NCBI GenBank assembly: GCA_902615845.1
Contig: CACMQS010000002.1
Span: forward strand, 1-64,000
Direction: 5' to 3'
DNA length: 64,000 bases
From: an uncultured Alphaproteobacteria bacterium
GTDB taxonomy: Bacteria; Pseudomonadota; Alphaproteobacteria; HIMB59; GCA-002718135
Positions 1-64,000 of the stretch are shown here, one piece after another. The notes below the pieces were generated by a model. That model worked only from the letters and a program-made list of their open reading frames with translations, had not been told where the DNA came from and did no database searches. Each line of letters opens with the position of its first letter. Position 1 is the stretch's first letter. The position numbers and the translations under genes were made by a program.

Positions 1-37
1 TAATTTTACAAAAATATAGTTTTTAACGATCTAATTT

Positions 38-916
38 ATGAAAACAATTAGATTATTTTTTTCTATAGTAGTAATTATATTAATAATTTTATCTATCTTT
101 ATTTATATTTTTCTAAATAATTTTGAAAAAGAAAAAATAATTAGTGATATTGAAAAGAAATTAGAAATTAAAATTAATGAAAAAAACAAAACTAAAATCA
201 ATATTTTTCCAATTGTAAAGCTTAACACAAACTTAGAAATTAAAGATTACAAAAATAATTTATACTTTGATAATATTAGAATTGATATTTCTCAGCCCGT
301 ATTTCAAGTTTCAGGAAATTTAGATATTCTAATTGATAATTTGAATATTAATAATATTAATTTTAGTGAAGTAAATATTAATGGAAAAGTAAATTATATT
401 GAAAATTATCTTAAATATAGTGATAATTTAGAATATTTATTTGACTCGATTTATAAAATTAATGGAAAAATAACTTTAGAAACAACTAATGAAGAAAAAT
501 TTCTGATTTCATTTTTAAAATTATTCTTTGAAAAATTAGAAAATCAAAAAAATCAAAAATTTGCATTTTCTGAACTTATAAATGCTTTTGGTAATGAAAG
601 TTCTAATTTTAAAGGCGCAATAAATAAAAATAAAAATATTTTAGAAACTAGCAAAATTGAAATTAGCAATAAAAACAACAGAATTCTTATAAAAGGTGAA
701 TACAATTACAGTAATAACTTTATAGATATTATTTTAAACTTATCTCAAAATAATGAAATATATTTAACTACTTTGATAAAAGGAAACTTAAATAATCCTA
801 ATATAAGTTTTGATAAAAATTCAAAATTTTTTCAAAATTCAAACTCAAATGAAAATAATATAATTGAAGAAAGTGTCATTCAATTTTTAAATAATTTTTT
901 TGATTTCAATGATTGA
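38..916 (+). CDS. AsmA-like membrane-anchored protein (weak family link)
   Basis: 292 residues. One hydrophobic segment at about residues 5-27 follows a short basic start, so the protein is probably held in the inner membrane with the rest in the periplasm. A Lys-rich helix then leads into alternating beta-type sequence (about residues 45-150), the order seen at the N-terminus of AsmA-type envelope proteins. It is much shorter than AsmA (600 residues or more) and I see no AsmA C-terminal domain, so the link rests on layout only. It is extremely rich in Asn, Lys and Ile. Its end overlaps the start of the permease gene that follows, which suggests joint expression. No function can be assigned safely. 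Confidence 0.6.
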   Translation: MKTIRLFFSIVVIILIILSIFIYIFLNNFEKEKIISDIEKKLEIKINEKNKTKINIFPIVKLNTNLEIKDYKNNLYFDNIRIDISQPVFQVSGNLDILIDNLNINNINFSEVNINGKVNYIENYLKYSDNLEYLFDSIYKINGKITLETTNEEKFLISFLKLFFEKLENQKNQKFAFSELINAFGNESSNFKGAINKNKNILETSKIEISNKNNRILIKGEYNYSNNFIDIILNLSQNNEIYLTTLIKGNLNNPNISFDKNSKFFQNSNSNENNIIEESVIQFLNNFFDFND

Positions 917-1847
917 CTTATTAAATATAATTAGCAGTGTGTTTGGATATATCCTTTTTGGATTTTTTGTAAATAAATTACAAATACTTCCAAAAAAATA
1001 TATTGATTATTTTGATTTTACTGGTTTTAACATTCTTTTACCTTTAGCTTTAATTATATATTTTTGGCAAGTCTCATTTCCTCAAATTAATTCTATTGGC
1101 CTGATCATCTCATTTTTTGCTTCAGGTATTTTTATATCCATGACTGGATTTTTAATTAGCAAACAATTTTTAAATTTTAAAACTGATGACTCTGCACTTT
1201 TTGGATTAGCTGCTTGTTTTGGTAACACAGTAGCAATGGGAATACCTCTTATGTATGCAGTTTTGGGTCCAATAAATACAATTCCTTATATGATATTAGT
1301 TTTTTTTCATGGTATTGTTCATTTTAGCTATACTGTTATTATAATAGAAGTTTATAGAAATAGACAAAAAAGCATTGTCGAAATTTTTTATCAAATATTA
1401 TTAGGTATAATTAAAAATATTGTGCTTTTTGGAATGATAATTGGTATCATTCTTAATTACTCTAATCTTATCGTTCCATCTATTATGAAAGAGCCCTTAG
1501 ATATATTTGTAAACCTTGCTCTTCCAATGGTTCTCATTTCTTTAGGTCTTGCATTAGGAAATTTTAAAATTAGAGAAAATATTTATAGCGCAATACTATT
1601 AACTATCTTAAAAAATTTTATTCACCCTATAATTGCATTTTGTATAGCGAATTTTATACTAGAGCTTGATAATCTCTTGGTAATTATTGTTACTATGGCC
1701 GCAGCTTTACCAAGTGGGTCTCAGTCATATTATTTTGCATACAGATATAACTCACTAAAAGCTGTAGTTTCTTCAAATGTAGTATTAAGTACCTTTGTTA
1801 GTTTTTTTACACTGTCTTTACTATTAGTATTTTTTGATATTACGTAG
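909..1847 (+). CDS. AEC family (auxin efflux carrier-type) permease
   Basis: 312 residues and almost entirely hydrophobic, with about ten membrane segments. The family layout is visible: two bundles of five segments, a conserved Gly-Asn-Thr in the first half (GLAACFGNTVAMGIPL, about residues 95-110) and a Pro-containing segment (IVTMAAALPSGSQSYYFA) in the second. AEC proteins move organic anions such as malate, malonate or auxin-like compounds across the inner membrane; the substrate here is unknown. I take ATG at 909, which overlaps the upstream stop by 8 bases; a TTG at 900 in the same frame is the alternative. The stop overlaps the stop of the convergent TPR gene by 8 bases. Confidence 0.85.
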   Translation: MIDLLNIISSVFGYILFGFFVNKLQILPKKYIDYFDFTGFNILLPLALIIYFWQVSFPQINSIGLIISFFASGIFISMTGFLISKQFLNFKTDDSALFGLAACFGNTVAMGIPLMYAVLGPINTIPYMILVFFHGIVHFSYTVIIIEVYRNRQKSIVEIFYQILLGIIKNIVLFGMIIGIILNYSNLIVPSIMKEPLDIFVNLALPMVLISLGLALGNFKIRENIYSAILLTILKNFIHPIIAFCIANFILELDNLLVIIVTMAAALPSGSQSYYFAYRYNSLKAVVSSNVVLSTFVSFFTLSLLLVFFDIT

Positions 1848-2394
1848 ATTGAGAAATAAAAGATTGTATTCTCTCTTTTTTATCCATAGTTTTAACACTA
1901 AAAGGAAAAATCTCTAACATCTTGTCATATACATCAATTGCCTGTTGAAACTGGCCCTGATGAATAAAAATTAAACCCATTCCATCAAGTGCACCAAAAT
2001 GTCTTGGTTCTAATTCAAGAGTTTTAATGATGTCTTGCATAGATTGATCAAAATTACCCATCATAAAGTGAACTGTAGCTCTTTTATTCCAACCTTCAGC
2101 AAAATTAGGATCTTCTTCAATTAAATTATTAAAAAATCTAATTGCTAGTGGATAATTTCTTATATTCATAGCTTGAATACCCTTCTCAAAATATTCAATT
2201 ACTTTTGGATCATCAACTTCATACCATATATTCCAAATGTCAGATATTAAATCTCTTATCTCATCCTGATTTTCAGTCTCATTTAATTTTTTAAACAAAT
2301 TGTTTAGCCGTGGATCATTTTGATCTGCTAATGCTATCTTACTAGCAAACAAAAGACTTATACTGACAATTAATATTTTAAAGATAACTCTCAT
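1840..2394 (-). CDS. Exported tetratricopeptide-repeat protein
   Basis: 184 residues from the ATG at 2394. I chose this start because it puts a clean signal peptide (residues 1-23, ending near Ala-Leu-Ala) at the N-terminus; an upstream in-frame start at 2433 would add 13 charged residues before it. The mature part holds three TPR units at roughly residues 75-175, with typical spacing (ALA-type helix A, then a paired helix B; LEPRHFGALDGMGLIFIHQG is the clearest). It is probably a periplasmic scaffold. Similar short exported TPR proteins are common in alphaproteobacteria and have no defined role. The upstream TIGR03643/DUF2805 gene overlaps its start by 17 bases. Confidence 0.8.
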   Translation of the reverse strand: MRVIFKILIVSISLLFASKIALADQNDPRLNNLFKKLNETENQDEIRDLISDIWNIWYEVDDPKVIEYFEKGIQAMNIRNYPLAIRFFNNLIEEDPNFAEGWNKRATVHFMMGNFDQSMQDIIKTLELEPRHFGALDGMGLIFIHQGQFQQAIDVYDKMLEIFPFSVKTMDKKERIQSFISQST

Positions 2395-2611
2395 ATTTAA
2401 AAGATTTTTCGGATAGATTTCTTTTCTTTTCATGCTTTCTCGTTCTCCCTGTTACTCTAGTTCTCCATAACTTAAATGATCTAGGTTTAAGATTTGTTCT
2501 CATTATTTTTATAACCTCTGATTCGGTTACACCGTGAATTCTTTTTATTTTTTCAAAAGAGGTTTTATCGCACCAGGCTAATTTAATAATATTATCTATA
2601 TTCTCCTGCAT
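2378..2611 (-). CDS. TIGR03643/DUF2805 family small basic protein
   Basis: 77 residues. The pattern AWCDKTSFEKIKRIHG, then a short helix-turn-helix-like stretch, MRTNLKPRSFKLWRTRV and GRTRKHEKK is the signature of the TIGR03643 (DUF2805) family, usually about 70-85 residues. The fold looks like a small HTH with a strongly basic C-terminal tail, so nucleic-acid binding is likely, but no function is established that I know of. It overlaps the downstream TPR gene by 17 bases, so the two are probably co-translated. The divergent neighbour is the GST gene, 40 bases away. Confidence 0.85.
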   Translation of the reverse strand: MQENIDNIIKLAWCDKTSFEKIKRIHGVTESEVIKIMRTNLKPRSFKLWRTRVTGRTRKHEKKRNLSEKSFKYESYL

Positions 2612-2651
2612 ATTATGAATATAGTTCTCTATTAATTAAATTCTAAAAAAA

Positions 2652-3275
2652 ATGATTGATTTGTATTCATCACCCACCCCTAATGGTCGAAAAATTAGCA
2701 TTATGCTTGAAGAATTAGGTGTGGATTTTAATCCTATTTTAATAAATTTAGATAAAAAAGAGCAGTTTAGTGAAGAGTTTTCAAAAATATCTCCTGCGAA
2801 TAAAATTCCTGTAATTGTAGATAATGATAACAACCAAATAGTATTCGAATCCGGGGCTATCCTTCTTTATCTAGCAAAAAAATATGATAAATTTCTAAAT
2901 AAAGATAAGTATTGGGAAATAATACAATGGGTTTTTTTTCAAATGGCTTACATTGGACCAATGCTAGGCCAGGCTCATCAATATTTATTTTATCATCCTG
3001 GTAAAAGCAAATTTGCAGAAGATAAAACAAAAGGTTATGCGCAACATATATATTCAATTTTAGATAAAAGACTTTCTAAACAAGAATATTTTTCAGATAC
3101 CTATTCAATAGCTGATATTTCAATTTGGCCTTGGACAGCTCGTTATGAAAGACATCAAATAAATTTGCATGATTATCCAAATGTGTTGAGATGGTATAAA
3201 CAAATATCAACAAGACCTGCAGTTATTAAAGGATATAATTCTGTAGGCGAGTCTTATGAAATCCCTAAACCTTAA
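2652..3275 (+). CDS. yfcG: Glutathione S-transferase, YfcG-like disulfide-bond oxidoreductase
   Basis: 207 residues. The N-terminal thioredoxin-like domain starts with the Nu-class GST signature (MIDLYSSPTPNGRKI), with Thr and Asn of TPNG at the active site. It is followed by the cis-Pro region NKIPVIVD and the glutathione gamma-glutamyl-binding FESGAILLYLA. The helical domain keeps QWVFFQMAYIGPMLGQ and SIADISIWPW. The sequence runs nearly in register with E. coli YfcG, a glutathione-dependent disulfide reductase, and is of usual length. It is expected to be cytoplasmic and to act in thiol redox balance. The start is the ATG at 2652; the stop overlaps the convergent LysE-family gene by 4 bases. 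Confidence 0.88.
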   Translation: MIDLYSSPTPNGRKISIMLEELGVDFNPILINLDKKEQFSEEFSKISPANKIPVIVDNDNNQIVFESGAILLYLAKKYDKFLNKDKYWEIIQWVFFQMAYIGPMLGQAHQYLFYHPGKSKFAEDKTKGYAQHIYSILDKRLSKQEYFSDTYSIADISIWPWTARYERHQINLHDYPNVLRWYKQISTRPAVIKGYNSVGESYEIPKP

Positions 3276-3880
3276 GTGTTATAAAATAATACTGAGCCTG
3301 CAGTTATAATTAAAAGGATTGCTAAAAACCATTCAACTATTTTTTTTAATTTTTCATTATTAAGATATTGTCTGATAACACTTCCTCCATATGCCCATAT
3401 ACTAATGGAAGGAATATTAACTACTGTAGACATAATAACCATAAATAGTGTTCCAATTATTATATTTTCATCTTTTGGATAATATAATGTTACTGCAGTT
3501 GAACAGATTACCCAAGCTTTTGGATTTACAAATTGAAACAAAATTGCTTCATGATATTTTAATGGTCTTGATCTATCTTCTGTCTTTGAAATATTTAAAG
3601 ACCCAAACATTTTATATGCTAAATAAAGAATGTAGCCTGCTCCAACATATCTTAAAATATCATAGAGTATAGGATAGGTAATAAACAAAGATCCAAGACC
3701 TAGACATACAAGTGCTAATTGCAAACCATGACCAGAAGGAATGCCAAAAATATTAGGTATAGATCTTATAAATCCAAATTTTATACCTGATGCAGTTAAA
3801 ATACTATTGTTTGGACCTGGAGTTACGTACATAATAAAATTATACACTGCTAAAGCAGCTATTAATTCCCATGTAATCAT
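3272..3880 (-). CDS. LysE/RhtB family amino-acid exporter
   Basis: 202 residues with about six membrane segments. The family signature is near the start (VTPGPNNSILTASGIKFG, residues 19-36): the conserved Pro-Gly-Pro followed by a glycine-rich turn. A second conserved patch, FQFVNPKAWVICSTAV, sits in the middle. LysE/RhtB proteins export amino acids or their analogues across the inner membrane; the substrate cannot be read from sequence. It starts 3 bases after the yajQ stop and is the last gene of the minus-strand run YqaA-like, rmuC, yajQ, lysE-type. Confidence 0.88.
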   Translation of the reverse strand: MITWELIAALAVYNFIMYVTPGPNNSILTASGIKFGFIRSIPNIFGIPSGHGLQLALVCLGLGSLFITYPILYDILRYVGAGYILYLAYKMFGSLNISKTEDRSRPLKYHEAILFQFVNPKAWVICSTAVTLYYPKDENIIIGTLFMVIMSTVVNIPSISIWAYGGSVIRQYLNNEKLKKIVEWFLAILLIITAGSVLFYNT

Positions 3881-3883
3881 TTT

Positions 3884-4369
3884 TTAATCTCTATAATTTA
3901 CAAATTGGACTGGTATACCTATCTTAGCATCCTCAATAAGCTTCATTACACTTTGTAAATCATCTTTTTTCTTTCCTTCAACACGAAGTTCATTCCCATT
4001 GATTTTTACTTGAACTTTTAATTTAGAGCTTTTGACATCAGAAGTAATTTTTTTACACAGGGATTGCTCAATTCCTTCTACTAATTCATACGTCTGACGA
4101 ATTTTATTTCCCCCAGCTTTTTCCATATCATTTTTTTTTAAACATAAAGGATCAACTTTTCGTCTAACAAAATGAGTAACGAGCATGTCATTTACTTGAC
4201 CAGCTTTCATTTCATCATCAGTTATGACAACTATAGTATTTTCTTTTTTTTCAATAGAAGTATCTGATCCTTTAAAATCGTACCTAGTGGTAATTTCTCT
4301 TGTAGCATTTCCTAGTGCGTTATCAATTTCTTGATGATCTAATCTGTTTACAATATCAAAACTAGGCAT
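3884..4369 (-). CDS. yajQ: YajQ family nucleotide-binding protein
   Basis: 161 residues, the normal length for the family. It begins with the hallmark MPSFDIVNRLDHQEIDNALG, keeps RYDFKGSDTSIE and ends with GIPVQFVNYRD, as in almost all YajQ proteins. The fold is two RRM-like domains. In Xanthomonas a homologue binds cyclic di-GMP and acts with a transcription factor; whether that holds here is unknown. It is cytoplasmic. It lies 4 bases downstream of rmuC, so the two are probably on one transcript. Confidence 0.95.
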   Translation of the reverse strand: MPSFDIVNRLDHQEIDNALGNATREITTRYDFKGSDTSIEKKENTIVVITDDEMKAGQVNDMLVTHFVRRKVDPLCLKKNDMEKAGGNKIRQTYELVEGIEQSLCKKITSDVKSSKLKVQVKINGNELRVEGKKKDDLQSVMKLIEDAKIGIPVQFVNYRD

Positions 4370-4373
4370 GTAT

Positions 4374-5333
4374 TTAGTTTATTACATCGTCATTTATATC
4401 TGGCAACTGTTTTTTAGTGCTTAATCTTCCTAATTTTTTCATCTTTTCTACTTTTTTAGTCAAACTTCCTGAACCATCTTGCAATCTTTGTTTAGCTTCA
4501 TCCATTTTTGATTTAGCTAAATCTATTGACTGATTAGCTTTTACAAAAGACTCATATACACTGACTGTTTTATCATAAATATCTGATGCAGCTGATGCTA
4601 TATCTTTTATTGTTTTAGATTGTTTATCAACCCGCCACATATTTTCTACAGCTTTAAGTAAAAAGGGTAAAGTTGATGGCCCAACAATAATTATTTTATT
4701 GTTCCATGAATCTTCAATAAGTTTATTTGCCTCATTATATAAAGTAAGTAATGCTGGTTCTATTGGAACAAACATTAAAACATTATCAATTGTATTGATT
4801 CCATATATTTTTGAATAATTATCTTTACTCAAACTTCTAATCGAAGTTTTTGTTGAATCCAAAAATTTTTTCAAAAATATCTTCTTTTGTTGATTGTCAT
4901 TTGTATTAGAATAATCATGCCAAGAATCTAAGGACACTTTTGAATCTATAATTATGTGTCTATTACCTGGCATATGAACAATTACATCGGGTTTTTGTAA
5001 ATTACCATCTTCATCTCTAAAAGTTTTTTGAGTTGAGTATTCTTCTCCTTCTCTTAAACCAACACTATCTAAAATATTTTTAAGTACAAATTCTCCCCAC
5101 GGACCTTGTTGAAACGCACCACCTCTAATTAATGTATTCTCAATTCTATCTTGAGCTAAATTGAAATTTTGTAAAGATTGCTGAATTGATTGCATGTGAT
5201 TTTTTAAGGAAGTAAGATCAGTATCATCTTTTATTTCAGAACTTTTTGTTTTGCGAAGAAAAAATAAAATTGATAAAAAACCAAATCCAGATAAAAAACC
5301 AATTATGAAAACAAATATAAGATTTTCAAACAT
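4374..5333 (-). CDS. rmuC: RmuC family DNA recombination protein
   Basis: 319 residues. A membrane segment at residues 5-24 is followed by a short coiled-coil stretch and the RmuC nuclease-like domain (about residues 70-290). Family motifs seen are GAFQQGPWGEFVLKNIL, KPDVIVHMPGNRHIIIDSKV and VLMFVPIEPALLTLYNEA. In E. coli RmuC limits inversion at short inverted repeats, and the domain is related to PD-(D/E)xK nucleases: the Asp of PDVIVH and the DSK triplet fit that. It is somewhat shorter than E. coli RmuC (about 475 residues) because the coiled-coil part is reduced. I use ATG 5333; a GTG one codon upstream (5336) is the alternative. Confidence 0.92.
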   Translation of the reverse strand: MFENLIFVFIIGFLSGFGFLSILFFLRKTKSSEIKDDTDLTSLKNHMQSIQQSLQNFNLAQDRIENTLIRGGAFQQGPWGEFVLKNILDSVGLREGEEYSTQKTFRDEDGNLQKPDVIVHMPGNRHIIIDSKVSLDSWHDYSNTNDNQQKKIFLKKFLDSTKTSIRSLSKDNYSKIYGINTIDNVLMFVPIEPALLTLYNEANKLIEDSWNNKIIIVGPSTLPFLLKAVENMWRVDKQSKTIKDIASAASDIYDKTVSVYESFVKANQSIDLAKSKMDEAKQRLQDGSGSLTKKVEKMKKLGRLSTKKQLPDINDDVIN

Positions 5334-5339
5334 CACTAA

Positions 5340-5756
5340 TTAGATAAGATATAAATATATTATCAAATATCTAGCAATTTTCCCAATAGATACAAATATT
5401 AAAAAAAAAGTAATATTATATTTTACTGTACCTGCTGCAAATGCGATTGGATCTCCAATAATAGGTACCCATGAAAATAATAATGACCATTTTCCATACT
5501 TTTTGAAAATATCTGAAGCTTTCTTTAATAAATATTTATTTACTGGAAACCAAGGTTTCTTAATAAGAAAATTTACAAAGTAACCACATATCCAACTGAT
5601 TATAGATCCTAAAATATTACCTGCAGAGGCAAAAAATAATAATAAAAATGGATTATACTTATTAGATAATAATAGTGCTGATAAATATGTCTCTGAAGCA
5701 AAAGGAAAAAAAGTACCTAAAGACAAACAAAAAATAAATAATGATGAATAGATCAA
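5340..5756 (-). CDS. YqaA family (SNARE-associated/DedA-type) membrane protein
   Basis: 138 residues with four to five membrane segments. It matches YqaA, a small branch of the DedA/SNARE-associated (VTT) superfamily: a glycine-rich GNILGSIISWICGYF, then KYGKWSLLFSWVPIIGDPIAFAAGTVK, where the Arg/Trp-Pro-Gly-Asp core is conserved. DedA relatives are linked to membrane lipid scrambling and membrane potential; YqaA itself is not characterised. The only usable start is a TTG at 5756, because the frame upstream reaches a stop at 5781 without an ATG or GTG. It is the first gene of the minus-strand run leading into rmuC, 6 bases away. Confidence 0.8.
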   Translation of the reverse strand: MIYSSLFIFCLSLGTFFPFASETYLSALLLSNKYNPFLLLFFASAGNILGSIISWICGYFVNFLIKKPWFPVNKYLLKKASDIFKKYGKWSLLFSWVPIIGDPIAFAAGTVKYNITFFLIFVSIGKIARYLIIYLYLI

Positions 5757-5805
5757 AGTATTTCTTATTTTTAATTTATGTTAATGTTATTTTACTTATC
5801 AATTT

Positions 5806-6948
5806 ATGAACGATTTTCCAAAAGAAGAATTTATTTCCAGAATTGAAAAAATACAAAAACATATAGAAAAAGAAAATATTGATGCAGTTATTATAACTTC
5901 ACCGTCAAATTTTAGATATTTCACTGGACTTGATAGTAATTTTTGGGAAAGTCCTACAAGACCCTGGTATTTAATTATTTCAAAAAAAAATCCAATTAAA
6001 GCTATAATTCCATCTATTGGTATTACAGCTATGCAAAACACATTAGTCAATGATATTGAAACTTGGGAGTCTCCAAATCCGAAAGATGAAGGAATATCTT
6101 TATTGAAAAAAAACATCAAAAGTTTTCCTAAAAATTCAAATATTGGTTTTGAATTAGGAAATGAAACTTTTTTGCGAATGAGTATTAACGATTATCAGGA
6201 TATTCAAAAAAATTTATCAGAATATAATTTTGTTGATACTAGTAAAATACTTTGGAGTATAAGAAAAATAAAATCTGAAATAGAGATCAGTAATATTAAA
6301 GAAATTTGTTCTATTACAAGTAAGGTGTTTGATAATTTTCCTGAAAAAATTAATTTAGGAATGAGTGAAAAACAAATTACATCAATATTTAAAAAAGAAT
6401 TAATTGAGAGTGGTGCAGATTATATTCAATATATGGCGTGTGCTTCGGGACTTAATGGTTATAATCAGATTATCTGTAACCCAACCGAAAGGGTAACTAA
6501 AGATGGTGATATTCTAATTATTGATACCGGTGCAACATTAAATGGTTATTTTTCAGATTTCGATAGAAATTTTGGCTTTGGAAGAATTAACAAACAAGTT
6601 CTAGATGCATATAATAAATTGTGGGAAGCAACTGAGAGAACTTTAGAAATTATAAAACCTGGAACTAGTTGTTCAGAAATATATTCTAAATTATCTTATA
6701 GTTTAACAACTAACAACATATCAGTTGGAAGGATGGGTCATGGTTTAGGCTTACAACTGACTGAGCCGCCAAGTATTATGAAAAATGACAAAACATTACT
6801 TGAGGAAAATATGATTATAACTCTTGAGCCATCAATTGAAATGGACGAAAATAAAGTATTAGTACAAGAAGAAAATTTATTGATAACTAAAGATTCCTAT
6901 AAACTTTTAAGTACTAGAACTCCTGAAAATTTACCTATTATTAATTAG
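5806..6948 (+). CDS. M24 family metallopeptidase (Xaa-Pro dipeptidase/creatinase type)
   Basis: 380 residues. The N-terminal creatinase-like domain (about 1-160) is followed by a pita-bread catalytic domain. All five expected metal ligands can be placed: Asp240 (LIIDTGA), Asp251 (YFSDFDRNF), His312 (GHGLGL), Glu341 (ITLEPSI) and Glu355 (VLVQEENLL). That points to a working two-metal hydrolase rather than a creatinase. There is no signal peptide, so it is cytoplasmic. It stops directly against the convergent peptide-type ABC operon, and cleaving imported dipeptides would fit that setting, but substrate is inference. M24 relatives that cleave ectoine or other amide compounds are not excluded. 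Confidence 0.85.
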   Translation: MNDFPKEEFISRIEKIQKHIEKENIDAVIITSPSNFRYFTGLDSNFWESPTRPWYLIISKKNPIKAIIPSIGITAMQNTLVNDIETWESPNPKDEGISLLKKNIKSFPKNSNIGFELGNETFLRMSINDYQDIQKNLSEYNFVDTSKILWSIRKIKSEIEISNIKEICSITSKVFDNFPEKINLGMSEKQITSIFKKELIESGADYIQYMACASGLNGYNQIICNPTERVTKDGDILIIDTGATLNGYFSDFDRNFGFGRINKQVLDAYNKLWEATERTLEIIKPGTSCSEIYSKLSYSLTTNNISVGRMGHGLGLQLTEPPSIMKNDKTLLEENMIITLEPSIEMDENKVLVQEENLLITKDSYKLLSTRTPENLPIIN

Positions 6949-8667
6949 TTAAATAATTGATTCAATTTTAGGCATAAGTCTAATTAATTCCTTCGTATAT
7001 TCATGCTCAGGATTATTAAATAATTCCTCTGTATCTTTTGTTTCACAAACAGCACCATTTTTTAGTACAATTATTCGGTTACACATTTGGCGAATTACAG
7101 GAAGATCATGGCTAATAAATAGCATAGTGAGATGAAGTTCATCTTGTATATCTTTTAATAAATTCAATATTTGTGCTTGTATACTGACATCCAATGCAGA
7201 AGTTGGTTCATCACATATTAATAATCTTGGTCTTGTTGCCAAAGCACGAGCAATAGATATTCTCTGCCTTTGCCCTCCTGAGAATTCATGTGGGTATCGA
7301 TCTAGAGATTGTCTGGTCATTCCAACAATATCTATTAGGTCGTAAACATTTTGTAAAAGATCATTATTGCTAATATTTTTTTGAAAAAATTTAATTGGTT
7401 CTGCAATAATATCCTTAACTTTGAAACGAGGATTTAGAGATGAGTAAGGATCTTGAAAAATCATTTGAATTTGACCTCTACTATTATGAATTTGATATTT
7501 TTTATTTGAATTATATAGAGGTTCATTATTATAAATTAAATTACCTTTATTAGGACTAATTAATCCAGTAATAATTTTTGCAATAGTTGATTTACCTGAA
7601 CCAGACTCTCCAACTAATCCAAGTGTCTCACCTTCGAATAATTCAAAAGATACATTGTCGACAGCTTTAACTATTTTATCATTCGAACTTTTATTAGAAA
7701 TAAATGAAAAACCACTACCTAAAGAATTATCATCAAAAACTTTTGTCACTTCCTCAAGTTTTAATAATTTTTGATTTTTATTTTCCCTTATGCCCCATGT
7801 TTTAATAATATTTTTAGTCAAATCCTTGGAACTAGATGTTATTTCCTTACCATCGGGGCTAATCAATTTAAATCTATCAATTTTCTTATTTGTTGGTGGC
7901 ACTGAAATTACTAAGCTTCTTGCTTCTGTTGATTTTGGATTTGTTAATAATTCTTTAGTCTCACCTAGTTCAACAATATGTCCGTATCTCATGACAATAA
8001 CTTTATCAGTCGTCTCTGCTATGACTCCCATATCATGGGTAATAATTATAACACCAAGATTTCTTTTCTTTGTAAGATCTTTAAGAAGTTCTAATATTTG
8101 ATATTGAATACTTACATCTAAAGCTGTTGTTGGTTCATCTGCAATTATTAAGTCAGGTTCACAACTTATCGCTAAAGCTATCACAACTCTTTGACGCATA
8201 CCGCCACTAAATTGGTGTGGATAGTCTTCAATTCTTTTTTCAGCGTTCTCTATTCCAACCTCTTTAAGTAGTAGAATTGATTTTTTAAGTGAATCTTGAT
8301 AACTTAAATTTAAATGAGCCTGAATAGTTTCAATTAATTGATCTTTTATTTTAAATAGAGGGTTTAATGAAGTTTGAGGGTCTTGAAAGACAAATCCTAT
8401 TTTTTTTCCTCTAATATTTTGAATTATTTCTTCATTACTTCTTAATTCAATATTGTCTATTTTTATTGAACCATCTGTGATTTCACCTGGAGGATCAATC
8501 AAGTTAATTATCGCATTTGCAATTGTAGATTTTCCAGATCCAGACTCACCGACAATTCCTAATATTTCTCCTCTTTCTAAAGAAAATTCTACATTTTTGC
8601 TTGCAACAATAGTTTCCTTTCGTGTTGGATAACTTATGTTTAAATTTTTTACTTCTAAAAAACTCAT
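6949..8667 (-). CDS. Peptide-type ABC transporter, fused double ATP-binding protein
   Basis: 572 residues with two complete ABC domains in one chain, as in YejF or GsiA. Domain 1 (about 1-270) has Walker A GIVGESGSGKS, signature SGGMRQR and Walker B LIIADEPTTALD. Domain 2 (about 305-565) has GLVGESGSGKS, SGGQRQR and LLICDEPTSALD. Each domain carries the C-terminal region typical of the oligopeptide/nickel class. Start is ATG 8667, which forms an ATGA overlap with the stop of the upstream permease; an in-frame start at 8706 would run 13 residues into it. It powers the uptake system encoded by the three genes upstream. Confidence 0.93.
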   Translation of the reverse strand: MSFLEVKNLNISYPTRKETIVASKNVEFSLERGEILGIVGESGSGKSTIANAIINLIDPPGEITDGSIKIDNIELRSNEEIIQNIRGKKIGFVFQDPQTSLNPLFKIKDQLIETIQAHLNLSYQDSLKKSILLLKEVGIENAEKRIEDYPHQFSGGMRQRVVIALAISCEPDLIIADEPTTALDVSIQYQILELLKDLTKKRNLGVIIITHDMGVIAETTDKVIVMRYGHIVELGETKELLTNPKSTEARSLVISVPPTNKKIDRFKLISPDGKEITSSSKDLTKNIIKTWGIRENKNQKLLKLEEVTKVFDDNSLGSGFSFISNKSSNDKIVKAVDNVSFELFEGETLGLVGESGSGKSTIAKIITGLISPNKGNLIYNNEPLYNSNKKYQIHNSRGQIQMIFQDPYSSLNPRFKVKDIIAEPIKFFQKNISNNDLLQNVYDLIDIVGMTRQSLDRYPHEFSGGQRQRISIARALATRPRLLICDEPTSALDVSIQAQILNLLKDIQDELHLTMLFISHDLPVIRQMCNRIIVLKNGAVCETKDTEELFNNPEHEYTKELIRLMPKIESII

Positions 8668-9587
8668 CTCTTTTTTAATTTTGGATTTAAAGCATCTCTC
8701 ATCCAATCCCCTAATAAATTAATTGATAATGCTAAAACAATTAAGAAAATTGCTGGAAAAAAAGTAATCCACCACTCTCCTGAAAACAAAAAATTATTTC
8801 CAAACCTTATTAGAGTCCCAAGAGAAGGTGTTGTTGGTGGAACGCCAACACCTAAAAAACTTAAGGTGGACTCTGTAATAATTGCAAGTGCTAATCCGAT
8901 TGTAGCAATTACTAATATAGGCCGAAGTATATTTGGTAAAATATGCTTAAACATAATTAATATATTTGATAATCCAATAATTCTTGAAGCTGAGACATAC
9001 TCTTTATTTTTTTCAACTAAGGTTGATGCTCTCGATACTCTTGCAAACTGAGGCCATTCTGAAATACCAATGGCGAAAATCAAAACATAAATTGCCATTT
9101 CGTCATGCATTGATTGTGAGATAATTGCCCTTGCAATACCATCAACAAGTAAAGCCATTAAAATACTTGGAATAGTTAACTGCACATCTGTAAGGCGCAT
9201 TACAATTATCTCATACCTACCACCAATATATCCAGCTGTTATTCCAAGAAAAACTCCAAGTATCATTGCAAAAATTATAGATGCAAAACCAACGATCAGT
9301 GAAATTCTTGAACCATAAATCATTGTTGAAAACATATCTCTTCCTTGCTGATCAGTTCCTAATATGAAGCTAAAACTTCCTCCCTCCGACCATACTGGTG
9401 GGGTAAAGGCATCCATTAAAGAAACTGATGCTGGATCAAAAGGATTATAAGGTGCAACTATCCCAGCAAATACAGAACAAAAAAGTATAATAAAAAATAT
9501 TGTTGAAGAAATTACTGCTAATTTAGAATTAAAGAAACTGTATCCAATATCAGTATCGTATATTTTGTTGTACGTTTTAAGTAGCAT
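8664..9587 (-). CDS. Peptide-type ABC transporter permease (DppC-like)
   Basis: 307 residues. One N-terminal membrane segment, then the GTDQQGRDMFSTMIYGSRISL motif typical of DppC/OppC permeases just before the five-helix transport domain. The EAA-type coupling loop (SASRIIGLSNILIMFKHILPN) contacts the ATPase. Inner-membrane subunit of the binding-protein-dependent peptide-type importer. It starts 1 base after the stop of the partner permease and overlaps the ATPase start by four bases, so all are translated together. Confidence 0.93.
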   Translation of the reverse strand: MLLKTYNKIYDTDIGYSFFNSKLAVISSTIFFIILFCSVFAGIVAPYNPFDPASVSLMDAFTPPVWSEGGSFSFILGTDQQGRDMFSTMIYGSRISLIVGFASIIFAMILGVFLGITAGYIGGRYEIIVMRLTDVQLTIPSILMALLVDGIARAIISQSMHDEMAIYVLIFAIGISEWPQFARVSRASTLVEKNKEYVSASRIIGLSNILIMFKHILPNILRPILVIATIGLALAIITESTLSFLGVGVPPTTPSLGTLIRFGNNFLFSGEWWITFFPAIFLIVLALSINLLGDWMRDALNPKLKKR

Positions 9588-9588
9588 T

Positions 9589-10566
9589 TTAACTACCCTC
9601 TTCCTTCAGCCTAATTCTAGGATCAATAAAATAGTATGTGATATCTACAATAAAATTTATCATAACAAATATAAAAGCTACCATAATCATGTATGCTGAC
9701 ATAATTGGAATATCGACAAAGTATACTGCTTTGATAAATAATGACCCCATGCCTGGCCATTGAAAAACTGTTTCTGTAATAATTGAAAAAGCAATTAACG
9801 TTCCAATGTTAATACCTGTAATAGTAATAACTGGAATTAATCCATTTTTTAGCGCATGCTTATAATTAATAACACTCCTTTTTATACCTCTTGCTTTTGC
9901 AAATTTAATATAATCTGTTTGTAAAATTTCCATCATTTCAGCGCGGACTAATCTAATAACATATGTCATTTGAAATAAACTTAACGTAACTGATGGAAGT
10001 ATCAGTGCTTTTAAACCAGAAATAGTTAAAAATCCTGTACTCCAAAAACCTAATTGTGTGACTTCACCTCTTCCAAAGGATGGAAGAACTCCTAAAATTA
10101 CTGAAAACAAATAAATTAACATAATTCCTATAATGAATGTAGGTAATGAAACCCCTGCTAGAGAAATCACAAGAATAATATTAGAAATAAAACTGTCTCT
10201 GTAAATACCAGTATATACACCCAAGATGACACCGCTGATGATTGCAATTAAAGCGGAGACGAAAACTAATTCTAAAGTTGCAGGCATTCTTTCCGCAATT
10301 AAGTCTGAAACTTCTCTTTTTAATTGGTATGATATTCCAAAATCACCTTGAATTACATTTCCTATAAAACGTGAAAATTGAACGTAAACAGGATCATTTA
10401 AACCCAATACTTCTCTAACCTCAGCACGTCTTTCATCTGAAGCATCTTCTCCAGTCATACTATTTACTGGATCACCAACAAAATTAAATAAGGAAAATGA
10501 AACAAAAGCCACAACAATCATTACAAGAATAGATTGAAAGAGTCTTTTAAAGAAATAGCTAAACAT
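9589..10566 (-). CDS. Peptide-type ABC transporter permease (DppB-like)
   Basis: 325 residues with six membrane segments. It opens with the DppB/OppB-type start (FKRLFQSILVMIVVAFVSFSL) and the GDPVNSM turn. It carries the conserved periplasmic ALNDP-like region (LGLNDPVYVQFSRF) and the coupling loop YIKFAKARGIKRSVINYKHALKN. It forms the heteromeric channel with the next gene's product. It is separated from the binding-protein gene upstream by 45 bases that hold a strong hairpin (10574-10599), which probably lowers expression of the membrane parts relative to the binding protein. Confidence 0.93.
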   Translation of the reverse strand: MFSYFFKRLFQSILVMIVVAFVSFSLFNFVGDPVNSMTGEDASDERRAEVREVLGLNDPVYVQFSRFIGNVIQGDFGISYQLKREVSDLIAERMPATLELVFVSALIAIISGVILGVYTGIYRDSFISNIILVISLAGVSLPTFIIGIMLIYLFSVILGVLPSFGRGEVTQLGFWSTGFLTISGLKALILPSVTLSLFQMTYVIRLVRAEMMEILQTDYIKFAKARGIKRSVINYKHALKNGLIPVITITGINIGTLIAFSIITETVFQWPGMGSLFIKAVYFVDIPIMSAYMIMVAFIFVMINFIVDITYYFIDPRIRLKEEGS

Positions 10567-10573
10567 GGTTTAA

Positions 10574-10599
10574 TTTCTGGCCAGATTACTGGCCAGAAA
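10574..10599 (-). terminator. Hairpin between binding-protein and permease genes
   Basis: An 11-bp perfect inverted repeat (arms 10574-10584 and 10589-10599, 4-base loop) lies between the stop of the substrate-binding protein gene and the start of the first permease. The arms are GC-richer than their surroundings and on the minus strand the hairpin is followed by a weak T run. It is best read as an intra-operon attenuator or 3' end stabiliser for the binding-protein mRNA. Confidence 0.65.
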
Positions 10600-10611
10600 A
10601 TATAAAAATTA

Positions 10612-12186
10612 TTAGTTTACGTTTGCAAATCTAAATAATGGCTCGTTGTTCATTCTAATAGGAACATCGACATTACTTTTTGATGCTTGGTTGACAACTT
10701 GGTGATGTAAAGGAAGATATGTTACATCATCTTGAGTAATATCCCAAGCTTCAGCAATCATAGCATTTCTTTTATCTTGATCTGTTTCAACACCCATTGC
10801 CGCTACTAACTCATCAACTCTAGCATTACTGAAATTAACTTTATTCCAGCTACCAGCACTATCAAATAAGTACGAGTATACGTAATGACTATCAAAAGTT
10901 GGAACACCCCAACCTAACATGTACATGTCACTTGTCATACCGTTTGCGTCACCTTCTTTAACTTCTGAGAAGTGTTGACTTTTAGTTTTTGCATCAAGAG
11001 TTACATCAACTCCAATTTTAGCAAACATACCAATTGCAGCAACACAGATTGCTTCATCGTTTATGTAACGATCATTTGGACAATCTAGTGTAACTTCAAA
11101 TCCATCTGGATAACCAGCTTCTGCTAATAGTTTTTTTGATAGCTCTGGATCATAAGGTAATCTTTCATCACGTGCAGCTGTATGACCATTTACACCAGGA
11201 GCAGTGATAATTCCTGCAGGAACACTTTGTCCTCTCATTACCTTATCCTTAATAGCTTCCATATCTAAAGCATGGTACATAGCTAAACGAACTCTTTTAT
11301 CTGCAAAAGGATTTTTACCTTTGATATTAGATGAATTTAATTCAGCAGAGCCTTGATCCATTCCAAAAAATATTGTTCTATTTTGAGGAGTCATTTTTAC
11401 ACCATGTCCAGCAGAAGATTTGATTCTCTCAATATCTTGAACAGGAACAACGTTTGTGTAGTCAATTTCTCCAGATAGAAGTGCTGCAACTCTTGTTGCA
11501 TCATTTGCAATAGGAAGTAATTCAATAGTATCTACATTGAAAGTACTATCATCACCCCACCAATCATTATTTTTTTCAAAAACAGTTCTTACGTCCTGTT
11601 CTCTAAAAGTAATTTTGAAAGGTCCAGTTCCATTTGCATTAGAAGCACAATAAGATGTTTCACCTGCATCCCAGTTGTATGAAACTTCACAACCATTTGC
11701 TTTTGCCCAATCTTCAGACATAACAAATATCTGAGTTAATTGATTTAAAAGAATTGGATTTGGTCCATCTGTTACAATCTGAACTGTGTGATCAGTTAAT
11801 GCTGATGCTGATTTAATGCTTTTAATTAAATCTACCATATCAGATGGAGCAGTTTTTGCTCTATTGATACTAAAAGCAATATCACTAGCTGTTAAATCTG
11901 ATCCATCATGAAATTTTACACCCTTACGAATTGTAAATATCCAAGTGTCATCAGCAGTTGTTTTCCATGATTCAGCAAGCTGAGGAAGTATTTCCATATT
12001 AATACCTGGAGTTACTAAACCTTCATATACTTGACGCGAAACCATGTGAGTTGGTCCTTCGTTTTGTGCATGCGGATCAAGAGTTAAAGAGTCACCAGGC
12101 ATTGACCATTTAATAGTGTTTGCAAATGCTGGTGAGAAAATACCCATGAAAAGCAAAGACAAAACAATGCTTAAAGTCTTTTTCAT
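10612..12186 (-). CDS. Peptide-type ABC transporter substrate-binding protein (family 5)
   Basis: 524 residues. A signal peptide (residues 1-22, ending AFA) precedes a mature family-5 solute-binding protein with the usual order: WSMPGDSLTLDPHA, then VSRQVYEGLV, then LTASDIAFSINRAK, then RVRLAMYHALD. This family binds di- and oligopeptides, nickel, opines or oligosaccharides. The fused double ATPase and DppBC-like permeases make a peptide or peptide-like ligand most likely. Start ATG 12186 is set by a perfect GGAGG at 12194-12198 seven bases upstream and by the signal peptide; an ORF start at 12222 is not needed. First gene of its operon. Confidence 0.93.
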   Translation of the reverse strand: MKKTLSIVLSLLFMGIFSPAFANTIKWSMPGDSLTLDPHAQNEGPTHMVSRQVYEGLVTPGINMEILPQLAESWKTTADDTWIFTIRKGVKFHDGSDLTASDIAFSINRAKTAPSDMVDLIKSIKSASALTDHTVQIVTDGPNPILLNQLTQIFVMSEDWAKANGCEVSYNWDAGETSYCASNANGTGPFKITFREQDVRTVFEKNNDWWGDDSTFNVDTIELLPIANDATRVAALLSGEIDYTNVVPVQDIERIKSSAGHGVKMTPQNRTIFFGMDQGSAELNSSNIKGKNPFADKRVRLAMYHALDMEAIKDKVMRGQSVPAGIITAPGVNGHTAARDERLPYDPELSKKLLAEAGYPDGFEVTLDCPNDRYINDEAICVAAIGMFAKIGVDVTLDAKTKSQHFSEVKEGDANGMTSDMYMLGWGVPTFDSHYVYSYLFDSAGSWNKVNFSNARVDELVAAMGVETDQDKRNAMIAEAWDITQDDVTYLPLHHQVVNQASKSNVDVPIRMNNEPLFRFANVN

Positions 12187-12193
12187 ATTATTT

Positions 12194-12198
12194 CCTCC
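12194..12198 (-). promoter_or_regulatory. Strong ribosome binding site of the peptide-type binding protein
   Basis: GGAGG on the minus strand, 7 bases before ATG 12186. It decides the start over an in-frame upstream codon. Such consensus sites are rare in this window and mark genes expected to be highly translated. Confidence 0.8.
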
Positions 12199-12216
12199 AT
12201 AGAAATTAGATGGTAG

Positions 12217-12232
12217 ACCCATACAACTTCAA
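12217..12232 (-). promoter_or_regulatory. 16-base motif shared upstream of two binding-protein genes
   Basis: On the minus strand this reads TTGAAGTTGTATGGGT, 30 bases before the start of the peptide-type binding protein. A copy with 14 of 16 identical bases (TTGAATTCGTATGGGT) lies at 43325-43340, 40 bases before the start of the sugar-binding protein. It may contain a -35 element (TTGAA) or a regulator or RNA site. Seen in sequence; role unknown. Confidence 0.4.
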
Positions 12233-12246
12233 TGGAAATATTCAAT

Positions 12247-12296
12247 ATTATTAGTATTAATAAGTGCTATATTTTGTCATAATTATTAGTATTAAT
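12247..12296. repeat. Pair of 15-base direct repeats in a divergent promoter region
   Basis: ATTATTAGTATTAAT occurs at 12247-12261 and again at 12282-12296, 35 bases apart start to start, between the divergent binding-protein and nth genes. It could be a tandem regulator site. The sequence is very AT-rich, which raises the odds of chance repeats. Confidence 0.4.
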
Positions 12297-12310
12297 TTAG
12301 ACATACCCTT

Positions 12311-12318
12311 GGAGGAGG
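12311..12318 (+). promoter_or_regulatory. Ribosome binding site that fixes the GTG start of nth
   Basis: GGAGGAGG ends 9 bases before GTG 12328. This very strong Shine-Dalgarno sequence supports the GTG as the true start of endonuclease III. Confidence 0.8.
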
Positions 12319-12327
12319 CTTGATATA

Positions 12328-12978
12328 GTGAAAAAAATAGAGAAGGCACAAGAGATCTCTAGAATACTAAATCGTATATACAGAAAAGTACCTATTCCTC
12401 TTAACCACAAAAATAAATTTGAATTAGTTGTAGCTGTACTTCTTAGTGCTCAATGTACAGATGAAAGAGTTAATCAAGTTACGCCAATACTATTTAAAAA
12501 AGCTAACACAGCTATAAAAATGACAAAAGTGCCAAAAAAAACAATTTATAATATTATTCGCCCTTGTGGTTTGGCACCTCAAAAATCAAAAGCAATTTTT
12601 GAATTATCAAGAATTCTTGTAAAAAAATTTAAAGGCAATGTTCCAGAAAGTTTTGAAGAATTAGAAAACTTGCCAGGTGTTGGTCACAAAACAGCCAGTG
12701 TTGTTATGTCTCAAGGATTTGGTCATCCAGCATTTCCAGTTGATACACACATTCATCGTTTAGCTCAACGTTGGGGTTTAACAAATGGTAAAAATGTTGT
12801 CCAAACAGAAAGAGATTTAAAATATCTTTTTCCAAAAAAATCTTGGAACAAACTTCATTTACAAATAATATTTTATGGAAGAGAATTTTGTCAGGCAAGA
12901 AGTTGTTATGGTTTGGAGTGTGAAATATGCAAGGTTTGTAATCCAAAGAGAAAAACGCCTATTAAAACAAAAAAGTAG
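12328..12978 (+). CDS. nth: Endonuclease III (DNA glycosylase/AP lyase)
   Basis: 216 residues. It removes oxidised pyrimidines from DNA and cuts the abasic site in base excision repair. The helix-hairpin-helix LPGVGHKTA carries the catalytic Lys121, and the catalytic Asp139 sits in FPVDTHIHRL. The C-terminus has five cysteines (188, 193, 198, 201, 204) that should hold the 4Fe-4S cluster. Their spacing is not the classical C-x6-C-x2-C-x5-C of E. coli; C-x9-C-x2-C-x2-C is the closest reading. The start is GTG, set by a strong GGAGGAGG. It faces the haem operon convergently, with 3 bases between the stops. Confidence 0.94.
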   Translation: MKKIEKAQEISRILNRIYRKVPIPLNHKNKFELVVAVLLSAQCTDERVNQVTPILFKKANTAIKMTKVPKKTIYNIIRPCGLAPQKSKAIFELSRILVKKFKGNVPESFEELENLPGVGHKTASVVMSQGFGHPAFPVDTHIHRLAQRWGLTNGKNVVQTERDLKYLFPKKSWNKLHLQIIFYGREFCQARSCYGLECEICKVCNPKRKTPIKTKK

Positions 12979-12981
12979 TAA

Positions 12982-13401
12982 TTAAAAAGGCTGAAATACA
13001 ACAAGTATAAGTATAAAAATCAATATTACTGCTGGAGCTTCATTTGTAATTCTAAAAAACTTAGTAGAGTATTTGTTTTTATCATTTTTAAAATCATTAA
13101 GACATTTTAAACAAAAAAAATGATAGCCAGATAATAAAATTACAAATAAAATTTTTAAAATCAACCAAGTATCAATACCCACATAATGTGTAAGTGTAAA
13201 ACCTGATACCCACGTCACTATAAAAGCTGGAAACATAATTATTCTGTACAATTTTCCTTCCATTAGTTTGAATGTTTCTGAGGTTTCTTTTGTGATTTCA
13301 GGATTAGCATGATTTACAAACAAACGTGGCAGATATAAAAGTCCAGCCATCCAAGCTATGATACTAAAAATATGAATAACTTTCAGAGTATTAAATAACA
13401 T
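12982..13401 (-). CDS. hemJ: Protoporphyrinogen IX oxidase HemJ
   Basis: 139 residues, four membrane helices, the usual size. HemJ oxidises protoporphyrinogen IX to protoporphyrin IX in the inner membrane and replaces HemG/HemY in most alphaproteobacteria. Family motifs are visible: KVIHIFSIIAWMAGLLYLPRLFV with the conserved His and the Arg, the LMEGKLYRIIMFPAFIVTW stretch, and a Lys in WLILKILFV. It is the last gene of the haem operon, 3 bases after hemF, which strongly supports the assignment over other UPF0093/CopD-like proteins. Confidence 0.92.
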   Translation of the reverse strand: MLFNTLKVIHIFSIIAWMAGLLYLPRLFVNHANPEITKETSETFKLMEGKLYRIIMFPAFIVTWVSGFTLTHYVGIDTWLILKILFVILLSGYHFFCLKCLNDFKNDKNKYSTKFFRITNEAPAVILIFILILVVFQPF

Positions 13402-13404
13402 TAT

Positions 13405-14214
13405 TTATTCCCATACCACGTGAGGAGGCATTGACATTAATATAGCATCAACATTCCCACCAGTCTCTAGACCAAATTTTGTACCTCTATCATATAATAA
13501 GTTAAATTCAGCATAGCGACTACGCTTAACTAATTGTATCTTTTTTTCCTCTTCATTCCACTCCTCATCCTTAAGTGCAATTAAAGTATTTTTGATAAAC
13601 TGATGAAAATAAGTACCTACGCCTTGAACAAATTCAAAATCTTTTCCCCAATCACCAGTTTGAAGGTAATCAAAAAATATTCCTCCAACACCTCTTGGTT
13701 CGTTTCTATGTTTAAGAAAAAAATAGTCATCACACCATTTTTTAAATTTAGGATAATATGATTTATCATATTTATTACACAAAACTTCTAAACCACGATG
13801 ATATTTTTTCTCATCCTCAAATATTACACAAGGTGTAATATCCATGCCTCCACCAAACCATTCCTGAGTGGTTTTAATAAATCTTGTATTAAAATGCATA
13901 GAAGGAATTTTAGGTGAAACAGGATGTAATACAACACTGATGCCGGTTGCATTATAATTTGGATCTTCTTTAGCACCCGGAATAGTATCTCTCATATTTT
14001 CGTTAAATGTCCCAGAAACGGTAGAAATATTTACTCCACCTTTTTCAATAATATTCCCCTTAATTTTACTCATTTTACCACCGCCATCACCTTTGTGATC
14101 CCAGTTACTTATTTCAAATTGATTTTCATCAATGTTTTGAATAGTTTCAACTAAGTTATCTCGTAATTTTTCAAACCATTCTTTTGCAGTATTAAATTTG
14201 GGATCAGCAATCAT
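13405..14214 (-). CDS. hemF: Oxygen-dependent coproporphyrinogen III oxidase
   Basis: 269 residues. It converts coproporphyrinogen III to protoporphyrinogen IX with O2 in the cytoplasm. Diagnostic stretches include GGGVNISTV-like GGVNISTVSGTF, SVVLHPVSPKIPSMHFNTRF, WFGGGMDITP, RGVGGIFFDYLQ and RYAEFNLLYDRGTKFGLETGG. The length is normal for alphaproteobacterial HemF. The start is ATG 14214, giving an ATGA overlap with the hemH stop; an upstream TTG at 14223 is less likely. Use of HemF implies oxic growth. Confidence 0.96.
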   Translation of the reverse strand: MIADPKFNTAKEWFEKLRDNLVETIQNIDENQFEISNWDHKGDGGGKMSKIKGNIIEKGGVNISTVSGTFNENMRDTIPGAKEDPNYNATGISVVLHPVSPKIPSMHFNTRFIKTTQEWFGGGMDITPCVIFEDEKKYHRGLEVLCNKYDKSYYPKFKKWCDDYFFLKHRNEPRGVGGIFFDYLQTGDWGKDFEFVQGVGTYFHQFIKNTLIALKDEEWNEEEKKIQLVKRSRYAEFNLLYDRGTKFGLETGGNVDAILMSMPPHVVWE

Positions 14215-15236
14215 AATGGCCAACCTTGAGTATGTTTTTTTATCAGATTTACAAAAACATCTATGTGATCATCGTGATCATTCAAGCAAGGTATATAATG
14301 ATAATTTTCTCCACCTGACTCCATAAAATATTCTTTATTTTCTTCTTCAAGTTCTTCCAGTGTTTCAAGACAATCACTACTGAAACCAGGAGATATTATA
14401 TGTATATTTTTAATCCCTTGTTTTGGTAATTCTTTTAATGTTTCACTTGTATATGGCTTTAACCATTCCTCTCTTCCAAATCTACTTTGGAAAGTAGTCA
14501 TTATCTCATCATCTGTTAATCCCATATGTTCTTTAACAAGTCTTGTGGTTTTAAGACAAAAGCAATGATACGGATCACCATTAGTCAAATACCGTTTTGG
14601 TATACCATGATAACTAAAAATAATTTTTTGTGGTTTTGAAGTTTTTTTCCAAAATGACTTTATTGAATTTGACAATGCTTCAATATAATTTTTTTCTTCA
14701 AAGTACTGATTGATAAAACGCATTTCAGGTATCCAACGCCATTTTTGCAATACATTTGTTACTTCATCAAATGTACTACCTGTTGTTGCAGCACAATATT
14801 GCGGATACATAGGTAGAACTAATAATCTTCTTACTTGTTTTTTTTGAAGTTTTAACAAAGCATCTGGAATAGATGGATTGCCATAACGCATCCCAACTTC
14901 AAAAACTATATTTTCATTTTTTGAAGAAAAAGATGATTGGATTTTATTTAGTTGTCTGTTTGCTATATCTAAAAGTGGAGAACCCTTATCAGTCCAAATT
15001 TGTTTGTATGCTTCTGCTGACTTTGATGGTCTTATTTGTAAAATTACTAGCTTCAATATAATTTGCCATAGGATTTTAGGTAATTCGATTACTCTAGGGT
15101 CTGACAAAAATTGATTAAGATAAACTTTTAGTTCTTTTTTATTTGGAGCATCTGGAGTGCCTAGGTTAGTAATTAAAACGCCAATTTTTTCTCTACTCCC
15201 ATGCTCATAATCTTTTTCACCTATATATTTAACCAT
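14211..15236 (-). CDS. hemH: Ferrochelatase
   Basis: 341 residues. It inserts ferrous iron into protoporphyrin IX, the last step to protohaem. Conserved features are GVLITNLGTPDAP at the N-terminus, FLSDPRVIELP, the catalytic His in FSYHGIPKRYL, YHCFCLKTT, FQSRFGREEWLKPYT and SPGFSSDCLETLEE. It is expected to be cytoplasmic and loosely membrane-associated. It lies 5 bases after hemE and overlaps hemF by 4 bases. Confidence 0.96.
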   Translation of the reverse strand: MVKYIGEKDYEHGSREKIGVLITNLGTPDAPNKKELKVYLNQFLSDPRVIELPKILWQIILKLVILQIRPSKSAEAYKQIWTDKGSPLLDIANRQLNKIQSSFSSKNENIVFEVGMRYGNPSIPDALLKLQKKQVRRLLVLPMYPQYCAATTGSTFDEVTNVLQKWRWIPEMRFINQYFEEKNYIEALSNSIKSFWKKTSKPQKIIFSYHGIPKRYLTNGDPYHCFCLKTTRLVKEHMGLTDDEIMTTFQSRFGREEWLKPYTSETLKELPKQGIKNIHIISPGFSSDCLETLEELEEENKEYFMESGGENYHYIPCLNDHDDHIDVFVNLIKKHTQGWPL

Positions 15237-15241
15237 ATCTA

Positions 15242-16240
15242 TTAGCTAAATTCTTTTCTGATATTTTCTATAAATAAATGAACATTTTTTTCTGGAGTGT
15301 TTTTGTTAATTCCATGTCCAAGGCCACAAATCCAGCCATTAAGGTTTTCAATTGATTTCATTTTTTCAATAAAATCTTTTAAATCATTAAGAAATGTATC
15401 TGTTTCACTTAACATTAATTGTTCATTGAAATTACCTTGAATAAATCCATGTTTTTGATTTTCAAACATAAATTTAAGATCTATTGTGTGATCATAGCCA
15501 AAACCACCAAAGGGAAAACTGATGATAGAATTTAGATCTGTTAAACTTTTACCTCTTGAATAATAGCCAAGTTTATTTGGAAAAGAAATTGCAATCTCTT
15601 CCAAAAATTTTGAATAAATTTCATAAAAATTTATTTTATCTAAATCATACAAGGAGCTATCAAAAATCATGACAAGTTCAACACCTGCATCTAATTGTAA
15701 TTGAATATTTTTCTTAAGAAGGGGTAGAAGTGTTTTTGAAATAAATTCTAAATTCATTTTAGTGTCGATTAAATCAGAGTTATTATTTCCAAATGCATAT
15801 TTTGATAATGTCCAAGGTCCGCCAACAAATCCAATTAAACTTTTATTATTTGGCAATTTCTCTTTTGTTATTTTTATAGCTTCAAATTGAAATTGCATAT
15901 GCTCAATACCGCGATCAATATTACTATAATCATTAATGTTTTCTGAATTTATATAAGAATTAAATTTAGGTCCTGGGTCAAACTTTAATTCTAAACCAAG
16001 TCCCTCCAAGATAAATAAAATATCACTGAATAAAATTGCAATATCATAATCAAACTCTTGTATTGGGCCAAAAGCGACTTCTGCGGCTAGATCCGGAGTT
16101 TTACAAAGTTCTTCAAAAGTATATTTTTCTTTGAGCTTGCGATAATGCGAATGGTACCTCCCAGCCTGTCTCATGAACCAAATGGGTGGTGTTTTTTGAA
16201 TATTTCTTTTGAGAGCATTTTCGAATAAAATATTTGTCAT
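15242..16240 (-). CDS. hemE: Uroporphyrinogen III decarboxylase
   Basis: 332 residues. It removes four carboxyl groups from uroporphyrinogen III. The N-terminal signature TPPIWFMRQAGRYHSHYR with the two substrate-binding Arg residues is complete. FGPIQEFDYDIAILFSDIL carries the catalytic Asp, and GFVGGPWTLSKY and GFIQGNF follow. The start is ATG 16240, two bases after the hemC stop; the in-frame TTG at 16270 would overlap hemC by 28 bases and adds ten unconserved residues. Confidence 0.96.
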   Translation of the reverse strand: MTNILFENALKRNIQKTPPIWFMRQAGRYHSHYRKLKEKYTFEELCKTPDLAAEVAFGPIQEFDYDIAILFSDILFILEGLGLELKFDPGPKFNSYINSENINDYSNIDRGIEHMQFQFEAIKITKEKLPNNKSLIGFVGGPWTLSKYAFGNNNSDLIDTKMNLEFISKTLLPLLKKNIQLQLDAGVELVMIFDSSLYDLDKINFYEIYSKFLEEIAISFPNKLGYYSRGKSLTDLNSIISFPFGGFGYDHTIDLKFMFENQKHGFIQGNFNEQLMLSETDTFLNDLKDFIEKMKSIENLNGWICGLGHGINKNTPEKNVHLFIENIRKEFS

Positions 16241-16242
16241 TT

Positions 16243-17751
16243 TTAGGCTTTTAGTAATTTTTTCTTCCAACTATCATAAGATAGCTCAACAAAAAGATTT
16301 TTATCATTACCTAATATTTTACTAATCTCATTGTAAGTATTTCCTGGGCCACAAAAATGATATTTTTCTATAATTTTAGGATATTTATCAATACTCGCCT
16401 TAAAAGCTGAACTGCTCATCCAATAAAAGTACTTTTTCTTATCTATATCTATTTCAAAATCAATAGACTCCAATTGATACGTTTCAATTTTATTTTTTAT
16501 CGAACTTTCAGGAGATTGAGAATGAGTTAATTTAACCCAAGGATTATTTGTAAGTGAATTAATATCTTTTTCAAAATCCTCACCAAGACCATCTGAAGTT
16601 CCATTAACCCAAATACCTCTTTCAGCTAAATTTTTCCATGTTCTTAAACCACTAGTCCAAATAACATTATTTGATTGGATTTTTGACTTATCTGGGATTG
16701 AGCTAATTCGTGAAACATAAATACATTTATTTTGTAAATTATTTATATAATTGACATTTTCATTTAATTGTTTTCTAGAAAATATTTTATAATTTTTTAA
16801 ATTTTCAGGATAAATTTCATCTTTTGTATTACTAGAAAAACTTATATCTTTTGGATCAATAAAATCCCAGCTCTCAAAATGATTGCCATTTTCATCTTCA
16901 CCTCTTTTAGATACAACTAATCCTAATTTATGTGAGATATAAGATACTCCTATTTTTTGGTGACATCCTCCTCCATAATTTTTTAAAATATTTCTTTCTT
17001 GAATAACATTCGAATAATCTTTGTAAAAATTAATATCATTTAAAATTTCGTTTAGTTTATTATCTTTGATTCTTGTTTCAATCGCTAGAGCTCCTTGTCC
17101 AGGAGAACAAGGGTTTATTGACAATGGTAAAACAGACCATAGACATTCGTCAATATATTTTTTTAGTGTTTTTTTTAATTCATTAAATTCAGTATAATTA
17201 TTTGATAGTAATCTATCAATTGCTGCCTTAGCAACAATGAAACCATCACTATTAGGATCTTCCAAAAATTTTTTAAATCTAGTGGGTATGTTACCTCTTA
17301 TATTTTCAAAGCAAACTTCATCAAACTTATATGGAAGATAATTTTCAATAAAATTTTCTAAATTATATTGTCTTCGAGGTGATGAGCAAAGAATAGTAAT
17401 TTTCTTACTATCTAATGTTATTTTTTTTTTTAAGAATAATATATCTCGTTTATCAGCGCGTTTTAATGTAGCAGCAATTTTAGTTTTCTCACCAACTTCA
17501 ATTGGAAGATCCTTCCAAGAATGAACAATTAAATCACATTTGTTATTTATTAATTCATCTCTTAAATCATTAGTAAAAACACCTTCTGTTGGCATTTCAG
17601 AAAGAGGAGTTTTTAGATCTTTATCTCCTGAAGTACTTCTTGTTAAAAATTCTATTTCTACAAAAGGATGTTTTGATTGTAAATAGTCAGAAAATTCACG
17701 TGCTTGAATTATTGCCAAGTCACTTTTTCTAGATAAAATTCTAATTTTCAT
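16243..17751 (-). CDS. hemC: Porphobilinogen deaminase with C-terminal uroporphyrinogen III synthase-like domain (HemC-HemD fusion)
   Basis: 502 residues, about 190 longer than a normal HemC. Residues 1-310 are porphobilinogen deaminase: catalytic Asp81 in HSWKDLP, substrate-binding arginines in SSPRRQYNL and IRGNIPTRF, and the dipyrromethane-attachment Cys263 in NYGGGCHQKIG. The remainder, about 320-502, alternates beta strands and helices. It shows HemD-like features (VIWTSGLRTW, FYWMSSSAFKAS, HFCGPGNTYNEISKILG) that match the strand-Ser-Ser and Gly-Pro-Thr elements of uroporphyrinogen III synthase. HemD diverges fast, so the second assignment is an inference helped by the absence of a separate hemD here. 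First gene of the haem operon. Confidence 0.88.
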   Translation of the reverse strand: MKIRILSRKSDLAIIQAREFSDYLQSKHPFVEIEFLTRSTSGDKDLKTPLSEMPTEGVFTNDLRDELINNKCDLIVHSWKDLPIEVGEKTKIAATLKRADKRDILFLKKKITLDSKKITILCSSPRRQYNLENFIENYLPYKFDEVCFENIRGNIPTRFKKFLEDPNSDGFIVAKAAIDRLLSNNYTEFNELKKTLKKYIDECLWSVLPLSINPCSPGQGALAIETRIKDNKLNEILNDINFYKDYSNVIQERNILKNYGGGCHQKIGVSYISHKLGLVVSKRGEDENGNHFESWDFIDPKDISFSSNTKDEIYPENLKNYKIFSRKQLNENVNYINNLQNKCIYVSRISSIPDKSKIQSNNVIWTSGLRTWKNLAERGIWVNGTSDGLGEDFEKDINSLTNNPWVKLTHSQSPESSIKNKIETYQLESIDFEIDIDKKKYFYWMSSSAFKASIDKYPKIIEKYHFCGPGNTYNEISKILGNDKNLFVELSYDSWKKKLLKA

Positions 17752-17793
17752 TACTTATATTTCTATAAATAACACTATATTGTAAAATTGGTA

Positions 17794-18357
17794 ATGGTTG
17801 AATTTAAAGGTACAAAATCTTCGTGGGGCTTGGTTGCAAAACTTTTTCATTGGTCATTGGCACTTCTTCTTTTTTGGCAAGTTACAACAGGGATTAGCCT
17901 TCATAATATGGAATTTTCTCCTCTTAAAATGGGTTTTATTATTACTCATAAATTTTTTGGCACCTTAGTCTTTAGTTTAGTTGTGCTTAGATTAATGTGG
18001 AAATACATATTTAATACTCATCCTAAATATGAAAATATTCCTTTATTTCATAAATTGGTTTCAAATTTAGTCCATTTTGTACTTTATGGTTTAGTTATTC
18101 TTATTCCTATTCAAGGTACCTTTATGACATGGCTTGGAGGAGAAGATATTCATCTCTTGGGATTAATTAAAATACCACCTTTAATCGAAGAGAATTTTTT
18201 TTTATACCCTCAAGCTCTAGCTATACACTACTACTCAGCACTTATGTTAACAGCTCTTTTTTCACTTCATATTGCAGCGGCGTTGTATCATCGATTTATA
18301 ATTAAAGATAAATATGGTGTGTGGAGAAGAATGTCTTTTAGTAGAAATAAGGTGTGA
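17794..18357 (+). CDS. Cytochrome b561 family protein
   Basis: 187 residues and four membrane helices. Bis-haem ligands are expected at the His in AKLFHWSLALLLFWQ, the His in GFIITHKFFGTLVF, and the paired His in LAIHYYSALMLTALFSLHIAAALYH. This is the bacterial CybB type, an inner-membrane quinol-linked electron carrier. The start ATG 17794 is preferred over a TTG at 17788. It diverges from the haem operon and leads into hemA, a setting that fits a haem protein, though it may serve simply as a neighbour. Confidence 0.88.
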   Translation: MVEFKGTKSSWGLVAKLFHWSLALLLFWQVTTGISLHNMEFSPLKMGFIITHKFFGTLVFSLVVLRLMWKYIFNTHPKYENIPLFHKLVSNLVHFVLYGLVILIPIQGTFMTWLGGEDIHLLGLIKIPPLIEENFFLYPQALAIHYYSALMLTALFSLHIAAALYHRFIIKDKYGVWRRMSFSRNKV

Positions 18358-18412
18358 CAATTCATTCAATTAAACACTTACAATTAAAGATTGGGTAAGA
18401 TATCTAATATTT

Positions 18413-19648
18413 ATGCAATACAATAATTTCTTTAAATCTGAATTAAAAAACTTAAAAGATCAAGGTCTTTATAGGGACTTTAGAAACATAGACAGACCTA
18501 TAAAAAGTTTTCCAAATGCAGATGAGAGTTTCAAAAATAAAGAAAGAGAAGTAGAGGTTTGGTGTTCTAATGACTATCTGAACATGAGTCAGCACCCAGA
18601 AGTCGTAAATGAAATCGTAAAAACACTACTTGAATATGGATCTGGTTCAGGTGGAACAAGAAATATTTCTGGTACATCAACCTATCATACTGAACTTGAA
18701 AAAAAACTGGCAAATGTTCATAATAAAGAGGCGGCATTAGTTTTTGCTTCTGCTTATACAGCAAACCAATCTACTTTATGGACTTTAGGAAAAAAAATTA
18801 AAGATATTGAAATATTTTCTGATGAATTAAATCACGCATCTTTAATACAAGGTATTAAGAATAGTGGAGCTAAGTGTCATATATTTAAACACAATGACAT
18901 TGATCATTTAGAACAGTTACTAAAAGAGTCAAATGCAGATAATCCTAAGTTAATTGTTTTTGAAAGTTTATACTCTATGGAAGGTATAAGATCGCCTATA
19001 GTTAAAATTGTAGAGTTAGCAAAAAAATATAACTGTATGACATATCTGGATGAAGTTCACTCAGTTGGACTTTACGGTGAAGAAGGTAAAGGTATTGCAG
19101 TAGAAATGGGAGTTGAAGATAAAATAGATATTATTAATGGAACTTTAGCAAAAGCATATGGTCAAATGGGAGGTTATATTGCAGCTAGTTCAGAAATAAT
19201 TGATTACATTAGAAGTTTCGCTCCAGGTTTTATTTTTACAACTTCAATCTGTCCATCAATTGCTGCAGGAGCAGCTAAAGCAATAGATATTGTTTCTCTG
19301 GCAGAACAACTAAGAATAAGAATAAAAGAAAATGCAGCTTTAATAAGAGAAAATTTAGATTCCTTAGCAATTCCTTATTTGGATACAAATTCTCATATTG
19401 TAGCAGTATTAATTAATGATCCTTTTTTATGCAAAAAAGTGTCTAAAGATTTAATTGATGATCATGGTATTTATGCACAACCAATTTTTTACCCGACCGT
19501 ACCAAAAGGTTTAGAAAGACTAAGAATAACTGTTACCCCAAAACATAGAAAAGAGCATATCGAAAAAATGATTAAGGCTCTTGATAAAGTTTGGTCTAAA
19601 AATAATTTACCAAGAAAAAAAATTAATAAAGTTACAGCAAATATTTAA
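18413..19648 (+). CDS. hemA: 5-aminolevulinate synthase
   Basis: 411 residues. It condenses glycine and succinyl-CoA to 5-aminolevulinate, the first step of the C4 haem route found in alphaproteobacteria. It is a fold-type I PLP enzyme: [11 protein letters not shown] at the start, His141 in ELNHAS, Asp213 and His216 in [12 protein letters not shown], and the PLP Lys247 in [15 protein letters not shown]. Related alpha-oxoamine synthases (KBL, BioF) lack the ALAS-type DFRNIDR N-terminus. With the minus-strand operon it gives most of the haem pathway; only hemB is not in the window. Confidence 0.95.
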
Positions 19649-20547
19649 GTTTTAATATTGATATCAATCTGCCTAGCAGCAAAACCATAATAAACTACAG
19701 CTAAAGTTATTATGAAACCTCCAATTATTACAGTTGTACTTGGTACTTCATTAATTCCAAAAATAGGGAGCCAAACCCACAGAACTCCTCCAACAACTTC
19801 CATTAAAGATAAAAGTGCTAGCTCAGCTGAGGGTAAGTATTTTGCTCCAAGACTGTAAAGTATTAAGCCGGCTGCAACAATTATTCCATGAAGTATACTC
19901 AAATAACTATTTATTTCAGGCATCAGAATAAAAGGTTCAAAAGAGAAGCCTAAAATAAAGAACGCAAAAATTGTACAAAATATTCCCGCTAAAACAACTG
20001 TTGTGAATTTTGGTGTTTCAGGTTTCCATCTTATTGTTACCGTGTATAATGCAAAACCAGTTGCAGAAATAAATCCTATTATTGCACCTAAAGCAGTTCC
20101 AGAAATACTGTCATTTATAATCATTACGCACACACCTATAAATGCTACAACCATTGCAATTAATGTTGATCTTTTTAGTATTTCGCCAAGAACAAAATAA
20201 CCAACAATGGCTGCAATAAAAGGCATGGCTGCTAACATAAATAATGTTACGGCAGCCGTAGTCATAGTAATAGAAAAAATGAACCCAGTAAAAGCTGTTG
20301 CTAGAAATAAACCTCCAAGTATAGATGGTATTCTTATTTTGAGAAAATTTTTATAAAAAGCAAATCCTTCCCGAAAAAATAAATATATAAGCAGTATAAT
20401 TGAAATAGTTAAGCCTCTATAAAATAAATATTGAAAAACATATTGATGACCATCAACCATATATCTAACAGTCAACGCCCCAAAACTCCAAAAAATTCCA
20501 GCAAGAAAAACCACAGTAAATGCATATAGATAAGAATTTTGACTCAT
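19645..20547 (-). CDS. EamA/DMT family permease
   Basis: 300 residues with ten membrane helices arranged as two EamA repeats (about 10-140 and 150-290). The end of the first repeat has the typical [27 protein letters not shown] permeases export or import small metabolites by secondary transport; substrate cannot be inferred. It overlaps the hemA stop by 4 bases on the opposite strand. N-terminus [17 protein letters not shown] is a normal cytoplasmic start. Confidence 0.9.
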
Positions 20548-20593
20548 TGTTTAAAGGTCAAATCATTAAATTTGATAAAAGTAAATTAATATT

Positions 20594-20731
20594 TTAATTA
20601 TTTATTTGAATACCAGTTTCTTTACTTCCTGAGATTTTAAAATTAACTTTATTATCATCATTTTTTTGTATTTCAGATACGTCTGACATTTTGCAACTGG
20701 CAATAAAAAGAAATAAAATAATTATTGGCAA
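20594..20731 (-). CDS. Possible small lipoprotein
   Basis: A 45-codon frame starts at TTG 20729-20731 and overlaps the end of the pentapeptide-repeat gene by 10 bases. The product opens with a hydrophobic run ending in a lipobox-like Ile-Ala-Ser-Cys (LFLFIASC), followed by a short polar tail rich in Lys, Asp and Asn. That is the layout of a tiny lipoprotein. No ATG start exists in frame before the lipobox and the Shine-Dalgarno sequence is weak, so it may also be remnant sequence. Function unknown. Confidence 0.35.
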   Translation of the reverse strand: MPIIILFLFIASCKMSDVSEIQKNDDNKVNFKISGSKETGIQINN

Positions 20732-21225
20732 CTGCCTATAGAACCAAGAGCACATTTTTTACCATCTATCCATATAGCATTTGACAAATTTGCTTCATCA
20801 AACATTGCACCTGAAATATTGGCACCAAGTAGATTTGCCTCATATAGATTTGCACCTTTAAAAGTCGCTCCAAAGAGATTAGATCCCTCAAAGTTTACTT
20901 TTGCAAGGTTTGCATTATCAAAGTTAGCATTATTACAATTAGCTCCCTGTAAATTTGAAGCATATAAATTTGAATTACTAAAATTTGAGAAGATAAAATT
21001 ACCAATAGATAAATTTGAATTATTAAGTTGAGATTTTTCAAAATTAGATAAAGATAAATTAACTCCTGACATTTGAGAATTTGCCAAACCAGTACCAGAA
21101 AGATCGAGATTTTCTACAAAATTACAATTGGTCCAATCCACCTCATTTGCTGGTTGATCACTGCATGCAGCAAATACAGAATATGAGCTAAAGAAACTTA
21201 AGACAAATAAAATTAAAAATCTCAT
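20722..21225 (-). CDS. Exported pentapeptide-repeat protein
   Basis: 167 residues. A signal peptide (1-19, ending FAA before Cys20) precedes a run of A(D/N)LXX-type repeats from about residue 35 to 150, such as NLQGANCNNANF and NLYEANLLGANISGA. This should fold as a right-handed quadrilateral beta helix. It ends with WIDGKKCALGSIGSCQ, a tail common in exported marine pentapeptide proteins; the cysteines may pair. Periplasmic location is expected. No function is known. No close operon partner except the possible tiny lipoprotein frame overlapping its end. Confidence 0.85.
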   Translation of the reverse strand: MRFLILFVLSFFSSYSVFAACSDQPANEVDWTNCNFVENLDLSGTGLANSQMSGVNLSLSNFEKSQLNNSNLSIGNFIFSNFSNSNLYASNLQGANCNNANFDNANLAKVNFEGSNLFGATFKGANLYEANLLGANISGAMFDEANLSNAIWIDGKKCALGSIGSCQ

Positions 21226-21266
21226 ATTTAATTTTTATGATCAGTATATGTTAAATTTAAGGCAAA

Positions 21267-23033
21267 TTAGCGTGAAGTGAGTTTTAATTCAATCCTTCTA
21301 TTCTGTTGTAGATCACTCTCAGTTTCTCCATTACTGATAGGATAAAACTCTCCATATCCTGCAGATGCTAATCTATTTGGTGGAAAACCAAGATCAAGAA
21401 GAAGTTTTAAAACTGTATTAGCTCTAGCTGAAGATAATTCCCAGTTAGAAGGATATCTAATTGTTTGTATGGGTTTTTTATCAGTGTGTCCTTCTACCAT
21501 TATAATCCAGTCAATATCTGAAGGAATATCATTAGTAGTCTCTTTTAAAGTAAGGCCAATTTCACTTAACTTTTCTTTGCCAGATAGTTGTAAATCTGCT
21601 GAAGCAGAATCAAATAATAGCTCTGATTCAAAAATAAATCTATCTCCTACAATTTTAATATCTTTTCTATCACCTAAAATAGATTGTAATTTTCCAAAAA
21701 ACTCAGATCTATATTTTTGGAGCTCAAATACTTTCGATGTAAGGGCTTTGTTTAACTTTTCACCTAGCACCTCTATTTCTAAATCTTTAATCAAAGCCTG
21801 GCTTTCACTAGCTTCTAAAGCATCATTAAGTAAAGCTATTTCTTTTTGCAATTTATCAATTTGATTAGAAAGAATTTCTACCTGTTCCAATGTTTTTGAA
21901 GCTTGTATTTCCATATTTTTAATATCTTCAAGTGATGTTTCTTTTTGTGTTTGATTTTCTTGTTCTAATGAAACAATTTGACTTTGAAGTAACTCAAGTT
22001 TTTCTAGTTGTTGTTTTTGTTTATCTTCTGACAAAGAAAGAACATTATTTAGTTCAGATATTTTTCCTCTCAAATTAAAAATTGTGCTATCTTTCTGAAT
22101 TAAATCTTTATTTAATCTTGCTAATTCTTCATTTTTAAACCTAATTGCATCAAGTTGTTCATTAAGTGATGCATCTTTTAAACCTAGACTATCATTAATC
22201 TCTAAAAGATCATTCATAAGTTCTTGATATTGAGATATTTGACTTTGTAGTTCTTCATCTCTCAATGATAGTTCAATGTTAGTCTTTTCTAATTCATCAT
22301 TTAAACTTAGAAGCTTTTCATTTTTATTTTTAATTGCAAGTAATTGTTCTTCAATTCCTCCCTCCTCTAAACCCAGACTTTCGTTAATGGCCATTAAATT
22401 TTCATTCTTCTCATTTAATTCTGCTATTGTAGATTTGAGAGATTTTTCACTTTCAAGTAGTTTAAAATTAGCATTATCTAATTCTTGATTAAGTATTTTG
22501 AGTTGATCAATTCTTGTTGCAAGTGCTTTATTAATTCGTTCTCCTAGCCCCTCGGTTTCAAGTAAAGTAATTTCTTGTCCTTCATAAGTTTCTAATGCAT
22601 TTGCAACTATTCTCAATTCTTTTAAAAGACTACTAATTTGCTCGGATAAAGCTATTATATTTTGTTCCTGAACAAATATTTCTGATCGTTTTTTTGCAAC
22701 ATCGGTTTGTAATTGCTCACTTAATAATTGCTCACTTTGTAAATTTAATTCTGTATCTTCAAGTTTTTTCTCAGTTTCAGAAAGAGTTGAAAGAGCTTCT
22801 TCTTTATCTTTAGTTTCAATAACAAGTATTTTAGATAATTCATTTATTTGTGTTCTTAAATCTTGAAGCGCCTTATCTCGACCAGATATAGCATCACTCA
22901 GATATATTTGTGAAACAGTAAAAACCATTAGCACAAATATGATTACTATTAAAAGAGTAGCTAGAACATCGACAAAACCGGGCCAAATATTTGTTGTATC
23001 AGCAAGTCTATTTCTTAAAGACCTAGTAGACAT
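21267..23033 (-). CDS. OmpA/MotB-like peptidoglycan-binding protein with long coiled coil
   Basis: 588 residues. A short cytoplasmic N-terminus (WPGFVDVLATLL) runs into one membrane helix (about 20-48) of the MotB/ExbD type, with Asp22 positioned like the proton-carrying Asp of stator units. Then comes a periplasmic heptad-rich coiled coil of roughly 380 residues (about 50-430). An OmpA-type peptidoglycan-binding domain follows (about 455-588: IMVEGHTDKKPIQ, SSARANTVLKLLLDLG, NRRIELKL). It starts 2 bases after its MotA/ExbB-like partner. The pair is a non-flagellar stator-like complex found in many alphaproteobacteria; role unproven. Confidence 0.85.
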   Translation of the reverse strand: MSTRSLRNRLADTTNIWPGFVDVLATLLIVIIFVLMVFTVSQIYLSDAISGRDKALQDLRTQINELSKILVIETKDKEEALSTLSETEKKLEDTELNLQSEQLLSEQLQTDVAKKRSEIFVQEQNIIALSEQISSLLKELRIVANALETYEGQEITLLETEGLGERINKALATRIDQLKILNQELDNANFKLLESEKSLKSTIAELNEKNENLMAINESLGLEEGGIEEQLLAIKNKNEKLLSLNDELEKTNIELSLRDEELQSQISQYQELMNDLLEINDSLGLKDASLNEQLDAIRFKNEELARLNKDLIQKDSTIFNLRGKISELNNVLSLSEDKQKQQLEKLELLQSQIVSLEQENQTQKETSLEDIKNMEIQASKTLEQVEILSNQIDKLQKEIALLNDALEASESQALIKDLEIEVLGEKLNKALTSKVFELQKYRSEFFGKLQSILGDRKDIKIVGDRFIFESELLFDSASADLQLSGKEKLSEIGLTLKETTNDIPSDIDWIIMVEGHTDKKPIQTIRYPSNWELSSARANTVLKLLLDLGFPPNRLASAGYGEFYPISNGETESDLQQNRRIELKLTSR

Positions 23034-23035
23034 TA

Positions 23036-24061
23036 TTATTTTTTAATTTTCTTTAGTTCTTTTTCAATTTTCTGAAAATATTCTTTAACTTTTTTTGCTT
23101 CTAATATTCCATTTTTGCTTAAAGCTTCAGTAAGGTTCATTAGTGTAGATTGTGTGTTTAATTGTGAAGATAAGAAATTTGATAATTGCTTATCAAGATT
23201 TGAAGAGTTGGAATTGATTTTGTTAAGTATTTCATTAAACTTTTCTAAATTGTTTGAAATTTTAGTTTGATTGTCAGATGATTTTTTAAACGCATTTAGG
23301 AGTTTTTCTAAGTTGTCATAGATTTTTTGAATTGCTTCACCTGTAGGCTTATCTTCTACTTTAGAAAAATCTGGAGAAGAATTGCTATTAAGGATTTTTT
23401 CAAAGTATTGACTAAATTTATTTTGAGCTTGTCCAAGATTTAAATCAAGTAATCCTAATATTAAAGAGCCAGCTAAACCTAATAAAGAACTGCTAAATGC
23501 AATACTCATTCCTTCAAGTGGAGCATTTAATCCATCTTTAAGAGAATTAAAAAAGCCTGCAACATTTGTATCATCTATACCTAGGCCGCTGATAACATTG
23601 CCAACAGATCCAATGGTTTTTAGAAGTCCCCAGAAAGTTCCAAGGAGTCCTAAAAAGACTAGCAAGCCTACCAGGTAACGAGAAGTTTCTCTTATGCTAA
23701 TCAAAGTCATATCAGAATTCTCTATCAATCTATTTATTGATGAACTTTTAAAAACAAATTTTCCGTCAAGATTTTTTAATTCAAGAGAAATATTTTTGTC
23801 TTGCCCTCTTAAATTAGAGAATGCTTCTATAGAATTTGTAATATTAAAGTTCGAGAAAGATATATATTTATAATTTAAGTTAATGAGATGAAAAAAATTA
23901 AATACAATTCCAGTTAACAGGGCTAATAAAATTATAATGTTAATAAAAATATTTGATAAAAAAGCATTTTGTAGAACTGGGTATAATAAGACAACAATAA
24001 CAAAGACAGCGACTAAGAAAATTGATGCTCTAATTATATAATTATTTAGGGATAGCGCCAT
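23036..24061 (-). CDS. MotA/TolQ/ExbB-type proton channel family protein
   Basis: 341 residues. Two membrane helices at the N-terminus (about 8-30 and 36-58), a cytoplasmic loop, then the conserved ExbB/TolQ core: YLVGLLVFLGLLGTFWGLLKTIGSV and GMSIAFSSSLLGLAGSLILGLLDL (about 128-215). The glycine-rich and Thr-containing helices line the proton path in this family. A C-terminal coiled-coil tail (about 235-341) points into the cytoplasm. Encoded directly upstream of the MotB-like partner with a 2-base gap, so both should be made in ratio. No flagellar or Ton genes are nearby. Confidence 0.85.
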   Translation of the reverse strand: MALSLNNYIIRASIFLVAVFVIVVLLYPVLQNAFLSNIFINIIILLALLTGIVFNFFHLINLNYKYISFSNFNITNSIEAFSNLRGQDKNISLELKNLDGKFVFKSSSINRLIENSDMTLISIRETSRYLVGLLVFLGLLGTFWGLLKTIGSVGNVISGLGIDDTNVAGFFNSLKDGLNAPLEGMSIAFSSSLLGLAGSLILGLLDLNLGQAQNKFSQYFEKILNSNSSPDFSKVEDKPTGEAIQKIYDNLEKLLNAFKKSSDNQTKISNNLEKFNEILNKINSNSSNLDKQLSNFLSSQLNTQSTLMNLTEALSKNGILEAKKVKEYFQKIEKELKKIKK

Positions 24062-24111
24062 AAATGAAAGATTATATTACCTGTCTTGGAAATTCAATAA
24101 ATATAAACTGT

Positions 24112-25296
24112 TTAGTTGTAGATATAATTTCTTGTGAGAGGTAAATTGTTAATATTTTTTGCAATTTGTATTTGGAAAACAACATTACCCATATTTACAA
24201 AGGAATACTTACTTGCTAATAAATAAAACTCCCACATTCTAAAAAAACGCTGATCAAACATATTTATAATTTTATCTTTATTTTCAATAACATTTTGATA
24301 CCATTTAGAAAGTGTGTGAGCGTAATGTAGTCTTAATACTTCAACATCTGTTACATTTATATTAAGTTTTTGTGTTGCGTTCATTACTTCAGATAATGAT
24401 GGAATATAACCACCAGGAAAAATGTATTTTCTTATCCAAGGACTTGTAGCAGTTGGTTTACCCCTTTGACCAATTGTATGCAAAAGAAAAACACCATTTT
24501 CTTTCAGAATATCGTTGGCTTTACTTAAATAAGTTTTAAAATATTTAACACCAACATGCTCAAACATACCAACTGATACTATGCGGTCATATTTTTCGCT
24601 CTCATTTCTATAATCTTGAAGTGCAAATGAAACTTTATCACTCAAACCTTCTTTTTGTGCTCGTTCAGATGCAGTTTTAAATTGATTTTCTGAAAGTGTA
24701 ATTCCTTTTACTTTGGCTCCAGTAGATTTAGCTATTTCAATTGCCATTCCTCCCCAACCACACCCAATATCAAGAACATCCATATTTTCTGTAATTTGAA
24801 GTTTTTTAATTATATGTTGTTTTTTATCTTTCTGCGCTTGATCCAAACTCATATTGGGATTGTGAAAATATGCGCAAGAATATTGCATATCCTGATCAAG
24901 AAATAATTTATATAAATCCTCATTTATATCGTAGTGGTGTGCTACATTTTTTTTTGAATTTACAAGCTGATTAATTTGCTGAAATGGCATAAAAATAGAA
25001 GATAAATATTCATAAAATTTATAAAACTTGTTGTTAGAAATAAAGTCATCGTAACAGTTAGTTATTAAATTAAGAAAGTCTTCTATAGTGCCTTTTTCTA
25101 CAACTAACTCTTCATTCATATATGCTTCACCTATATGGAGATTAGGGTTTAAGAATAGTTTTCTTTCTATAGATTTGTTTTTTAGTCTTATACAAACGTG
25201 AGGGTTTGAATTTCCAAATTTATATGTCTTGTCATTAGAATCTATGATTTCTAATGTTCCATCAAAATTAAGTTTTTTCAGTACACTGAATAACAT
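24112..25296 (-). CDS. cfa: Cyclopropane-fatty-acyl-phospholipid synthase
   Basis: 394 residues. It adds a methylene group from S-adenosylmethionine to double bonds of membrane lipid acyl chains. The N-terminal lipid-binding domain (1-110) is followed by the catalytic core. This has YSCAYF (Cys141), the SAM-binding DIGCGWGG at about 176-183, SVGMFEHVGVKYF and HTIGQRG with conserved His and Glu residues of the bicarbonate site. The length and order match E. coli Cfa. It modifies the cytoplasmic membrane, often under stress. It is read towards the MotA-like gene with a 50-base gap. Confidence 0.94.
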   Translation of the reverse strand: MLFSVLKKLNFDGTLEIIDSNDKTYKFGNSNPHVCIRLKNKSIERKLFLNPNLHIGEAYMNEELVVEKGTIEDFLNLITNCYDDFISNNKFYKFYEYLSSIFMPFQQINQLVNSKKNVAHHYDINEDLYKLFLDQDMQYSCAYFHNPNMSLDQAQKDKKQHIIKKLQITENMDVLDIGCGWGGMAIEIAKSTGAKVKGITLSENQFKTASERAQKEGLSDKVSFALQDYRNESEKYDRIVSVGMFEHVGVKYFKTYLSKANDILKENGVFLLHTIGQRGKPTATSPWIRKYIFPGGYIPSLSEVMNATQKLNINVTDVEVLRLHYAHTLSKWYQNVIENKDKIINMFDQRFFRMWEFYLLASKYSFVNMGNVVFQIQIAKNINNLPLTRNYIYN

Positions 25297-25382
25297 GTTT
25301 TTTTATTTTAAGAAAAACGTCTCTCATGTCAATAACTCTAAATTATTAACATTTGATGAGAAAATAATTTGTAGAGATCGAC

Positions 25383-25607
25383 TTAAGCAGCAATGCGACG
25401 ATTTTTTTGAGCTTCTTTTTCTTTTTTAAGCTCTTTTTCGTCAATATATGCAACATCACAGTGACTCTGGCAATAAGGCTTCCCAGCAACGGTATCAGCT
25501 TCACAAAAATGAAAATCTTTCTCTTGTGGATCTCCAATTGGCCATTGGCAACTTGAGAAACTGTGCATCACACTGTTTTGTTTAAAATAGTTTTTTAATA
25601 TAGACAT
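25383..25607 (-). CDS. Stand-alone GcrA C-terminal (sigma70-interacting) domain protein
   Basis: 74 residues from ATG 25607; an in-frame start at 25664 adds 19 residues with no similarity. The centre reads CQWPIGDPQEKDFHFC, then KPYCQSHCDVAYI, which is the C-terminal cysteine/histidine-rich domain of the alphaproteobacterial cell-cycle regulator GcrA. In Caulobacter this part binds sigma70. The N-terminal helix-turn-helix of GcrA is absent: only about 18 residues precede the domain, and no frame upstream encodes it. A basic, Lys/Arg-rich tail follows. Either a cut-down regulator or a partner for another DNA-binding protein. Confidence 0.8.
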   Translation of the reverse strand: MSILKNYFKQNSVMHSFSSCQWPIGDPQEKDFHFCEADTVAGKPYCQSHCDVAYIDEKELKKEKEAQKNRRIAA

Positions 25608-25761
25608 AATAATTTTATTAATTTTGAGGTAGTTTATATTTATGAAAAAACCAGTATTCAACATTAAATATAAAAAAGTTGTTAATTATCAATATGTTAG
25701 TATCTTAATCTTTTTGACCTACTATATGTTGATACATAATTTATAAGAAAAACGAATCGGT

Positions 25762-25944
25762 TTATCGAAAAAATAAAATTATAAACAATAGTGCCAAAAA
25801 AAACAGATAGGATTTGATTATAAAACTTTTAGTTAATTTGGATTTAGGCGGTTTTCTAAGATATATAAAGAAAACAATAGTACTCCAAAATAATAAAAGT
25901 ATTACCCAGCCTGTTAAAAATGCATAATAAAAATCGACAGACAT
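25762..25944 (-). CDS. Small two-helix membrane protein
   Basis: 60 residues with two hydrophobic segments (about 7-28 and 42-59) joined by a basic loop rich in Lys and Pro, the pattern of a small inner-membrane hairpin. I do not recognise a family. It starts 20 bases after the msrA stop on the same strand, so it may share the msrA transcript. Its real nature rests on good membrane topology and the lack of a better frame. Confidence 0.5.
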   Translation of the reverse strand: MSVDFYYAFLTGWVILLLFWSTIVFFIYLRKPPKSKLTKSFIIKSYLFFLALLFIILFFR

Positions 25945-25964
25945 TAGTTCCCTAGAGAATTAAT

Positions 25965-26426
25965 CTATATAGCGCAGTGTAAACCTGTTTTTTGGATATA
26001 TTTTTGATGATATTCTTCAGCTTTATAGAATTCCTTAGCTTCTGATATTTCAGTAACAATATTTAATCCAGCACTTTTAGCATATTCATTTTTAGAATGA
26101 ATAGATTTATTTTTTTGATCTTCGTTATAATAATATATCGCTGATCTATATTGTGTTCCAATGTCGGGACCTTGTCTATTTAAAGTGGTAGGATCATGAC
26201 ACTTCCAGAAAACCATCAAAAGATCTTCATAAGATATTTTAGAATTATCAAATTCAACTAAAACAACCTCAGTATGATTTGTATTTCCTTGGCAAACACT
26301 TTCATAAGAAGGGTTAATAGTATCGCCTCCAGAATAACCAACTAAGGTATTTATTACGCCTGGAGTTTTACAAAATGTTTCTTCCACACCCCAGAAACAA
26401 CCTGCACCAAATAATGCTTTTTCCAT
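25965..26426 (-). CDS. msrA: Peptide methionine sulfoxide reductase MsrA
   Basis: 153 residues. It reduces methionine-S-sulfoxide in proteins and free methionine. Catalytic Cys10 lies in the GCFWGVEE motif; conserved GYSGG, HTEVV, FWKCHDPT and GTQYRSAIYY follow in order. A possible resolving Cys151 sits in the C-terminal LHCAI. Cytoplasmic, of compact normal length. It diverges from the Nudix gene with about 40 AT-rich bases between the starts. Confidence 0.95.
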   Translation of the reverse strand: MEKALFGAGCFWGVEETFCKTPGVINTLVGYSGGDTINPSYESVCQGNTNHTEVVLVEFDNSKISYEDLLMVFWKCHDPTTLNRQGPDIGTQYRSAIYYYNEDQKNKSIHSKNEYAKSAGLNIVTEISEAKEFYKAEEYHQKYIQKTGLHCAI

Positions 26427-26466
26427 ATTTATAAATATATATGTAATATAAAATATATCAATTTTT

Positions 26467-27048
26467 ATGAGCCCAAAATTTAAAATTTTAGATAAAAAGA
26501 ATATTCACGACGGTTTCTTTAAAATGAATGAAGTTACTCTTAAATACAAAAAATATGATGGAAATTGGAGTAATGAAATAAAAAGGGAGTTATTTGGTGG
26601 CGCACAAGTATCTGCAGTCTTACCATATGACCCTATAAATAAAAAAATTGTTTTAATTCAACAGTTCAGACCAGGGACAATTTCTAAAGATAATCAAAAT
26701 TATCTAGATGAAATAGTTGCTGGAATAATTGACTCTGGTGAAACTCCAGAAGATACCGCAAAGAGAGAATGCTTGGAAGAAACTGGATGTGAAGTAAGTA
26801 ATCTTACATCTATACAAGGTTACTTTCCTGCCCCAGGATCATCTGAATCTTTTTATAATCTTTTTTTAGGCGAGGTAATTGCTCCCGATAAAGAAATTAT
26901 AAGAGGTCTAGAGAATGAAAATGAGGATATATTAGTTAAAAGTTATAGTTTTGATGAGGTAAAAACAAAAATGAATAAAAAACAAATTTTAAATGGGCTT
27001 ACACTAATAGCATTACAGTGGTTTTTTTTAAATATTGAACGAACCTAA
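26467..27048 (+). CDS. Nudix hydrolase, ADP-ribose pyrophosphatase type
   Basis: 193 residues. The complete Nudix box runs from Gly86 to about Cys108 (GIIDSGETPEDTAKRECLEE), with Glu101, Glu104 and Glu105 as metal ligands. The Pro-rich GYFPAPGSSESFYNLFLGEV after the box is typical of the NudF/ADP-ribose pyrophosphatase group, in which a Ser/Pro pair 15-17 residues downstream sets substrate choice. It likely hydrolyses ADP-ribose or a related nucleotide sugar in the cytoplasm. The stop overlaps a convergent small gene by 4 bases. Confidence 0.9.
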   Translation: MSPKFKILDKKNIHDGFFKMNEVTLKYKKYDGNWSNEIKRELFGGAQVSAVLPYDPINKKIVLIQQFRPGTISKDNQNYLDEIVAGIIDSGETPEDTAKRECLEETGCEVSNLTSIQGYFPAPGSSESFYNLFLGEVIAPDKEIIRGLENENEDILVKSYSFDEVKTKMNKKQILNGLTLIALQWFFLNIERT

Positions 27049-27380
27049 GTTCCTATACCTCTTTCATAAGGTTGAACTAATTCTTTACATATTAAGTTCA
27101 TATCTAAAGTCTCAACATTTTTATCTATAGTTTGATATTCCTGACACTCATATACTTCGTTATCTTTTTGGAGAACTGTAACAAATAAGATTATTGTTAA
27201 ATCATTTACAACCTCTATGTCACTTATAGCGTAGCTTTTAACTTCAAATCCCTCATTAATAAGATCTTTATAAGATTTCTCTGACTCTAGCCACTGATCT
27301 ATATTTGGATTAGCTGCTGAAAGGTTAGAAAAAAACAAAAATACAGAAAATAAAAAAATAGTTAGTTTTCTTTTAGCCAT
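27045..27380 (-). CDS. Exported protein of unknown function
   Basis: 111 residues. A clear signal peptide (1-22, ending SAA) precedes a small mature domain of about 88 residues, with alternating strands and two cysteines (VYECQEYQ and NLICKEL) that may form a disulfide in the periplasm. I do not recognise the family. Its start overlaps the end of the peroxiredoxin-like gene by 19 bases, which suggests translational coupling and perhaps a shared redox role; that is inference. Confidence 0.65.
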   Translation of the reverse strand: MAKRKLTIFLFSVFLFFSNLSAANPNIDQWLESEKSYKDLINEGFEVKSYAISDIEVVNDLTIILFVTVLQKDNEVYECQEYQTIDKNVETLDMNLICKELVQPYERGIGT

Positions 27381-27904
27381 TGTAGAACTTCATTTATATG
27401 TTTGTTAGGAGGAAAAATAGGGTAGAATACTTTTTTAACAATATTTTTTTCCACAATAAGAGTTGATCTTTTAAAATAAATTTTGTTTTCAATTTCAAAA
27501 TAAGGCATTTTTAATGAATTGAGCAAAATATTTTCTGAATCACTTAAAACATCATAGGGAATTGCTAATCTATCTGTCATTTCCTTAATATAATCTATTG
27601 TTTGAGTTGATATTCCTATAGGCAGCGCATTTAGTTTGATTAATTCTTCATAATTATCTCTAAAGCTACAGGTCTCCACAGTACAGCCAATGGCTCCTGG
27701 AGTTTGATTCCAATTTTTAGGTAAACTTTCATTTGGATTACCTGTCATAGAATAAAAATATAAAATTAAACGGAAAGTGTCAGATCTTTTTATTTTTAAT
27801 AGATTTCCTTGTTGATTTTTAAGAGAAATATCCGGCAAAAACTTATTTAAAAGATGATCAGCTTTTCCATCATTTTGCGGTTTAGGAAATTTACTATAAT
27901 CCAT
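27362..27904 (-). CDS. Peroxiredoxin-like (AhpC/TSA, redoxin) protein
   Basis: 180 residues from ATG 27904; an in-frame TTG at 27928 is less likely. It shows a thioredoxin fold of the BCP/peroxiredoxin type: a strand (LILYFYSMTGNP), then GAIGCTVETCSFRDNYEEL, in which the first Cys takes the place of the peroxidatic Cys and the second, five residues later, matches the resolving position in Bcp-like PrxQ. ALPIGISTQTIDYIKEMTDRLAIPYDVLSD and a second half with FKRSTLIVEKN follow. It probably reduces peroxides using thioredoxin. No signal peptide. It diverges from the ureohydrolase. Confidence 0.82.
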   Translation of the reverse strand: MDYSKFPKPQNDGKADHLLNKFLPDISLKNQQGNLLKIKRSDTFRLILYFYSMTGNPNESLPKNWNQTPGAIGCTVETCSFRDNYEELIKLNALPIGISTQTIDYIKEMTDRLAIPYDVLSDSENILLNSLKMPYFEIENKIYFKRSTLIVEKNIVKKVFYPIFPPNKHINEVLQWLKEN

Positions 27905-27952
27905 ACTAATTTGTCTTGTATAATCCAATTCTATATATCATAAGATAGTTTT

Positions 27953-28891
27953 ATGACTCAAATTAAACCTCTATCTAGTATGGAAACTCCACGCTTTGCT
28001 GATGTTGCTACTTTTTTTCGTTTGCCTGTTGTAAAAGATTTAAATAAATTAGACTACTGTGTTGCAGGCGTACCATGGGATGGAGGAACTACTAATAGAC
28101 CTGGCGCTAGACATGGGCCAAGAGAAATTAGAAATGCATCGTCACTTGTAAGGCTTTATCACCCTGTTTCACTTAAGAGCCCTTATGATAAATTTAATAT
28201 TGCAGATATTGGTGATTGTCCGGTAAATCCAGCGGACCTAAATGATAGTTTAGATAAAATAGAAAAATTTTACTCAAATATTTATAATTCCAAAACAATA
28301 CCATTATCAATTGGAGGTGATCATTTAATTAGCCTGCCAATTCTAAGAGGTATAGCAAAAGAAAAACCAATCGGTTTATTTCAGTTTGATTCTCATTCTG
28401 ATACTTGGGACACTTATTTTGGAGGATTTAAATATACTCATGGCACACCATTTAGAAGAGCTATAGAAGAAAATCTAATTGATCCAAAAAAATATGTAAT
28501 ACTTGGTCTTCGTGGAGCTTTATATGATCCTGAAGATTTAAGTTGGGCTAGAGAACAAGGTGTAACTATAATTACTATAGATGATTATTATGAAATGGGA
28601 TTTAAAAAATGTATTGAAAAAATTTATGAAGTTCTAGCTACTACAGATACTTACTTTACATTTGATATTGATGGAATAGACCCAACTTTTGCACCAGGTA
28701 CTGGAACTCCAGAAGTTGGAGGCTTTAATGTGAGAGAAGCACAAACTATTATAAGAGCACTAAACAAAATCAATTTTGTAGGAGGAGATGTTGTAGAGGT
28801 ATCGCCACCATTTGATATAAATAATATGACATCACTTGTTGGAGCAACCATTGCCTTTGAAATACTTTGTACTATGACAAAGGTTAATTAA
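27953..28891 (+). CDS. Agmatinase/arginase family ureohydrolase
   Basis: 312 residues. A two-manganese ureohydrolase: GGDHLI with His124, FDSHSDTWD with Asp146, His148 and Asp150, and FDIDGIDP with Asp238 and Asp240 give all metal ligands. The family cleaves urea from agmatine, arginine, guanidinobutyrate or guanidine itself. The substrate loop here does not let me choose. The second residue of the DxHxD motif is Ser instead of the usual Ala. Cytoplasmic. It stands alone on the plus strand between the peroxiredoxin and the fucosidase. Confidence 0.88.
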   Translation: MTQIKPLSSMETPRFADVATFFRLPVVKDLNKLDYCVAGVPWDGGTTNRPGARHGPREIRNASSLVRLYHPVSLKSPYDKFNIADIGDCPVNPADLNDSLDKIEKFYSNIYNSKTIPLSIGGDHLISLPILRGIAKEKPIGLFQFDSHSDTWDTYFGGFKYTHGTPFRRAIEENLIDPKKYVILGLRGALYDPEDLSWAREQGVTIITIDDYYEMGFKKCIEKIYEVLATTDTYFTFDIDGIDPTFAPGTGTPEVGGFNVREAQTIIRALNKINFVGGDVVEVSPPFDINNMTSLVGATIAFEILCTMTKVN

Positions 28892-28909
28892 ATTATAAAC
28901 AGATTTTTA

Positions 28910-30370
28910 TTAAAAATTCTCTCTTCTAGTAATTTCAAAACAATACGCATGGTCACAAGGTTTTCTATTTGGTCTTGTGATATGTAGACCTTCATTAGAA
29001 AGTTTCCATTCTATTTTCTCTTTACTTCCAATTAATTTAACATCAAGAATTTCTCCTTCATATAATTTATCCATACTCTGAATTTTAAAATTTTTATTTG
29101 GCCAACCTAATGAGATTGCAAATAGTTTATTTCCTTTTGTAGTAAATCGAAAATCGTTTGCAGTATATTTTATCTTATCTTTGTTATCAGAAAAAGGTCC
29201 GGAAACATTCATTTTTGTTGGACCTTCACCGTATTGATCCCATGTTTGAGTATCAAAAATTGCTTTCCCATTCACCTCCAGCCATTTTCCAATACCTTTT
29301 AAAATATTTTTATCTTTTTCGGGTATTGTACCATCAGGCTTTGGTCCAATATTTAATAACATTAAACCATTTTTGCTTACATTATCTATTAAATAATGAA
29401 CAAGATCTGTGATTGATTTATATTTTGATCCTTTCATATATGCCCATGCACTACCATCATGAACAGTAGTATCGGTTATCCAATTATAATGAGTTAACTC
29501 TGATTCTCTTCCTAATTCTAAATCTAAAATCCCTGATCCTGGTGGTAGATCATGCCATTTATAAGAAATTACTACTTCTCTGTTCCATTCTTTTTCTTTG
29601 TTATAATAATAAGAGAGAAAATCTTTTCTATATTTTTCATGAATATATCTTAAACCAAAATCAAACCAAACATAATCTGGTCTATAATTATCAACTACTT
29701 CTTTTAATCGTTTTAACCAACGATCATGAAAAACTTTACTTGGCTTATCTTGCTTTTCATATTTTTTTCCCCAATGTTCTGGATATACTGCTTGATTTTC
29801 CATATTTTCTGTATTGTGTAACTCACCATAAAGTTCTTGAAATTGTTTTTTTGAAGTATCAAATTTTTTATTCCAATGTGGGAAGAAAAACCAATTCTCT
29901 GCATGATGCATTGCAACCATATATTTCATACCTTTTGATCGTATTGATTTTTCTAATTCGCCAACAACATCCCTTTTTGGACCCATCTTAGATGCACACC
30001 ATTCAGTATCTGAGCAGTTCCACATAGGAAAACCATCATGATGTTCAGCTACTGGTCCTGCAAATTTAGCTCCTGAAAGATAATAAAGATCAGCCCATTC
30101 TTCAGGATCAAAATTACTTGCTTTAAACATTGGAATAAAATCTTTGTATCCAAATTTGGATGGATGGCCGTATACTTTACAATGATGCTCATATTGTGGA
30201 CTGGGTTTTCTATACATCCAATAAGGATACCAGGTAACATTTGGTCCTGTAGCTGGCACAGAATATATACCCCAATGTGCATAGATACCAAATTTAGCTT
30301 TTTTAAACCAATTAGGTATTTGATGATTTTTAATCGACTCCCAAGTAGAGGTATATTTTTGACTATTCAT
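28910..30370 (-). CDS. GH29 alpha-L-fucosidase
   Basis: 486 residues. The N-terminal catalytic barrel starts with the GH29 hallmark WFKKAKFGIYAHWGIYSVPA, followed by HHDGFPMWNC and YVWFDFGLR, in which Asp237 is the likely nucleophile. GLMLLNIGPKPDGTIPEKD and a beta-sandwich C-terminal region (about 390-486) complete the family layout. It releases alpha-linked L-fucose. There is no signal peptide, so it should act in the cytoplasm on imported oligosaccharides. The fucose-type aldo/keto reductase gene lies 45 bases upstream on the same strand. Confidence 0.92.
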   Translation of the reverse strand: MNSQKYTSTWESIKNHQIPNWFKKAKFGIYAHWGIYSVPATGPNVTWYPYWMYRKPSPQYEHHCKVYGHPSKFGYKDFIPMFKASNFDPEEWADLYYLSGAKFAGPVAEHHDGFPMWNCSDTEWCASKMGPKRDVVGELEKSIRSKGMKYMVAMHHAENWFFFPHWNKKFDTSKKQFQELYGELHNTENMENQAVYPEHWGKKYEKQDKPSKVFHDRWLKRLKEVVDNYRPDYVWFDFGLRYIHEKYRKDFLSYYYNKEKEWNREVVISYKWHDLPPGSGILDLELGRESELTHYNWITDTTVHDGSAWAYMKGSKYKSITDLVHYLIDNVSKNGLMLLNIGPKPDGTIPEKDKNILKGIGKWLEVNGKAIFDTQTWDQYGEGPTKMNVSGPFSDNKDKIKYTANDFRFTTKGNKLFAISLGWPNKNFKIQSMDKLYEGEILDVKLIGSKEKIEWKLSNEGLHITRPNRKPCDHAYCFEITRRENF

Positions 30371-30415
30371 TATTTAATAAAATTAAAAAAATAAAAATAA
30401 ATTGTCTGATAAACA

Positions 30416-31414
30416 TTAAATCATACTTCTTTCGTCAATAATTTTTTCTTTAATAAGTTTATCCCATAATTCTTTTGGTATAGAAAAATTTAAATTTTCA
30501 AAGTTTTGTTGAATCTGCTCAGTTCTATCAATGCCTAATATCATAGAAGAAATTAATTTATTTGAGTATGAAAACTGAAGTGCTGCAGCAGGTACAGGAA
30601 CATCGTACTCTAAACAAATTTTTGAAATTCTTTTATATTTTTCTTTAATATCAATTGGTATTTTATCATATCTGTAGGTTACTTGCTCACCAATACCTTT
30701 AGCTAATATTCCTGAATTGAAAACACCTCCCAAAATTATTCCGATATTATTTTTTTTTGCAATTGGAAAAAATTCATTAACGGCAGTTTGATCCAATAAA
30801 GTATATCTTCCCGCAAGTAACATACAATCAAAATCACCTTCGTTGGCAAATCTTGCACAAATATCTGCATCGTTTAATCCTACCCCAATTGCTTTAATTA
30901 CTTTTTGCTCCTTAAGAGTATTTAATGCTTTATATGCGCCATTCATTGCTTGTTCGAAGTAATAATCTACTTCAGTTCCAAAATTGTATCTATCTACATC
31001 ATGTATTAAACAAATATCTATTTTAGATACTGCCAATCGATGAATTGATTGATCGAATGATCTCATTACACCATCATAAGAATAATCAAAATGTGGTATA
31101 AAATTTAAATGACCTTTAAATTTTCCTTTCTTAAAATAGTTTCTCTGGGGTGTAAGATATCTTCCAACCTTAGTTGAAAGATAGTAGCTATCTGGATCAA
31201 TAGTCTTTAAAAAATTTCCTATTCTATGTTCGCTTAGCCCATATCCATACAAAGGTGAAGTATCAAAGATATTAATATTTGATTTATACGAATGTTGTAA
31301 AATATCATAACAAGTAGGTTCGTCTAATTCTTCAAATAAATTGCCAATTGGCGCACCTCCAAATCCAATAGATGTTAATTTTATGTCTGTATTTCCCAGT
31401 TTTCTTTTTTTCAT
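30416..31414 (-). CDS. Aldo/keto reductase, L-fucose/D-threo-aldose dehydrogenase type
   Basis: 332 residues, TIM barrel. GFGGAPIGNLFEELDE at the N-terminus, the Asp and Tyr of NIFDTSPLYGYGLSEHRIG, the Lys of STKVGRYL and the His of CLIHDVDRY form the AKR catalytic tetrad. This branch includes L-fucose dehydrogenase, D-threo-aldose 1-dehydrogenase and pyridoxal 4-dehydrogenase. Placement next to a fucosidase favours L-fucose oxidation to its lactone as the job, but no lactonase is in the window. Confidence 0.88.
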   Translation of the reverse strand: MKKRKLGNTDIKLTSIGFGGAPIGNLFEELDEPTCYDILQHSYKSNINIFDTSPLYGYGLSEHRIGNFLKTIDPDSYYLSTKVGRYLTPQRNYFKKGKFKGHLNFIPHFDYSYDGVMRSFDQSIHRLAVSKIDICLIHDVDRYNFGTEVDYYFEQAMNGAYKALNTLKEQKVIKAIGVGLNDADICARFANEGDFDCMLLAGRYTLLDQTAVNEFFPIAKKNNIGIILGGVFNSGILAKGIGEQVTYRYDKIPIDIKEKYKRISKICLEYDVPVPAAALQFSYSNKLISSMILGIDRTEQIQQNFENLNFSIPKELWDKLIKEKIIDERSMI

Positions 31415-31500
31415 TAATATTGAAAATATTTAATAATCTTAAATAAATCAATATTTAAAAAATATTTTAATTTATAACTTTGTTAGGTATAAATATTTAA

Positions 31501-32685
31501 ATGCAAAATTCATTCAGATGGTATGGCCCTAATGATCCTGTTAAATTAACAGATATCAGACAGTCAAATGCTGAATATATTGTTACATCTCTGCATCAAA
31601 TTCCTTACGGTGAAAAATGGAATAAAAATGATATAAAAAAAAGAATAAATTATATTAATAAATATAATGATTCATATAAAATAAATTTAAAATGGAATGT
31701 TGTTGAAAGTATTCCTGTTCATAATAATATAAAATTAAGAGATAAAAATTTTAAAAAATTAATAAATAATTATAAAGATACCATAGCTAATATTGCTTCA
31801 AATAAAATTTATACAATTTGCTACAATTTTATGCCCATAGTCGATTGGACGAGGACTCAACTAGATTTTAAGCTTCCAACAGACGGATTGGCATTAAGAT
31901 TCAACTATTTACAAATAATTATATTCGAAATGTATATTCTTAAACTAAAAGATTTAGAAAAAAGATATACAAAAAAACAAATTCAAAATGCAGAAAAAAT
32001 TTTTAGATCAATGAATAGTAATGATATCAAAAACTTAAAAATAGCAGTTATGGGTGGGTTGCCGGCTTCAGAAACTAAATATTCTGTAAACGGATTTAAA
32101 AAAATGCTTAAATCTTATAAAGGTATGAAAAATAAAGATATAAAAGAAAATTTACGTGAATTTATAAAGGAAATAATGCCAGTTGCAGAAGAAAATAAAG
32201 TTAAAATGGGAATTCATCCCGATGATCCTCCTATTCCACTTTTTGGTGTACCAAGAATTGTATCCACTATGGAAGATTATGAATATATCTTAAACTCTTA
32301 TAACTCTCCATGTAATGGTATGACATTTTGTGCAGGTTCTTTAGCATCTAATTTTAATAATGATGTTTATAAAATATTTAATAAATTTAAAAAACGAGTT
32401 AATTTTATCCATCTTAGAAATATAAAAAAAGAAAAGGATAAAAAAAGCTTCTATGAATCAAACCATCTAAATGGCGATGTGGATTTTGTAAAACTTATTA
32501 AAATGATTTTAAAAGAAGAAAAGAGAAGAAGTAAAGAGAAAAAAATTGATATTCCAATGAGGCCTGATCACGGACATTCATTATTAGATGATCAAAATAA
32601 AAAAAATTTTAATGCAGGTTATACGGCAATAGGCAGATTAATGGGGCTTTCAGAATTACGCGGTATCATTAAAGCTGTAAAGTAA
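31501..32685 (+). CDS. uxuA: D-mannonate dehydratase
   Basis: 394 residues. It dehydrates D-mannonate to 2-keto-3-deoxy-D-gluconate. UxuA hallmarks are RWYGPNDPV at the start, WNVVESIPVH, HPDDPPIPLFGVPRIVST with metal-binding His, FCAGSL, the His of NFIHLRNIK and RPDHGHSLLDD near the end. The length is normal. It is read divergently from the aldo/keto reductase and meets UxuB end to end with one base between the stops. Unusually rich in Lys and Asn. Confidence 0.94.
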   Translation: MQNSFRWYGPNDPVKLTDIRQSNAEYIVTSLHQIPYGEKWNKNDIKKRINYINKYNDSYKINLKWNVVESIPVHNNIKLRDKNFKKLINNYKDTIANIASNKIYTICYNFMPIVDWTRTQLDFKLPTDGLALRFNYLQIIIFEMYILKLKDLEKRYTKKQIQNAEKIFRSMNSNDIKNLKIAVMGGLPASETKYSVNGFKKMLKSYKGMKNKDIKENLREFIKEIMPVAEENKVKMGIHPDDPPIPLFGVPRIVSTMEDYEYILNSYNSPCNGMTFCAGSLASNFNNDVYKIFNKFKKRVNFIHLRNIKKEKDKKSFYESNHLNGDVDFVKLIKMILKEEKRRSKEKKIDIPMRPDHGHSLLDDQNKKNFNAGYTAIGRLMGLSELRGIIKAVK

Positions 32686-32686
32686 A

Positions 32687-34111
32687 TTAGAAATTTTTTA
32701 TAAAATTAATGAATGTAATTTTTTTTATTAACCTAATATTATGATTAATATTATTTACTAAGCTTGATTTTTGGTATTCATTTAAATCGAAAATATTTTT
32801 ATCATTAAAAAGATTTTCAACAAAATTCTCTTTATCACTTTCATAAATATTAATTAATAATTCTTTATTAAAATCAGATAAGTTATTTTTTTCATTTTCG
32901 ATCATATGTATTAAGAAAAGTATCCAAGAAGTGATTATTGCATTTATGTAAGGGGTTTTATTTTTATTTAATTTGTATGTATCTAATAATCTTATAGGAA
33001 TTTTTAGTGATCCGTCCATTGCAATACGAATCAATTTATCCTCAATATATGGGTTTTTAAAACGATTTAAAACATCGTTTTTGTAAGATAAGATATCAAA
33101 ATCTTCATTCTTTTCAAGAATTGAAAGAACTTCATTGTTTAAAAAATTTGATATAAAGTTGTAACAAATTTTATCCTCTATTGCCTCATGTACGTAGGTG
33201 TATCCTAATAAAGTTCCTATGTATGCTAAAGAAGAATGAGCTCCATTTAAAATCTTTAATTTAATATTTTCATAAAAACTTACATCATTAACAAAACTTA
33301 TCTTCTTATTATTTAACAGTCTTCTAAGATCAACATTATCAGATTGTATATACCAATCTCTATAAGGTTCAGTGACAACTATTGAGTTATCTTCATATGG
33401 AATACTAAAAAAATTTGGGTGCTTATTATTATTAGGTACAATTCCATCAATCATTGATAAAGGAAATTCTACATTAGAAAGAAACCAATTTAAACATTCT
33501 GGATATATTTTGTTCAAAAATTCATATATTAAGTTTTTAAGAATGCTACCATTCTCAGATAAATTATCACAACTCAAAATAATTATTTTTTCTTTATTTA
33601 ATTTAAATCTATGAATTAATCCAAAAGAGATATGTCCAATAACCGTATTCAGGTTTCTATCTTCTAAATCATTTATTATGTCTGCTGTGTAATTTAATTT
33701 TTTATCTTTATCAAAATGGTATCCTTTTTCAGTTACCGTCAGGGTAATTAATTTAATGTCTTTAGATGCAATTAAATTTCTAATCTCTATTTTATCTTTT
33801 CTTCCAAATAATATTTTTTTTATTGGATTAAGAATTTTTATTTCTTTTAAATCTTTTGATATTCTAACTAAAGTGTAAAGATAGTCTTGTTTAACTAATT
33901 TTAACTTTGTTTCATCTGATCTTAAATTAACACCAATAATAGAAATATTTTGATTATTTTCTAAAAGTTCATGAATATATAACGCTTGATGAGCTCTATG
34001 AAAATTTCCAACTCCAAAGTGTAATATGCAATTCTGTTTTTTTTCTATGTCATAAGTTGGGAAAGATTGTTCTTTAAGAAGATTTTTATTTATATTTTTT
34101 CTTAATTGCAT
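32687..34111 (-). CDS. uxuB: Mannitol dehydrogenase family, D-mannonate oxidoreductase (fructuronate reductase)
   Basis: 474 residues from ATG 34111; a TTG at 34138 in frame is less likely. The N-terminal Rossmann domain opens ILHFGVGNFHRAHQALYIHELL, TVTEKGYHFD follows and MIDGIVPNN marks the middle. The catalytic Lys-Asn-His set sits in LKILNGAHSSLAYIGTLLGY. It reduces fructuronate to mannonate with NADH. Tagaturonate reductase and mannitol dehydrogenase belong to the same family, but the uxuA and uxaC-like neighbours favour fructuronate. Confidence 0.9.
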   Translation of the reverse strand: MQLRKNINKNLLKEQSFPTYDIEKKQNCILHFGVGNFHRAHQALYIHELLENNQNISIIGVNLRSDETKLKLVKQDYLYTLVRISKDLKEIKILNPIKKILFGRKDKIEIRNLIASKDIKLITLTVTEKGYHFDKDKKLNYTADIINDLEDRNLNTVIGHISFGLIHRFKLNKEKIIILSCDNLSENGSILKNLIYEFLNKIYPECLNWFLSNVEFPLSMIDGIVPNNNKHPNFFSIPYEDNSIVVTEPYRDWYIQSDNVDLRRLLNNKKISFVNDVSFYENIKLKILNGAHSSLAYIGTLLGYTYVHEAIEDKICYNFISNFLNNEVLSILEKNEDFDILSYKNDVLNRFKNPYIEDKLIRIAMDGSLKIPIRLLDTYKLNKNKTPYINAIITSWILFLIHMIENEKNNLSDFNKELLINIYESDKENFVENLFNDKNIFDLNEYQKSSLVNNINHNIRLIKKITFINFIKNF

Positions 34112-34141
34112 ATTATTAAATAAAATATACTTTAACAAAAG

Positions 34142-34894
34142 ATGATCAACAAAATATATAAAAGTGTTTTAATAACAGGTGCGTCAAGCGGAATTGGTTT
34201 AGAAACATTAAAAAGATTTTTTAAAGAAAATATTAAAATTTATGCACTTGATAAAGATATTTCAAAACTAGAAAGATTAAAGAGAAAACATAATTTTAAT
34301 ATTATTCAAATGAATCTATTTGATACAAATGAAATTTATAATATTCTTAGTAAACTAAAAATTGATATCATTATTTGTAATGCTGGTATTGGAAGAGGTG
34401 CAGAAGGTATATTAAAAGCCTCACGAGAAGATATTGAGGTTTCAACAAAATTAAATGTCGAGTCTTATCTTCATACTCTTAAAGCAGTTGTGCCAGGGAT
34501 GGTAAAAAGAAGAAAAGGTCATGTAGTTTTAATGGGATCCCTTGCTGGGCTATACCCTCAAATTAGTTCAGTATATGGGGGGCAAAAAGGAGCAATTCAT
34601 AGAATAGCTCAAAGTCTGAGGATAGAGCTTAGTGGTTCTAGAGTAAAAGTTTCAGAAATTTGTCCAGGAAGAACCAAGACAAATTTTGGAAAATCAGCTT
34701 TTAAAAATAAAAATAAAGCAAAAAAATTTATGTCTGGTTTTACACTTCTTGAACCAAGAGATATAGTAGATGCAATTATATTTTCATTAAGTGTAAGATG
34801 GAGAAGTAACATAAGTACAATTGAAATTTCTGGAACCGAGCAATCACCTGGCGGTGTTCCTATAATTCCAGTGAAAGACCCAATTTTAACTTAA
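34142..34894 (+). CDS. Short-chain dehydrogenase/reductase
   Basis: 250 residues. Classical SDR: cofactor motif TGASSGIG at about 13-20, NAGIG at about 80-84, catalytic Ser in MGSLAGL, and the Tyr-x3-Lys pair in VYGGQKGA. The Asp in YALDKDISKL after the second strand favours NAD(H). YdfG-like SDRs act on 3-hydroxy acids or serine-type compounds. Inside a uronate module it might handle a sugar-acid intermediate. It diverges from uxuB with 30 bases between starts, and its stop overlaps the UxaC-like gene by 9 bases on the opposite strand. Confidence 0.88.
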   Translation: MINKIYKSVLITGASSGIGLETLKRFFKENIKIYALDKDISKLERLKRKHNFNIIQMNLFDTNEIYNILSKLKIDIIICNAGIGRGAEGILKASREDIEVSTKLNVESYLHTLKAVVPGMVKRRKGHVVLMGSLAGLYPQISSVYGGQKGAIHRIAQSLRIELSGSRVKVSEICPGRTKTNFGKSAFKNKNKAKKFMSGFTLLEPRDIVDAIIFSLSVRWRSNISTIEISGTEQSPGGVPIIPVKDPILT

Positions 34895-36088
34895 ATTTAG
34901 AAAATTTTGACTATTGTTATATAAAAGCTTTGATACGTCATCGCTAATTTGATTTTCTGAAATTTTAAAATTTTTTATCTGAATATTATTATAATGATTA
35001 AATAAGACATTGCTTAACAAAGTTTTAAAATGTATCCATTTGTAAATTAATTGGTCAGTGACTCTTGCATCAGAGTGCTGTGGAATAAAATTTAATCCTA
35101 ATAATTCAATTCTTAAATTTAAAATTAGTGTAATTAAACTAGGTTGATTCATAAACCACCAAAAACCAAAAATTTTTAAGTTCTGATGTTTTCTTGCTAA
35201 TACAGTCAATTCATGTTGATCATTTAATGATAAACATGAACAAAGTATTTTATTATTTGGATATTGATTACATATTTCACTAAGATAATATAAATCAATT
35301 TTATCTATACCGTCTCCAGCTAGTAAAAAATCTTTATTAATTTTTCTTCTTACACCTAATAATAATAATAATGGGATATTTTTTCTTTCAAGCCATTTCA
35401 AAATATCTGAAATAAATTTATTTTTTAAAAAAGATTTTAGTTGTAAATTATTTAACGATAATGCGGTGTAAACTGGCCTAGATTCTTCATAAACTTTATC
35501 TAGATATTTAATTATTAAATCACCCTCATCATCAAATCTATCTATATTTTCTTTACAAATATCTAAACATTTTTCCAAATTCATTAGAATGTCATCTAAT
35601 CGAAGTGAAGCCAGATATTTATTAGTATCCCAATTTTTATTTTTAAATAATTTCCATTCAGATTTATCAAATGGATTGTTCGTCATTACAACTTGAGAAA
35701 TTTTACTAATTTTAAATATTTGCAGATCAGATAAATTAAGTTTGCAGTATTCAGATTGAATTTCATCAAATGACTTAGACATATAATCAATTGATAATTC
35801 CGATAAAATTGTTAATACCCCCTTACATGCTTCGGAAATAGGCGTTCTTTTTCGAAATAACTCCTCCCAAATTATATTTGATCTTTCTTCATTTGTTAAT
35901 TTGTAAAATTTTTTTATATTAATATTTGTTGTTGTAAATAATTCTGCAATTAAATAATGATAGTTTAAAACTTCACATATTCCTGAAAGATGATATTTTT
36001 TAAATTCAGCAGGAAAAAGGTGGGTATGAATATCAAAAATCTCAGTTTCATTTATAATCTTAGATACAGCTTGTTTTAAATTTTTCAT
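34886..36088 (-). CDS. UxaC-like uronate isomerase (amidohydrolase superfamily)
   Basis: 400 residues. The start FDIHTHLFP (His21, His23) is the metal site of amidohydrolases. HLSGICEVLNYHYLIAE, LLLLGVRR, FGFWWFMNQPSLI and FIPQHSDARVTDQLIYKW match a divergent branch of glucuronate isomerases. The reaction would be glucuronate to fructuronate. E. coli UxaC is longer (about 470 residues) and similarity is spread thinly, so this is a family-level call. It is the last gene after the sugar ABC and GH31 genes, 5 bases downstream of the GH31 stop, and feeds UxuB and UxuA. Confidence 0.8.
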   Translation of the reverse strand: MKNLKQAVSKIINETEIFDIHTHLFPAEFKKYHLSGICEVLNYHYLIAELFTTTNINIKKFYKLTNEERSNIIWEELFRKRTPISEACKGVLTILSELSIDYMSKSFDEIQSEYCKLNLSDLQIFKISKISQVVMTNNPFDKSEWKLFKNKNWDTNKYLASLRLDDILMNLEKCLDICKENIDRFDDEGDLIIKYLDKVYEESRPVYTALSLNNLQLKSFLKNKFISDILKWLERKNIPLLLLLGVRRKINKDFLLAGDGIDKIDLYYLSEICNQYPNNKILCSCLSLNDQHELTVLARKHQNLKIFGFWWFMNQPSLITLILNLRIELLGLNFIPQHSDARVTDQLIYKWIHFKTLLSNVLFNHYNNIQIKNFKISENQISDDVSKLLYNNSQNFLNLS

Positions 36089-36093
36089 ACAAA

Positions 36094-38475
36094 TTATTTA
36101 TTGATTTTATAGTTATAAGATTCTTTTTTAAAGTAGTTCAAGCAATTTTTTAAAATCAAATTATAGGAACTTGGATACTTTAATAATATTTGTTCTTTTT
36201 GTATTTTACCTTTTCCTTCTAAACTAAATAATAATGATATTTTATTTTTTTTAAATTTAATTATGGGTGTTAAGATCAAATTTTTTTTTATTTCATAATC
36301 AATTGTTTTTCCATCATCAAATAATATTGGTAAATTTTTTTGTTTAAAAGAAATATCAGTTGTAGAAGGAAAAATTACTATTTCTTTTATTGGAGCTAAA
36401 TGGGGCTCGTAAAAATTTATTTTTAATTTGGGTATTACTGTACCACCTCTGATAATTATGGGTAGTTTATTAATTGGTGCCTTTATATTTACCCATCCAC
36501 CATTAGAAATTAATTTTAAATTAAAATAATCAAACCAACCCTCTTTACAAAAAGGAAGGAATATTTTTACATTATTTATATTTTTTTCTAAAACTGGAGC
36601 CACAATTATTCTTTCATTTATAGAAAAAACTTCTTCTTGTTCAAAATGTTCTTTCTCTGGAAAATCTAAAAATAACGGCCTTATTACTGGTTCACCTTCT
36701 TTATAAAAACGCCATATTGCTGAATAAAGAATTGGTAGAAGTTGGTATCGTAATTGAATTAATTTTATAATTGTTGGAATAGTATCATTATATAGCCAAG
36801 GTAAATTAGTATTATTTAGATTAAGTATATTCTTATTTTTGTTTTGTTTTTTGGTATTTGGCTTCCATGAATTCATATGAAACCGAGGATGAAATAACAT
36901 GAGTTGAAGAGAACGTATCATTAATTCTCTAGAAGTTTTTCTCCCAGTAAATCCACCTATATCATGTCCAAAAAATCCAATTCCAGACAAGGATAAACCT
37001 AAACCTATAGATGCACTCCACTTTAATGAATGCCAAGATGTGTCGTTATCGCCTGTCCACGTTTCTACATAACGTTGAATTCCTAAAGTACCAGATCTGG
37101 TAACTCCATGATTTCTTATTCGTGGATAATAGTCTCTTGTAGCTTCAGAGCTGGCTTTAGACATTAAAATAGCTTGTAACGGAAGTAATGAATTTGTTTT
37201 TACTTTTTTATTTAAATAATATGAATAAGCATCTTTACCCTCTAGATCATATTCATTGTTGTCGTTCCAAATTGTATCAAAACCATTTGATAATATGTAT
37301 TTTGTAACATATTTTTTCCACCAAGCAGCTCCTGTTTTTTTGGTAAAATCAATTAAACTCGCAGTTTCATCCCAAAATTGAATTACAAGAGGTTTATTAT
37401 TATTGTCTGATATGAAAATTTTCTCTTTTGCTGCTTTTTTATAAAACGGGTGTGAAGTTAATATTGCTGGTTTTAAATTAGCAGTTAGGTGTATACCGTA
37501 ATGTTTTATTTTATCTAAAAATAATTTTGGTTCAGGAAATTTTTTTTTATTCCATTTAAACATATATCTTTTCTTACCATGCAAAGTATATCCAGAACCA
37601 AAGTGCAAACTACTTAATGGAATTTTTAATTCTTTACATTTATTTAAAAATTCTAAGTATAACTTTTGTGAATTTTCATCGTCTGCAATTTCCATAGAAG
37701 AAAATTGAAAACCTAAACTCCATTTTGGTGGAAAATATCTTGGACCAATAAAATCATTAAGAGAGGAAATGATAGATTGTTTATTATTTAAAAATATAAA
37801 AAGTTGAATTCCTTTATTTTGGAAATTTGCGTATCGATAATGATGATGATAATTTGAATGCTCACTTCCTAAATCAACAACACCATAACTTAAAGTATTA
37901 TATAAAAGTCCATAATCACAATTTCTATTATTTTTATTAATTATATATAGCCAAGGAAATGATTTATAGAGGGGGTCGCTCTTTTCTCCGTTATAACCCA
38001 GTGTATCTTTTTGAGATAATATATATCTTCTATAAGATTTTTCTAAATTACCAGTTTTTTCTCCAAGACCATAAATATTATTATAAGAATATCTATTTTG
38101 ATAATGAGTTATCTGATTCTTCTCCTCACTCCAATACCAAGCACCTGTTTCTCTGTCAGAGCAGATTTCTTGCCATTTATTTTTAATTTTTCTATAAACT
38201 GTTATTCGAAAAGGATTATCATCAACCTTTATTTTTGTAAGTTGTGATTTAATTACATAATAATTTTTAAATTTTGAGACATTGGTATTTTTATAAGTAT
38301 GATTTTTTTCATTAATTATTCTTGGTAAAACTTTTTTGTTATTTTTGTTAAATAATTCGAAGTTGAGAACATTATCATTTGATACTGAAATATAAAACCC
38401 CCAATTATACTCCAAATTAAATAAGACTTTTTTTTCTAAGACTTTACAGCTTAAAATTTTATCAAATTTTTTCAA
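36094..38475 (-). CDS. GH31 family glycosidase (alpha-glucosidase type)
   Basis: 793 residues. The N-terminal beta-sandwich (about 1-245) leads into a TIM barrel with nucleophile Asp405 in TIWNDNNEYD and acid/base Asp476 in WTGDNDTSW. The stretches LHFGSGYT, ANLKPAIL and IGLGLSLSGIGFFGHDIGGF are strongly GH31. It ends with beta domains. There is no signal peptide, so it cuts imported alpha-linked sugars in the cytoplasm. GH31 also contains alpha-xylosidases, alpha-galactosidases and sulfoquinovosidases; I cannot choose among them. The start is TTG 38475, forming a TTGA overlap with the upstream ATPase stop. Very rich in Lys and Asn. Confidence 0.9.
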   Translation of the reverse strand: MKKFDKILSCKVLEKKVLFNLEYNWGFYISVSNDNVLNFELFNKNNKKVLPRIINEKNHTYKNTNVSKFKNYYVIKSQLTKIKVDDNPFRITVYRKIKNKWQEICSDRETGAWYWSEEKNQITHYQNRYSYNNIYGLGEKTGNLEKSYRRYILSQKDTLGYNGEKSDPLYKSFPWLYIINKNNRNCDYGLLYNTLSYGVVDLGSEHSNYHHHYRYANFQNKGIQLFIFLNNKQSIISSLNDFIGPRYFPPKWSLGFQFSSMEIADDENSQKLYLEFLNKCKELKIPLSSLHFGSGYTLHGKKRYMFKWNKKKFPEPKLFLDKIKHYGIHLTANLKPAILTSHPFYKKAAKEKIFISDNNNKPLVIQFWDETASLIDFTKKTGAAWWKKYVTKYILSNGFDTIWNDNNEYDLEGKDAYSYYLNKKVKTNSLLPLQAILMSKASSEATRDYYPRIRNHGVTRSGTLGIQRYVETWTGDNDTSWHSLKWSASIGLGLSLSGIGFFGHDIGGFTGRKTSRELMIRSLQLMLFHPRFHMNSWKPNTKKQNKNKNILNLNNTNLPWLYNDTIPTIIKLIQLRYQLLPILYSAIWRFYKEGEPVIRPLFLDFPEKEHFEQEEVFSINERIIVAPVLEKNINNVKIFLPFCKEGWFDYFNLKLISNGGWVNIKAPINKLPIIIRGGTVIPKLKINFYEPHLAPIKEIVIFPSTTDISFKQKNLPILFDDGKTIDYEIKKNLILTPIIKFKKNKISLLFSLEGKGKIQKEQILLKYPSSYNLILKNCLNYFKKESYNYKINK

Positions 38476-39494
38476 GATGTTAGAGCAATACCATCTTTAT
38501 CAAACCAATGAGCATCATCTAGTTTAAACCCAACCTTAATTGATTGATTAGCCTGAATATCAGTTTGATAATTAAGTTTTATTGAAATTTTTTGTTCTCC
38601 TAAGGTTGATCCATACAAAAAACTGTCAGAACCTAATTGCTCAACTGTTTCAACATTTAGTGATAGTGAATTTTCGTCTTTAATGGATAGATGCTCAGGT
38701 CTTATTCCAAGACTTATTGAGTTAGACGGTGCTATTTCTTTTAGAGAATTTGGAAGATAGTCAAATTGTATAAAATTCATTTTTGGTGATCCAATAAAAC
38801 CCGCTACAAACTTATTAGATGGTTTGTTATATAATTCTAAAGGTGCTCCAACTTGCTCAATAATACCATCATTCATTACTACAATTTTATCAGCCATTGT
38901 CATTGCTTCTACTTGATCATGAGTTACGTAGATCATAGTATTTCCTAGCCTTGCATGTAATGCTTTTAATTCAACTCGTGTTGCAACTCTAAGTTCAGCA
39001 TCTAAATTAGAAAGTGGTTCATCAAATAGATATATTGATGGTTCTCTTACTATTGCTCTACCAATTGCGACTCGTTGTTTTTGTCCACCGGATAATTGCC
39101 CTGGTTTTCTTTGTAAATATTCTTCCATTCTAAGTAGTCTTGCAGCTTCCAAAATACGCCTATCAATTTCATTTATTTCCATTTTTAAGTTTTCCAGTCC
39201 AAAAGCTAAGTTTTGTCTAACACTCATATGAGGATATAAAGCATAAGATTGGAAAACCATTGCCAAACCTCTTCTTGCTGCAGAAATATTGTTTACGACT
39301 TGTTGATTAATTAAAACATCACCCTTTGTAATTTGTTCTAATCCAGCAATCATTCTTAATAATGTAGATTTGCCACATCCTGATGGACCTACTAATACAC
39401 AAAACTCTCCATTATTAATAAATAAATCAATGCCATGAATTACTTCCAAGTTTCCATAATTTTTTCTTACTTTTTTCAATTCTAAAGTTGCCAT
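38472..39494 (-). CDS. Sugar ABC transporter ATP-binding protein (MalK/UgpC type)
   Basis: 340 residues. The ABC domain (1-235) has Walker A GPSGCGKST, Q-loop MVFQSYALYPHMSV, signature LSGGQKQRVAIGRA and Walker B IYLFDEPLSNLD. A C-terminal TOBE/OB region (about 245-340, SLGIRPEHLSI) marks the MalK/UgpC class that drives sugar uptake. It starts 2 bases after the second permease and overlaps the GH31 gene by four bases. MalK-type tails often take part in regulation. Confidence 0.95.
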   Translation of the reverse strand: MATLELKKVRKNYGNLEVIHGIDLFINNGEFCVLVGPSGCGKSTLLRMIAGLEQITKGDVLINQQVVNNISAARRGLAMVFQSYALYPHMSVRQNLAFGLENLKMEINEIDRRILEAARLLRMEEYLQRKPGQLSGGQKQRVAIGRAIVREPSIYLFDEPLSNLDAELRVATRVELKALHARLGNTMIYVTHDQVEAMTMADKIVVMNDGIIEQVGAPLELYNKPSNKFVAGFIGSPKMNFIQFDYLPNSLKEIAPSNSISLGIRPEHLSIKDENSLSLNVETVEQLGSDSFLYGSTLGEQKISIKLNYQTDIQANQSIKVGFKLDDAHWFDKDGIALTS

Positions 39495-39496
39495 AA

Positions 39497-40936
39497 TTAT
39501 TTAATTCCTGTGTTAGCAATGCCAGTAGTAATGTATCGTTGTAGAAAAACAAATACTAAAGTTGTTGGTATTAGACTGACAACTGTCATTGCCAATCTGT
39601 AATGCTCTTGAGCTACATATTCACCCTGAAAATCTAGAAGACATAATTGAATAGTATATGCAGTTTTTGTGGTTGATACTGCTATCATTGGTAAAATTAA
39701 ATCATTCCATCTCCAAATAATTGATAAAATTGCAAGAACTGCGATTGCTGGTAAAGCCAGTGGGAAAACAATCCTCCAGTAAATACTCCATTCACTAGCA
39801 GCGTCCATTCTTGCAGCTTCAAGGAGTTCATCTGGAATAGTTAACATATATTGCCTTAACATAAATACACCGGTAGGTGTTGCAGCCCCGGGTATAATAA
39901 CACCCCATAAAGTTCCATTTAAACCTGTGACAGAAACCATTTTAAATATACCAACAATCAGAACTGAAGCTGGAACCATTAAAGTTGCTAGAATTATAAT
40001 AAAGAAAATTATTTGTCCATTGAACTTATATTTTGATAAAGCAAATGCAGCCATTGAATTTATCAGAACTGTGATTATTGTTGCAATAATTGTAACGAAA
40101 ACTGAATTATTCAAACACTTGATAGCATCAAAATTCATGCCCCTCACATTGTTTGTTAAAGGATCAGAGTAATTAATCCAAGAAGGTCTAAGTTTTTTAT
40201 TAACGATAATATCTTCAGTAGGAATCTTAACAATACCACCCTGCGGATTTGAGATTAGCCTAGCATTAACTGTATCTTTATTTGTATTTAGTCTGCTAAC
40301 GGAATATTCCTCAATTTCATTAGTTTCTTTATTTTTTGCAGAAATTAAAATTTGAGAGGTAAATCCATTAGGCTTATAAGGTTTTAAACCAAGAAATTCT
40401 GATAAAAGTCTAACTTCCTCATCATTTAAATCTATTAAATATTCTTCAGGGTTGTATTCTTTTTTGGCATCAGGAAACATACTTGGATATTTTATTAACC
40501 ACTCAGGAAAATTTTTTTCTTTGATTAGTTCCTTGGCGTGATCAGAAACTAATCCTAAATGAGTTCTTAAAGCATAATATTCTTTGCCTTCAAATTGTGT
40601 AAGGAAAAGATTAGGGTCGTTAACTTCTTTTTTATCTTCATCTCTCAACTCATTCCAATATATTACCCAATCAGGAAGATCTTTAATTATAAAAATTTCT
40701 TTTCCATTTGGTCCAAAAACTGTTGCTCTTACAACTCTGTCATAATCTAAAGGTAATAAATTAGTATCTAATTTTTGAAGTAAAAATTGAGATTTTATAG
40801 AATTTAATAACAACCACAAAACAGGTAGGAATATAATTAGAAATCCTAAAAAAAGATAAAGATAAGCAATCCAATCTATAAAAGAAAGTTTGTTTTTTCC
40901 ATGGGTTCTCGAAAAAAATTTGATTACAGCGCTCAA
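39497..40936 (-). CDS. Sugar ABC transporter permease (MalG type) with large periplasmic insertion
   Basis: 479 residues, nearly 200 longer than a usual MalG-type permease (about 280). Helix 1 spans about 22-46. Residues 51-268 form a charged, soluble stretch placed in the periplasm between helix 1 and helix 2. The rest (275-479) is normal, with the coupling loop EAARMDAASEWSIYWRIVFP. AglG-like alpha-glucoside permeases also carry an insertion here, though I recall a shorter one. The start is a TTG at 40936 in a TTGA overlap with the upstream permease stop; no ATG or GTG precedes helix 1. Confidence 0.9.
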   Translation of the reverse strand: MSAVIKFFSRTHGKNKLSFIDWIAYLYLFLGFLIIFLPVLWLLLNSIKSQFLLQKLDTNLLPLDYDRVVRATVFGPNGKEIFIIKDLPDWVIYWNELRDEDKKEVNDPNLFLTQFEGKEYYALRTHLGLVSDHAKELIKEKNFPEWLIKYPSMFPDAKKEYNPEEYLIDLNDEEVRLLSEFLGLKPYKPNGFTSQILISAKNKETNEIEEYSVSRLNTNKDTVNARLISNPQGGIVKIPTEDIIVNKKLRPSWINYSDPLTNNVRGMNFDAIKCLNNSVFVTIIATIITVLINSMAAFALSKYKFNGQIIFFIIILATLMVPASVLIVGIFKMVSVTGLNGTLWGVIIPGAATPTGVFMLRQYMLTIPDELLEAARMDAASEWSIYWRIVFPLALPAIAVLAILSIIWRWNDLILPMIAVSTTKTAYTIQLCLLDFQGEYVAQEHYRLAMTVVSLIPTTLVFVFLQRYITTGIANTGIK

Positions 40937-41988
40937 AGTTTAACCTGCCTTCTAGTTAAATAAAATTGAAGTAATGATAAAAGAATTAACAATAAGGCTA
41001 CTAATAAAGATGCCATGGCAGCAATGCCTAATCCAAAAGTTGTTTTTTGACCTCTTAAACCAGCTGTTTCAAAAATATATGAAACTAATGAAATCCAGCC
41101 GACTTGTAATGCAAACAATTCTTCAAAAGCTTGAAAAGCTTTTATTAAAGATAAAACTGTTACAACTAAAAGAATAGGCATTAAAAGAGGAAGGGTAATT
41201 CTCCAGAACGCCCTCTGATCTGATGTTCCATCCATTTCTGCAGCTTCATATAAATCTTTTGGTATTGATTGTAAGCCAGCTAATAAAATTAACATATAAA
41301 ATCCTAAATGAGCCCAAGTATAAATAAATACTGACCAAAACATTGTCCATGAAGGATCTGTTAACCATTGAATGGGTTGGTCAATCCAATTCCATTCCAT
41401 TAAAGTTTGAGATAACAGCCCTTGTCGTTTTAAGATTAAAGTCCAAAGGAAAGCTACTACGACTGGACTAAGCATGACTGGATAGAAGTATACGGCTCGC
41501 CAAAACGCCCTTCCTACTATTTCTCTATTAAGAACAACAGCAGTAATTAAAGCTACAACGATCATTATAGGAACTTGGAATAAGACGAATATAAATGTAT
41601 CTGCTATTGAAGCTTTAAACTTATCATCCTCCATATTTTCAATACCAGTATCAATTTGTGTTTCTGAAATTATTCTAGATAAATTATCTGAACCAGAGTA
41701 ATCTCTTGAAGAAAAGTTAATACTTTCTCCATCGGTTACAGAAAATCCAAAATTCATAAAAAGTGGTAAAAAAGTAAAAAGACCAAAAATTAATATGTTA
41801 GGAAATAAAAATAAGTAAGGTAAACTTTTTGTGCCGCTTAGTCTTTGTGCTAATTCAATTGGCCATCCAATAACTGACATAAGTCTAGAAATACTTCCAA
41901 TGACTCCTTTGGATAGTAAAAATCCAATAAATAAATAAATGAATATTACAAAATACCAATAATTAAGATTTAATATATTTTCAGACAT
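40933..41988 (-). CDS. Sugar ABC transporter permease (MalF type)
   Basis: 351 residues with about seven membrane segments. The first helix (residues 10-32) is followed by a basic loop and a second start-like segment. A periplasmic loop (about 80-135) comes before the core, whose coupling loop is YEAAEMDGTSDQRAFWRITLP. It forms the channel with the MalG-type partner downstream. It is separated from the binding-protein gene by 45 bases carrying a hairpin. Confidence 0.94.
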   Translation of the reverse strand: MSENILNLNYWYFVIFIYLFIGFLLSKGVIGSISRLMSVIGWPIELAQRLSGTKSLPYLFLFPNILIFGLFTFLPLFMNFGFSVTDGESINFSSRDYSGSDNLSRIISETQIDTGIENMEDDKFKASIADTFIFVLFQVPIMIVVALITAVVLNREIVGRAFWRAVYFYPVMLSPVVVAFLWTLILKRQGLLSQTLMEWNWIDQPIQWLTDPSWTMFWSVFIYTWAHLGFYMLILLAGLQSIPKDLYEAAEMDGTSDQRAFWRITLPLLMPILLVVTVLSLIKAFQAFEELFALQVGWISLVSYIFETAGLRGQKTTFGLGIAAMASLLVALLLILLSLLQFYLTRRQVKL

Positions 41989-41997
41989 TAATTAAAT

Positions 41998-42022
41998 TAA
42001 GGCCGATTTAAAATCGGCCTTA
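41998..42022 (-). terminator. Hairpin between sugar-binding-protein and permease genes
   Basis: A 12-bp perfect inverted repeat (41998-42009 with 42011-42022) with a GGCCGATTT core lies just after the stop of the sugar-binding protein and before the MalF-type start. The central pairs will open to form the loop. It is followed by a weak T-rich run on the minus strand. It probably uncouples binding-protein from permease expression. Confidence 0.65.
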
Positions 42023-42033
42023 GGATTTAAAAT

Positions 42034-43284
42034 TTATTCAGCGATTTTTGCAGCTACATCTGCATCAATTGCTTCTAAAGCTTCATCAAGAGTCATCTCT
42101 CCTGTAATTGCTTTAGTAATATAATCAGGAACAATCCCATATATTGCAAAGTTTTTATTATAACCTTGGAACCAATAGGCTTGAGGAGTTGTATCTGCCG
42201 CTTTTCCTGCATTTGCTGCAAAAATTGCAAGACCTTCAGCAACATTAGGACTAACACCTGTATAATCTATACCAGATTTTTGTAACCCTTGGTGAGCAGT
42301 AATATTACTTGTAGAAGCAGCAAATTTTTCAGCATTTTCAGTTTGTGACATAAAATCGATAAATGATGCTGCAGCCTCTGGATGTTGTGTTGATTTAAAT
42401 GCAACTATACCTGATCCACCTGGCATTGCTCCACATCCACCTGGCCCACAAGGAATAGGTACTACCTTCCACTCAAAATCTGTGATGTTAGTGTCATAGT
42501 TTCCTAGCATCCATGAACCTGACATGTGCATTGCAACAGTTCCATCTAGGAATAAAGGAGCGGCATTTCTGTAAGAAGTACCTGCACCTGCAGGCCAGCC
42601 TTCAGCCGGCATTAATCCTTCTTCATGCCATCCAACAAATACCTCAGAAAATTTTCTAAATCCTTCATCAACTAAAATTGGTGTTCCATTTTCGTGAAAC
42701 TTTGCTCCATAAGAAAAAGCTGGTCCAGCCCATCTATGTGCAGTTCGATCTAGTGCAAGACCTGCTGTTAAACCAAGTTCCGATTTTACTTGTCTTAAGG
42801 CTTCAGCCCAATCGTCCCATGTAGCACCTTCTTCAGGCATATCTACACCCGCATCCTCAAACATTGTAACGTTTACATAAGGTCCTGTAACAGTTAATTG
42901 AGTTTGCCAACCGTAAATACCATCATCACCTGAAGGTTTTCTGTACCAAGGAAGTGTTGCGCCATAGTTTGCTTCCCAATATGAAGAATCAACATAAGGT
43001 TTAAGGTCTAAATAGAATTTATTTAATCCTCCTAAATTTGTTACTCTAGCCAAATCTGGTGCAGCACCTGATTCTAATTGATTTTCTAGTTGTTCTCTTA
43101 TTACTTCATATCCAACTGTTTCAATATTTAATGTATGGCCAGTTGATGCTTCCCATGACTTAGCCATGTCTGCAATAGTATCACATTCATTAATATCTTG
43201 ATAACATATGAACTTCAATTCTGCTGAATTTACAGTAAATGAAGCTGAAGTAACAAAAAGAAAAATAGCTAATAATCTTTTCAT
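42034..43284 (-). CDS. Sugar ABC transporter substrate-binding protein (family 1)
   Basis: 416 residues. A signal peptide (1-20, ending NSA) precedes a family-1 solute-binding protein: LKFICYQDINECDTIADMAKSWE, then TGHTLNIETVGYEV, GAAPDLARV, PLFLDGTVAMHMSGSWMLG and SIDFMSQTENAEKF-type C-lobe sequence. Ligands of this family are mono- and oligosaccharides. Next to GH31 and uronate genes the ligand is likely an alpha-glycoside or uronate-containing oligosaccharide. GGAGG lies 4 bases before the ATG. Its composition (more Ala, Gly, Asp and Glu, less Lys and Asn than its neighbours) fits a highly expressed protein. First gene of its operon. Confidence 0.94.
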   Translation of the reverse strand: MKRLLAIFLFVTSASFTVNSAELKFICYQDINECDTIADMAKSWEASTGHTLNIETVGYEVIREQLENQLESGAAPDLARVTNLGGLNKFYLDLKPYVDSSYWEANYGATLPWYRKPSGDDGIYGWQTQLTVTGPYVNVTMFEDAGVDMPEEGATWDDWAEALRQVKSELGLTAGLALDRTAHRWAGPAFSYGAKFHENGTPILVDEGFRKFSEVFVGWHEEGLMPAEGWPAGAGTSYRNAAPLFLDGTVAMHMSGSWMLGNYDTNITDFEWKVVPIPCGPGGCGAMPGGSGIVAFKSTQHPEAAASFIDFMSQTENAEKFAASTSNITAHQGLQKSGIDYTGVSPNVAEGLAIFAANAGKAADTTPQAYWFQGYNKNFAIYGIVPDYITKAITGEMTLDEALEAIDADVAAKIAE

Positions 43285-43288
43285 AATT

Positions 43289-43293
43289 CCTCC
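43289..43293 (-). promoter_or_regulatory. Strong ribosome binding site of the sugar-binding protein
   Basis: GGAGG on the minus strand, 4 bases before ATG 43284. The second of two perfect sites in front of binding-protein genes in this window. Confidence 0.7.
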
Positions 43294-43324
43294 AATTAAA
43301 TTTAATGTAATATTGATAACACGA

Positions 43325-43340
43325 ACCCATACGAATTCAA
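43325..43340 (-). promoter_or_regulatory. Second copy of the 16-base motif upstream of a binding-protein gene
   Basis: Minus-strand TTGAATTCGTATGGGT, 14 of 16 identical to the copy at 12217-12232. It lies 40 bases before the sugar-binding protein start, inside the 168-base divergent region shared with the isomerase gene. I see no other clear signal in that region beyond AT-rich sequence. Confidence 0.4.
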
Positions 43341-43452
43341 AAAAAAATTAATATAATTTATAAGAAAATTAGTGATTATTTATATAATTAGTCTTTAAAT
43401 TTTTTTATTTTCATGGTTTGTCAGAAAATTATTAACTATAGTTGAAATAATA

Positions 43453-44820
43453 ATGATTGGATACCTAGGATTAGCACGAGAAACTTTTGATGTGCCTTTT
43501 GCAATGTCTAAGTTTTTAGAAGGTAAAAAAGTTCTACAAAATATTTTTACTGAAATAAAAGGAATTGATTATTTAATTACTAATAATGAATTATCAGATA
43601 AAGCATTTAAATATTTTAAAGATAATAATTTTAATAAAATTATAATTTTTCAAACTACATTCACAGATGCAAAATTTTTATTACATTTTGCTAGAAAGAT
43701 AAATAAACCTTTGTGTCTTGTTGCCTTTCCAGAGCCACGAACTGGTAAGAGATTAAGACTTAATTCAGTATGTGGATTAAATTTAGGAATGCACTCATTA
43801 ATTAAAAATAATATTAATGCTGAATTCATATTATATAATAATCATAAAGACGTAGAAAAAAGAATTAAAAAATTTATTAATAAAAAAATTTATAGCAATA
43901 AAATAATTGAATGGAAACAGATTAGAAAAAAAAGTTATAAAAAAATAGATATAAAGAAACAAAACATTGGACTTGTTGGTGAAAGACCTGAAGGTTTTGA
44001 TACATGTGATTATTCATTATTAGAAATTAGGAAAAAATTAAATTTTGATATTAAAAAAATAAAATTAAATGAACTATTCTCAGAAGCTAAAAAAATTAAA
44101 AAGTCAGTTTTAAATTCAACACAAATAAAAATTGAGAAAAATTTGAAGAATTCAAAAAAATTAAATCAACATGAATTAAAAAAAAGTATTTCAATATACC
44201 ATGGATTAAATACACTTCACACAAAACACGATGTTCAAGCATTTGCAGTTAGATGTTGGCCAGAAATGTTTACAGAATTTGGTTGTGCTTCTTGTGGTCC
44301 TATGGCTATGATGAATGAAAAAAAAATTAGCAGTGCTTGCGAAGCAGACGTTTTAGGAGGAATAAGTTGCAACATACTAAACCAATTAAACAATCAACCT
44401 TCTTTACTAGTGGATATTGTCGATATAGATGAAAAAGATAATTCTGTTGTTTTTTGGCATTGTGGGTTAGCACCTCTTAGTATGTCTAAAAAAGGTGATG
44501 CAAAAGCGGATATACATTCAAATAGAAAAAAACCACTACTTCATAATTTTGCTTTTAAACCAGGAGGTATAACAATATTCAGAGTTTCAAAATCAGCAAA
44601 CAAATTAAAATTTTTTGTACTTAAAGGAAAAGTGATCAATAGGAAAAATTCATTTGCTGGAACTTCAGGTGTAGTAAGTTTTGGCAAAAATACAAAAAAT
44701 AAAATAGAAAAAATGTTTAAAGGTGGACTTGAGCATCACGTTGCTTTTACTTACGGTGATCATTATAAAGAAATAGTTAATTTAGGTAATCAGATGAATA
44801 TTCCAACATACACAGTATGA
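43453..44820 (+). CDS. L-fucose/L-arabinose isomerase family protein, candidate sulfosugar isomerase
   Basis: 455 residues. The N-terminal domains (1-165) are divergent. The C-terminal half carries the isomerase core: AVRCWPEMFTEFGCASCGP, then ACEADVLGG with Glu297 and Asp299, Asp321, and FWHCGLAP with His336, all in positions expected for metal binding in this superfamily. It should interconvert an aldose and a ketose. Some sulfoquinovose isomerases belong to this superfamily, as I recall. The next gene overlaps its stop by four bases (ATGA) and the convergent operon encodes a YihV-like kinase, so a sulfonated sugar is a reasonable but unproven substrate. Fucose or another deoxy sugar is the alternative. 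Confidence 0.78.
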   Translation: MIGYLGLARETFDVPFAMSKFLEGKKVLQNIFTEIKGIDYLITNNELSDKAFKYFKDNNFNKIIIFQTTFTDAKFLLHFARKINKPLCLVAFPEPRTGKRLRLNSVCGLNLGMHSLIKNNINAEFILYNNHKDVEKRIKKFINKKIYSNKIIEWKQIRKKSYKKIDIKKQNIGLVGERPEGFDTCDYSLLEIRKKLNFDIKKIKLNELFSEAKKIKKSVLNSTQIKIEKNLKNSKKLNQHELKKSISIYHGLNTLHTKHDVQAFAVRCWPEMFTEFGCASCGPMAMMNEKKISSACEADVLGGISCNILNQLNNQPSLLVDIVDIDEKDNSVVFWHCGLAPLSMSKKGDAKADIHSNRKKPLLHNFAFKPGGITIFRVSKSANKLKFFVLKGKVINRKNSFAGTSGVVSFGKNTKNKIEKMFKGGLEHHVAFTYGDHYKEIVNLGNQMNIPTYTV

Positions 44821-45917
44821 GCAAAAGTTTTAAATATGGGATAATAGGTGCTGGATCAATGGGTCGTGAACATATCAGAAATGTTAATATAATTGATGAG
44901 GCAGAAATTGTTGCTTTAAGTGATCCACATGATGAATCAATTAATCAATCTTTATCATTACTTAATAAAAAAGTTCCATGTTTTACAAACTATAATGAAA
45001 TGATACAAGCTGATCTTGTTGATGGGTACATAATCTCTACTCCTAATTTTACACATATAGATGTACTAAAAGATGTAATTAAAACAAAGAAACATATCTT
45101 AGTAGAAAAGCCGTTATGTACAACAATTAAAGATTGTATCGAATTTAGAGATTTGACTAAAAATTATCCAGGTTTAATTTGGACCGCAATGGAATATAGA
45201 TATATGCCACCCGTAAAAAGAATGATTGATGAAATTCATAATAAAACAATTGGTAATTTAAAAATGTTATCAATTAGAGAACACCGATTTCCTTTTTTAG
45301 TCAAGGTGAATAACTGGAATAGATTTGCGGAAAATACAGGAGGCACATTAGTTGAAAAATGCTGTCATTTTTTTGATCTAATGAGGTTAATTGTGAATAG
45401 TGAAGCGAAACAAGTTTATGCAAGTGGCAATCAAGATGTTAATCATTTAAACGAAAAATATAACAATAAAACTCCTGATATTCTTGATAATGCCTATGTA
45501 ATTGTTGATTTTCAAAATGGAGTTAGAGCTTTGCTTGATCTCTGTATGTTTGCTGAAAACTCAACAAATCAAGAGGAGTTATGTGCGGTTGGAGATATCG
45601 GTAAAATTGAAACTGCTGTACCTTCAGCTAGTTCAGGCAAAAACTCATCTGAATTAAGGATTGGATATCGAGGAAGAAATTTTGAAACTGGAAAAACTCT
45701 TAATGAGCTCGTGGAAGTTGATGAAGAGATTTTAAAAGTAGGAAATCATCATGGCTCTACATATTATGAGCATATTTCATTTCTTGATTCTATTAAAAAT
45801 TCTAAACCAGCTGCTGTAAGTCTAAATGATGGTTTACAAGCAGTTGCTATTGGTGAAGCTGCCGAAATTTCTATAAAAGAAAATAGGATTGTTAAAATGG
45901 ATGAATTTAAAATTTAA
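44817..45917 (+). CDS. Gfo/Idh/MocA family oxidoreductase, coupled to the isomerase
   Basis: 366 residues. The Rossmann domain begins GIIGAGSMGREH (residues 9-20). The family EKP motif is LVEKPLCTT, and the C-terminal half contains REHRFPFLVKVNNWNRFA and GGTLVEKCCHFFDLM. The His of the last motif sits where the catalytic His of this family lies. Members oxidise sugars or inositols with NAD(P), but some branches (GH109, GH179, GH188) are NAD-dependent glycosidases, and GH188 cuts sulfoquinovosides. Which applies here is inference. It shares an ATGA overlap with the isomerase gene. Confidence 0.85.
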   Translation: MSKSFKYGIIGAGSMGREHIRNVNIIDEAEIVALSDPHDESINQSLSLLNKKVPCFTNYNEMIQADLVDGYIISTPNFTHIDVLKDVIKTKKHILVEKPLCTTIKDCIEFRDLTKNYPGLIWTAMEYRYMPPVKRMIDEIHNKTIGNLKMLSIREHRFPFLVKVNNWNRFAENTGGTLVEKCCHFFDLMRLIVNSEAKQVYASGNQDVNHLNEKYNNKTPDILDNAYVIVDFQNGVRALLDLCMFAENSTNQEELCAVGDIGKIETAVPSASSGKNSSELRIGYRGRNFETGKTLNELVEVDEEILKVGNHHGSTYYEHISFLDSIKNSKPAAVSLNDGLQAVAIGEAAEISIKENRIVKMDEFKI

Positions 45918-45919
45918 AA

Positions 45920-46843
45920 TTAGAAAAAAAATTCGTTTGTTTTATTCATAATAAACTCACTTACTCTTGTATTAGATTCTTCTGTAACTCCTGCAATATG
46001 TGGTGATAGAATACAATTCATATCGTTTGTAATATTTTTTAAAAATATTTTGTTTACTGGTTCATGTTCATAAACATCTAACGCAAATCCTGAAATATAC
46101 TTGTTCTTATACGCTTCAAGTATGTCTGTTTCATTTATAATTCCTCCTCTAGAAGAATTAATAATAATTGGTTTATTATTCATTTTTTGAAATGTTTTTT
46201 TATCAAATAAATATTTCGTTTCATTATTTAATGGTACATGTATAGAAATTATATCAGCTAAAGAAAGAATATTTTCAAAAGTTACTTTTTTAACATTATG
46301 TTCTTCCATTTCTTGAGAAGTTATAAAAGGGTCAAATGCAATAGTCGTAACTTCAAAAGCATTTATAAGTTTTAAAACTTTTTTTGCAATATCACCAAAT
46401 CCTATTAGACCTAAAATTTTTCCCTTTAACTCGTTCGTAGTAATTGACGTTCTAGGCCATTGTCCACTTTCTGTTTTTGCATTTATTAGCTTTGTTTTCT
46501 TTAATAGGCTAAGTGAAGAACTTATTACATATTCTGCTACAGAGTCAGCATTCATCCCAGTCGCTGGTTGAACAAATATATTATTTTTTTTACAGTATTC
46601 AGTGTCAATATTATCTAGACCTACACCCAGTCTACCAATATACTTTAAATTTTCTGCTTTCTCTAAAATAGATTGATTTAAATTTGTTTTATTTCTTACA
46701 ATTATTCCTTCAAATTTATTAATTTCTTTTTTTAAATAATCAGAATTTTCCCAAATATCTTTTTTATAGATCACATTAAAATCTTTACTTAAGATTTTTA
46801 ATGCTTCCGGATCTATAAATTCAGTAATTAAAATATTTATCAT
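45920..46843 (-). CDS. slcC: D-isomer-specific 2-hydroxyacid dehydrogenase, (S)-sulfolactate dehydrogenase-like
   Basis: 307 residues, a short two-domain SerA-type enzyme with no regulatory domain. It keeps YIGRLGVGLDNID, the NAD site ILGLIGFGDIAKKV and the His-Glu relay (Glu in ALDVYEHEP, His in LSPHIAGVT). Length and stretches such as ATGMNADSVAEYV, SGQWPR and HIAGVTEESNTRVS match my recollection of SlcC, the (S)-sulfolactate dehydrogenase of Chromohalobacter. The product would be sulfopyruvate, exactly what the comDE genes three positions upstream consume. It overlaps the kinase gene by ATGA. A 3-phosphoglycerate or other 2-hydroxyacid role is the alternative. Confidence 0.78.
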   Translation of the reverse strand: MINILITEFIDPEALKILSKDFNVIYKKDIWENSDYLKKEINKFEGIIVRNKTNLNQSILEKAENLKYIGRLGVGLDNIDTEYCKKNNIFVQPATGMNADSVAEYVISSSLSLLKKTKLINAKTESGQWPRTSITTNELKGKILGLIGFGDIAKKVLKLINAFEVTTIAFDPFITSQEMEEHNVKKVTFENILSLADIISIHVPLNNETKYLFDKKTFQKMNNKPIIINSSRGGIINETDILEAYKNKYISGFALDVYEHEPVNKIFLKNITNDMNCILSPHIAGVTEESNTRVSEFIMNKTNEFFF

Positions 46844-47748
46844 TTAATTTTACTAATTTTTATTTTTTTTAAAAATTTATTAACCAAACTAATTGTAGGT
46901 ATTGAATATATACCTCCACTTTGCATACATTTTAAAGTTGCAGCAGCAGATGCAAAAATAATACTTTCTATATTTGATTTATTTAGAGATAAGGCAGATG
47001 CGAAAGCTCCATGAAATACATCTCCTGCACAATTTGTTTCAACTGTTTTAACTTTTGGAATTTTACAGTGATACAATGAATTGTTATCTACCCAAAGAAC
47101 GCCTTGGGAACCTAATGTAACTGCTACAAATTTTTGTGTTTCATTAAATATTTCAAAAAGGGCAATCTTCATATTTGTATTTGGTTTATATGTTTTTAAA
47201 CCCTCTTCAGAAAATATAGGATGGGAAGCATTTTTAACGATTTTTGATATATTTGATGTTTTTTTAAAATTATCTAGGTCGGCAACACATTTAATATTAT
47301 TTTTGTTAGTCTTTTTGGCAATTTCAATAGCTATTCTAATCCACCTCATATCTACTGCATAAATATCTTTTTTTCTAAAATCTAAATTTGGTATTTTCTT
47401 ATAATTAAGTAACTTTGGATCATTATAAGCAGCTAGCAATCTTTCACCATTTATATCTTCAATTACAAAACTTTGTGAGGATTGACATTTTTTTATTGAA
47501 ATAGATTTATTGATATTAATTTTAAATTTTTTAAATTCATTTTTTAAGAAAACAGAAGCATCATCATCACCAAATTTTCCAATAAATTTGGTATCACAAC
47601 CCAATTTTTTAGCAGTAAATGCTGATACTGCTGCTGAACCACCTAACCTTTTATCAATACCTTTAGATAAAACTTTAATTGGTTTTTTTGGAAACTGATT
47701 TATCCTACTTATATTATCTAAAAATATTGATCCTACACAAATGATCAT
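46840..47748 (-). CDS. PfkB family sugar kinase, YihV-like (candidate sulfofructose kinase)
   Basis: 302 residues, ribokinase fold. GGSAAVSAFTAKKLG near the N-terminus and catalytic Asp243 in TNCAGDVFHGAFA are intact. Along its length it follows E. coli YihV (6-deoxy-6-sulfofructose kinase): FIGKFGDDD, SSQSFVIEDINGER, DMRW, HPIFSEEGL, VTLGSQGVLW and AAATLKCMQSGG. Of the three YihV sulfonate-contacting residues I recall (Lys27, Asn109, Arg138), Lys25 and Arg135 align and the Asn is Ala107. That supports an anionic sugar but not certainly the same one. It lies 10 bases after comE and overlaps slcC by ATGA. Confidence 0.8.
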   Translation of the reverse strand: MIICVGSIFLDNISRINQFPKKPIKVLSKGIDKRLGGSAAVSAFTAKKLGCDTKFIGKFGDDDASVFLKNEFKKFKININKSISIKKCQSSQSFVIEDINGERLLAAYNDPKLLNYKKIPNLDFRKKDIYAVDMRWIRIAIEIAKKTNKNNIKCVADLDNFKKTSNISKIVKNASHPIFSEEGLKTYKPNTNMKIALFEIFNETQKFVAVTLGSQGVLWVDNNSLYHCKIPKVKTVETNCAGDVFHGAFASALSLNKSNIESIIFASAAATLKCMQSGGIYSIPTISLVNKFLKKIKISKIK

Positions 47749-47758
47749 AAGTATTTAT

Positions 47759-48328
47759 TTATAGGTATTTTACAATACCCATAAACTTTCTAAATCTATC
47801 TCTGATCGTTATAGGATTAATAGGAATTGGATCAATTTTGACATTTCCAGAATTAATTTTAGAGATAATTACGTAAGAGTTATTTTGATCGTCAATAGCT
47901 TTTGATAATTCATTTACTGTTTCATCTCCAGAACATTCAACTACATTTTTACAACCAGCACCTATTGCAACATCTTTTAAAGAAGTATTTTCATCAGTAA
48001 AAGTCCTTTGATCTCCTGTTGATCCATATGATCCATTATCAATTATTAATAAAGTATAATTTGATGGTGCTCTATTGCCAATTGTTGCTAATGTATTCAT
48101 ATTCATTAAAACAGATCCATCACCATCTATGCTAACAACATTTTTATTTTGAGATAATGACAAGCCTAAACCAATAGAAGAGGATAAACCCATACTGCCT
48201 AACATATAAAAAAAGTTTGGTTGATCGTTAATTTTATATAATTCTTGAGATGGAAGACCTATATTACAAATAACTAAGTTATCTTTAAGAATATTTTGTA
48301 TTTTATTTAATAAGTCAAACCGGTTCAT
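47759..48328 (-). CDS. comE: Sulfopyruvate decarboxylase beta subunit (TPP-binding)
   Basis: 189 residues. The pyrophosphate-binding half of a thiamine diphosphate enzyme: NIGLPSQELY, NFFYMLGSMGLSSSIGLGLSLS, the metal/TPP motif IDGDGSVLMN closing with LLIIDNGSYGSTGDQRT. It runs nearly in register with archaeal ComE. With ComD it decarboxylates 3-sulfopyruvate to sulfoacetaldehyde. In archaea this serves coenzyme M synthesis; in bacteria such as Roseovarius it serves sulfolactate breakdown. There is no methanogen context here, so breakdown is the better reading. ATGA overlap with comD. Confidence 0.88.
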   Translation of the reverse strand: MNRFDLLNKIQNILKDNLVICNIGLPSQELYKINDQPNFFYMLGSMGLSSSIGLGLSLSQNKNVVSIDGDGSVLMNMNTLATIGNRAPSNYTLLIIDNGSYGSTGDQRTFTDENTSLKDVAIGAGCKNVVECSGDETVNELSKAIDDQNNSYVIISKINSGNVKIDPIPINPITIRDRFRKFMGIVKYL

Positions 48329-48825
48329 TTATCATCTTTCATTAAATTGAAATCACATAATATAGCAACTGGTGACTCCACAACTTTAGCATGTTTGCTA
48401 AATGTTGAAATTTTCTCAAGATCATTTTCTGAAGAACAATGCAACATAGGTATTCTTAAAGTCTGTAAAATATCTTCAGTTATTTTAGCCATTCCACCTT
48501 GTGCTCCTACTGGCTCACCTGGTGTACCTCTGTAACTAATTAGAAAAACAACAGGCATTTGATATAATTGCAATAAAGAAACAATTGCATTCACTGAATT
48601 TCCTATTCCTGTATTCTGCATCATTATACAAGGGAATTTATTTCCTAAATAAGCTCCAGCACAGATACCCATACCTTCTTCCTCACGTGGTACAGCCGAA
48701 TAGTAAACATCATTATCTTTTTCAAGAATATCAATCATGTTAGCTAATAACTTGCAAGGAACACTTAAGTAAAAATCTACACCACCCTTTTTTAAATTAT
48801 CGATAATTTTTTTACTGATTTTCAT
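48325..48825 (-). CDS. comD: Sulfopyruvate decarboxylase alpha subunit
   Basis: 166 residues. The pyrimidine-binding half of the TPP enzyme: GVDFYLSVPCKLLANMID, then PREEEGMGICAGAYLG with the conserved Glu that activates TPP, MMQNTGIGNSVNAIVSL and LISYRGTPGEPVGAQGGM. These match ComD more closely than the single-chain phosphonopyruvate decarboxylase, and the split into two genes is also ComDE-like. It is preceded by a 47-base gap after the epimerase, the longest in the downstream part of the operon, and its Shine-Dalgarno sequence is weak. Confidence 0.88.
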   Translation of the reverse strand: MKISKKIIDNLKKGGVDFYLSVPCKLLANMIDILEKDNDVYYSAVPREEEGMGICAGAYLGNKFPCIMMQNTGIGNSVNAIVSLLQLYQMPVVFLISYRGTPGEPVGAQGGMAKITEDILQTLRIPMLHCSSENDLEKISTFSKHAKVVESPVAILCDFNLMKDDK

Positions 48826-48872
48826 TTTTTTTTGATGTCTATAGATATAAAATGATTAAACAATAAATTAAT

Positions 48873-49925
48873 TTATTTAAAATCATTTCTTAATTTTATT
48901 TTAGTATTTGAAGTATATTTTTCACCTTTTTTTAATATAGTTGATGGAAAATTTGGTTGATTAATAGCATCAGGGAAGATTTGTGTCTCTAAACACATTC
49001 CATATTGTAAACCATAATTTCTATCATGTTTTCCGTTGTATGACTCTTTCATCATGTTACCAGTATAAAATTGTATTCCAGGTTGATCAGTTGAGTATTC
49101 TACTCCCATGCCAGTAATTTTACTATAGATGGAAGCTATTGATTTATCAATAGAATGATTTTTAAGAACATAATTGTGATCAATCCCACCACTGTCTAAA
49201 AAAATATTATTTATTTCAAACGAATTATTTAGATCATATTTTGTATTAACTACATCTAATAACTTACCTGTAGGTATTGAGCCTTCATCAGTTTCACAAA
49301 TTTGATTAGATGATATTTTAACAACATGGTCACTAATATTTTTGTAATTATCTTTATGGCCATGGAAATTCCAATAGTTATGATTAGTCATATTAACAAT
49401 AGTATCTTGATCTGTAGTAGCGTGAAAAGAAATTAACATTTCGTTGTTATTATTTAACTCGTAAATAGTTTTACAATCTAAGTTGCCAGGATAGTTTTCT
49501 TCTAAATGATTAGAATAGTAAGTAAGCTCTACTTTTATACTGTCACTTTTTTTATTTATATCAACTATTTGCCAAATCTTTTTATTGAAACCTTCCTTTC
49601 CGCCATGAAGATGATCAGGTGATGTATTAGGATATAAATTATAATCCTCTCCATTAAGACTAAATTTACTTTGCCCTATTCTGTTACAAACTCTTCCAAT
49701 AATTGAATTGAAATATCCATGAGCTTCCAGGCAATCATCTAAATTACCATAACCTAATAAAACATCCTCTGTTTCAGAAACATTCGAAGAAGTTGGAATA
49801 CAAACTTCACTCATATAACCACCATAAGTATAAAAACTAAAACTATAATTGTTTGAGTTAATAATATTAACTATATCAATATCTAAACCTTTATCATTTT
49901 GAAGTTTGGTAATTTTATATTCCAT
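48873..49925 (-). CDS. Aldose 1-epimerase (mutarotase)
   Basis: 350 residues, GalM family beta-sandwich. Conserved features are VLLGYGNLDDCLE, IIGRVCNRIGQSKFSLNG, NTSPDHLHGGKEGFNKKIW, the His in VNMTNHNYWNFHG and the Glu in GMCLETQIFPDAINQPNFP. It interconverts alpha and beta anomers of an aldose. In E. coli the sulfoquinovose operon encodes a related mutarotase (YihR), so its place upstream of comDE and the YihV-like kinase fits a sulfosugar role. Start ATG overlaps the DMT permease stop (TAATG). Confidence 0.9.
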   Translation of the reverse strand: MEYKITKLQNDKGLDIDIVNIINSNNYSFSFYTYGGYMSEVCIPTSSNVSETEDVLLGYGNLDDCLEAHGYFNSIIGRVCNRIGQSKFSLNGEDYNLYPNTSPDHLHGGKEGFNKKIWQIVDINKKSDSIKVELTYYSNHLEENYPGNLDCKTIYELNNNNEMLISFHATTDQDTIVNMTNHNYWNFHGHKDNYKNISDHVVKISSNQICETDEGSIPTGKLLDVVNTKYDLNNSFEINNIFLDSGGIDHNYVLKNHSIDKSIASIYSKITGMGVEYSTDQPGIQFYTGNMMKESYNGKHDRNYGLQYGMCLETQIFPDAINQPNFPSTILKKGEKYTSNTKIKLRNDFK

Positions 49926-50824
49926 TATGTTTTCCTTAATCTTTGAAAATTATTTTTTCTTTGTTGAAGATAAATGATTAATCCACCTAAAACTATGAAA
50001 AAAGCGCCTGGGAAGAGTTGATCAACTGGCCATTCTGCAAAAAATATCCAACCTAAAATAAGTGCAAAAAATATCTCGATATAATCAAATGGCATAATTT
50101 TACTAAGTTCTGCTTTTCTAGCACCATATATTAAAAGTAAAGTTCCAGATCCTCCTGCAATCCCCATTACACAAACTACTAAGAAATCATTTATACTTTT
50201 GAAATTTTCCCACATACCAAAAAACACCACTAACATACATGCAACTATGATTGTCCCTGTTTGACCATACAAGTTGATAAGTGGTGAAGGAACATGATCC
50301 TCAAAACTTAAGGATGTTACCCTTGCTAATGAATATCCAAAAGCAGCAAGTATAGGAAATAATAACATATAATTAAAGTTTGATGACCAAGGTTGCATAA
50401 TTAAAACGATACCTACAAAGCCAGAAATTACTGCACTCATTTTGTACCAACCAAATCTTTCACCTAATAAAGGGATAGCAAGAAGGGTGACCATCATGGG
50501 CCCAGTGTATTCCATGGTAGCGACTAAAGCAAAAGGTAGGTAGGCATAAGAAGTATAGAGACATAATTGAGCCAATGCTACAAATACTCCGCGGAATAAT
50601 CCTAACTTCCACTGCGTTATTTTTATTTGTCTACCGTTTCGATGCCAATCATGTGAAAAATATAAAGCAATAACACATGGGATCATTCCAAATAGATTTC
50701 TAAAAACAGAAAGTTGAGCTGCTGGATATTCGTTTCGTAAAAACTTTATCGCAATCCCCATACAATCCAATAAAAACAAACCTGAAAGTGATAATATAAC
50801 AGCTAAAAATAAATTATTTTTCAT
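49925..50824 (-). CDS. EamA/DMT family permease in the sulfosugar operon
   Basis: 299 residues, ten membrane helices in two EamA repeats. LSGLFLLDCMGIAIKFL at the start and AQLCLYTSYAYLPFALVATMEYTGPM in the first repeat are typical of the S-adenosylmethionine/RhaT-like part of the DMT group. In this operon it could export an end product (sulfonate or sulfite) or import a metabolite; nothing in the sequence decides. Gap of 13 bases from the upstream oxidoreductase and a one-base overlap with the epimerase. Confidence 0.88.
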   Translation of the reverse strand: MKNNLFLAVILSLSGLFLLDCMGIAIKFLRNEYPAAQLSVFRNLFGMIPCVIALYFSHDWHRNGRQIKITQWKLGLFRGVFVALAQLCLYTSYAYLPFALVATMEYTGPMMVTLLAIPLLGERFGWYKMSAVISGFVGIVLIMQPWSSNFNYMLLFPILAAFGYSLARVTSLSFEDHVPSPLINLYGQTGTIIVACMLVVFFGMWENFKSINDFLVVCVMGIAGGSGTLLLIYGARKAELSKIMPFDYIEIFFALILGWIFFAEWPVDQLFPGAFFIVLGGLIIYLQQRKNNFQRLRKT

Positions 50825-50837
50825 TAATCATAATCTA

Positions 50838-51896
50838 TTATTCTAAAATAATTTCTTTTCCTACTTCTTGACTTTTATAAATTCCATCTAAAATTTTCAT
50901 TACTTGTAGAGAGTGTTCAGCCGGAATAGTAACTGGTTGATCGTTTGCAACAAATTCTGCAAACTCGATACATTCCTTGGCATGAGGTTCAATAGTGTCA
51001 TTTAAATTTCCTTCAATTTTTTTAGTTATGTGAGTTTGAGAATTGATATCATTTTTTATAATCTCACAATTAGGCCAATGCAAACCAGCTTCTCTTCCGT
51101 ATAACCATACCTGCATATCTTCTATTTTATCTTCTGGTAGTTTATGATGAAGCATCCATGATACTTCAAGCATCAAGGTTGCACCATTTTTAAACCTAAC
51201 AAACGCGGCTGCAAAATCTTCAACGTTCATTGCTTCCTTATCGTACTCTCCATTGTAACTAAAAGAATTTGGCTGCTTTGCTAATTCTGTTTTTGACACA
51301 CCCGTCACAGAAAGAGGTTCTGGGTTGTTCATAAACCAAAGAGTTAAATCTAATACGTGTACTCCTATATCAATACAAGGCCCTCCTCCTGAATTTTCTT
51401 TTTTTAAAAAACCAAGTGAGACTGGTAGATAATTTCTTCTAAGCATCCAAGAACGTGCATGATATATCGAACCAATTGATGTGGATTGATCTTTTATTAA
51501 TTGAGAATCTTTTCTGAATCTAAAGTGTTGAGCACACATTAATTTTTTTTTCGTTTGATCTCTTACTTCAATCATTTTTTTTATTTGTGAAGCATTTGGA
51601 GCTAAGGGTTTTTCACATAAAACATCTTTGCCAGCTTGCATTGCTTTAATTGCTAAATCGCAATGATAGTTATTAGGTGCACAAATATCTATCACATCTA
51701 TATCTGGATCATTAATCATGTCTAAGGGATCAAGATATAATTTTTTTATTTGATTAGTATTACCCCAATTTTCTAGAGTTGATTTGTTTATATCGGAACC
51801 TGCTATTAATTCTGCATGTTCTGAAATGCGCCAACCAGGTACATGTAACTTTGCAATACCCCCAACGCCAATAATGCCAACTTTTATTTTACTCAT
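50838..51896 (-). CDS. Gfo/Idh/MocA family oxidoreductase
   Basis: 352 residues. The Rossmann site is VGIIGVGGIAKLH, the EKP motif is LCEKPLAPN, and the catalytic region GGGPCIDIGVHVLDLTLWFM has the conserved Asp and His. The central part RSWMLRRNYLPVSLGF and the HHKLPEDKIEDMQVWLYG stretch belong to the branch that acts on sugar-derived substrates. NAD(P)-dependent, cytoplasmic. It lies 16 bases after its paralogue and 13 before the DMT permease. Oxidation of an imported glycoside or its released aldose is likely; an NAD-dependent glycosidase role is possible. Confidence 0.88.
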   Translation of the reverse strand: MSKIKVGIIGVGGIAKLHVPGWRISEHAELIAGSDINKSTLENWGNTNQIKKLYLDPLDMINDPDIDVIDICAPNNYHCDLAIKAMQAGKDVLCEKPLAPNASQIKKMIEVRDQTKKKLMCAQHFRFRKDSQLIKDQSTSIGSIYHARSWMLRRNYLPVSLGFLKKENSGGGPCIDIGVHVLDLTLWFMNNPEPLSVTGVSKTELAKQPNSFSYNGEYDKEAMNVEDFAAAFVRFKNGATLMLEVSWMLHHKLPEDKIEDMQVWLYGREAGLHWPNCEIIKNDINSQTHITKKIEGNLNDTIEPHAKECIEFAEFVANDQPVTIPAEHSLQVMKILDGIYKSQEVGKEIILE

Positions 51897-51912
51897 ATTT
51901 ATATTTTTTAAT

Positions 51913-52902
51913 TTAGATATTTATCCATTTTTTTTCTTTTTCTGATTGGTAAATTGATTCCATTATACTACTTCTCAATGCTGCTTCTATAGGAGTAACT
52001 AGATTTTTAGTATTGTTATCAATTAATGAATTGAGAAATAAATCAAATGCATGAGGTAATGCTTCTGGTAAATTTTCTTCTATTCTTTCTGTTTTTTTAC
52101 CATCCTTATTTTCATTTATAATTAATTGCTCATTGGTTGTTCTTGCGTGAGCTTTTGTTCCACTTACAAAAATAGTATATGGCTGCGCTATATCTATCCA
52201 TCCCGCGGCAATACTAGCTATCAACCCACTTTTAAATTTTATTAATGCTTCTCCGCTCTCTTCACAGTCTGGATATTGATTATATACTTTTGTAAAGGTT
52301 GCACTTACTGACTCAACATCAGAAAAAAACCATAAAAGAAGATCTAAAACATGTGTTCCTAAATCACCAAAAGCTCCAACGCCTGCAACTTTAGGATCTG
52401 TCATCCACTGATAGTTTTTGAAAATATCTCTCATAATACCATCGTGACAATTAACGAGTCGAATTCTTGAAATTTTACCAAAATAATTAGCAGTAATTAA
52501 TTCTTTAAGCTTTATGTAAACAGGATTACTTCTCATGAAATATCCAGTTTGAAAAATAATATTTGAAGACTCAATAAGATTTGCCATTTCAAAAGAATCT
52601 TTTTTTCCTATCCCCAGAGGTTTTTCAATAAAACAGTGTTTTTTATTCTCGGTAATCTTTTTAACTAATTCATAGTGTAAATTAGTTTCTGAACATACAA
52701 TAACACCATCTAAATTAGATTCTTTCAATAAATCAATATAGTTATCATAATACTTACATTGCAGTTTATCAGAGTCACTTTTTGACCTGTTCTTATCTTT
52801 ATCCCAAACACCAATACAATTAATTTTAATATTTGAAATTACCTTAGAAATAAAGTTTGGTGTGTGAATATGAGAGGTTCCAATAAATGCTATATTTTTC
52901 AT
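51913..52902 (-). CDS. Gfo/Idh/MocA family oxidoreductase
   Basis: 329 residues. The start is AFIGTSHIHTP, a variant nucleotide site lacking the usual GxGxxG, so cofactor binding may differ from its two paralogues here. The EKP motif is FIEKPLGIG, and the catalytic stretch is VGAFGDLGTHVLDLLLWFF with Asp and His. TNEQLI and GKKTERIEENLPEALPHAFD complete the C-terminal domain. It follows the second ATPase gene by 18 bases. Substrate unknown; sugar-type by family and context. Confidence 0.85.
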   Translation of the reverse strand: MKNIAFIGTSHIHTPNFISKVISNIKINCIGVWDKDKNRSKSDSDKLQCKYYDNYIDLLKESNLDGVIVCSETNLHYELVKKITENKKHCFIEKPLGIGKKDSFEMANLIESSNIIFQTGYFMRSNPVYIKLKELITANYFGKISRIRLVNCHDGIMRDIFKNYQWMTDPKVAGVGAFGDLGTHVLDLLLWFFSDVESVSATFTKVYNQYPDCEESGEALIKFKSGLIASIAAGWIDIAQPYTIFVSGTKAHARTTNEQLIINENKDGKKTERIEENLPEALPHAFDLFLNSLIDNNTKNLVTPIEAALRSSIMESIYQSEKEKKWINI

Positions 52903-52920
52903 TATAGGTATGAAAACTAC

Positions 52921-53907
52921 TTATAGAGCACAACACTGATCTACCCAGTGACCTGGTTCAACTTCAATAAGACCCATTTTTATTTCTCCACCTTTGCAAT
53001 CTACTCCAGGATTAGGACATCTGGTTCTAAACACACAACCTGGAGGTGGATTTAGTGCGCTAGGAATTTCTCCCTTTAGTTCTATAGCTTCAGATCTTTT
53101 CTCTGGATCAATTGATGGAATAGAAGATAAAAGTGCCTTTGTATAAGAATGTTTTGGGTTCTTAAATAATTCTCTTGAGGGTCCCATTTCAACTATGTGC
53201 CCCAAATACATAACTGCAACAACATCACATACATGAGCTACTACACTTAAATCATGACTTATAAATAAGTAAGTTAGGTTAAGCTCGGTTTGAAGTTGTT
53301 TTAAAAGATTTAATATATCTGCTTGTATTGATACATCTAAAGCAGCAACACTTTCATCTGCTACTATAAACTTTGGATTACTTACTAATGCTCTTGCAAT
53401 TGATATTCTTTGTCTTTGTCCTCCAGAAAATGCATGAGGAAATCTTCTTAAATGCTCAATATTTAGTCTACATTTAGCAGCAATATCTCTTACTCTTTCA
53501 TCAGTTTCTTGTCTTGAGCTTGTTATTCTCATCACTTCTAAAGGCTCTGCAATAATATCCCTCACGGTCATTCTTGGACTTAAAGCAGCATAAGGATCTT
53601 GAAAAATTAATTGAGCTTTTTTTCTATATTCTTTTAAATCTTGTTTGTTCATATCTGTTAAATCATAATCTCTTTCATCGTCATGAAAAATAACATTTCC
53701 AGAACTAATTTTATTAGCTCCAAGTATTGCTCTGCCAAGAGTAGTTTTTCCTGAACCAGATTCACCCACTAAACCAAAAAAAGATCCTTTTTTAATTTTG
53801 ATATTGATATTGTTTACAGCATGTATTTTTTGTTTTTTTGAAATAAAATTTTCTTGATAATCAAAATTTACTGAAACATTATTTACTGAAATTAAATTAT
53901 CACCCAT
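52921..53907 (-). CDS. Family-5 type ABC transporter ATP-binding protein (OppF-like)
   Basis: 328 residues from ATG 53907, which overlaps the partner ATPase stop by 8 bases; an in-frame start at 53961 would add 18 residues from within that gene. Walker A GLVGESGSGKT, Q-loop IFQDPYAALSPRMTV, signature FSGGQRQRISIARA, Walker B FIVADESVAALD (Ser replaces the usual Pro after Glu). The C-terminal oligopeptide-type region has Cys residues (GCVFRTRCPNPGVDC) of the kind that can hold an iron-sulfur cluster in this class. Confidence 0.93.
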   Translation of the reverse strand: MGDNLISVNNVSVNFDYQENFISKKQKIHAVNNINIKIKKGSFFGLVGESGSGKTTLGRAILGANKISSGNVIFHDDERDYDLTDMNKQDLKEYRKKAQLIFQDPYAALSPRMTVRDIIAEPLEVMRITSSRQETDERVRDIAAKCRLNIEHLRRFPHAFSGGQRQRISIARALVSNPKFIVADESVAALDVSIQADILNLLKQLQTELNLTYLFISHDLSVVAHVCDVVAVMYLGHIVEMGPSRELFKNPKHSYTKALLSSIPSIDPEKRSEAIELKGEIPSALNPPPGCVFRTRCPNPGVDCKGGEIKMGLIEVEPGHWVDQCCAL

Positions 53908-54889
53908 TTTGACCACACTTAATTCCGCACTGATCAACCCAGTGACCTGGTTTAACTTCAATTAATTTCATTTCTATTTTACCATCTTTTCCTTCTGGAT
54001 TATGATGGGGGCATCTAGTTCTAAATACACATCCTGTTGGTCTATCTAATGGACTTGGAATATTTCCAGGTATTGGAGATAACGGTGCGTCTAAGTTATT
54101 TATGTCAGGTAAAGCTTGTAATAGCCCTTTTGTATAAGGATGTTTTGGATTTTTAAGGATCTCATTTACTGGACCTTTTTCCACTACACTTCCCAAATAC
54201 ATTACCGCTACATGATCCGCTACCTGCGCAATAACACCTAAATCGTGAGTAATAAATATTACTCCCATTTGATATTCTTTAATAATATCTTTAATTAGAT
54301 TAATTACTTGAGCTTGAATTGTTACGTCTAAAGCTGTTGTTGGCTCATCTGCTAATAAAAGTTTAGGCATAGTGGATAGTGCCATAGCTATCATTGCTCT
54401 TTGACGCATCCCCCCAGACAATTCAAATGCATATTGATTAAATCGTTTTTCCGCATCTGCTATACCTACTCTTTTAAGCATGTTTATAGATATTGATTTT
54501 GCTTCATGTTTATTAATATCTTTATGTATTAATAATTGCTCAACCATCTGAGCTCCAATTTTTATTGCCGGAGCAAAACTAGCCATAGGCTCTTGGAAAA
54601 TCATTGATACTTTACCACCTCTAATTTTTTTTAAGTCTTGCTTCGAGGTAAATTGAAGAACATTTTCGTTGTCTAAAATTATTTCTGCGTCTTCGTTATA
54701 AGAAGTATTACCTGGATTTAATTTCATAATCGATTTAGCAGTCACAGATTTACCTGATCCAGATTCACCAACTATACCAAGTACTTCACCTTGATCTACA
54801 GAAAGAGAGATATTTTCAACTGCTGTAATTCTACCTTCATCAGTATCAAATTTTACATCTAAATTTTTTACTTCTAATAAATGACTCAT
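53900..54889 (-). CDS. Family-5 type ABC transporter ATP-binding protein (OppD-like)
   Basis: 329 residues. Walker A GIVGESGSGKS, Q-loop MIFQEPMASFAPAIKIG, signature LSGGMRQRAMIAMA, Walker B LLLADEPTTALD. The C-terminal region GCVFRTRCPHHNPEG is typical of oligopeptide/dipeptide-class ATPases; only one cysteine pair is present. It works with the OppF-like partner as a heterodimer. It starts one base after the stop of the upstream permease. Confidence 0.94.
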   Translation of the reverse strand: MSHLLEVKNLDVKFDTDEGRITAVENISLSVDQGEVLGIVGESGSGKSVTAKSIMKLNPGNTSYNEDAEIILDNENVLQFTSKQDLKKIRGGKVSMIFQEPMASFAPAIKIGAQMVEQLLIHKDINKHEAKSISINMLKRVGIADAEKRFNQYAFELSGGMRQRAMIAMALSTMPKLLLADEPTTALDVTIQAQVINLIKDIIKEYQMGVIFITHDLGVIAQVADHVAVMYLGSVVEKGPVNEILKNPKHPYTKGLLQALPDINNLDAPLSPIPGNIPSPLDRPTGCVFRTRCPHHNPEGKDGKIEMKLIEVKPGHWVDQCGIKCGQNG

Positions 54890-54890
54890 A

Positions 54891-56051
54891 TTATTTTACC
54901 TTATGAGGATCTGCAGCATCACGTAATCCATCCCCTACATAGACAAATGTTAAAATTAATACGACTAAGAAAAATACAGGTATGAAATACCATTGATAGT
55001 TTAAAAGTACGTCGGCCTTTGTTGCATTTTGTAAAAGTACACCAAGAGAGTTTACTGGTTCTCTCAAACCAAGTCCTATAAAACTTAAAGCAGTTTCAGA
55101 TAATAACATGTATGGAAAACTAATGACTAAATCGACAATAATATAACTCGTGAAACTTGGTAATAAGTGTCTTACAATAATGTGAGTAGATGATGCCCCA
55201 CAAAGTTTTGCAGCAAGAATATATTCTTGACTTCTTTCACTAAGTAAATGTGTTCTTACTCTTCTTGCAAGAGTTGGCCATGAAATTAATCCTAGCAAAC
55301 AGGAAATAAAAAAGAACCGTAATTCAGAACTCCATTCTAATGGCGCAAAGGCAGCAAGACACATAAACAGAGGTATTGGTGGAACCGTTCGAATTGCATC
55401 AGTAAACATTTGTAATACGCTATCAATCCAACCACCATAGTAACCTGAGATCCCACCTATTATTAGGGATAGAACAAAAGATATAAATACACCAAGTGTA
55501 CCTACAGCTAGCGAAATATAAATTGCACTTAACGTTCTACTAAATAAATCTTTTCCTGCTTTATCTGTTCCAAATATGTGAATTCCACCCTCTTCGACGC
55601 CAAATAAATGGGTATTAAATGTAAAACCTGGAATTTTAAAATCTAAAATTTTACCTGGAAGATTTATATTAAAATCAAAAACTTTATATTCCCAACCTTC
55701 GACAAAAAAATAAACGTATCTTCTTTTTTCTGTATCAACTTTATACACCCATCTGAAATTTGTATCTGCTCCTCTATACTTTTCTAATGTGTGTAAAAAC
55801 GGCCTAGCAGAAAATCCGTTATCATCCCAAAACATTGGAATTTGAGGTGCTCCATTTTCATAATCTTTATCTCTTCCTTTAATTGTTGGATCATAAGGAG
55901 ATAAAAAATCTGCAAATAGACTACAAATAATCATAAATAATAAAATAGAACCAGCAATCATAGCAGATCTATTTCCAAAAAAGCGTGTTCTCACTAACTG
56001 CATCTGCGTTGCAGTATAATAAGCTTCTTTTTTTTGATTACTAACCTCCAC
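54891..56051 (-). CDS. Family-5 type ABC transporter permease (OppC-like) with periplasmic insertion
   Basis: 386 residues against about 300 for DppC. Helix 1 is about 30-51. A soluble region of about 100 residues (56-157) is inserted before the GTDKAGKDLFSRTL motif. The core then continues with a coupling loop at AAKLCGASSTHIIVRHLLPS. Long OppC permeases of this kind occur with oligosaccharide-type family-5 systems such as the alpha-galactoside Agp transporter. The start is GTG 56051, supported by GGAG six bases upstream (56058-56061); it overlaps the upstream permease by 11 bases. Confidence 0.9.
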   Translation of the reverse strand: MEVSNQKKEAYYTATQMQLVRTRFFGNRSAMIAGSILLFMIICSLFADFLSPYDPTIKGRDKDYENGAPQIPMFWDDNGFSARPFLHTLEKYRGADTNFRWVYKVDTEKRRYVYFFVEGWEYKVFDFNINLPGKILDFKIPGFTFNTHLFGVEEGGIHIFGTDKAGKDLFSRTLSAIYISLAVGTLGVFISFVLSLIIGGISGYYGGWIDSVLQMFTDAIRTVPPIPLFMCLAAFAPLEWSSELRFFFISCLLGLISWPTLARRVRTHLLSERSQEYILAAKLCGASSTHIIVRHLLPSFTSYIIVDLVISFPYMLLSETALSFIGLGLREPVNSLGVLLQNATKADVLLNYQWYFIPVFFLVVLILTFVYVGDGLRDAADPHKVK

Positions 56052-57054
56052 CCATAACTCCTTTTCTTATTCTTGGATCAATTATAGCTAAAATAATATC
56101 CGTTATAAAATTAACAAAAACAATTGTTGCTGTTAGAAGAAAAATAATTGCACCTGCTAATTGCTGATCATTTGATCTTGCTAGGGCTTCAATCAACAAT
56201 GCCCCAGCTTCTGTAAGAATTAAAATTAAGGCTACAATCGGCAATGCGCTAAATATACGATTAAGGTCAAAACCTATAGAATTGATTACTGGACCTAAAG
56301 AATGTTTTGCAGGATATCTCCACAACAAACTCATTCCTGATATTCCTCTAGCTCTTGCAGCCATTACATATAGTTTATCATTTTCATCTAGCATCAGTGC
56401 TCTAACTGTTTGAAGAGCAAAGGCAGTTGCATTCCAACCTAAAACAAATATTGGAAGCCAAGCTCTACTTAAAAAATCAAATAGTTTTGCTGATGACCAG
56501 GGTTCATTTTCATATTCTTGAGAGAACAAACCTGTCATCGTATCTCCATAGTAAACAGTCATAAAAAGCATAATACAGAGTGCTACTAAAAAATTGGGAA
56601 GTGCTATTCCAAGATAACTAATGAATTTAAGGGTATTATCTAATGATGCATATTTTGTCGTGGCCGATATGATCCCAACTGGTATGGCAATTAAATATGA
56701 AAATATTAGTGCAACCAAACATATTGTTAAAGATAAAGTAAATCTTCCACTTAATAATTCATTAATATTCATTCTTAAAATACAACTATCACCAAAATCT
56801 CCATTAAAAACTATATTGGAAACCCATTTGCCATATCTATACAAAAAAGGTTTATCTAAACCTAAACGAATTTTTTCTTTTTCTATGTCTTCATAAGTTA
56901 TTTGTGATCCTTGTGTATTTTTAAATGCTAGATATCTTTCAGCACAAGTTCCAGGAACTAATTCCATTAATGAAAAAACAATAAAGCATACAAGAAGCAA
57001 AGTTATAATTGCAAGTCCTGCTCTTGTGAGAGTAAATTGTATAAAATTAATCAT
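56041..57054 (-). CDS. Family-5 type ABC transporter permease (OppB-like)
   Basis: 337 residues, six membrane helices. N-terminal FTLTRAGLAIITLLLVCFIVFSL with the conserved Arg, a periplasmic RLGLDKPFLYRYGKW motif, and the coupling loop YVMAARARGISGMSLLWRYPAKHS. It pairs with the OppC-like permease. It is 86 bases from the binding-protein gene, and that gap carries a strong hairpin (57091-57119). Confidence 0.93.
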   Translation of the reverse strand: MINFIQFTLTRAGLAIITLLLVCFIVFSLMELVPGTCAERYLAFKNTQGSQITYEDIEKEKIRLGLDKPFLYRYGKWVSNIVFNGDFGDSCILRMNINELLSGRFTLSLTICLVALIFSYLIAIPVGIISATTKYASLDNTLKFISYLGIALPNFLVALCIMLFMTVYYGDTMTGLFSQEYENEPWSSAKLFDFLSRAWLPIFVLGWNATAFALQTVRALMLDENDKLYVMAARARGISGMSLLWRYPAKHSLGPVINSIGFDLNRIFSALPIVALILILTEAGALLIEALARSNDQQLAGAIIFLLTATIVFVNFITDIILAIIDPRIRKGVMGGG

Positions 57055-57090
57055 ATAAAATAATTAGGAGACAAGAATAATTAAAAAAAG

Positions 57091-57119
57091 AAAAGCGGCA
57101 ATATATAATTGCCGCTTTT
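57091..57119 (-). terminator. Hairpin with T-tracts between binding-protein and permease genes
   Basis: A 12-bp perfect stem (57091-57102 with 57108-57119, 5-base loop, GCGGCAAT core) is flanked by A-rich sequence on the left and T-rich on the right, so it looks like an intrinsic terminator on either strand. On the transcribed minus strand it follows the binding-protein stop and precedes the permease, so it should act as a partial terminator that keeps binding-protein mRNA in excess. Confidence 0.75.
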
Positions 57120-57140
57120 TTTATTATTTATTGAGTTAAA

Positions 57141-59195
57141 TTACTCGTCTAACCACCATTGAGTAGCTAGGTATGGGTATGTTCTATAATACTCATACGA
57201 AGTAGTTTTAAACTGCGTAAAGTTTTTCAATGCATTTCTATGATAAGTTGGGAAAGGTGCTTTCACCGTACCAATCAATAGACTTTGCTCTGTTAACATT
57301 GTTGCAATTTTTTCACCCCACTCATTAGACTCAGCAGTACCAAGAGCGTAAGATTGGAATTTATCAATTCCATCACTTAAGTCATATACCCACTGAGGAG
57401 GTTCAGTACCTTCGTCACCATTACTATCAATGTATGCTGCCCAATCTAAACCTTGTGTATGGTTAAAATAGTTACCAAACGGAGGTTTAAATGTTTCTGG
57501 GTTACCAGCAACAATTGCTAATGGTTGACCTTTATCCCAAACATGAACGTCAAGTTGGTTAGCAGCTTGCGAACCACGATATTCATCTGGAGTTACCTCT
57601 TTAAAAGTAGTTTTTACTCCTACTTCATTGAAGTATCTTGCAACAAGTTCAACTTCAACACCACCAATACCTTGAGTAGCATAGTCAATGTTAATAGCTA
57701 GAGCATCACCATTTGGTAATTCTCTAAATCCATCACCATCAACGTCTTTTAATCCTACTTCATCAAGCAGAGCATTTGCTCCATCTGGATCGTATTGAGT
57801 CATATGCATTTTTATACTTTCAGGGACGAAGTCAGGTGCAGGAGAAAATCCTACAAACTGCTCAACTTTACCTAAACCGTAATATGCAACTTCGTTGATC
57901 TCGTCTCTATTCATAGCAATTGACATTGCTTGACGGAAACGAATATCGCCATAGACTTTACGTTTTTCAGGATCAGGATGTGTTACATTAAAACTAAATA
58001 ATGCAGCACCACAACCTGGATTGATTTGAACTTGATATCCACCAGACTCAGCACCGTCAAGTAATTGAGGAGCGGACTCTAATTGAACAGACTGTGATTT
58101 ATAATCAACTTCACCATTAACAAGTTTTAACAATCTTATTTCATTTTCATTGATGTATCTTTCATTTTGATAATCAATGTATGGTAATTGATTTCCAGCT
58201 GTATCAACTTGGAAAAAGTATGGGTTAGCTGCATAGACTCTACCTTCAGTAGTATCTTCAATAGTCATGTAAGCTTCTAAAGAAGGATAAGCTGCATAAG
58301 GTAACCCAGCAACTAGATCTGGTTTAGCTAGTAAAGGAGTTGGAGTATCAGTCCAACCTGAGTTACCATAATATGCTGCTAAAGCATCATAACCATCTGC
58401 AAATCCTAATGCCTGAGCATTTGCATCAGCATTTGAATCAATTTCCGGATGGAATTGTTCTAGGAAATGTGAAGGCATGAAGAACTGGTTATATGACCAT
58501 GCAATAGTTGCAGTTAAACCAGGGAACGGAGATGGTAAGTTAAATCTTACTGTTTGATCATCAATTACATCAACAGTCATTGGCTCACCACCAACTAAAA
58601 GATATGGATATGGTTTTTCACGAATCTTTGGATTCATCATCAAATCTTCGTACCAAAACTCAACATCTCTAGCCACAAAAGGTTCACCATTTGACCACTT
58701 GTGACCTTTACGTAACATGAATGTTAAAGTAGTAAAATCATCATTCCACTCATAATCTTTAGCAACGTTTGGAACAATTGTAGTTAAGTCATCAGCAAAA
58801 CGTAATAAGTTTACGTGTCTTGTAGATAGCATATCAGAAGTTCCAGCTTCAGTTGCGTTTGATAAGAAGTTTATTGTATTTCCATATTTACCAATAGACT
58901 CATATGGTACTACAACAAGTGGCTCATCAGGTAATCTATCCTCAACTGGAGGTAGACTTCCTGGGTTACCTTGTATTGTAGCGTTTATGCTAGCAATATT
59001 TGGATTATCTGAAAACTTCATAGTACAGCCGGCTGCACTTTCATATTCTGATAACTCATATTGCTGAGGATATTTTCCGCCTGTCTGTGCATCGTTCATT
59101 GTTGTACCTACACAATGACCGCCTGCAAAAGAGCTTCCACTCCAGACAAAGGTTGCGGAAGAAAATACTAACGCTATGAATAGTTTTTTTAACAT
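57141..59195 (-). CDS. Family-5 substrate-binding protein, long oligosaccharide-type
   Basis: 684 residues, about 150 longer than a dipeptide-binding protein. Signal peptide 1-24 (ending SFA). The mature protein has family-5 blocks: WSNGEPFVARDVEFWYEDL, RVYAANPYFFQVDTAGNQLP, INENEIRLLKLVNGEVDYK, RFRQAMSIAMNRDEI. The 'NPYFFQVDTAGNQLPYID' stretch and long length resemble alpha-galactoside and oligosaccharide binders such as AgpA rather than peptide binders. Downstream genes for sugar and sulfonate enzymes suggest a sulfoglycoside or related glycoside ligand; that is inference. AGGAG precedes the ATG by 7 bases. Little Lys and Asn for this genome, as expected of a highly expressed protein. Confidence 0.9.
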   Translation of the reverse strand: MLKKLFIALVFSSATFVWSGSSFAGGHCVGTTMNDAQTGGKYPQQYELSEYESAAGCTMKFSDNPNIASINATIQGNPGSLPPVEDRLPDEPLVVVPYESIGKYGNTINFLSNATEAGTSDMLSTRHVNLLRFADDLTTIVPNVAKDYEWNDDFTTLTFMLRKGHKWSNGEPFVARDVEFWYEDLMMNPKIREKPYPYLLVGGEPMTVDVIDDQTVRFNLPSPFPGLTATIAWSYNQFFMPSHFLEQFHPEIDSNADANAQALGFADGYDALAAYYGNSGWTDTPTPLLAKPDLVAGLPYAAYPSLEAYMTIEDTTEGRVYAANPYFFQVDTAGNQLPYIDYQNERYINENEIRLLKLVNGEVDYKSQSVQLESAPQLLDGAESGGYQVQINPGCGAALFSFNVTHPDPEKRKVYGDIRFRQAMSIAMNRDEINEVAYYGLGKVEQFVGFSPAPDFVPESIKMHMTQYDPDGANALLDEVGLKDVDGDGFRELPNGDALAINIDYATQGIGGVEVELVARYFNEVGVKTTFKEVTPDEYRGSQAANQLDVHVWDKGQPLAIVAGNPETFKPPFGNYFNHTQGLDWAAYIDSNGDEGTEPPQWVYDLSDGIDKFQSYALGTAESNEWGEKIATMLTEQSLLIGTVKAPFPTYHRNALKNFTQFKTTSYEYYRTYPYLATQWWLDE

Positions 59196-59231
59196 ATATT
59201 TTCTCCTATAAGATAAATTTATCGTATGATT

Positions 59232-59245
59232 TTGTTTGTAAACAA
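59232..59245. promoter_or_regulatory. Candidate operator palindrome upstream of the family-5 operon
   Basis: TTGTTT-GT-AAACAA, a near-perfect inverted repeat, lies 37-50 bases before the binding-protein start and 100 bases before the divergent sulfatase-like gene. The dyad is of the type bound by GntR- or LacI-class repressors, but no regulator gene is nearby. The surroundings are AT-rich, so chance is possible. Confidence 0.35.
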
Positions 59246-59282
59246 TTTTGATTTTTTAGCAAAAATATTTAACGTTTTTATT

Positions 59283-59304
59283 ACAATTTTTTTAAAAAAA
59301 TTGT
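59283..59304. promoter_or_regulatory. 22-base perfect AT palindrome in the divergent region
   Basis: ACAATTTTTTT joined to its exact reverse complement AAAAAAATTGT. It may be a transcription-factor site or DNA-bending element for the divergent operons at 59195 and 59347. The rest of the 151-base gap shows nothing else recognisable. Confidence 0.35.
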
Positions 59305-59346
59305 GTATTTCTTCTTAATTAATTACTTTAATAATCATTAGTAAAT

Positions 59347-60882
59347 ATGGAAAAATCCAAAAAATCTGTTCTATTTATATGTGCTGATCAATGGCGTTTT
59401 GACTGCTTTAGCTTCCTAAATCATCCATATGCTCTAACACCAAACTTAGACAAACTTGCAAAACAAAGTGTTGTTTTTAAATCACATTTCGCAGGAATTG
59501 TCCCTTGTGGACCTTCTAGAACTACTATGCTTACGGGATTATATCCATTTATACATCGTTCAGTTTATAATGGTGCACCTCTTGATAAAAGATTTACAAA
59601 TATTGCTAAAGAAGTTCGCAAACTAAATTATAACCCAAGTCTTTATGGATACACTGATACATCTTGGGACCCAAGATACTTAGACCCAAAAGATAAAAAA
59701 AACTTTACCTATGAATCGCCAATGGAAGGATTTGATGATGGTTGTGTTTTACCAGGAGGAAAACCAGAGCCCTGGGCTAACCATCTTAATCAAAATGGTT
59801 TTGAAATTAATAAAGCAGAAGATTTATACAAAGGAAGAAAGCCTAAAGATGATCAAGCATATATTTATGAACCATATTATATTCCAACTGAATTTTCAGA
59901 CACCGCATTTTTAGCAGACAAAGTTGTTAACGATTTAAAAAAAGTCAAAGATTCATTTTTTATGCATGTATCTTTTTTAAAACCACACCCGCCCTTTCAT
60001 ATAGCTGATCCATGGTTTAGTAAATTTAATCCAGATAATATTAATTTATCTAAAAATGATATTTCACTTAAAGAATTATCAAAAAAACATCCTCTACTTG
60101 AAGAGTTATGCAAAAAATTTTTATTAAAAGAAAATTTCTCTGAAATTAATTATGATCTTTTAAAAGATCAAGACATCAAAAACATTATGAGTGTCTATTT
60201 TGCCATGTGTGCAGAGGTTGATTTTAATATTGGTAAAATTTTAAATGCTCTGAAAGAATCAGGGCAAGAAGAGAATACAATGATAATATTTACCAGTGAT
60301 CATGGAGAAATGTTAAATGAAAATAATTTATGGGGAAAATTAGGTTGGTGGGACTCCTCTTATAGAATTCCATTATTCATATATGTCCCTCAAAACAATC
60401 CAAAAAAAATTAACCACTTAACAGAATCTGTAGATGTTGCTCCTACAATTTTAGAATGGCTTGGTGGTGAAATCCCCATTGATTGGAATGGTCAGTCACT
60501 AATGCATAATATTTACGATCAATATGAAAAATCACCTAATAAAGAATTTGTTGTTTTTGATTATGATTTTAGAGAAAGCACTGAATTTGTTAAAGATAAA
60601 AAATTAACTCCCGAGCAATGCAATCTATCAGTCATTAGAAATAATAAATGGAAATATGTTCATTTCCCTTCATTGCCATGTTTATTGTTTGATTTAGAAA
60701 ATGATCCTAATGAAATTAATGATTTATCTAGAGTAAAAGAATTTCAAGACATTAAAAATGATTTAGTATCAAAACTATTAAGCCACCGAATGATTCATCA
60801 GGAAAGACAGTTATCCAATACAAAACTTTCTAGCTCAGGAGTTAAAATAAAATCTGGACCATTTAGCAGAAGAATGGAATAA
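59347..60882 (+). CDS. Sulfatase/phosphonate monoester hydrolase-like enzyme
   Basis: 511 residues, alkaline phosphatase superfamily. Metal site residues are Asp14 (ICADQWR) and the Asp-His pair in FTSDHGEM. The nucleophile motif is PCGPSRTTMLTGLYP with Cys54, in the C-x-P-S-R form that is oxidised to formylglycine. The sequence around it (ADQWRFD, PCGPSR, a PLD block and GYTDTSWDPR) is closer to the phosphonate monoester hydrolase/arylsulfatase branch than to secreted sulfatases. There is no signal peptide, so the substrate must be imported or made inside. A formylglycine-generating system is needed and not seen in the window. It is followed after 7 bases by the MetE-like gene. Confidence 0.85.
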   Translation: MEKSKKSVLFICADQWRFDCFSFLNHPYALTPNLDKLAKQSVVFKSHFAGIVPCGPSRTTMLTGLYPFIHRSVYNGAPLDKRFTNIAKEVRKLNYNPSLYGYTDTSWDPRYLDPKDKKNFTYESPMEGFDDGCVLPGGKPEPWANHLNQNGFEINKAEDLYKGRKPKDDQAYIYEPYYIPTEFSDTAFLADKVVNDLKKVKDSFFMHVSFLKPHPPFHIADPWFSKFNPDNINLSKNDISLKELSKKHPLLEELCKKFLLKENFSEINYDLLKDQDIKNIMSVYFAMCAEVDFNIGKILNALKESGQEENTMIIFTSDHGEMLNENNLWGKLGWWDSSYRIPLFIYVPQNNPKKINHLTESVDVAPTILEWLGGEIPIDWNGQSLMHNIYDQYEKSPNKEFVVFDYDFRESTEFVKDKKLTPEQCNLSVIRNNKWKYVHFPSLPCLLFDLENDPNEINDLSRVKEFQDIKNDLVSKLLSHRMIHQERQLSNTKLSSSGVKIKSGPFSRRME

Positions 60883-60889
60883 TAAAGAT

Positions 60890-61939
60890 ATGTTAACGAC
60901 TGTTATAGGCGCCTATCCAAAACCTAGTTATTTAAGAATAACTGATTGGTTTAATGCTTCTGGTGGTACAGATACCGAATACCCAACAAAATTTTATGAA
61001 GAAGAAATAAAAAAAATGGGCGATAATGTTGAAGAGTTATTTAATAAAGCTACCAAAGAAATAATTAGTGATCAGGAAGAATGCGGTATTGATATCCTAA
61101 CCGATGGTGAAGTTAGAAGAGAAAATTATATTCACTATCATTGTAGATATTTAGAAGGAATTGATTTTGCAAATCTTACAGAAAAAGTTGCTAGGACAGG
61201 GAATTATAAATGCTGGTTACCAACAATAACTTCAAAAGTTAAAGCAAAAGAATCTTTTTTAGTTGAAGAGTGGAAAAAAAATCAGAGTTTAACGAATAAA
61301 AATTTAAAAATTACTATACCTGGACCAATGACTATAACAGACACCATAGCAAATACATTTTATGATTCTGATGAACATATGGGTGAAGACTTAGCTGATG
61401 CTATTAATGTAGAAATTAAAAGATTGGTTGATGCAGGATGTAAATATATTCAAGTCGATGAACCGTTGTTTGCTAGAAAACCAGAAAATGCTCTTAAATT
61501 TGGAATCAAAAACCTAGAAAGATGTTTTAAGGATCTTAATAATCAAAGTATAGAAAAAATTACTCATATTTGTTGCGGTTATCCTGATAAATTAGATGCA
61601 GTAGATTATCCAAAAGCGCCTTTAGATTCTTACAGTAAAATTAGTAAAGATTTAGATGAATCAATTATAGATACAGTTTCTATTGAAGATGCTCATCGAT
61701 ATAATAATTTAAAATTTTTAAAAGATTTTAAACAAACAAAAGTTATTTTTGGTTTAGTAAAAATAGCAAGCTCTCAAGTTGAGACTAAGGAAGAAATTGT
61801 CTCAAGAATAAATGATGCACTAAGGTTTATTAATAAGGAACAATTAATTGTTGCACCTGATTGCGGCCTTGGTCACTTACCTCGAGATTTGGCAAAGATA
61901 AAATTAAAGATAATGGTAGAAGCTTCTAGTAGTTTCTAG
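60890..61939 (+). CDS. Core MetE-like cobalamin-independent methyltransferase
   Basis: 349 residues, the size of the catalytic C-terminal half of MetE with no N-terminal domain. The four zinc ligands of MetE align: His226 and Cys228 in THICCGYPD, Glu266 in VSIEDAHR and Cys325 in APDCGLGHLPRDL. IQVDEPLFARK and ITIPGPMTITDT also match. Core MetE enzymes move a methyl group to homocysteine or another thiol, and several take it from donors other than methyltetrahydrofolate. The donor is unknown; the co-transcribed sulfatase-like gene suggests a methyl-ester or sulfur compound, which is speculative. The stop overlaps alanine dehydrogenase by 4 bases on the other strand. Confidence 0.88.
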   Translation: MLTTVIGAYPKPSYLRITDWFNASGGTDTEYPTKFYEEEIKKMGDNVEELFNKATKEIISDQEECGIDILTDGEVRRENYIHYHCRYLEGIDFANLTEKVARTGNYKCWLPTITSKVKAKESFLVEEWKKNQSLTNKNLKITIPGPMTITDTIANTFYDSDEHMGEDLADAINVEIKRLVDAGCKYIQVDEPLFARKPENALKFGIKNLERCFKDLNNQSIEKITHICCGYPDKLDAVDYPKAPLDSYSKISKDLDESIIDTVSIEDAHRYNNLKFLKDFKQTKVIFGLVKIASSQVETKEEIVSRINDALRFINKEQLIVAPDCGLGHLPRDLAKIKLKIMVEASSSF

Positions 61940-63051
61940 TGGACTAAAGTTTCTGGATTAGCATAATCATAATTTAAATCATCAGCAATAGCTTTATATG
62001 TAACGGCACCTTTAAAAATATTTAAACCATTCATAAAATTTTTATCATTTTTTAACGCATCTTTAAAACCGTTCGATGCTAAGTTTTGAATAAATGGTAA
62101 AGTGACTGCATTTAAAGCAAGCGTGGAAGTTCTAGGAACTCCACCTGGCATATTTGCAACACAATAATGAACAACATCATCAACAACATATGTAGGGTTT
62201 GCATGAGTTGTTGGTTTACTAGTTTCAACACAACCACCTTGATCAATTGCAACATCAACAATTACAGATCCACTTTTCATCTCTTTTATCATGTCCTTAG
62301 TTATAATCTTTGGAGCATTAGAACCTGGAACAAGTACGCCACCAATTAGTAAATCACATTCAGAAATATAATCTTTTAGATTTATTTTATCACTGTGTAG
62401 TGGTTCTATTTTATCACCAAATTTTTCTTGTAATTCTTCTAATCTTTTTTCTGATTTATCAACGATGAAAACTTTTGCTTGCATACCTGTGGCAATTATT
62501 GCTGCATTTTCACCCACAACACCTCCACCTAAAATTAAGACTTTTCCAGGTTGAACCCCAGGAGCACCTCCTAAGAGTAAACCACTTCCACCCTTATGTT
62601 TTTCAAGTGAATAAGCACCAGCTTGAATCGACATTCTGCCGGCTACAGCACTCATAGGTGCAAGAAGTGGTAACTTATTATTATGATCACTTACTGTTTC
62701 ATAAGCTATACAAATCGAATTTGAATCAATTAAACCCTTTGTCAATTCTGGAGCTGCTGAAAGATGTAAATAAGTAAACAAAATTTGGTTTTCTCTTATC
62801 ATTGCTACTTCATTCATTTGGGGCTCTTTAACTTTTACAATCATTTCAGAATCATTGAAAATATCCTCTGCTGAATTTACAATTTTTGCACCTGATAATT
62901 CATAATCACTATTGGAAAATCCGGCACCAATACCGGCATCTTTTTGAATTAGAACTGTATGTTTATTCTTTACTAATTCTTTAACACTTTGCGGAGTAAG
63001 CCCAACCCTAGACTCCTGAGCTTTTATCTCAGAGGGGACACCTATTTTCAT
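61936..63051 (-). CDS. ald: Alanine dehydrogenase
   Basis: 371 residues, the usual length. It oxidises L-alanine to pyruvate and ammonium with NAD. Features are MKIGVPSEIKAQESRVGLTP with Arg15, the Lys of IVKVKEP, the His of TYLHLSA, NAD-binding VLILGGGVVGENAA and the Asp of VIVDVAIDQGG. It shares a one-base overlap (TAATG) with the aminotransferase upstream on the same strand. This pairing recycles alanine from an omega-amino acid:pyruvate transamination and releases ammonium. Confidence 0.96.
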   Translation of the reverse strand: MKIGVPSEIKAQESRVGLTPQSVKELVKNKHTVLIQKDAGIGAGFSNSDYELSGAKIVNSAEDIFNDSEMIVKVKEPQMNEVAMIRENQILFTYLHLSAAPELTKGLIDSNSICIAYETVSDHNNKLPLLAPMSAVAGRMSIQAGAYSLEKHKGGSGLLLGGAPGVQPGKVLILGGGVVGENAAIIATGMQAKVFIVDKSEKRLEELQEKFGDKIEPLHSDKINLKDYISECDLLIGGVLVPGSNAPKIITKDMIKEMKSGSVIVDVAIDQGGCVETSKPTTHANPTYVVDDVVHYCVANMPGGVPRTSTLALNAVTLPFIQNLASNGFKDALKNDKNFMNGLNIFKGAVTYKAIADDLNYDYANPETLVH

Positions 63052-64000
63052 TATCTGTCATGCATATAGTTTGAGATACCTGTTCTTAATTTTTCAATTA
63101 TCTCATCAATATGTTTTTTTTCACAAGTAAATGGAGGTGCAACAATTAAACAATCACCTGTTGCTTTCAAGCTTAAGCCTGCTTCAAATAATTTTTTAAA
63201 ACAAGCATATCCAGCTTTGCCTAAACGCTCATCCATTTTAATATCAATTCCTCCCATCATTCCATATCCTCTTATATCAGTAATGATATCTAAGTCTTTC
63301 AAGGTAAATAAACCATCTAAGAAATATGGAGACATATCTTTTGCTCTATTAAATAAATCTTCTTTCTCGATTATATCTTGCATTGCTAAACCTGCTGCCA
63401 TTGAAACAGGGATAGCAGAATAAGTATAACCATGAAAAAATTCTATAGCTCCTGTAGGTGAAGCATCAACAATAGTATCATAGATATGATCACGTGAAGC
63501 TACTGCTCCTAAAGGTACAACACCATTAGTAATTGCTTTAGCCATTGTCATGATATCAGGACAAACATCAAAAGCTTGAGCTGCAAATGGAGCGCCCATT
63601 CTTCCCCAGCCAGTAATAACTTCATCAAAAATTAAAAGAATTCCATGTTTGTCACAAATTTCTCTTAGTCTTTTTAAATATCCTTTTGGCGGAACTAAAG
63701 TTCCTGTTGATCCTGCTACTGGCTCAACAATACATGCAGCAATATTTTCTGCACCAATATTACCAGCAATTCTTTCAAGATCGTCTGCTAGATCAGCACC
63801 TGTTTCAGGTTCGCCTTTTACAAATAAATTTTCAGTTAAATGAGTATGTCTTAGATGATGTACATTTGGCATTAGAATATTTGAGAAAGTTTTTCTATTA
63901 GCAATCATTCCGCCAACAGAAATTCCCCCAATATTCATTCCATGATAACCTCTTTCTCTTCCTACTATGTGAGATCTATGGCCTTCTCCTTTTGCTTTAA
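63051..64000 (-). CDS. Class III aminotransferase (omega-amino acid:pyruvate type), 5' part outside the window
   Basis: 317 codons are visible; the frame stays open to the window edge without a start, so the N-terminal part lies beyond it. The first visible conserved block is RERGYHGMNIGGISVGG. LLIFDEVITGWGRMG and the PLP Lys in MTMAKAITNGVVPLGAV follow, then EFFHGYTYSAIPVSMAAGLA. This pattern fits beta-alanine:pyruvate and taurine:pyruvate aminotransferases rather than acetylornithine enzymes. With alanine dehydrogenase it would turn an omega-amino acid into an aldehyde and free ammonium. If the substrate is taurine, the aldehyde is sulfoacetaldehyde, the same compound as the comDE product. 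Confidence 0.88.
   Translation of the reverse strand, partial: KAKGEGHRSHIVGRERGYHGMNIGGISVGGMIANRKTFSNILMPNVHHLRHTHLTENLFVKGEPETGADLADDLERIAGNIGAENIAACIVEPVAGSTGTLVPPKGYLKRLREICDKHGILLIFDEVITGWGRMGAPFAAQAFDVCPDIMTMAKAITNGVVPLGAVASRDHIYDTIVDASPTGAIEFFHGYTYSAIPVSMAAGLAMQDIIEKEDLFNRAKDMSPYFLDGLFTLKDLDIITDIRGYGMMGGIDIKMDERLGKAGYACFKKLFEAGLSLKATGDCLIVAPPFTCEKKHIDEIIEKLRTGISNYMHDR

Follow-up and report, generated by a model that had tools for sequence, protein, structure and literature searches.

A stand-alone GcrA sigma-interacting domain encoded alongside full-length gcrA in a family of uncultured marine Alphaproteobacteria, and a putative operator common to the two genes

Among sigma cofactors steered by DNA methylation, GcrA is the textbook case. 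In Caulobacter, the extended motif for activation by GcrA is given as YGAKTCG in PMC7987155, which cites Haakonsen 2015 for it, and direct GcrA targets have been defined with a window of -40 to +40 (PMC7987155). Caulobacter also has a gcrA paralogue, GcrB (CCNA_01269), which is reported to be 44% identical to GcrA in a whole-sequence comparison and partly substitutes for it on ectopic expression (PMC3885167); since it can partly replace GcrA, a DNA-reading form is implied, and GcrB is the closest known paralogue to the protein described here. Crl makes no contact with DNA, unlike GcrA, RbpA and GrgA, which do (PMC6917491). As for a sigma70-interacting domain (SID) of GcrA that stands alone, no description was found in the literature searched, and with most subscription papers outside the scope of that search, absence is not proven.

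Such a gene lies in the window, by which we mean the whole stretch of 64,000 nucleotides that was analysed:

25383-25607, minus strand: short gcrA gene, with a match to PF07750, a fold match to 5yix_B and an omega of 0.04, kept in relatives

Its product of 74 aa, MSILKNYFKQNSVMHSFSSCQWPIGDPQEKDFHFCEADTVAGKPYCQSHCDVAYIDEKELKKEKEAQKNRRIAA, consists of a conserved 18-residue N-terminal extension, the SID and a charged C-terminal helix. In a Pfam-A search, it matched a single family, GcrA (PF07750), over profile positions 107-152 of 155 (E 6.5e-13; score 49.8 bits, cut-off 26.9), and positions 1-106, the N-terminal helix-turn-helix (HTH) part, were unmatched. The NCBIfam model sig70cofacGcrA was matched over positions 115-164 of 173 with 44.9 bits, for which the equivalog cut-off of 280 is uninformative, as the family's true full-length GcrA scores just 92.2. 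The PDB sequence search returned the Caulobacter GcrA SID 5yix_B (E 4.1e-8) and also full GcrA, 7ye1_G. An AlphaFold2 model built from a 41-row alignment reached a pLDDT of about 90 across residues 21-50, and in Foldseek it superimposed on 5yix_B with an rmsd of 0.7 A over 37 columns (46% identity, probability 1.00), the sole credible matches being 5yix_B, 7ye2_G and 7ye1_G. Wherever the alignment of short, full-length and viral rows has an invariant SID residue, the short protein retains it (C20, P23, C35, P44, Y45, C46 and H49).

The start of the gene matters, because the HTH would have to be encoded upstream of it. In the window's genome, an earlier in-frame ATG gives a 93-aa reading; this start is not conserved, and the 74-aa start is the sole one conserved among relatives. 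Upstream of M1, the frame is shut within 0 or 1 codon in 28 loci, with at most 32 open codons in every locus, which leaves no room for an in-frame HTH. The sequence-only reading, which had described a 74-residue GcrA SID with no HTH upstream, is thus borne out, and it is confirmed that the short protein is a stand-alone GcrA SID without HTH and a paralogue of GcrA.

The GcrA matches in 100 genomes of the family fall into two classes, a full-length one (about 158 aa, profile 1-146) and a short one (open frame of about 75-100 aa, profile about 104-154). In the genus sample, which comprised 92 genomes that are 58-96% complete and was counted from per-genome tables, the short gene is present in 71; both genes occur in 63, the short gene only in 8 (the window's genome among them), full-length gcrA only in 18 and neither in 3. 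When only genus genomes at least 90% complete are taken, 6 of 6 have both. Beyond the genus, both genes are found in five further genomes (G001, G003, G005, G007, G009), which represent three genera of the same family, and full-length gcrA alone was detected in G002, G004 and G011; relatives do have the short form, then, a point which the sequence-only reading had left to be checked. The order's sister family has full-length gcrA only, and a class-wide scan of 385 genomes gave no further full-cover short form among the matches listed.

These counts bear directly on the suggestion that the short protein takes the place of GcrA in a simplified, methylation-free cell-cycle circuit, a possibility raised by the sequence-only reading. 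In its favour, full-length gcrA was not found in the window's assembly. This assembly is, however, 82.7% complete in 34 contigs, and in relatives gcrA adjoins pgk, with ftsY, dapF, ffh and rpsP nearby. A DNA search with the 15-kb gcrA region of a relative (G006) against the window's genome returned nothing of at least 50 bits; at the short-gene locus, the two genomes are 96.8% identical over 6.3 kb. A free-living bacterium cannot do without ffh, ftsY and rpsP. Since the entire 15-kb region is absent together with these genes, the missing gcrA is a gap in an incomplete assembly, and loss of gcrA in this species was rejected. A full-length CcrM is encoded in the window's genome (356 aa; 6pbd_A, E 1.9e-126; NF050803 over 348 residues), so that of the two genes whose presence had been in question one was found directly and the absence of the other is attributed to the gap. 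With ccrM present and both gcrA genes in the majority of genus genomes, we regard the replacement as very improbable, and the idea of a simplified circuit was not supported. In the window, GANTC is under-represented (108 observed against 172 expected from base composition), as expected if the site is methylated and serves as a signal. Sigma70 is encoded as well; over region 2.1-2.4 it hardly differs from Caulobacter RpoD in 7ye1, which means that the GcrA docking site is there.

The short protein covers just the last third of the family model, and this could also be taken for a decayed gcrA fragment or a frameshift artefact. The probability of this is close to nil: over 1829 pairs from 79 distinct short-gene coding sequences, the median dN was 0.022, dS 0.87 and omega about 0.04, none of the 79 is disrupted and the start is identical in all of them, while the gene also has its own predicted promoter and the same neighbourhood across genera. 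The short gene is under strong purifying selection, and a pseudogene or frameshift was refuted on this ground and on that of conservation. Full-length GcrA does exist in relatives, as the sequence-only reading had foreseen for the case of decay, yet the short copy is no decayed fragment; nor is there a frameshift, and with the frame shut close to M1 in many relatives, no HTH lies hidden upstream.

In 24 of 24 representative loci from four genera, the gene order is speB-ahpC-nudix-msrA-tm60-short-CMAS-tolQ-like-ompA-like; in a few of them, nudix and tm60 were not detected. With msrA/tm60 and CMAS as its neighbours, while full-length gcrA adjoins pgk, the short gene is not at an orthologous gcrA position. 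A tree of the SID (48 columns) gave no resolution on whether the short form descends from the family's own gcrA. Two neighbouring features were recorded on the way:

25762-25944, minus strand: predicted membrane protein of 60 aa that separates msrA from short gcrA, its position conserved but its sequence poorly so, with no Pfam family above cut-off
21267-24061, minus strand: 341-aa membrane protein without Pfam match, paired with a 588-aa coiled-coil protein that has an OmpA domain at its C-terminus; the pair is MotA/MotB- or TolQ/OmpA-like and is retained in every relative examined

When 29 divergent regions from upstream of the short gene are aligned, four conserved blocks stand out from otherwise diverged sequence; the tallies below refer to 79 distinct upstream regions, and the promoter of the next gene is added:

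25633-25661, minus strand: predicted sigma70 core promoter TTGAAT-N17-TATAAA of the short gene, in 77 of 79 upstream regions
25681-25702, minus strand: element A, TACTAACATATTGATAATTAAC, which resembles the reverse complement of an element upstream of full-length gcrA
25719-25731, no strand assigned: putative operator dyad, CTACTATATGTTG / CAACATATAGTAG, common to the full-length gcrA promoter
25753-25759, minus strand: GANTC site CGATTCG, in all 79 distinct upstream regions
25305-25332, minus strand: promoter-like TTGACA-N16-TAAAAT of the downstream CMAS-family gene, apart from that of the short gene

The consensus promoter scan omits TTGAAT-N17-TATAAA, as its -10 does not end in T. A terminator-like hairpin follows the short gene, before CMAS, in several relatives; this hairpin and the separate TTGACA promoter of CMAS make it most likely that the short gene is transcribed as a unit of its own. 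For its leader, no convincing Rfam match to a structured RNA was obtained, and a 53-nt upstream stretch folded no better than shuffles.

The occurrence of CGATTCG in all 79 upstream regions should be seen against a chance of about 0.30 per region for any GANTC, and against the relatedness of the regions by descent. The site fits YGAKTCG as that motif is quoted for Caulobacter, and its conservation is contrary to the expectation that the short form is freed from methylation control. It lies 27-28 or 37-39 bp from the dyad across relatives and 97-98 or 107-109 bp from the predicted -35 (77 in one locus); the two spacings differ by about 10-11 bp, roughly one helical turn, which is suggestive of a constraint to the same face of the DNA. 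On the other hand, CGATTCG is farther out than the window used for direct targets in Caulobacter, which counts against the model proposed below.

In the same family, the region upstream of full-length gcrA contains the dyad CTACTATATGTAG and a companion, ATATTTAGTATA, whose reverse complement contains TACTAAATAT and resembles element A. Both genes would thereby have a two-element operator made of CTACTATATGTAG plus TACTAAnATAT. On the strand that has the dyad first, the companion follows it at a distance of 29 bp in 47 of 48 short-gene modules, and for gcrA the distance is 31 bp in almost every module; this implies that the operator copies are oppositely oriented relative to gcrA and the short gene. 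The exact pattern CTACTANATRTWG has 2 matches in the 1.6 Mb of G006, one upstream of each gene, and a single match in the window's genome, at 25719-25731. Across 16 genomes there are 36 matches, of which 28 immediately precede gcrA or the short gene; four of the remaining 8 fall inside mutM. The reversed control pattern likewise gave 36 matches in the same genomes, so the operator signal is one of placement and not of total count. A 'third' operator site, seen in four genomes, was rejected, since it lies in the mutM coding sequence and reflects coding conservation. In the sister family, the dyad is over the gcrA promoter in 11 of 11 genomes, although each genome has one to four matches to the pattern at other places as well. 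As this family already has the dyad on its gcrA, we take it for a probable old gcrA operator, common to the short gene and nearly exclusive to the two genes. In the promoters of the sister family (L234-L239), the dyad CTACTATATATAG runs straight into the TATAAA box in all 11 genomes, and this position at the -10 is suggestive of an operator that blocks or recruits there.

What the short protein may do follows, in our opinion, from its SID and its lack of a DNA reader, from which we infer sigma binding at the GcrA site and competition. The short protein would dock on region 2 of the housekeeping sigma at the site of full-length GcrA, and, having no reader of methylated GANTC, it and GcrA would exclude each other on the holoenzyme. 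By means of the common operator and the GANTC site of the short gene, the cell could set the ratio of GcrA to short protein, and this ratio would determine the share of RNA polymerase in the GcrA/CcrM-dependent mode. We give an even chance to this core, that is, docking on sigma70 region 2, mutual exclusion with GcrA and a ratio that tunes GcrA/CcrM-dependent transcription. The fuller version, a DNA-blind GcrA competitor that is co-regulated with GcrA via one dedicated operator and whose gene is also wired to CcrM methylation, falls somewhat short of even. The core reading draws on the sequence and fold of the SID with its retained invariant residues, the near-identical sigma70 region 2, the low omega and fixed gene order, the presence of gcrA and ccrM, the two-element operator and the CGATTCG site. 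It also draws on the class-wide WPIGDP motif, which is retained in the short protein; in the full-length GcrA of the family it has drifted to WPxGHPDE, with H at position 26 in 8 of 8 rows compared (an example is the full-length gcrA at L083 7328-7801, with others of the family); for this reason the short form might, speculatively, bind sigma more strongly than full-length GcrA does. Regarding the net effect on GcrA, we tentatively lean towards dampening; a positive role would also be compatible with the conserved charged C-terminal helix.

On account of this helix, the main rival is a general methylation-independent sigma70 cofactor similar to Crl or RbpA, whose docking on region 2 would aid holoenzyme assembly or open-complex formation; as part of this reading, the conserved charged C-terminal helix would make sequence-unspecific contacts with RNA polymerase or DNA. 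The SID fold would serve such a cofactor equally, sigma region 2 is a known hub of factors of this kind (PMC7403470, PMC6917491), and the C-terminal tail (...ELKKEKEAQKNRRIAA in the alignment) is almost invariant, which competition alone would not need. An operator nearly exclusive with gcrA and a GANTC site point, however, to the GcrA circuit and not to housekeeping, and a gene that the order's sister family does without is not generally required. We consider this reading unlikely, while keeping it ahead of the other rivals.

The N- and C-terminal extensions are conserved in the short protein and missing from other GcrA proteins, and such unusual conservation suggests an extra contact beyond what simple competition needs. 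It would also suit a SID that has left sigma70 for another partner, be it another sigma, beta-prime or an unrelated protein, and the window's genome does encode two further sigma-like proteins. We find this improbable, as the canonical SID core is better kept in the short protein than in the family's own full-length GcrA.

A natural SID-only protein parts sigma docking from DNA reading, and with it one can test directly whether sigma70 is activated, inhibited or simply occupied by the SID on its own. If the competition model is true, the ratio of GcrA to its stand-alone sigma-docking half would be a tunable sigma70 switch in a streamlined, uncultured ocean lineage. In this lineage, the GcrA circuit would have gained a regulator instead of being stripped down, and the common operator offers a handle for finding the factor that controls gcrA.

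When the known systems are compared, phage GcrAs share the SID with the short protein. The ten on viral contigs (L168-L177) have 118-224 aa with N-terminal halves that look HTH-like by eye, none being stand-alone, and the gcrA gene of Brevundimonas phage Bajun, with 708 bp, is not stand-alone either; a phage origin of the short form was rejected, because phage GcrAs have the N-terminal half. The viral proteins, which look two-domain, possibly serve phage takeover of host sigma70. Crl (a sigma-S cofactor) and RbpA (an actinobacterial sigma cofactor) are small and act through sigma region 2, and the likeness is in the presumed mode of action only: Pfam, PDB sequence and PDB fold searches with the short protein found no homology to either. 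GcrB resembles the short gene in being a second gcrA-family gene alongside gcrA, and differs in that its implied form reads DNA while the short protein has no DNA reader. The closest comparison remains GcrA of Caulobacter crescentus (PF07750; SID 5YIX; transcription complexes 7YE1 and 7YE2), with which the short protein has the SID in common and for whose sigma70 region 2 a near-identical partner is encoded in the window's genome; unlike it, the short protein lacks the N-terminal DNA-binding domain and the long linker, has its own conserved extensions at both termini, and is encoded besides a full-length gcrA.
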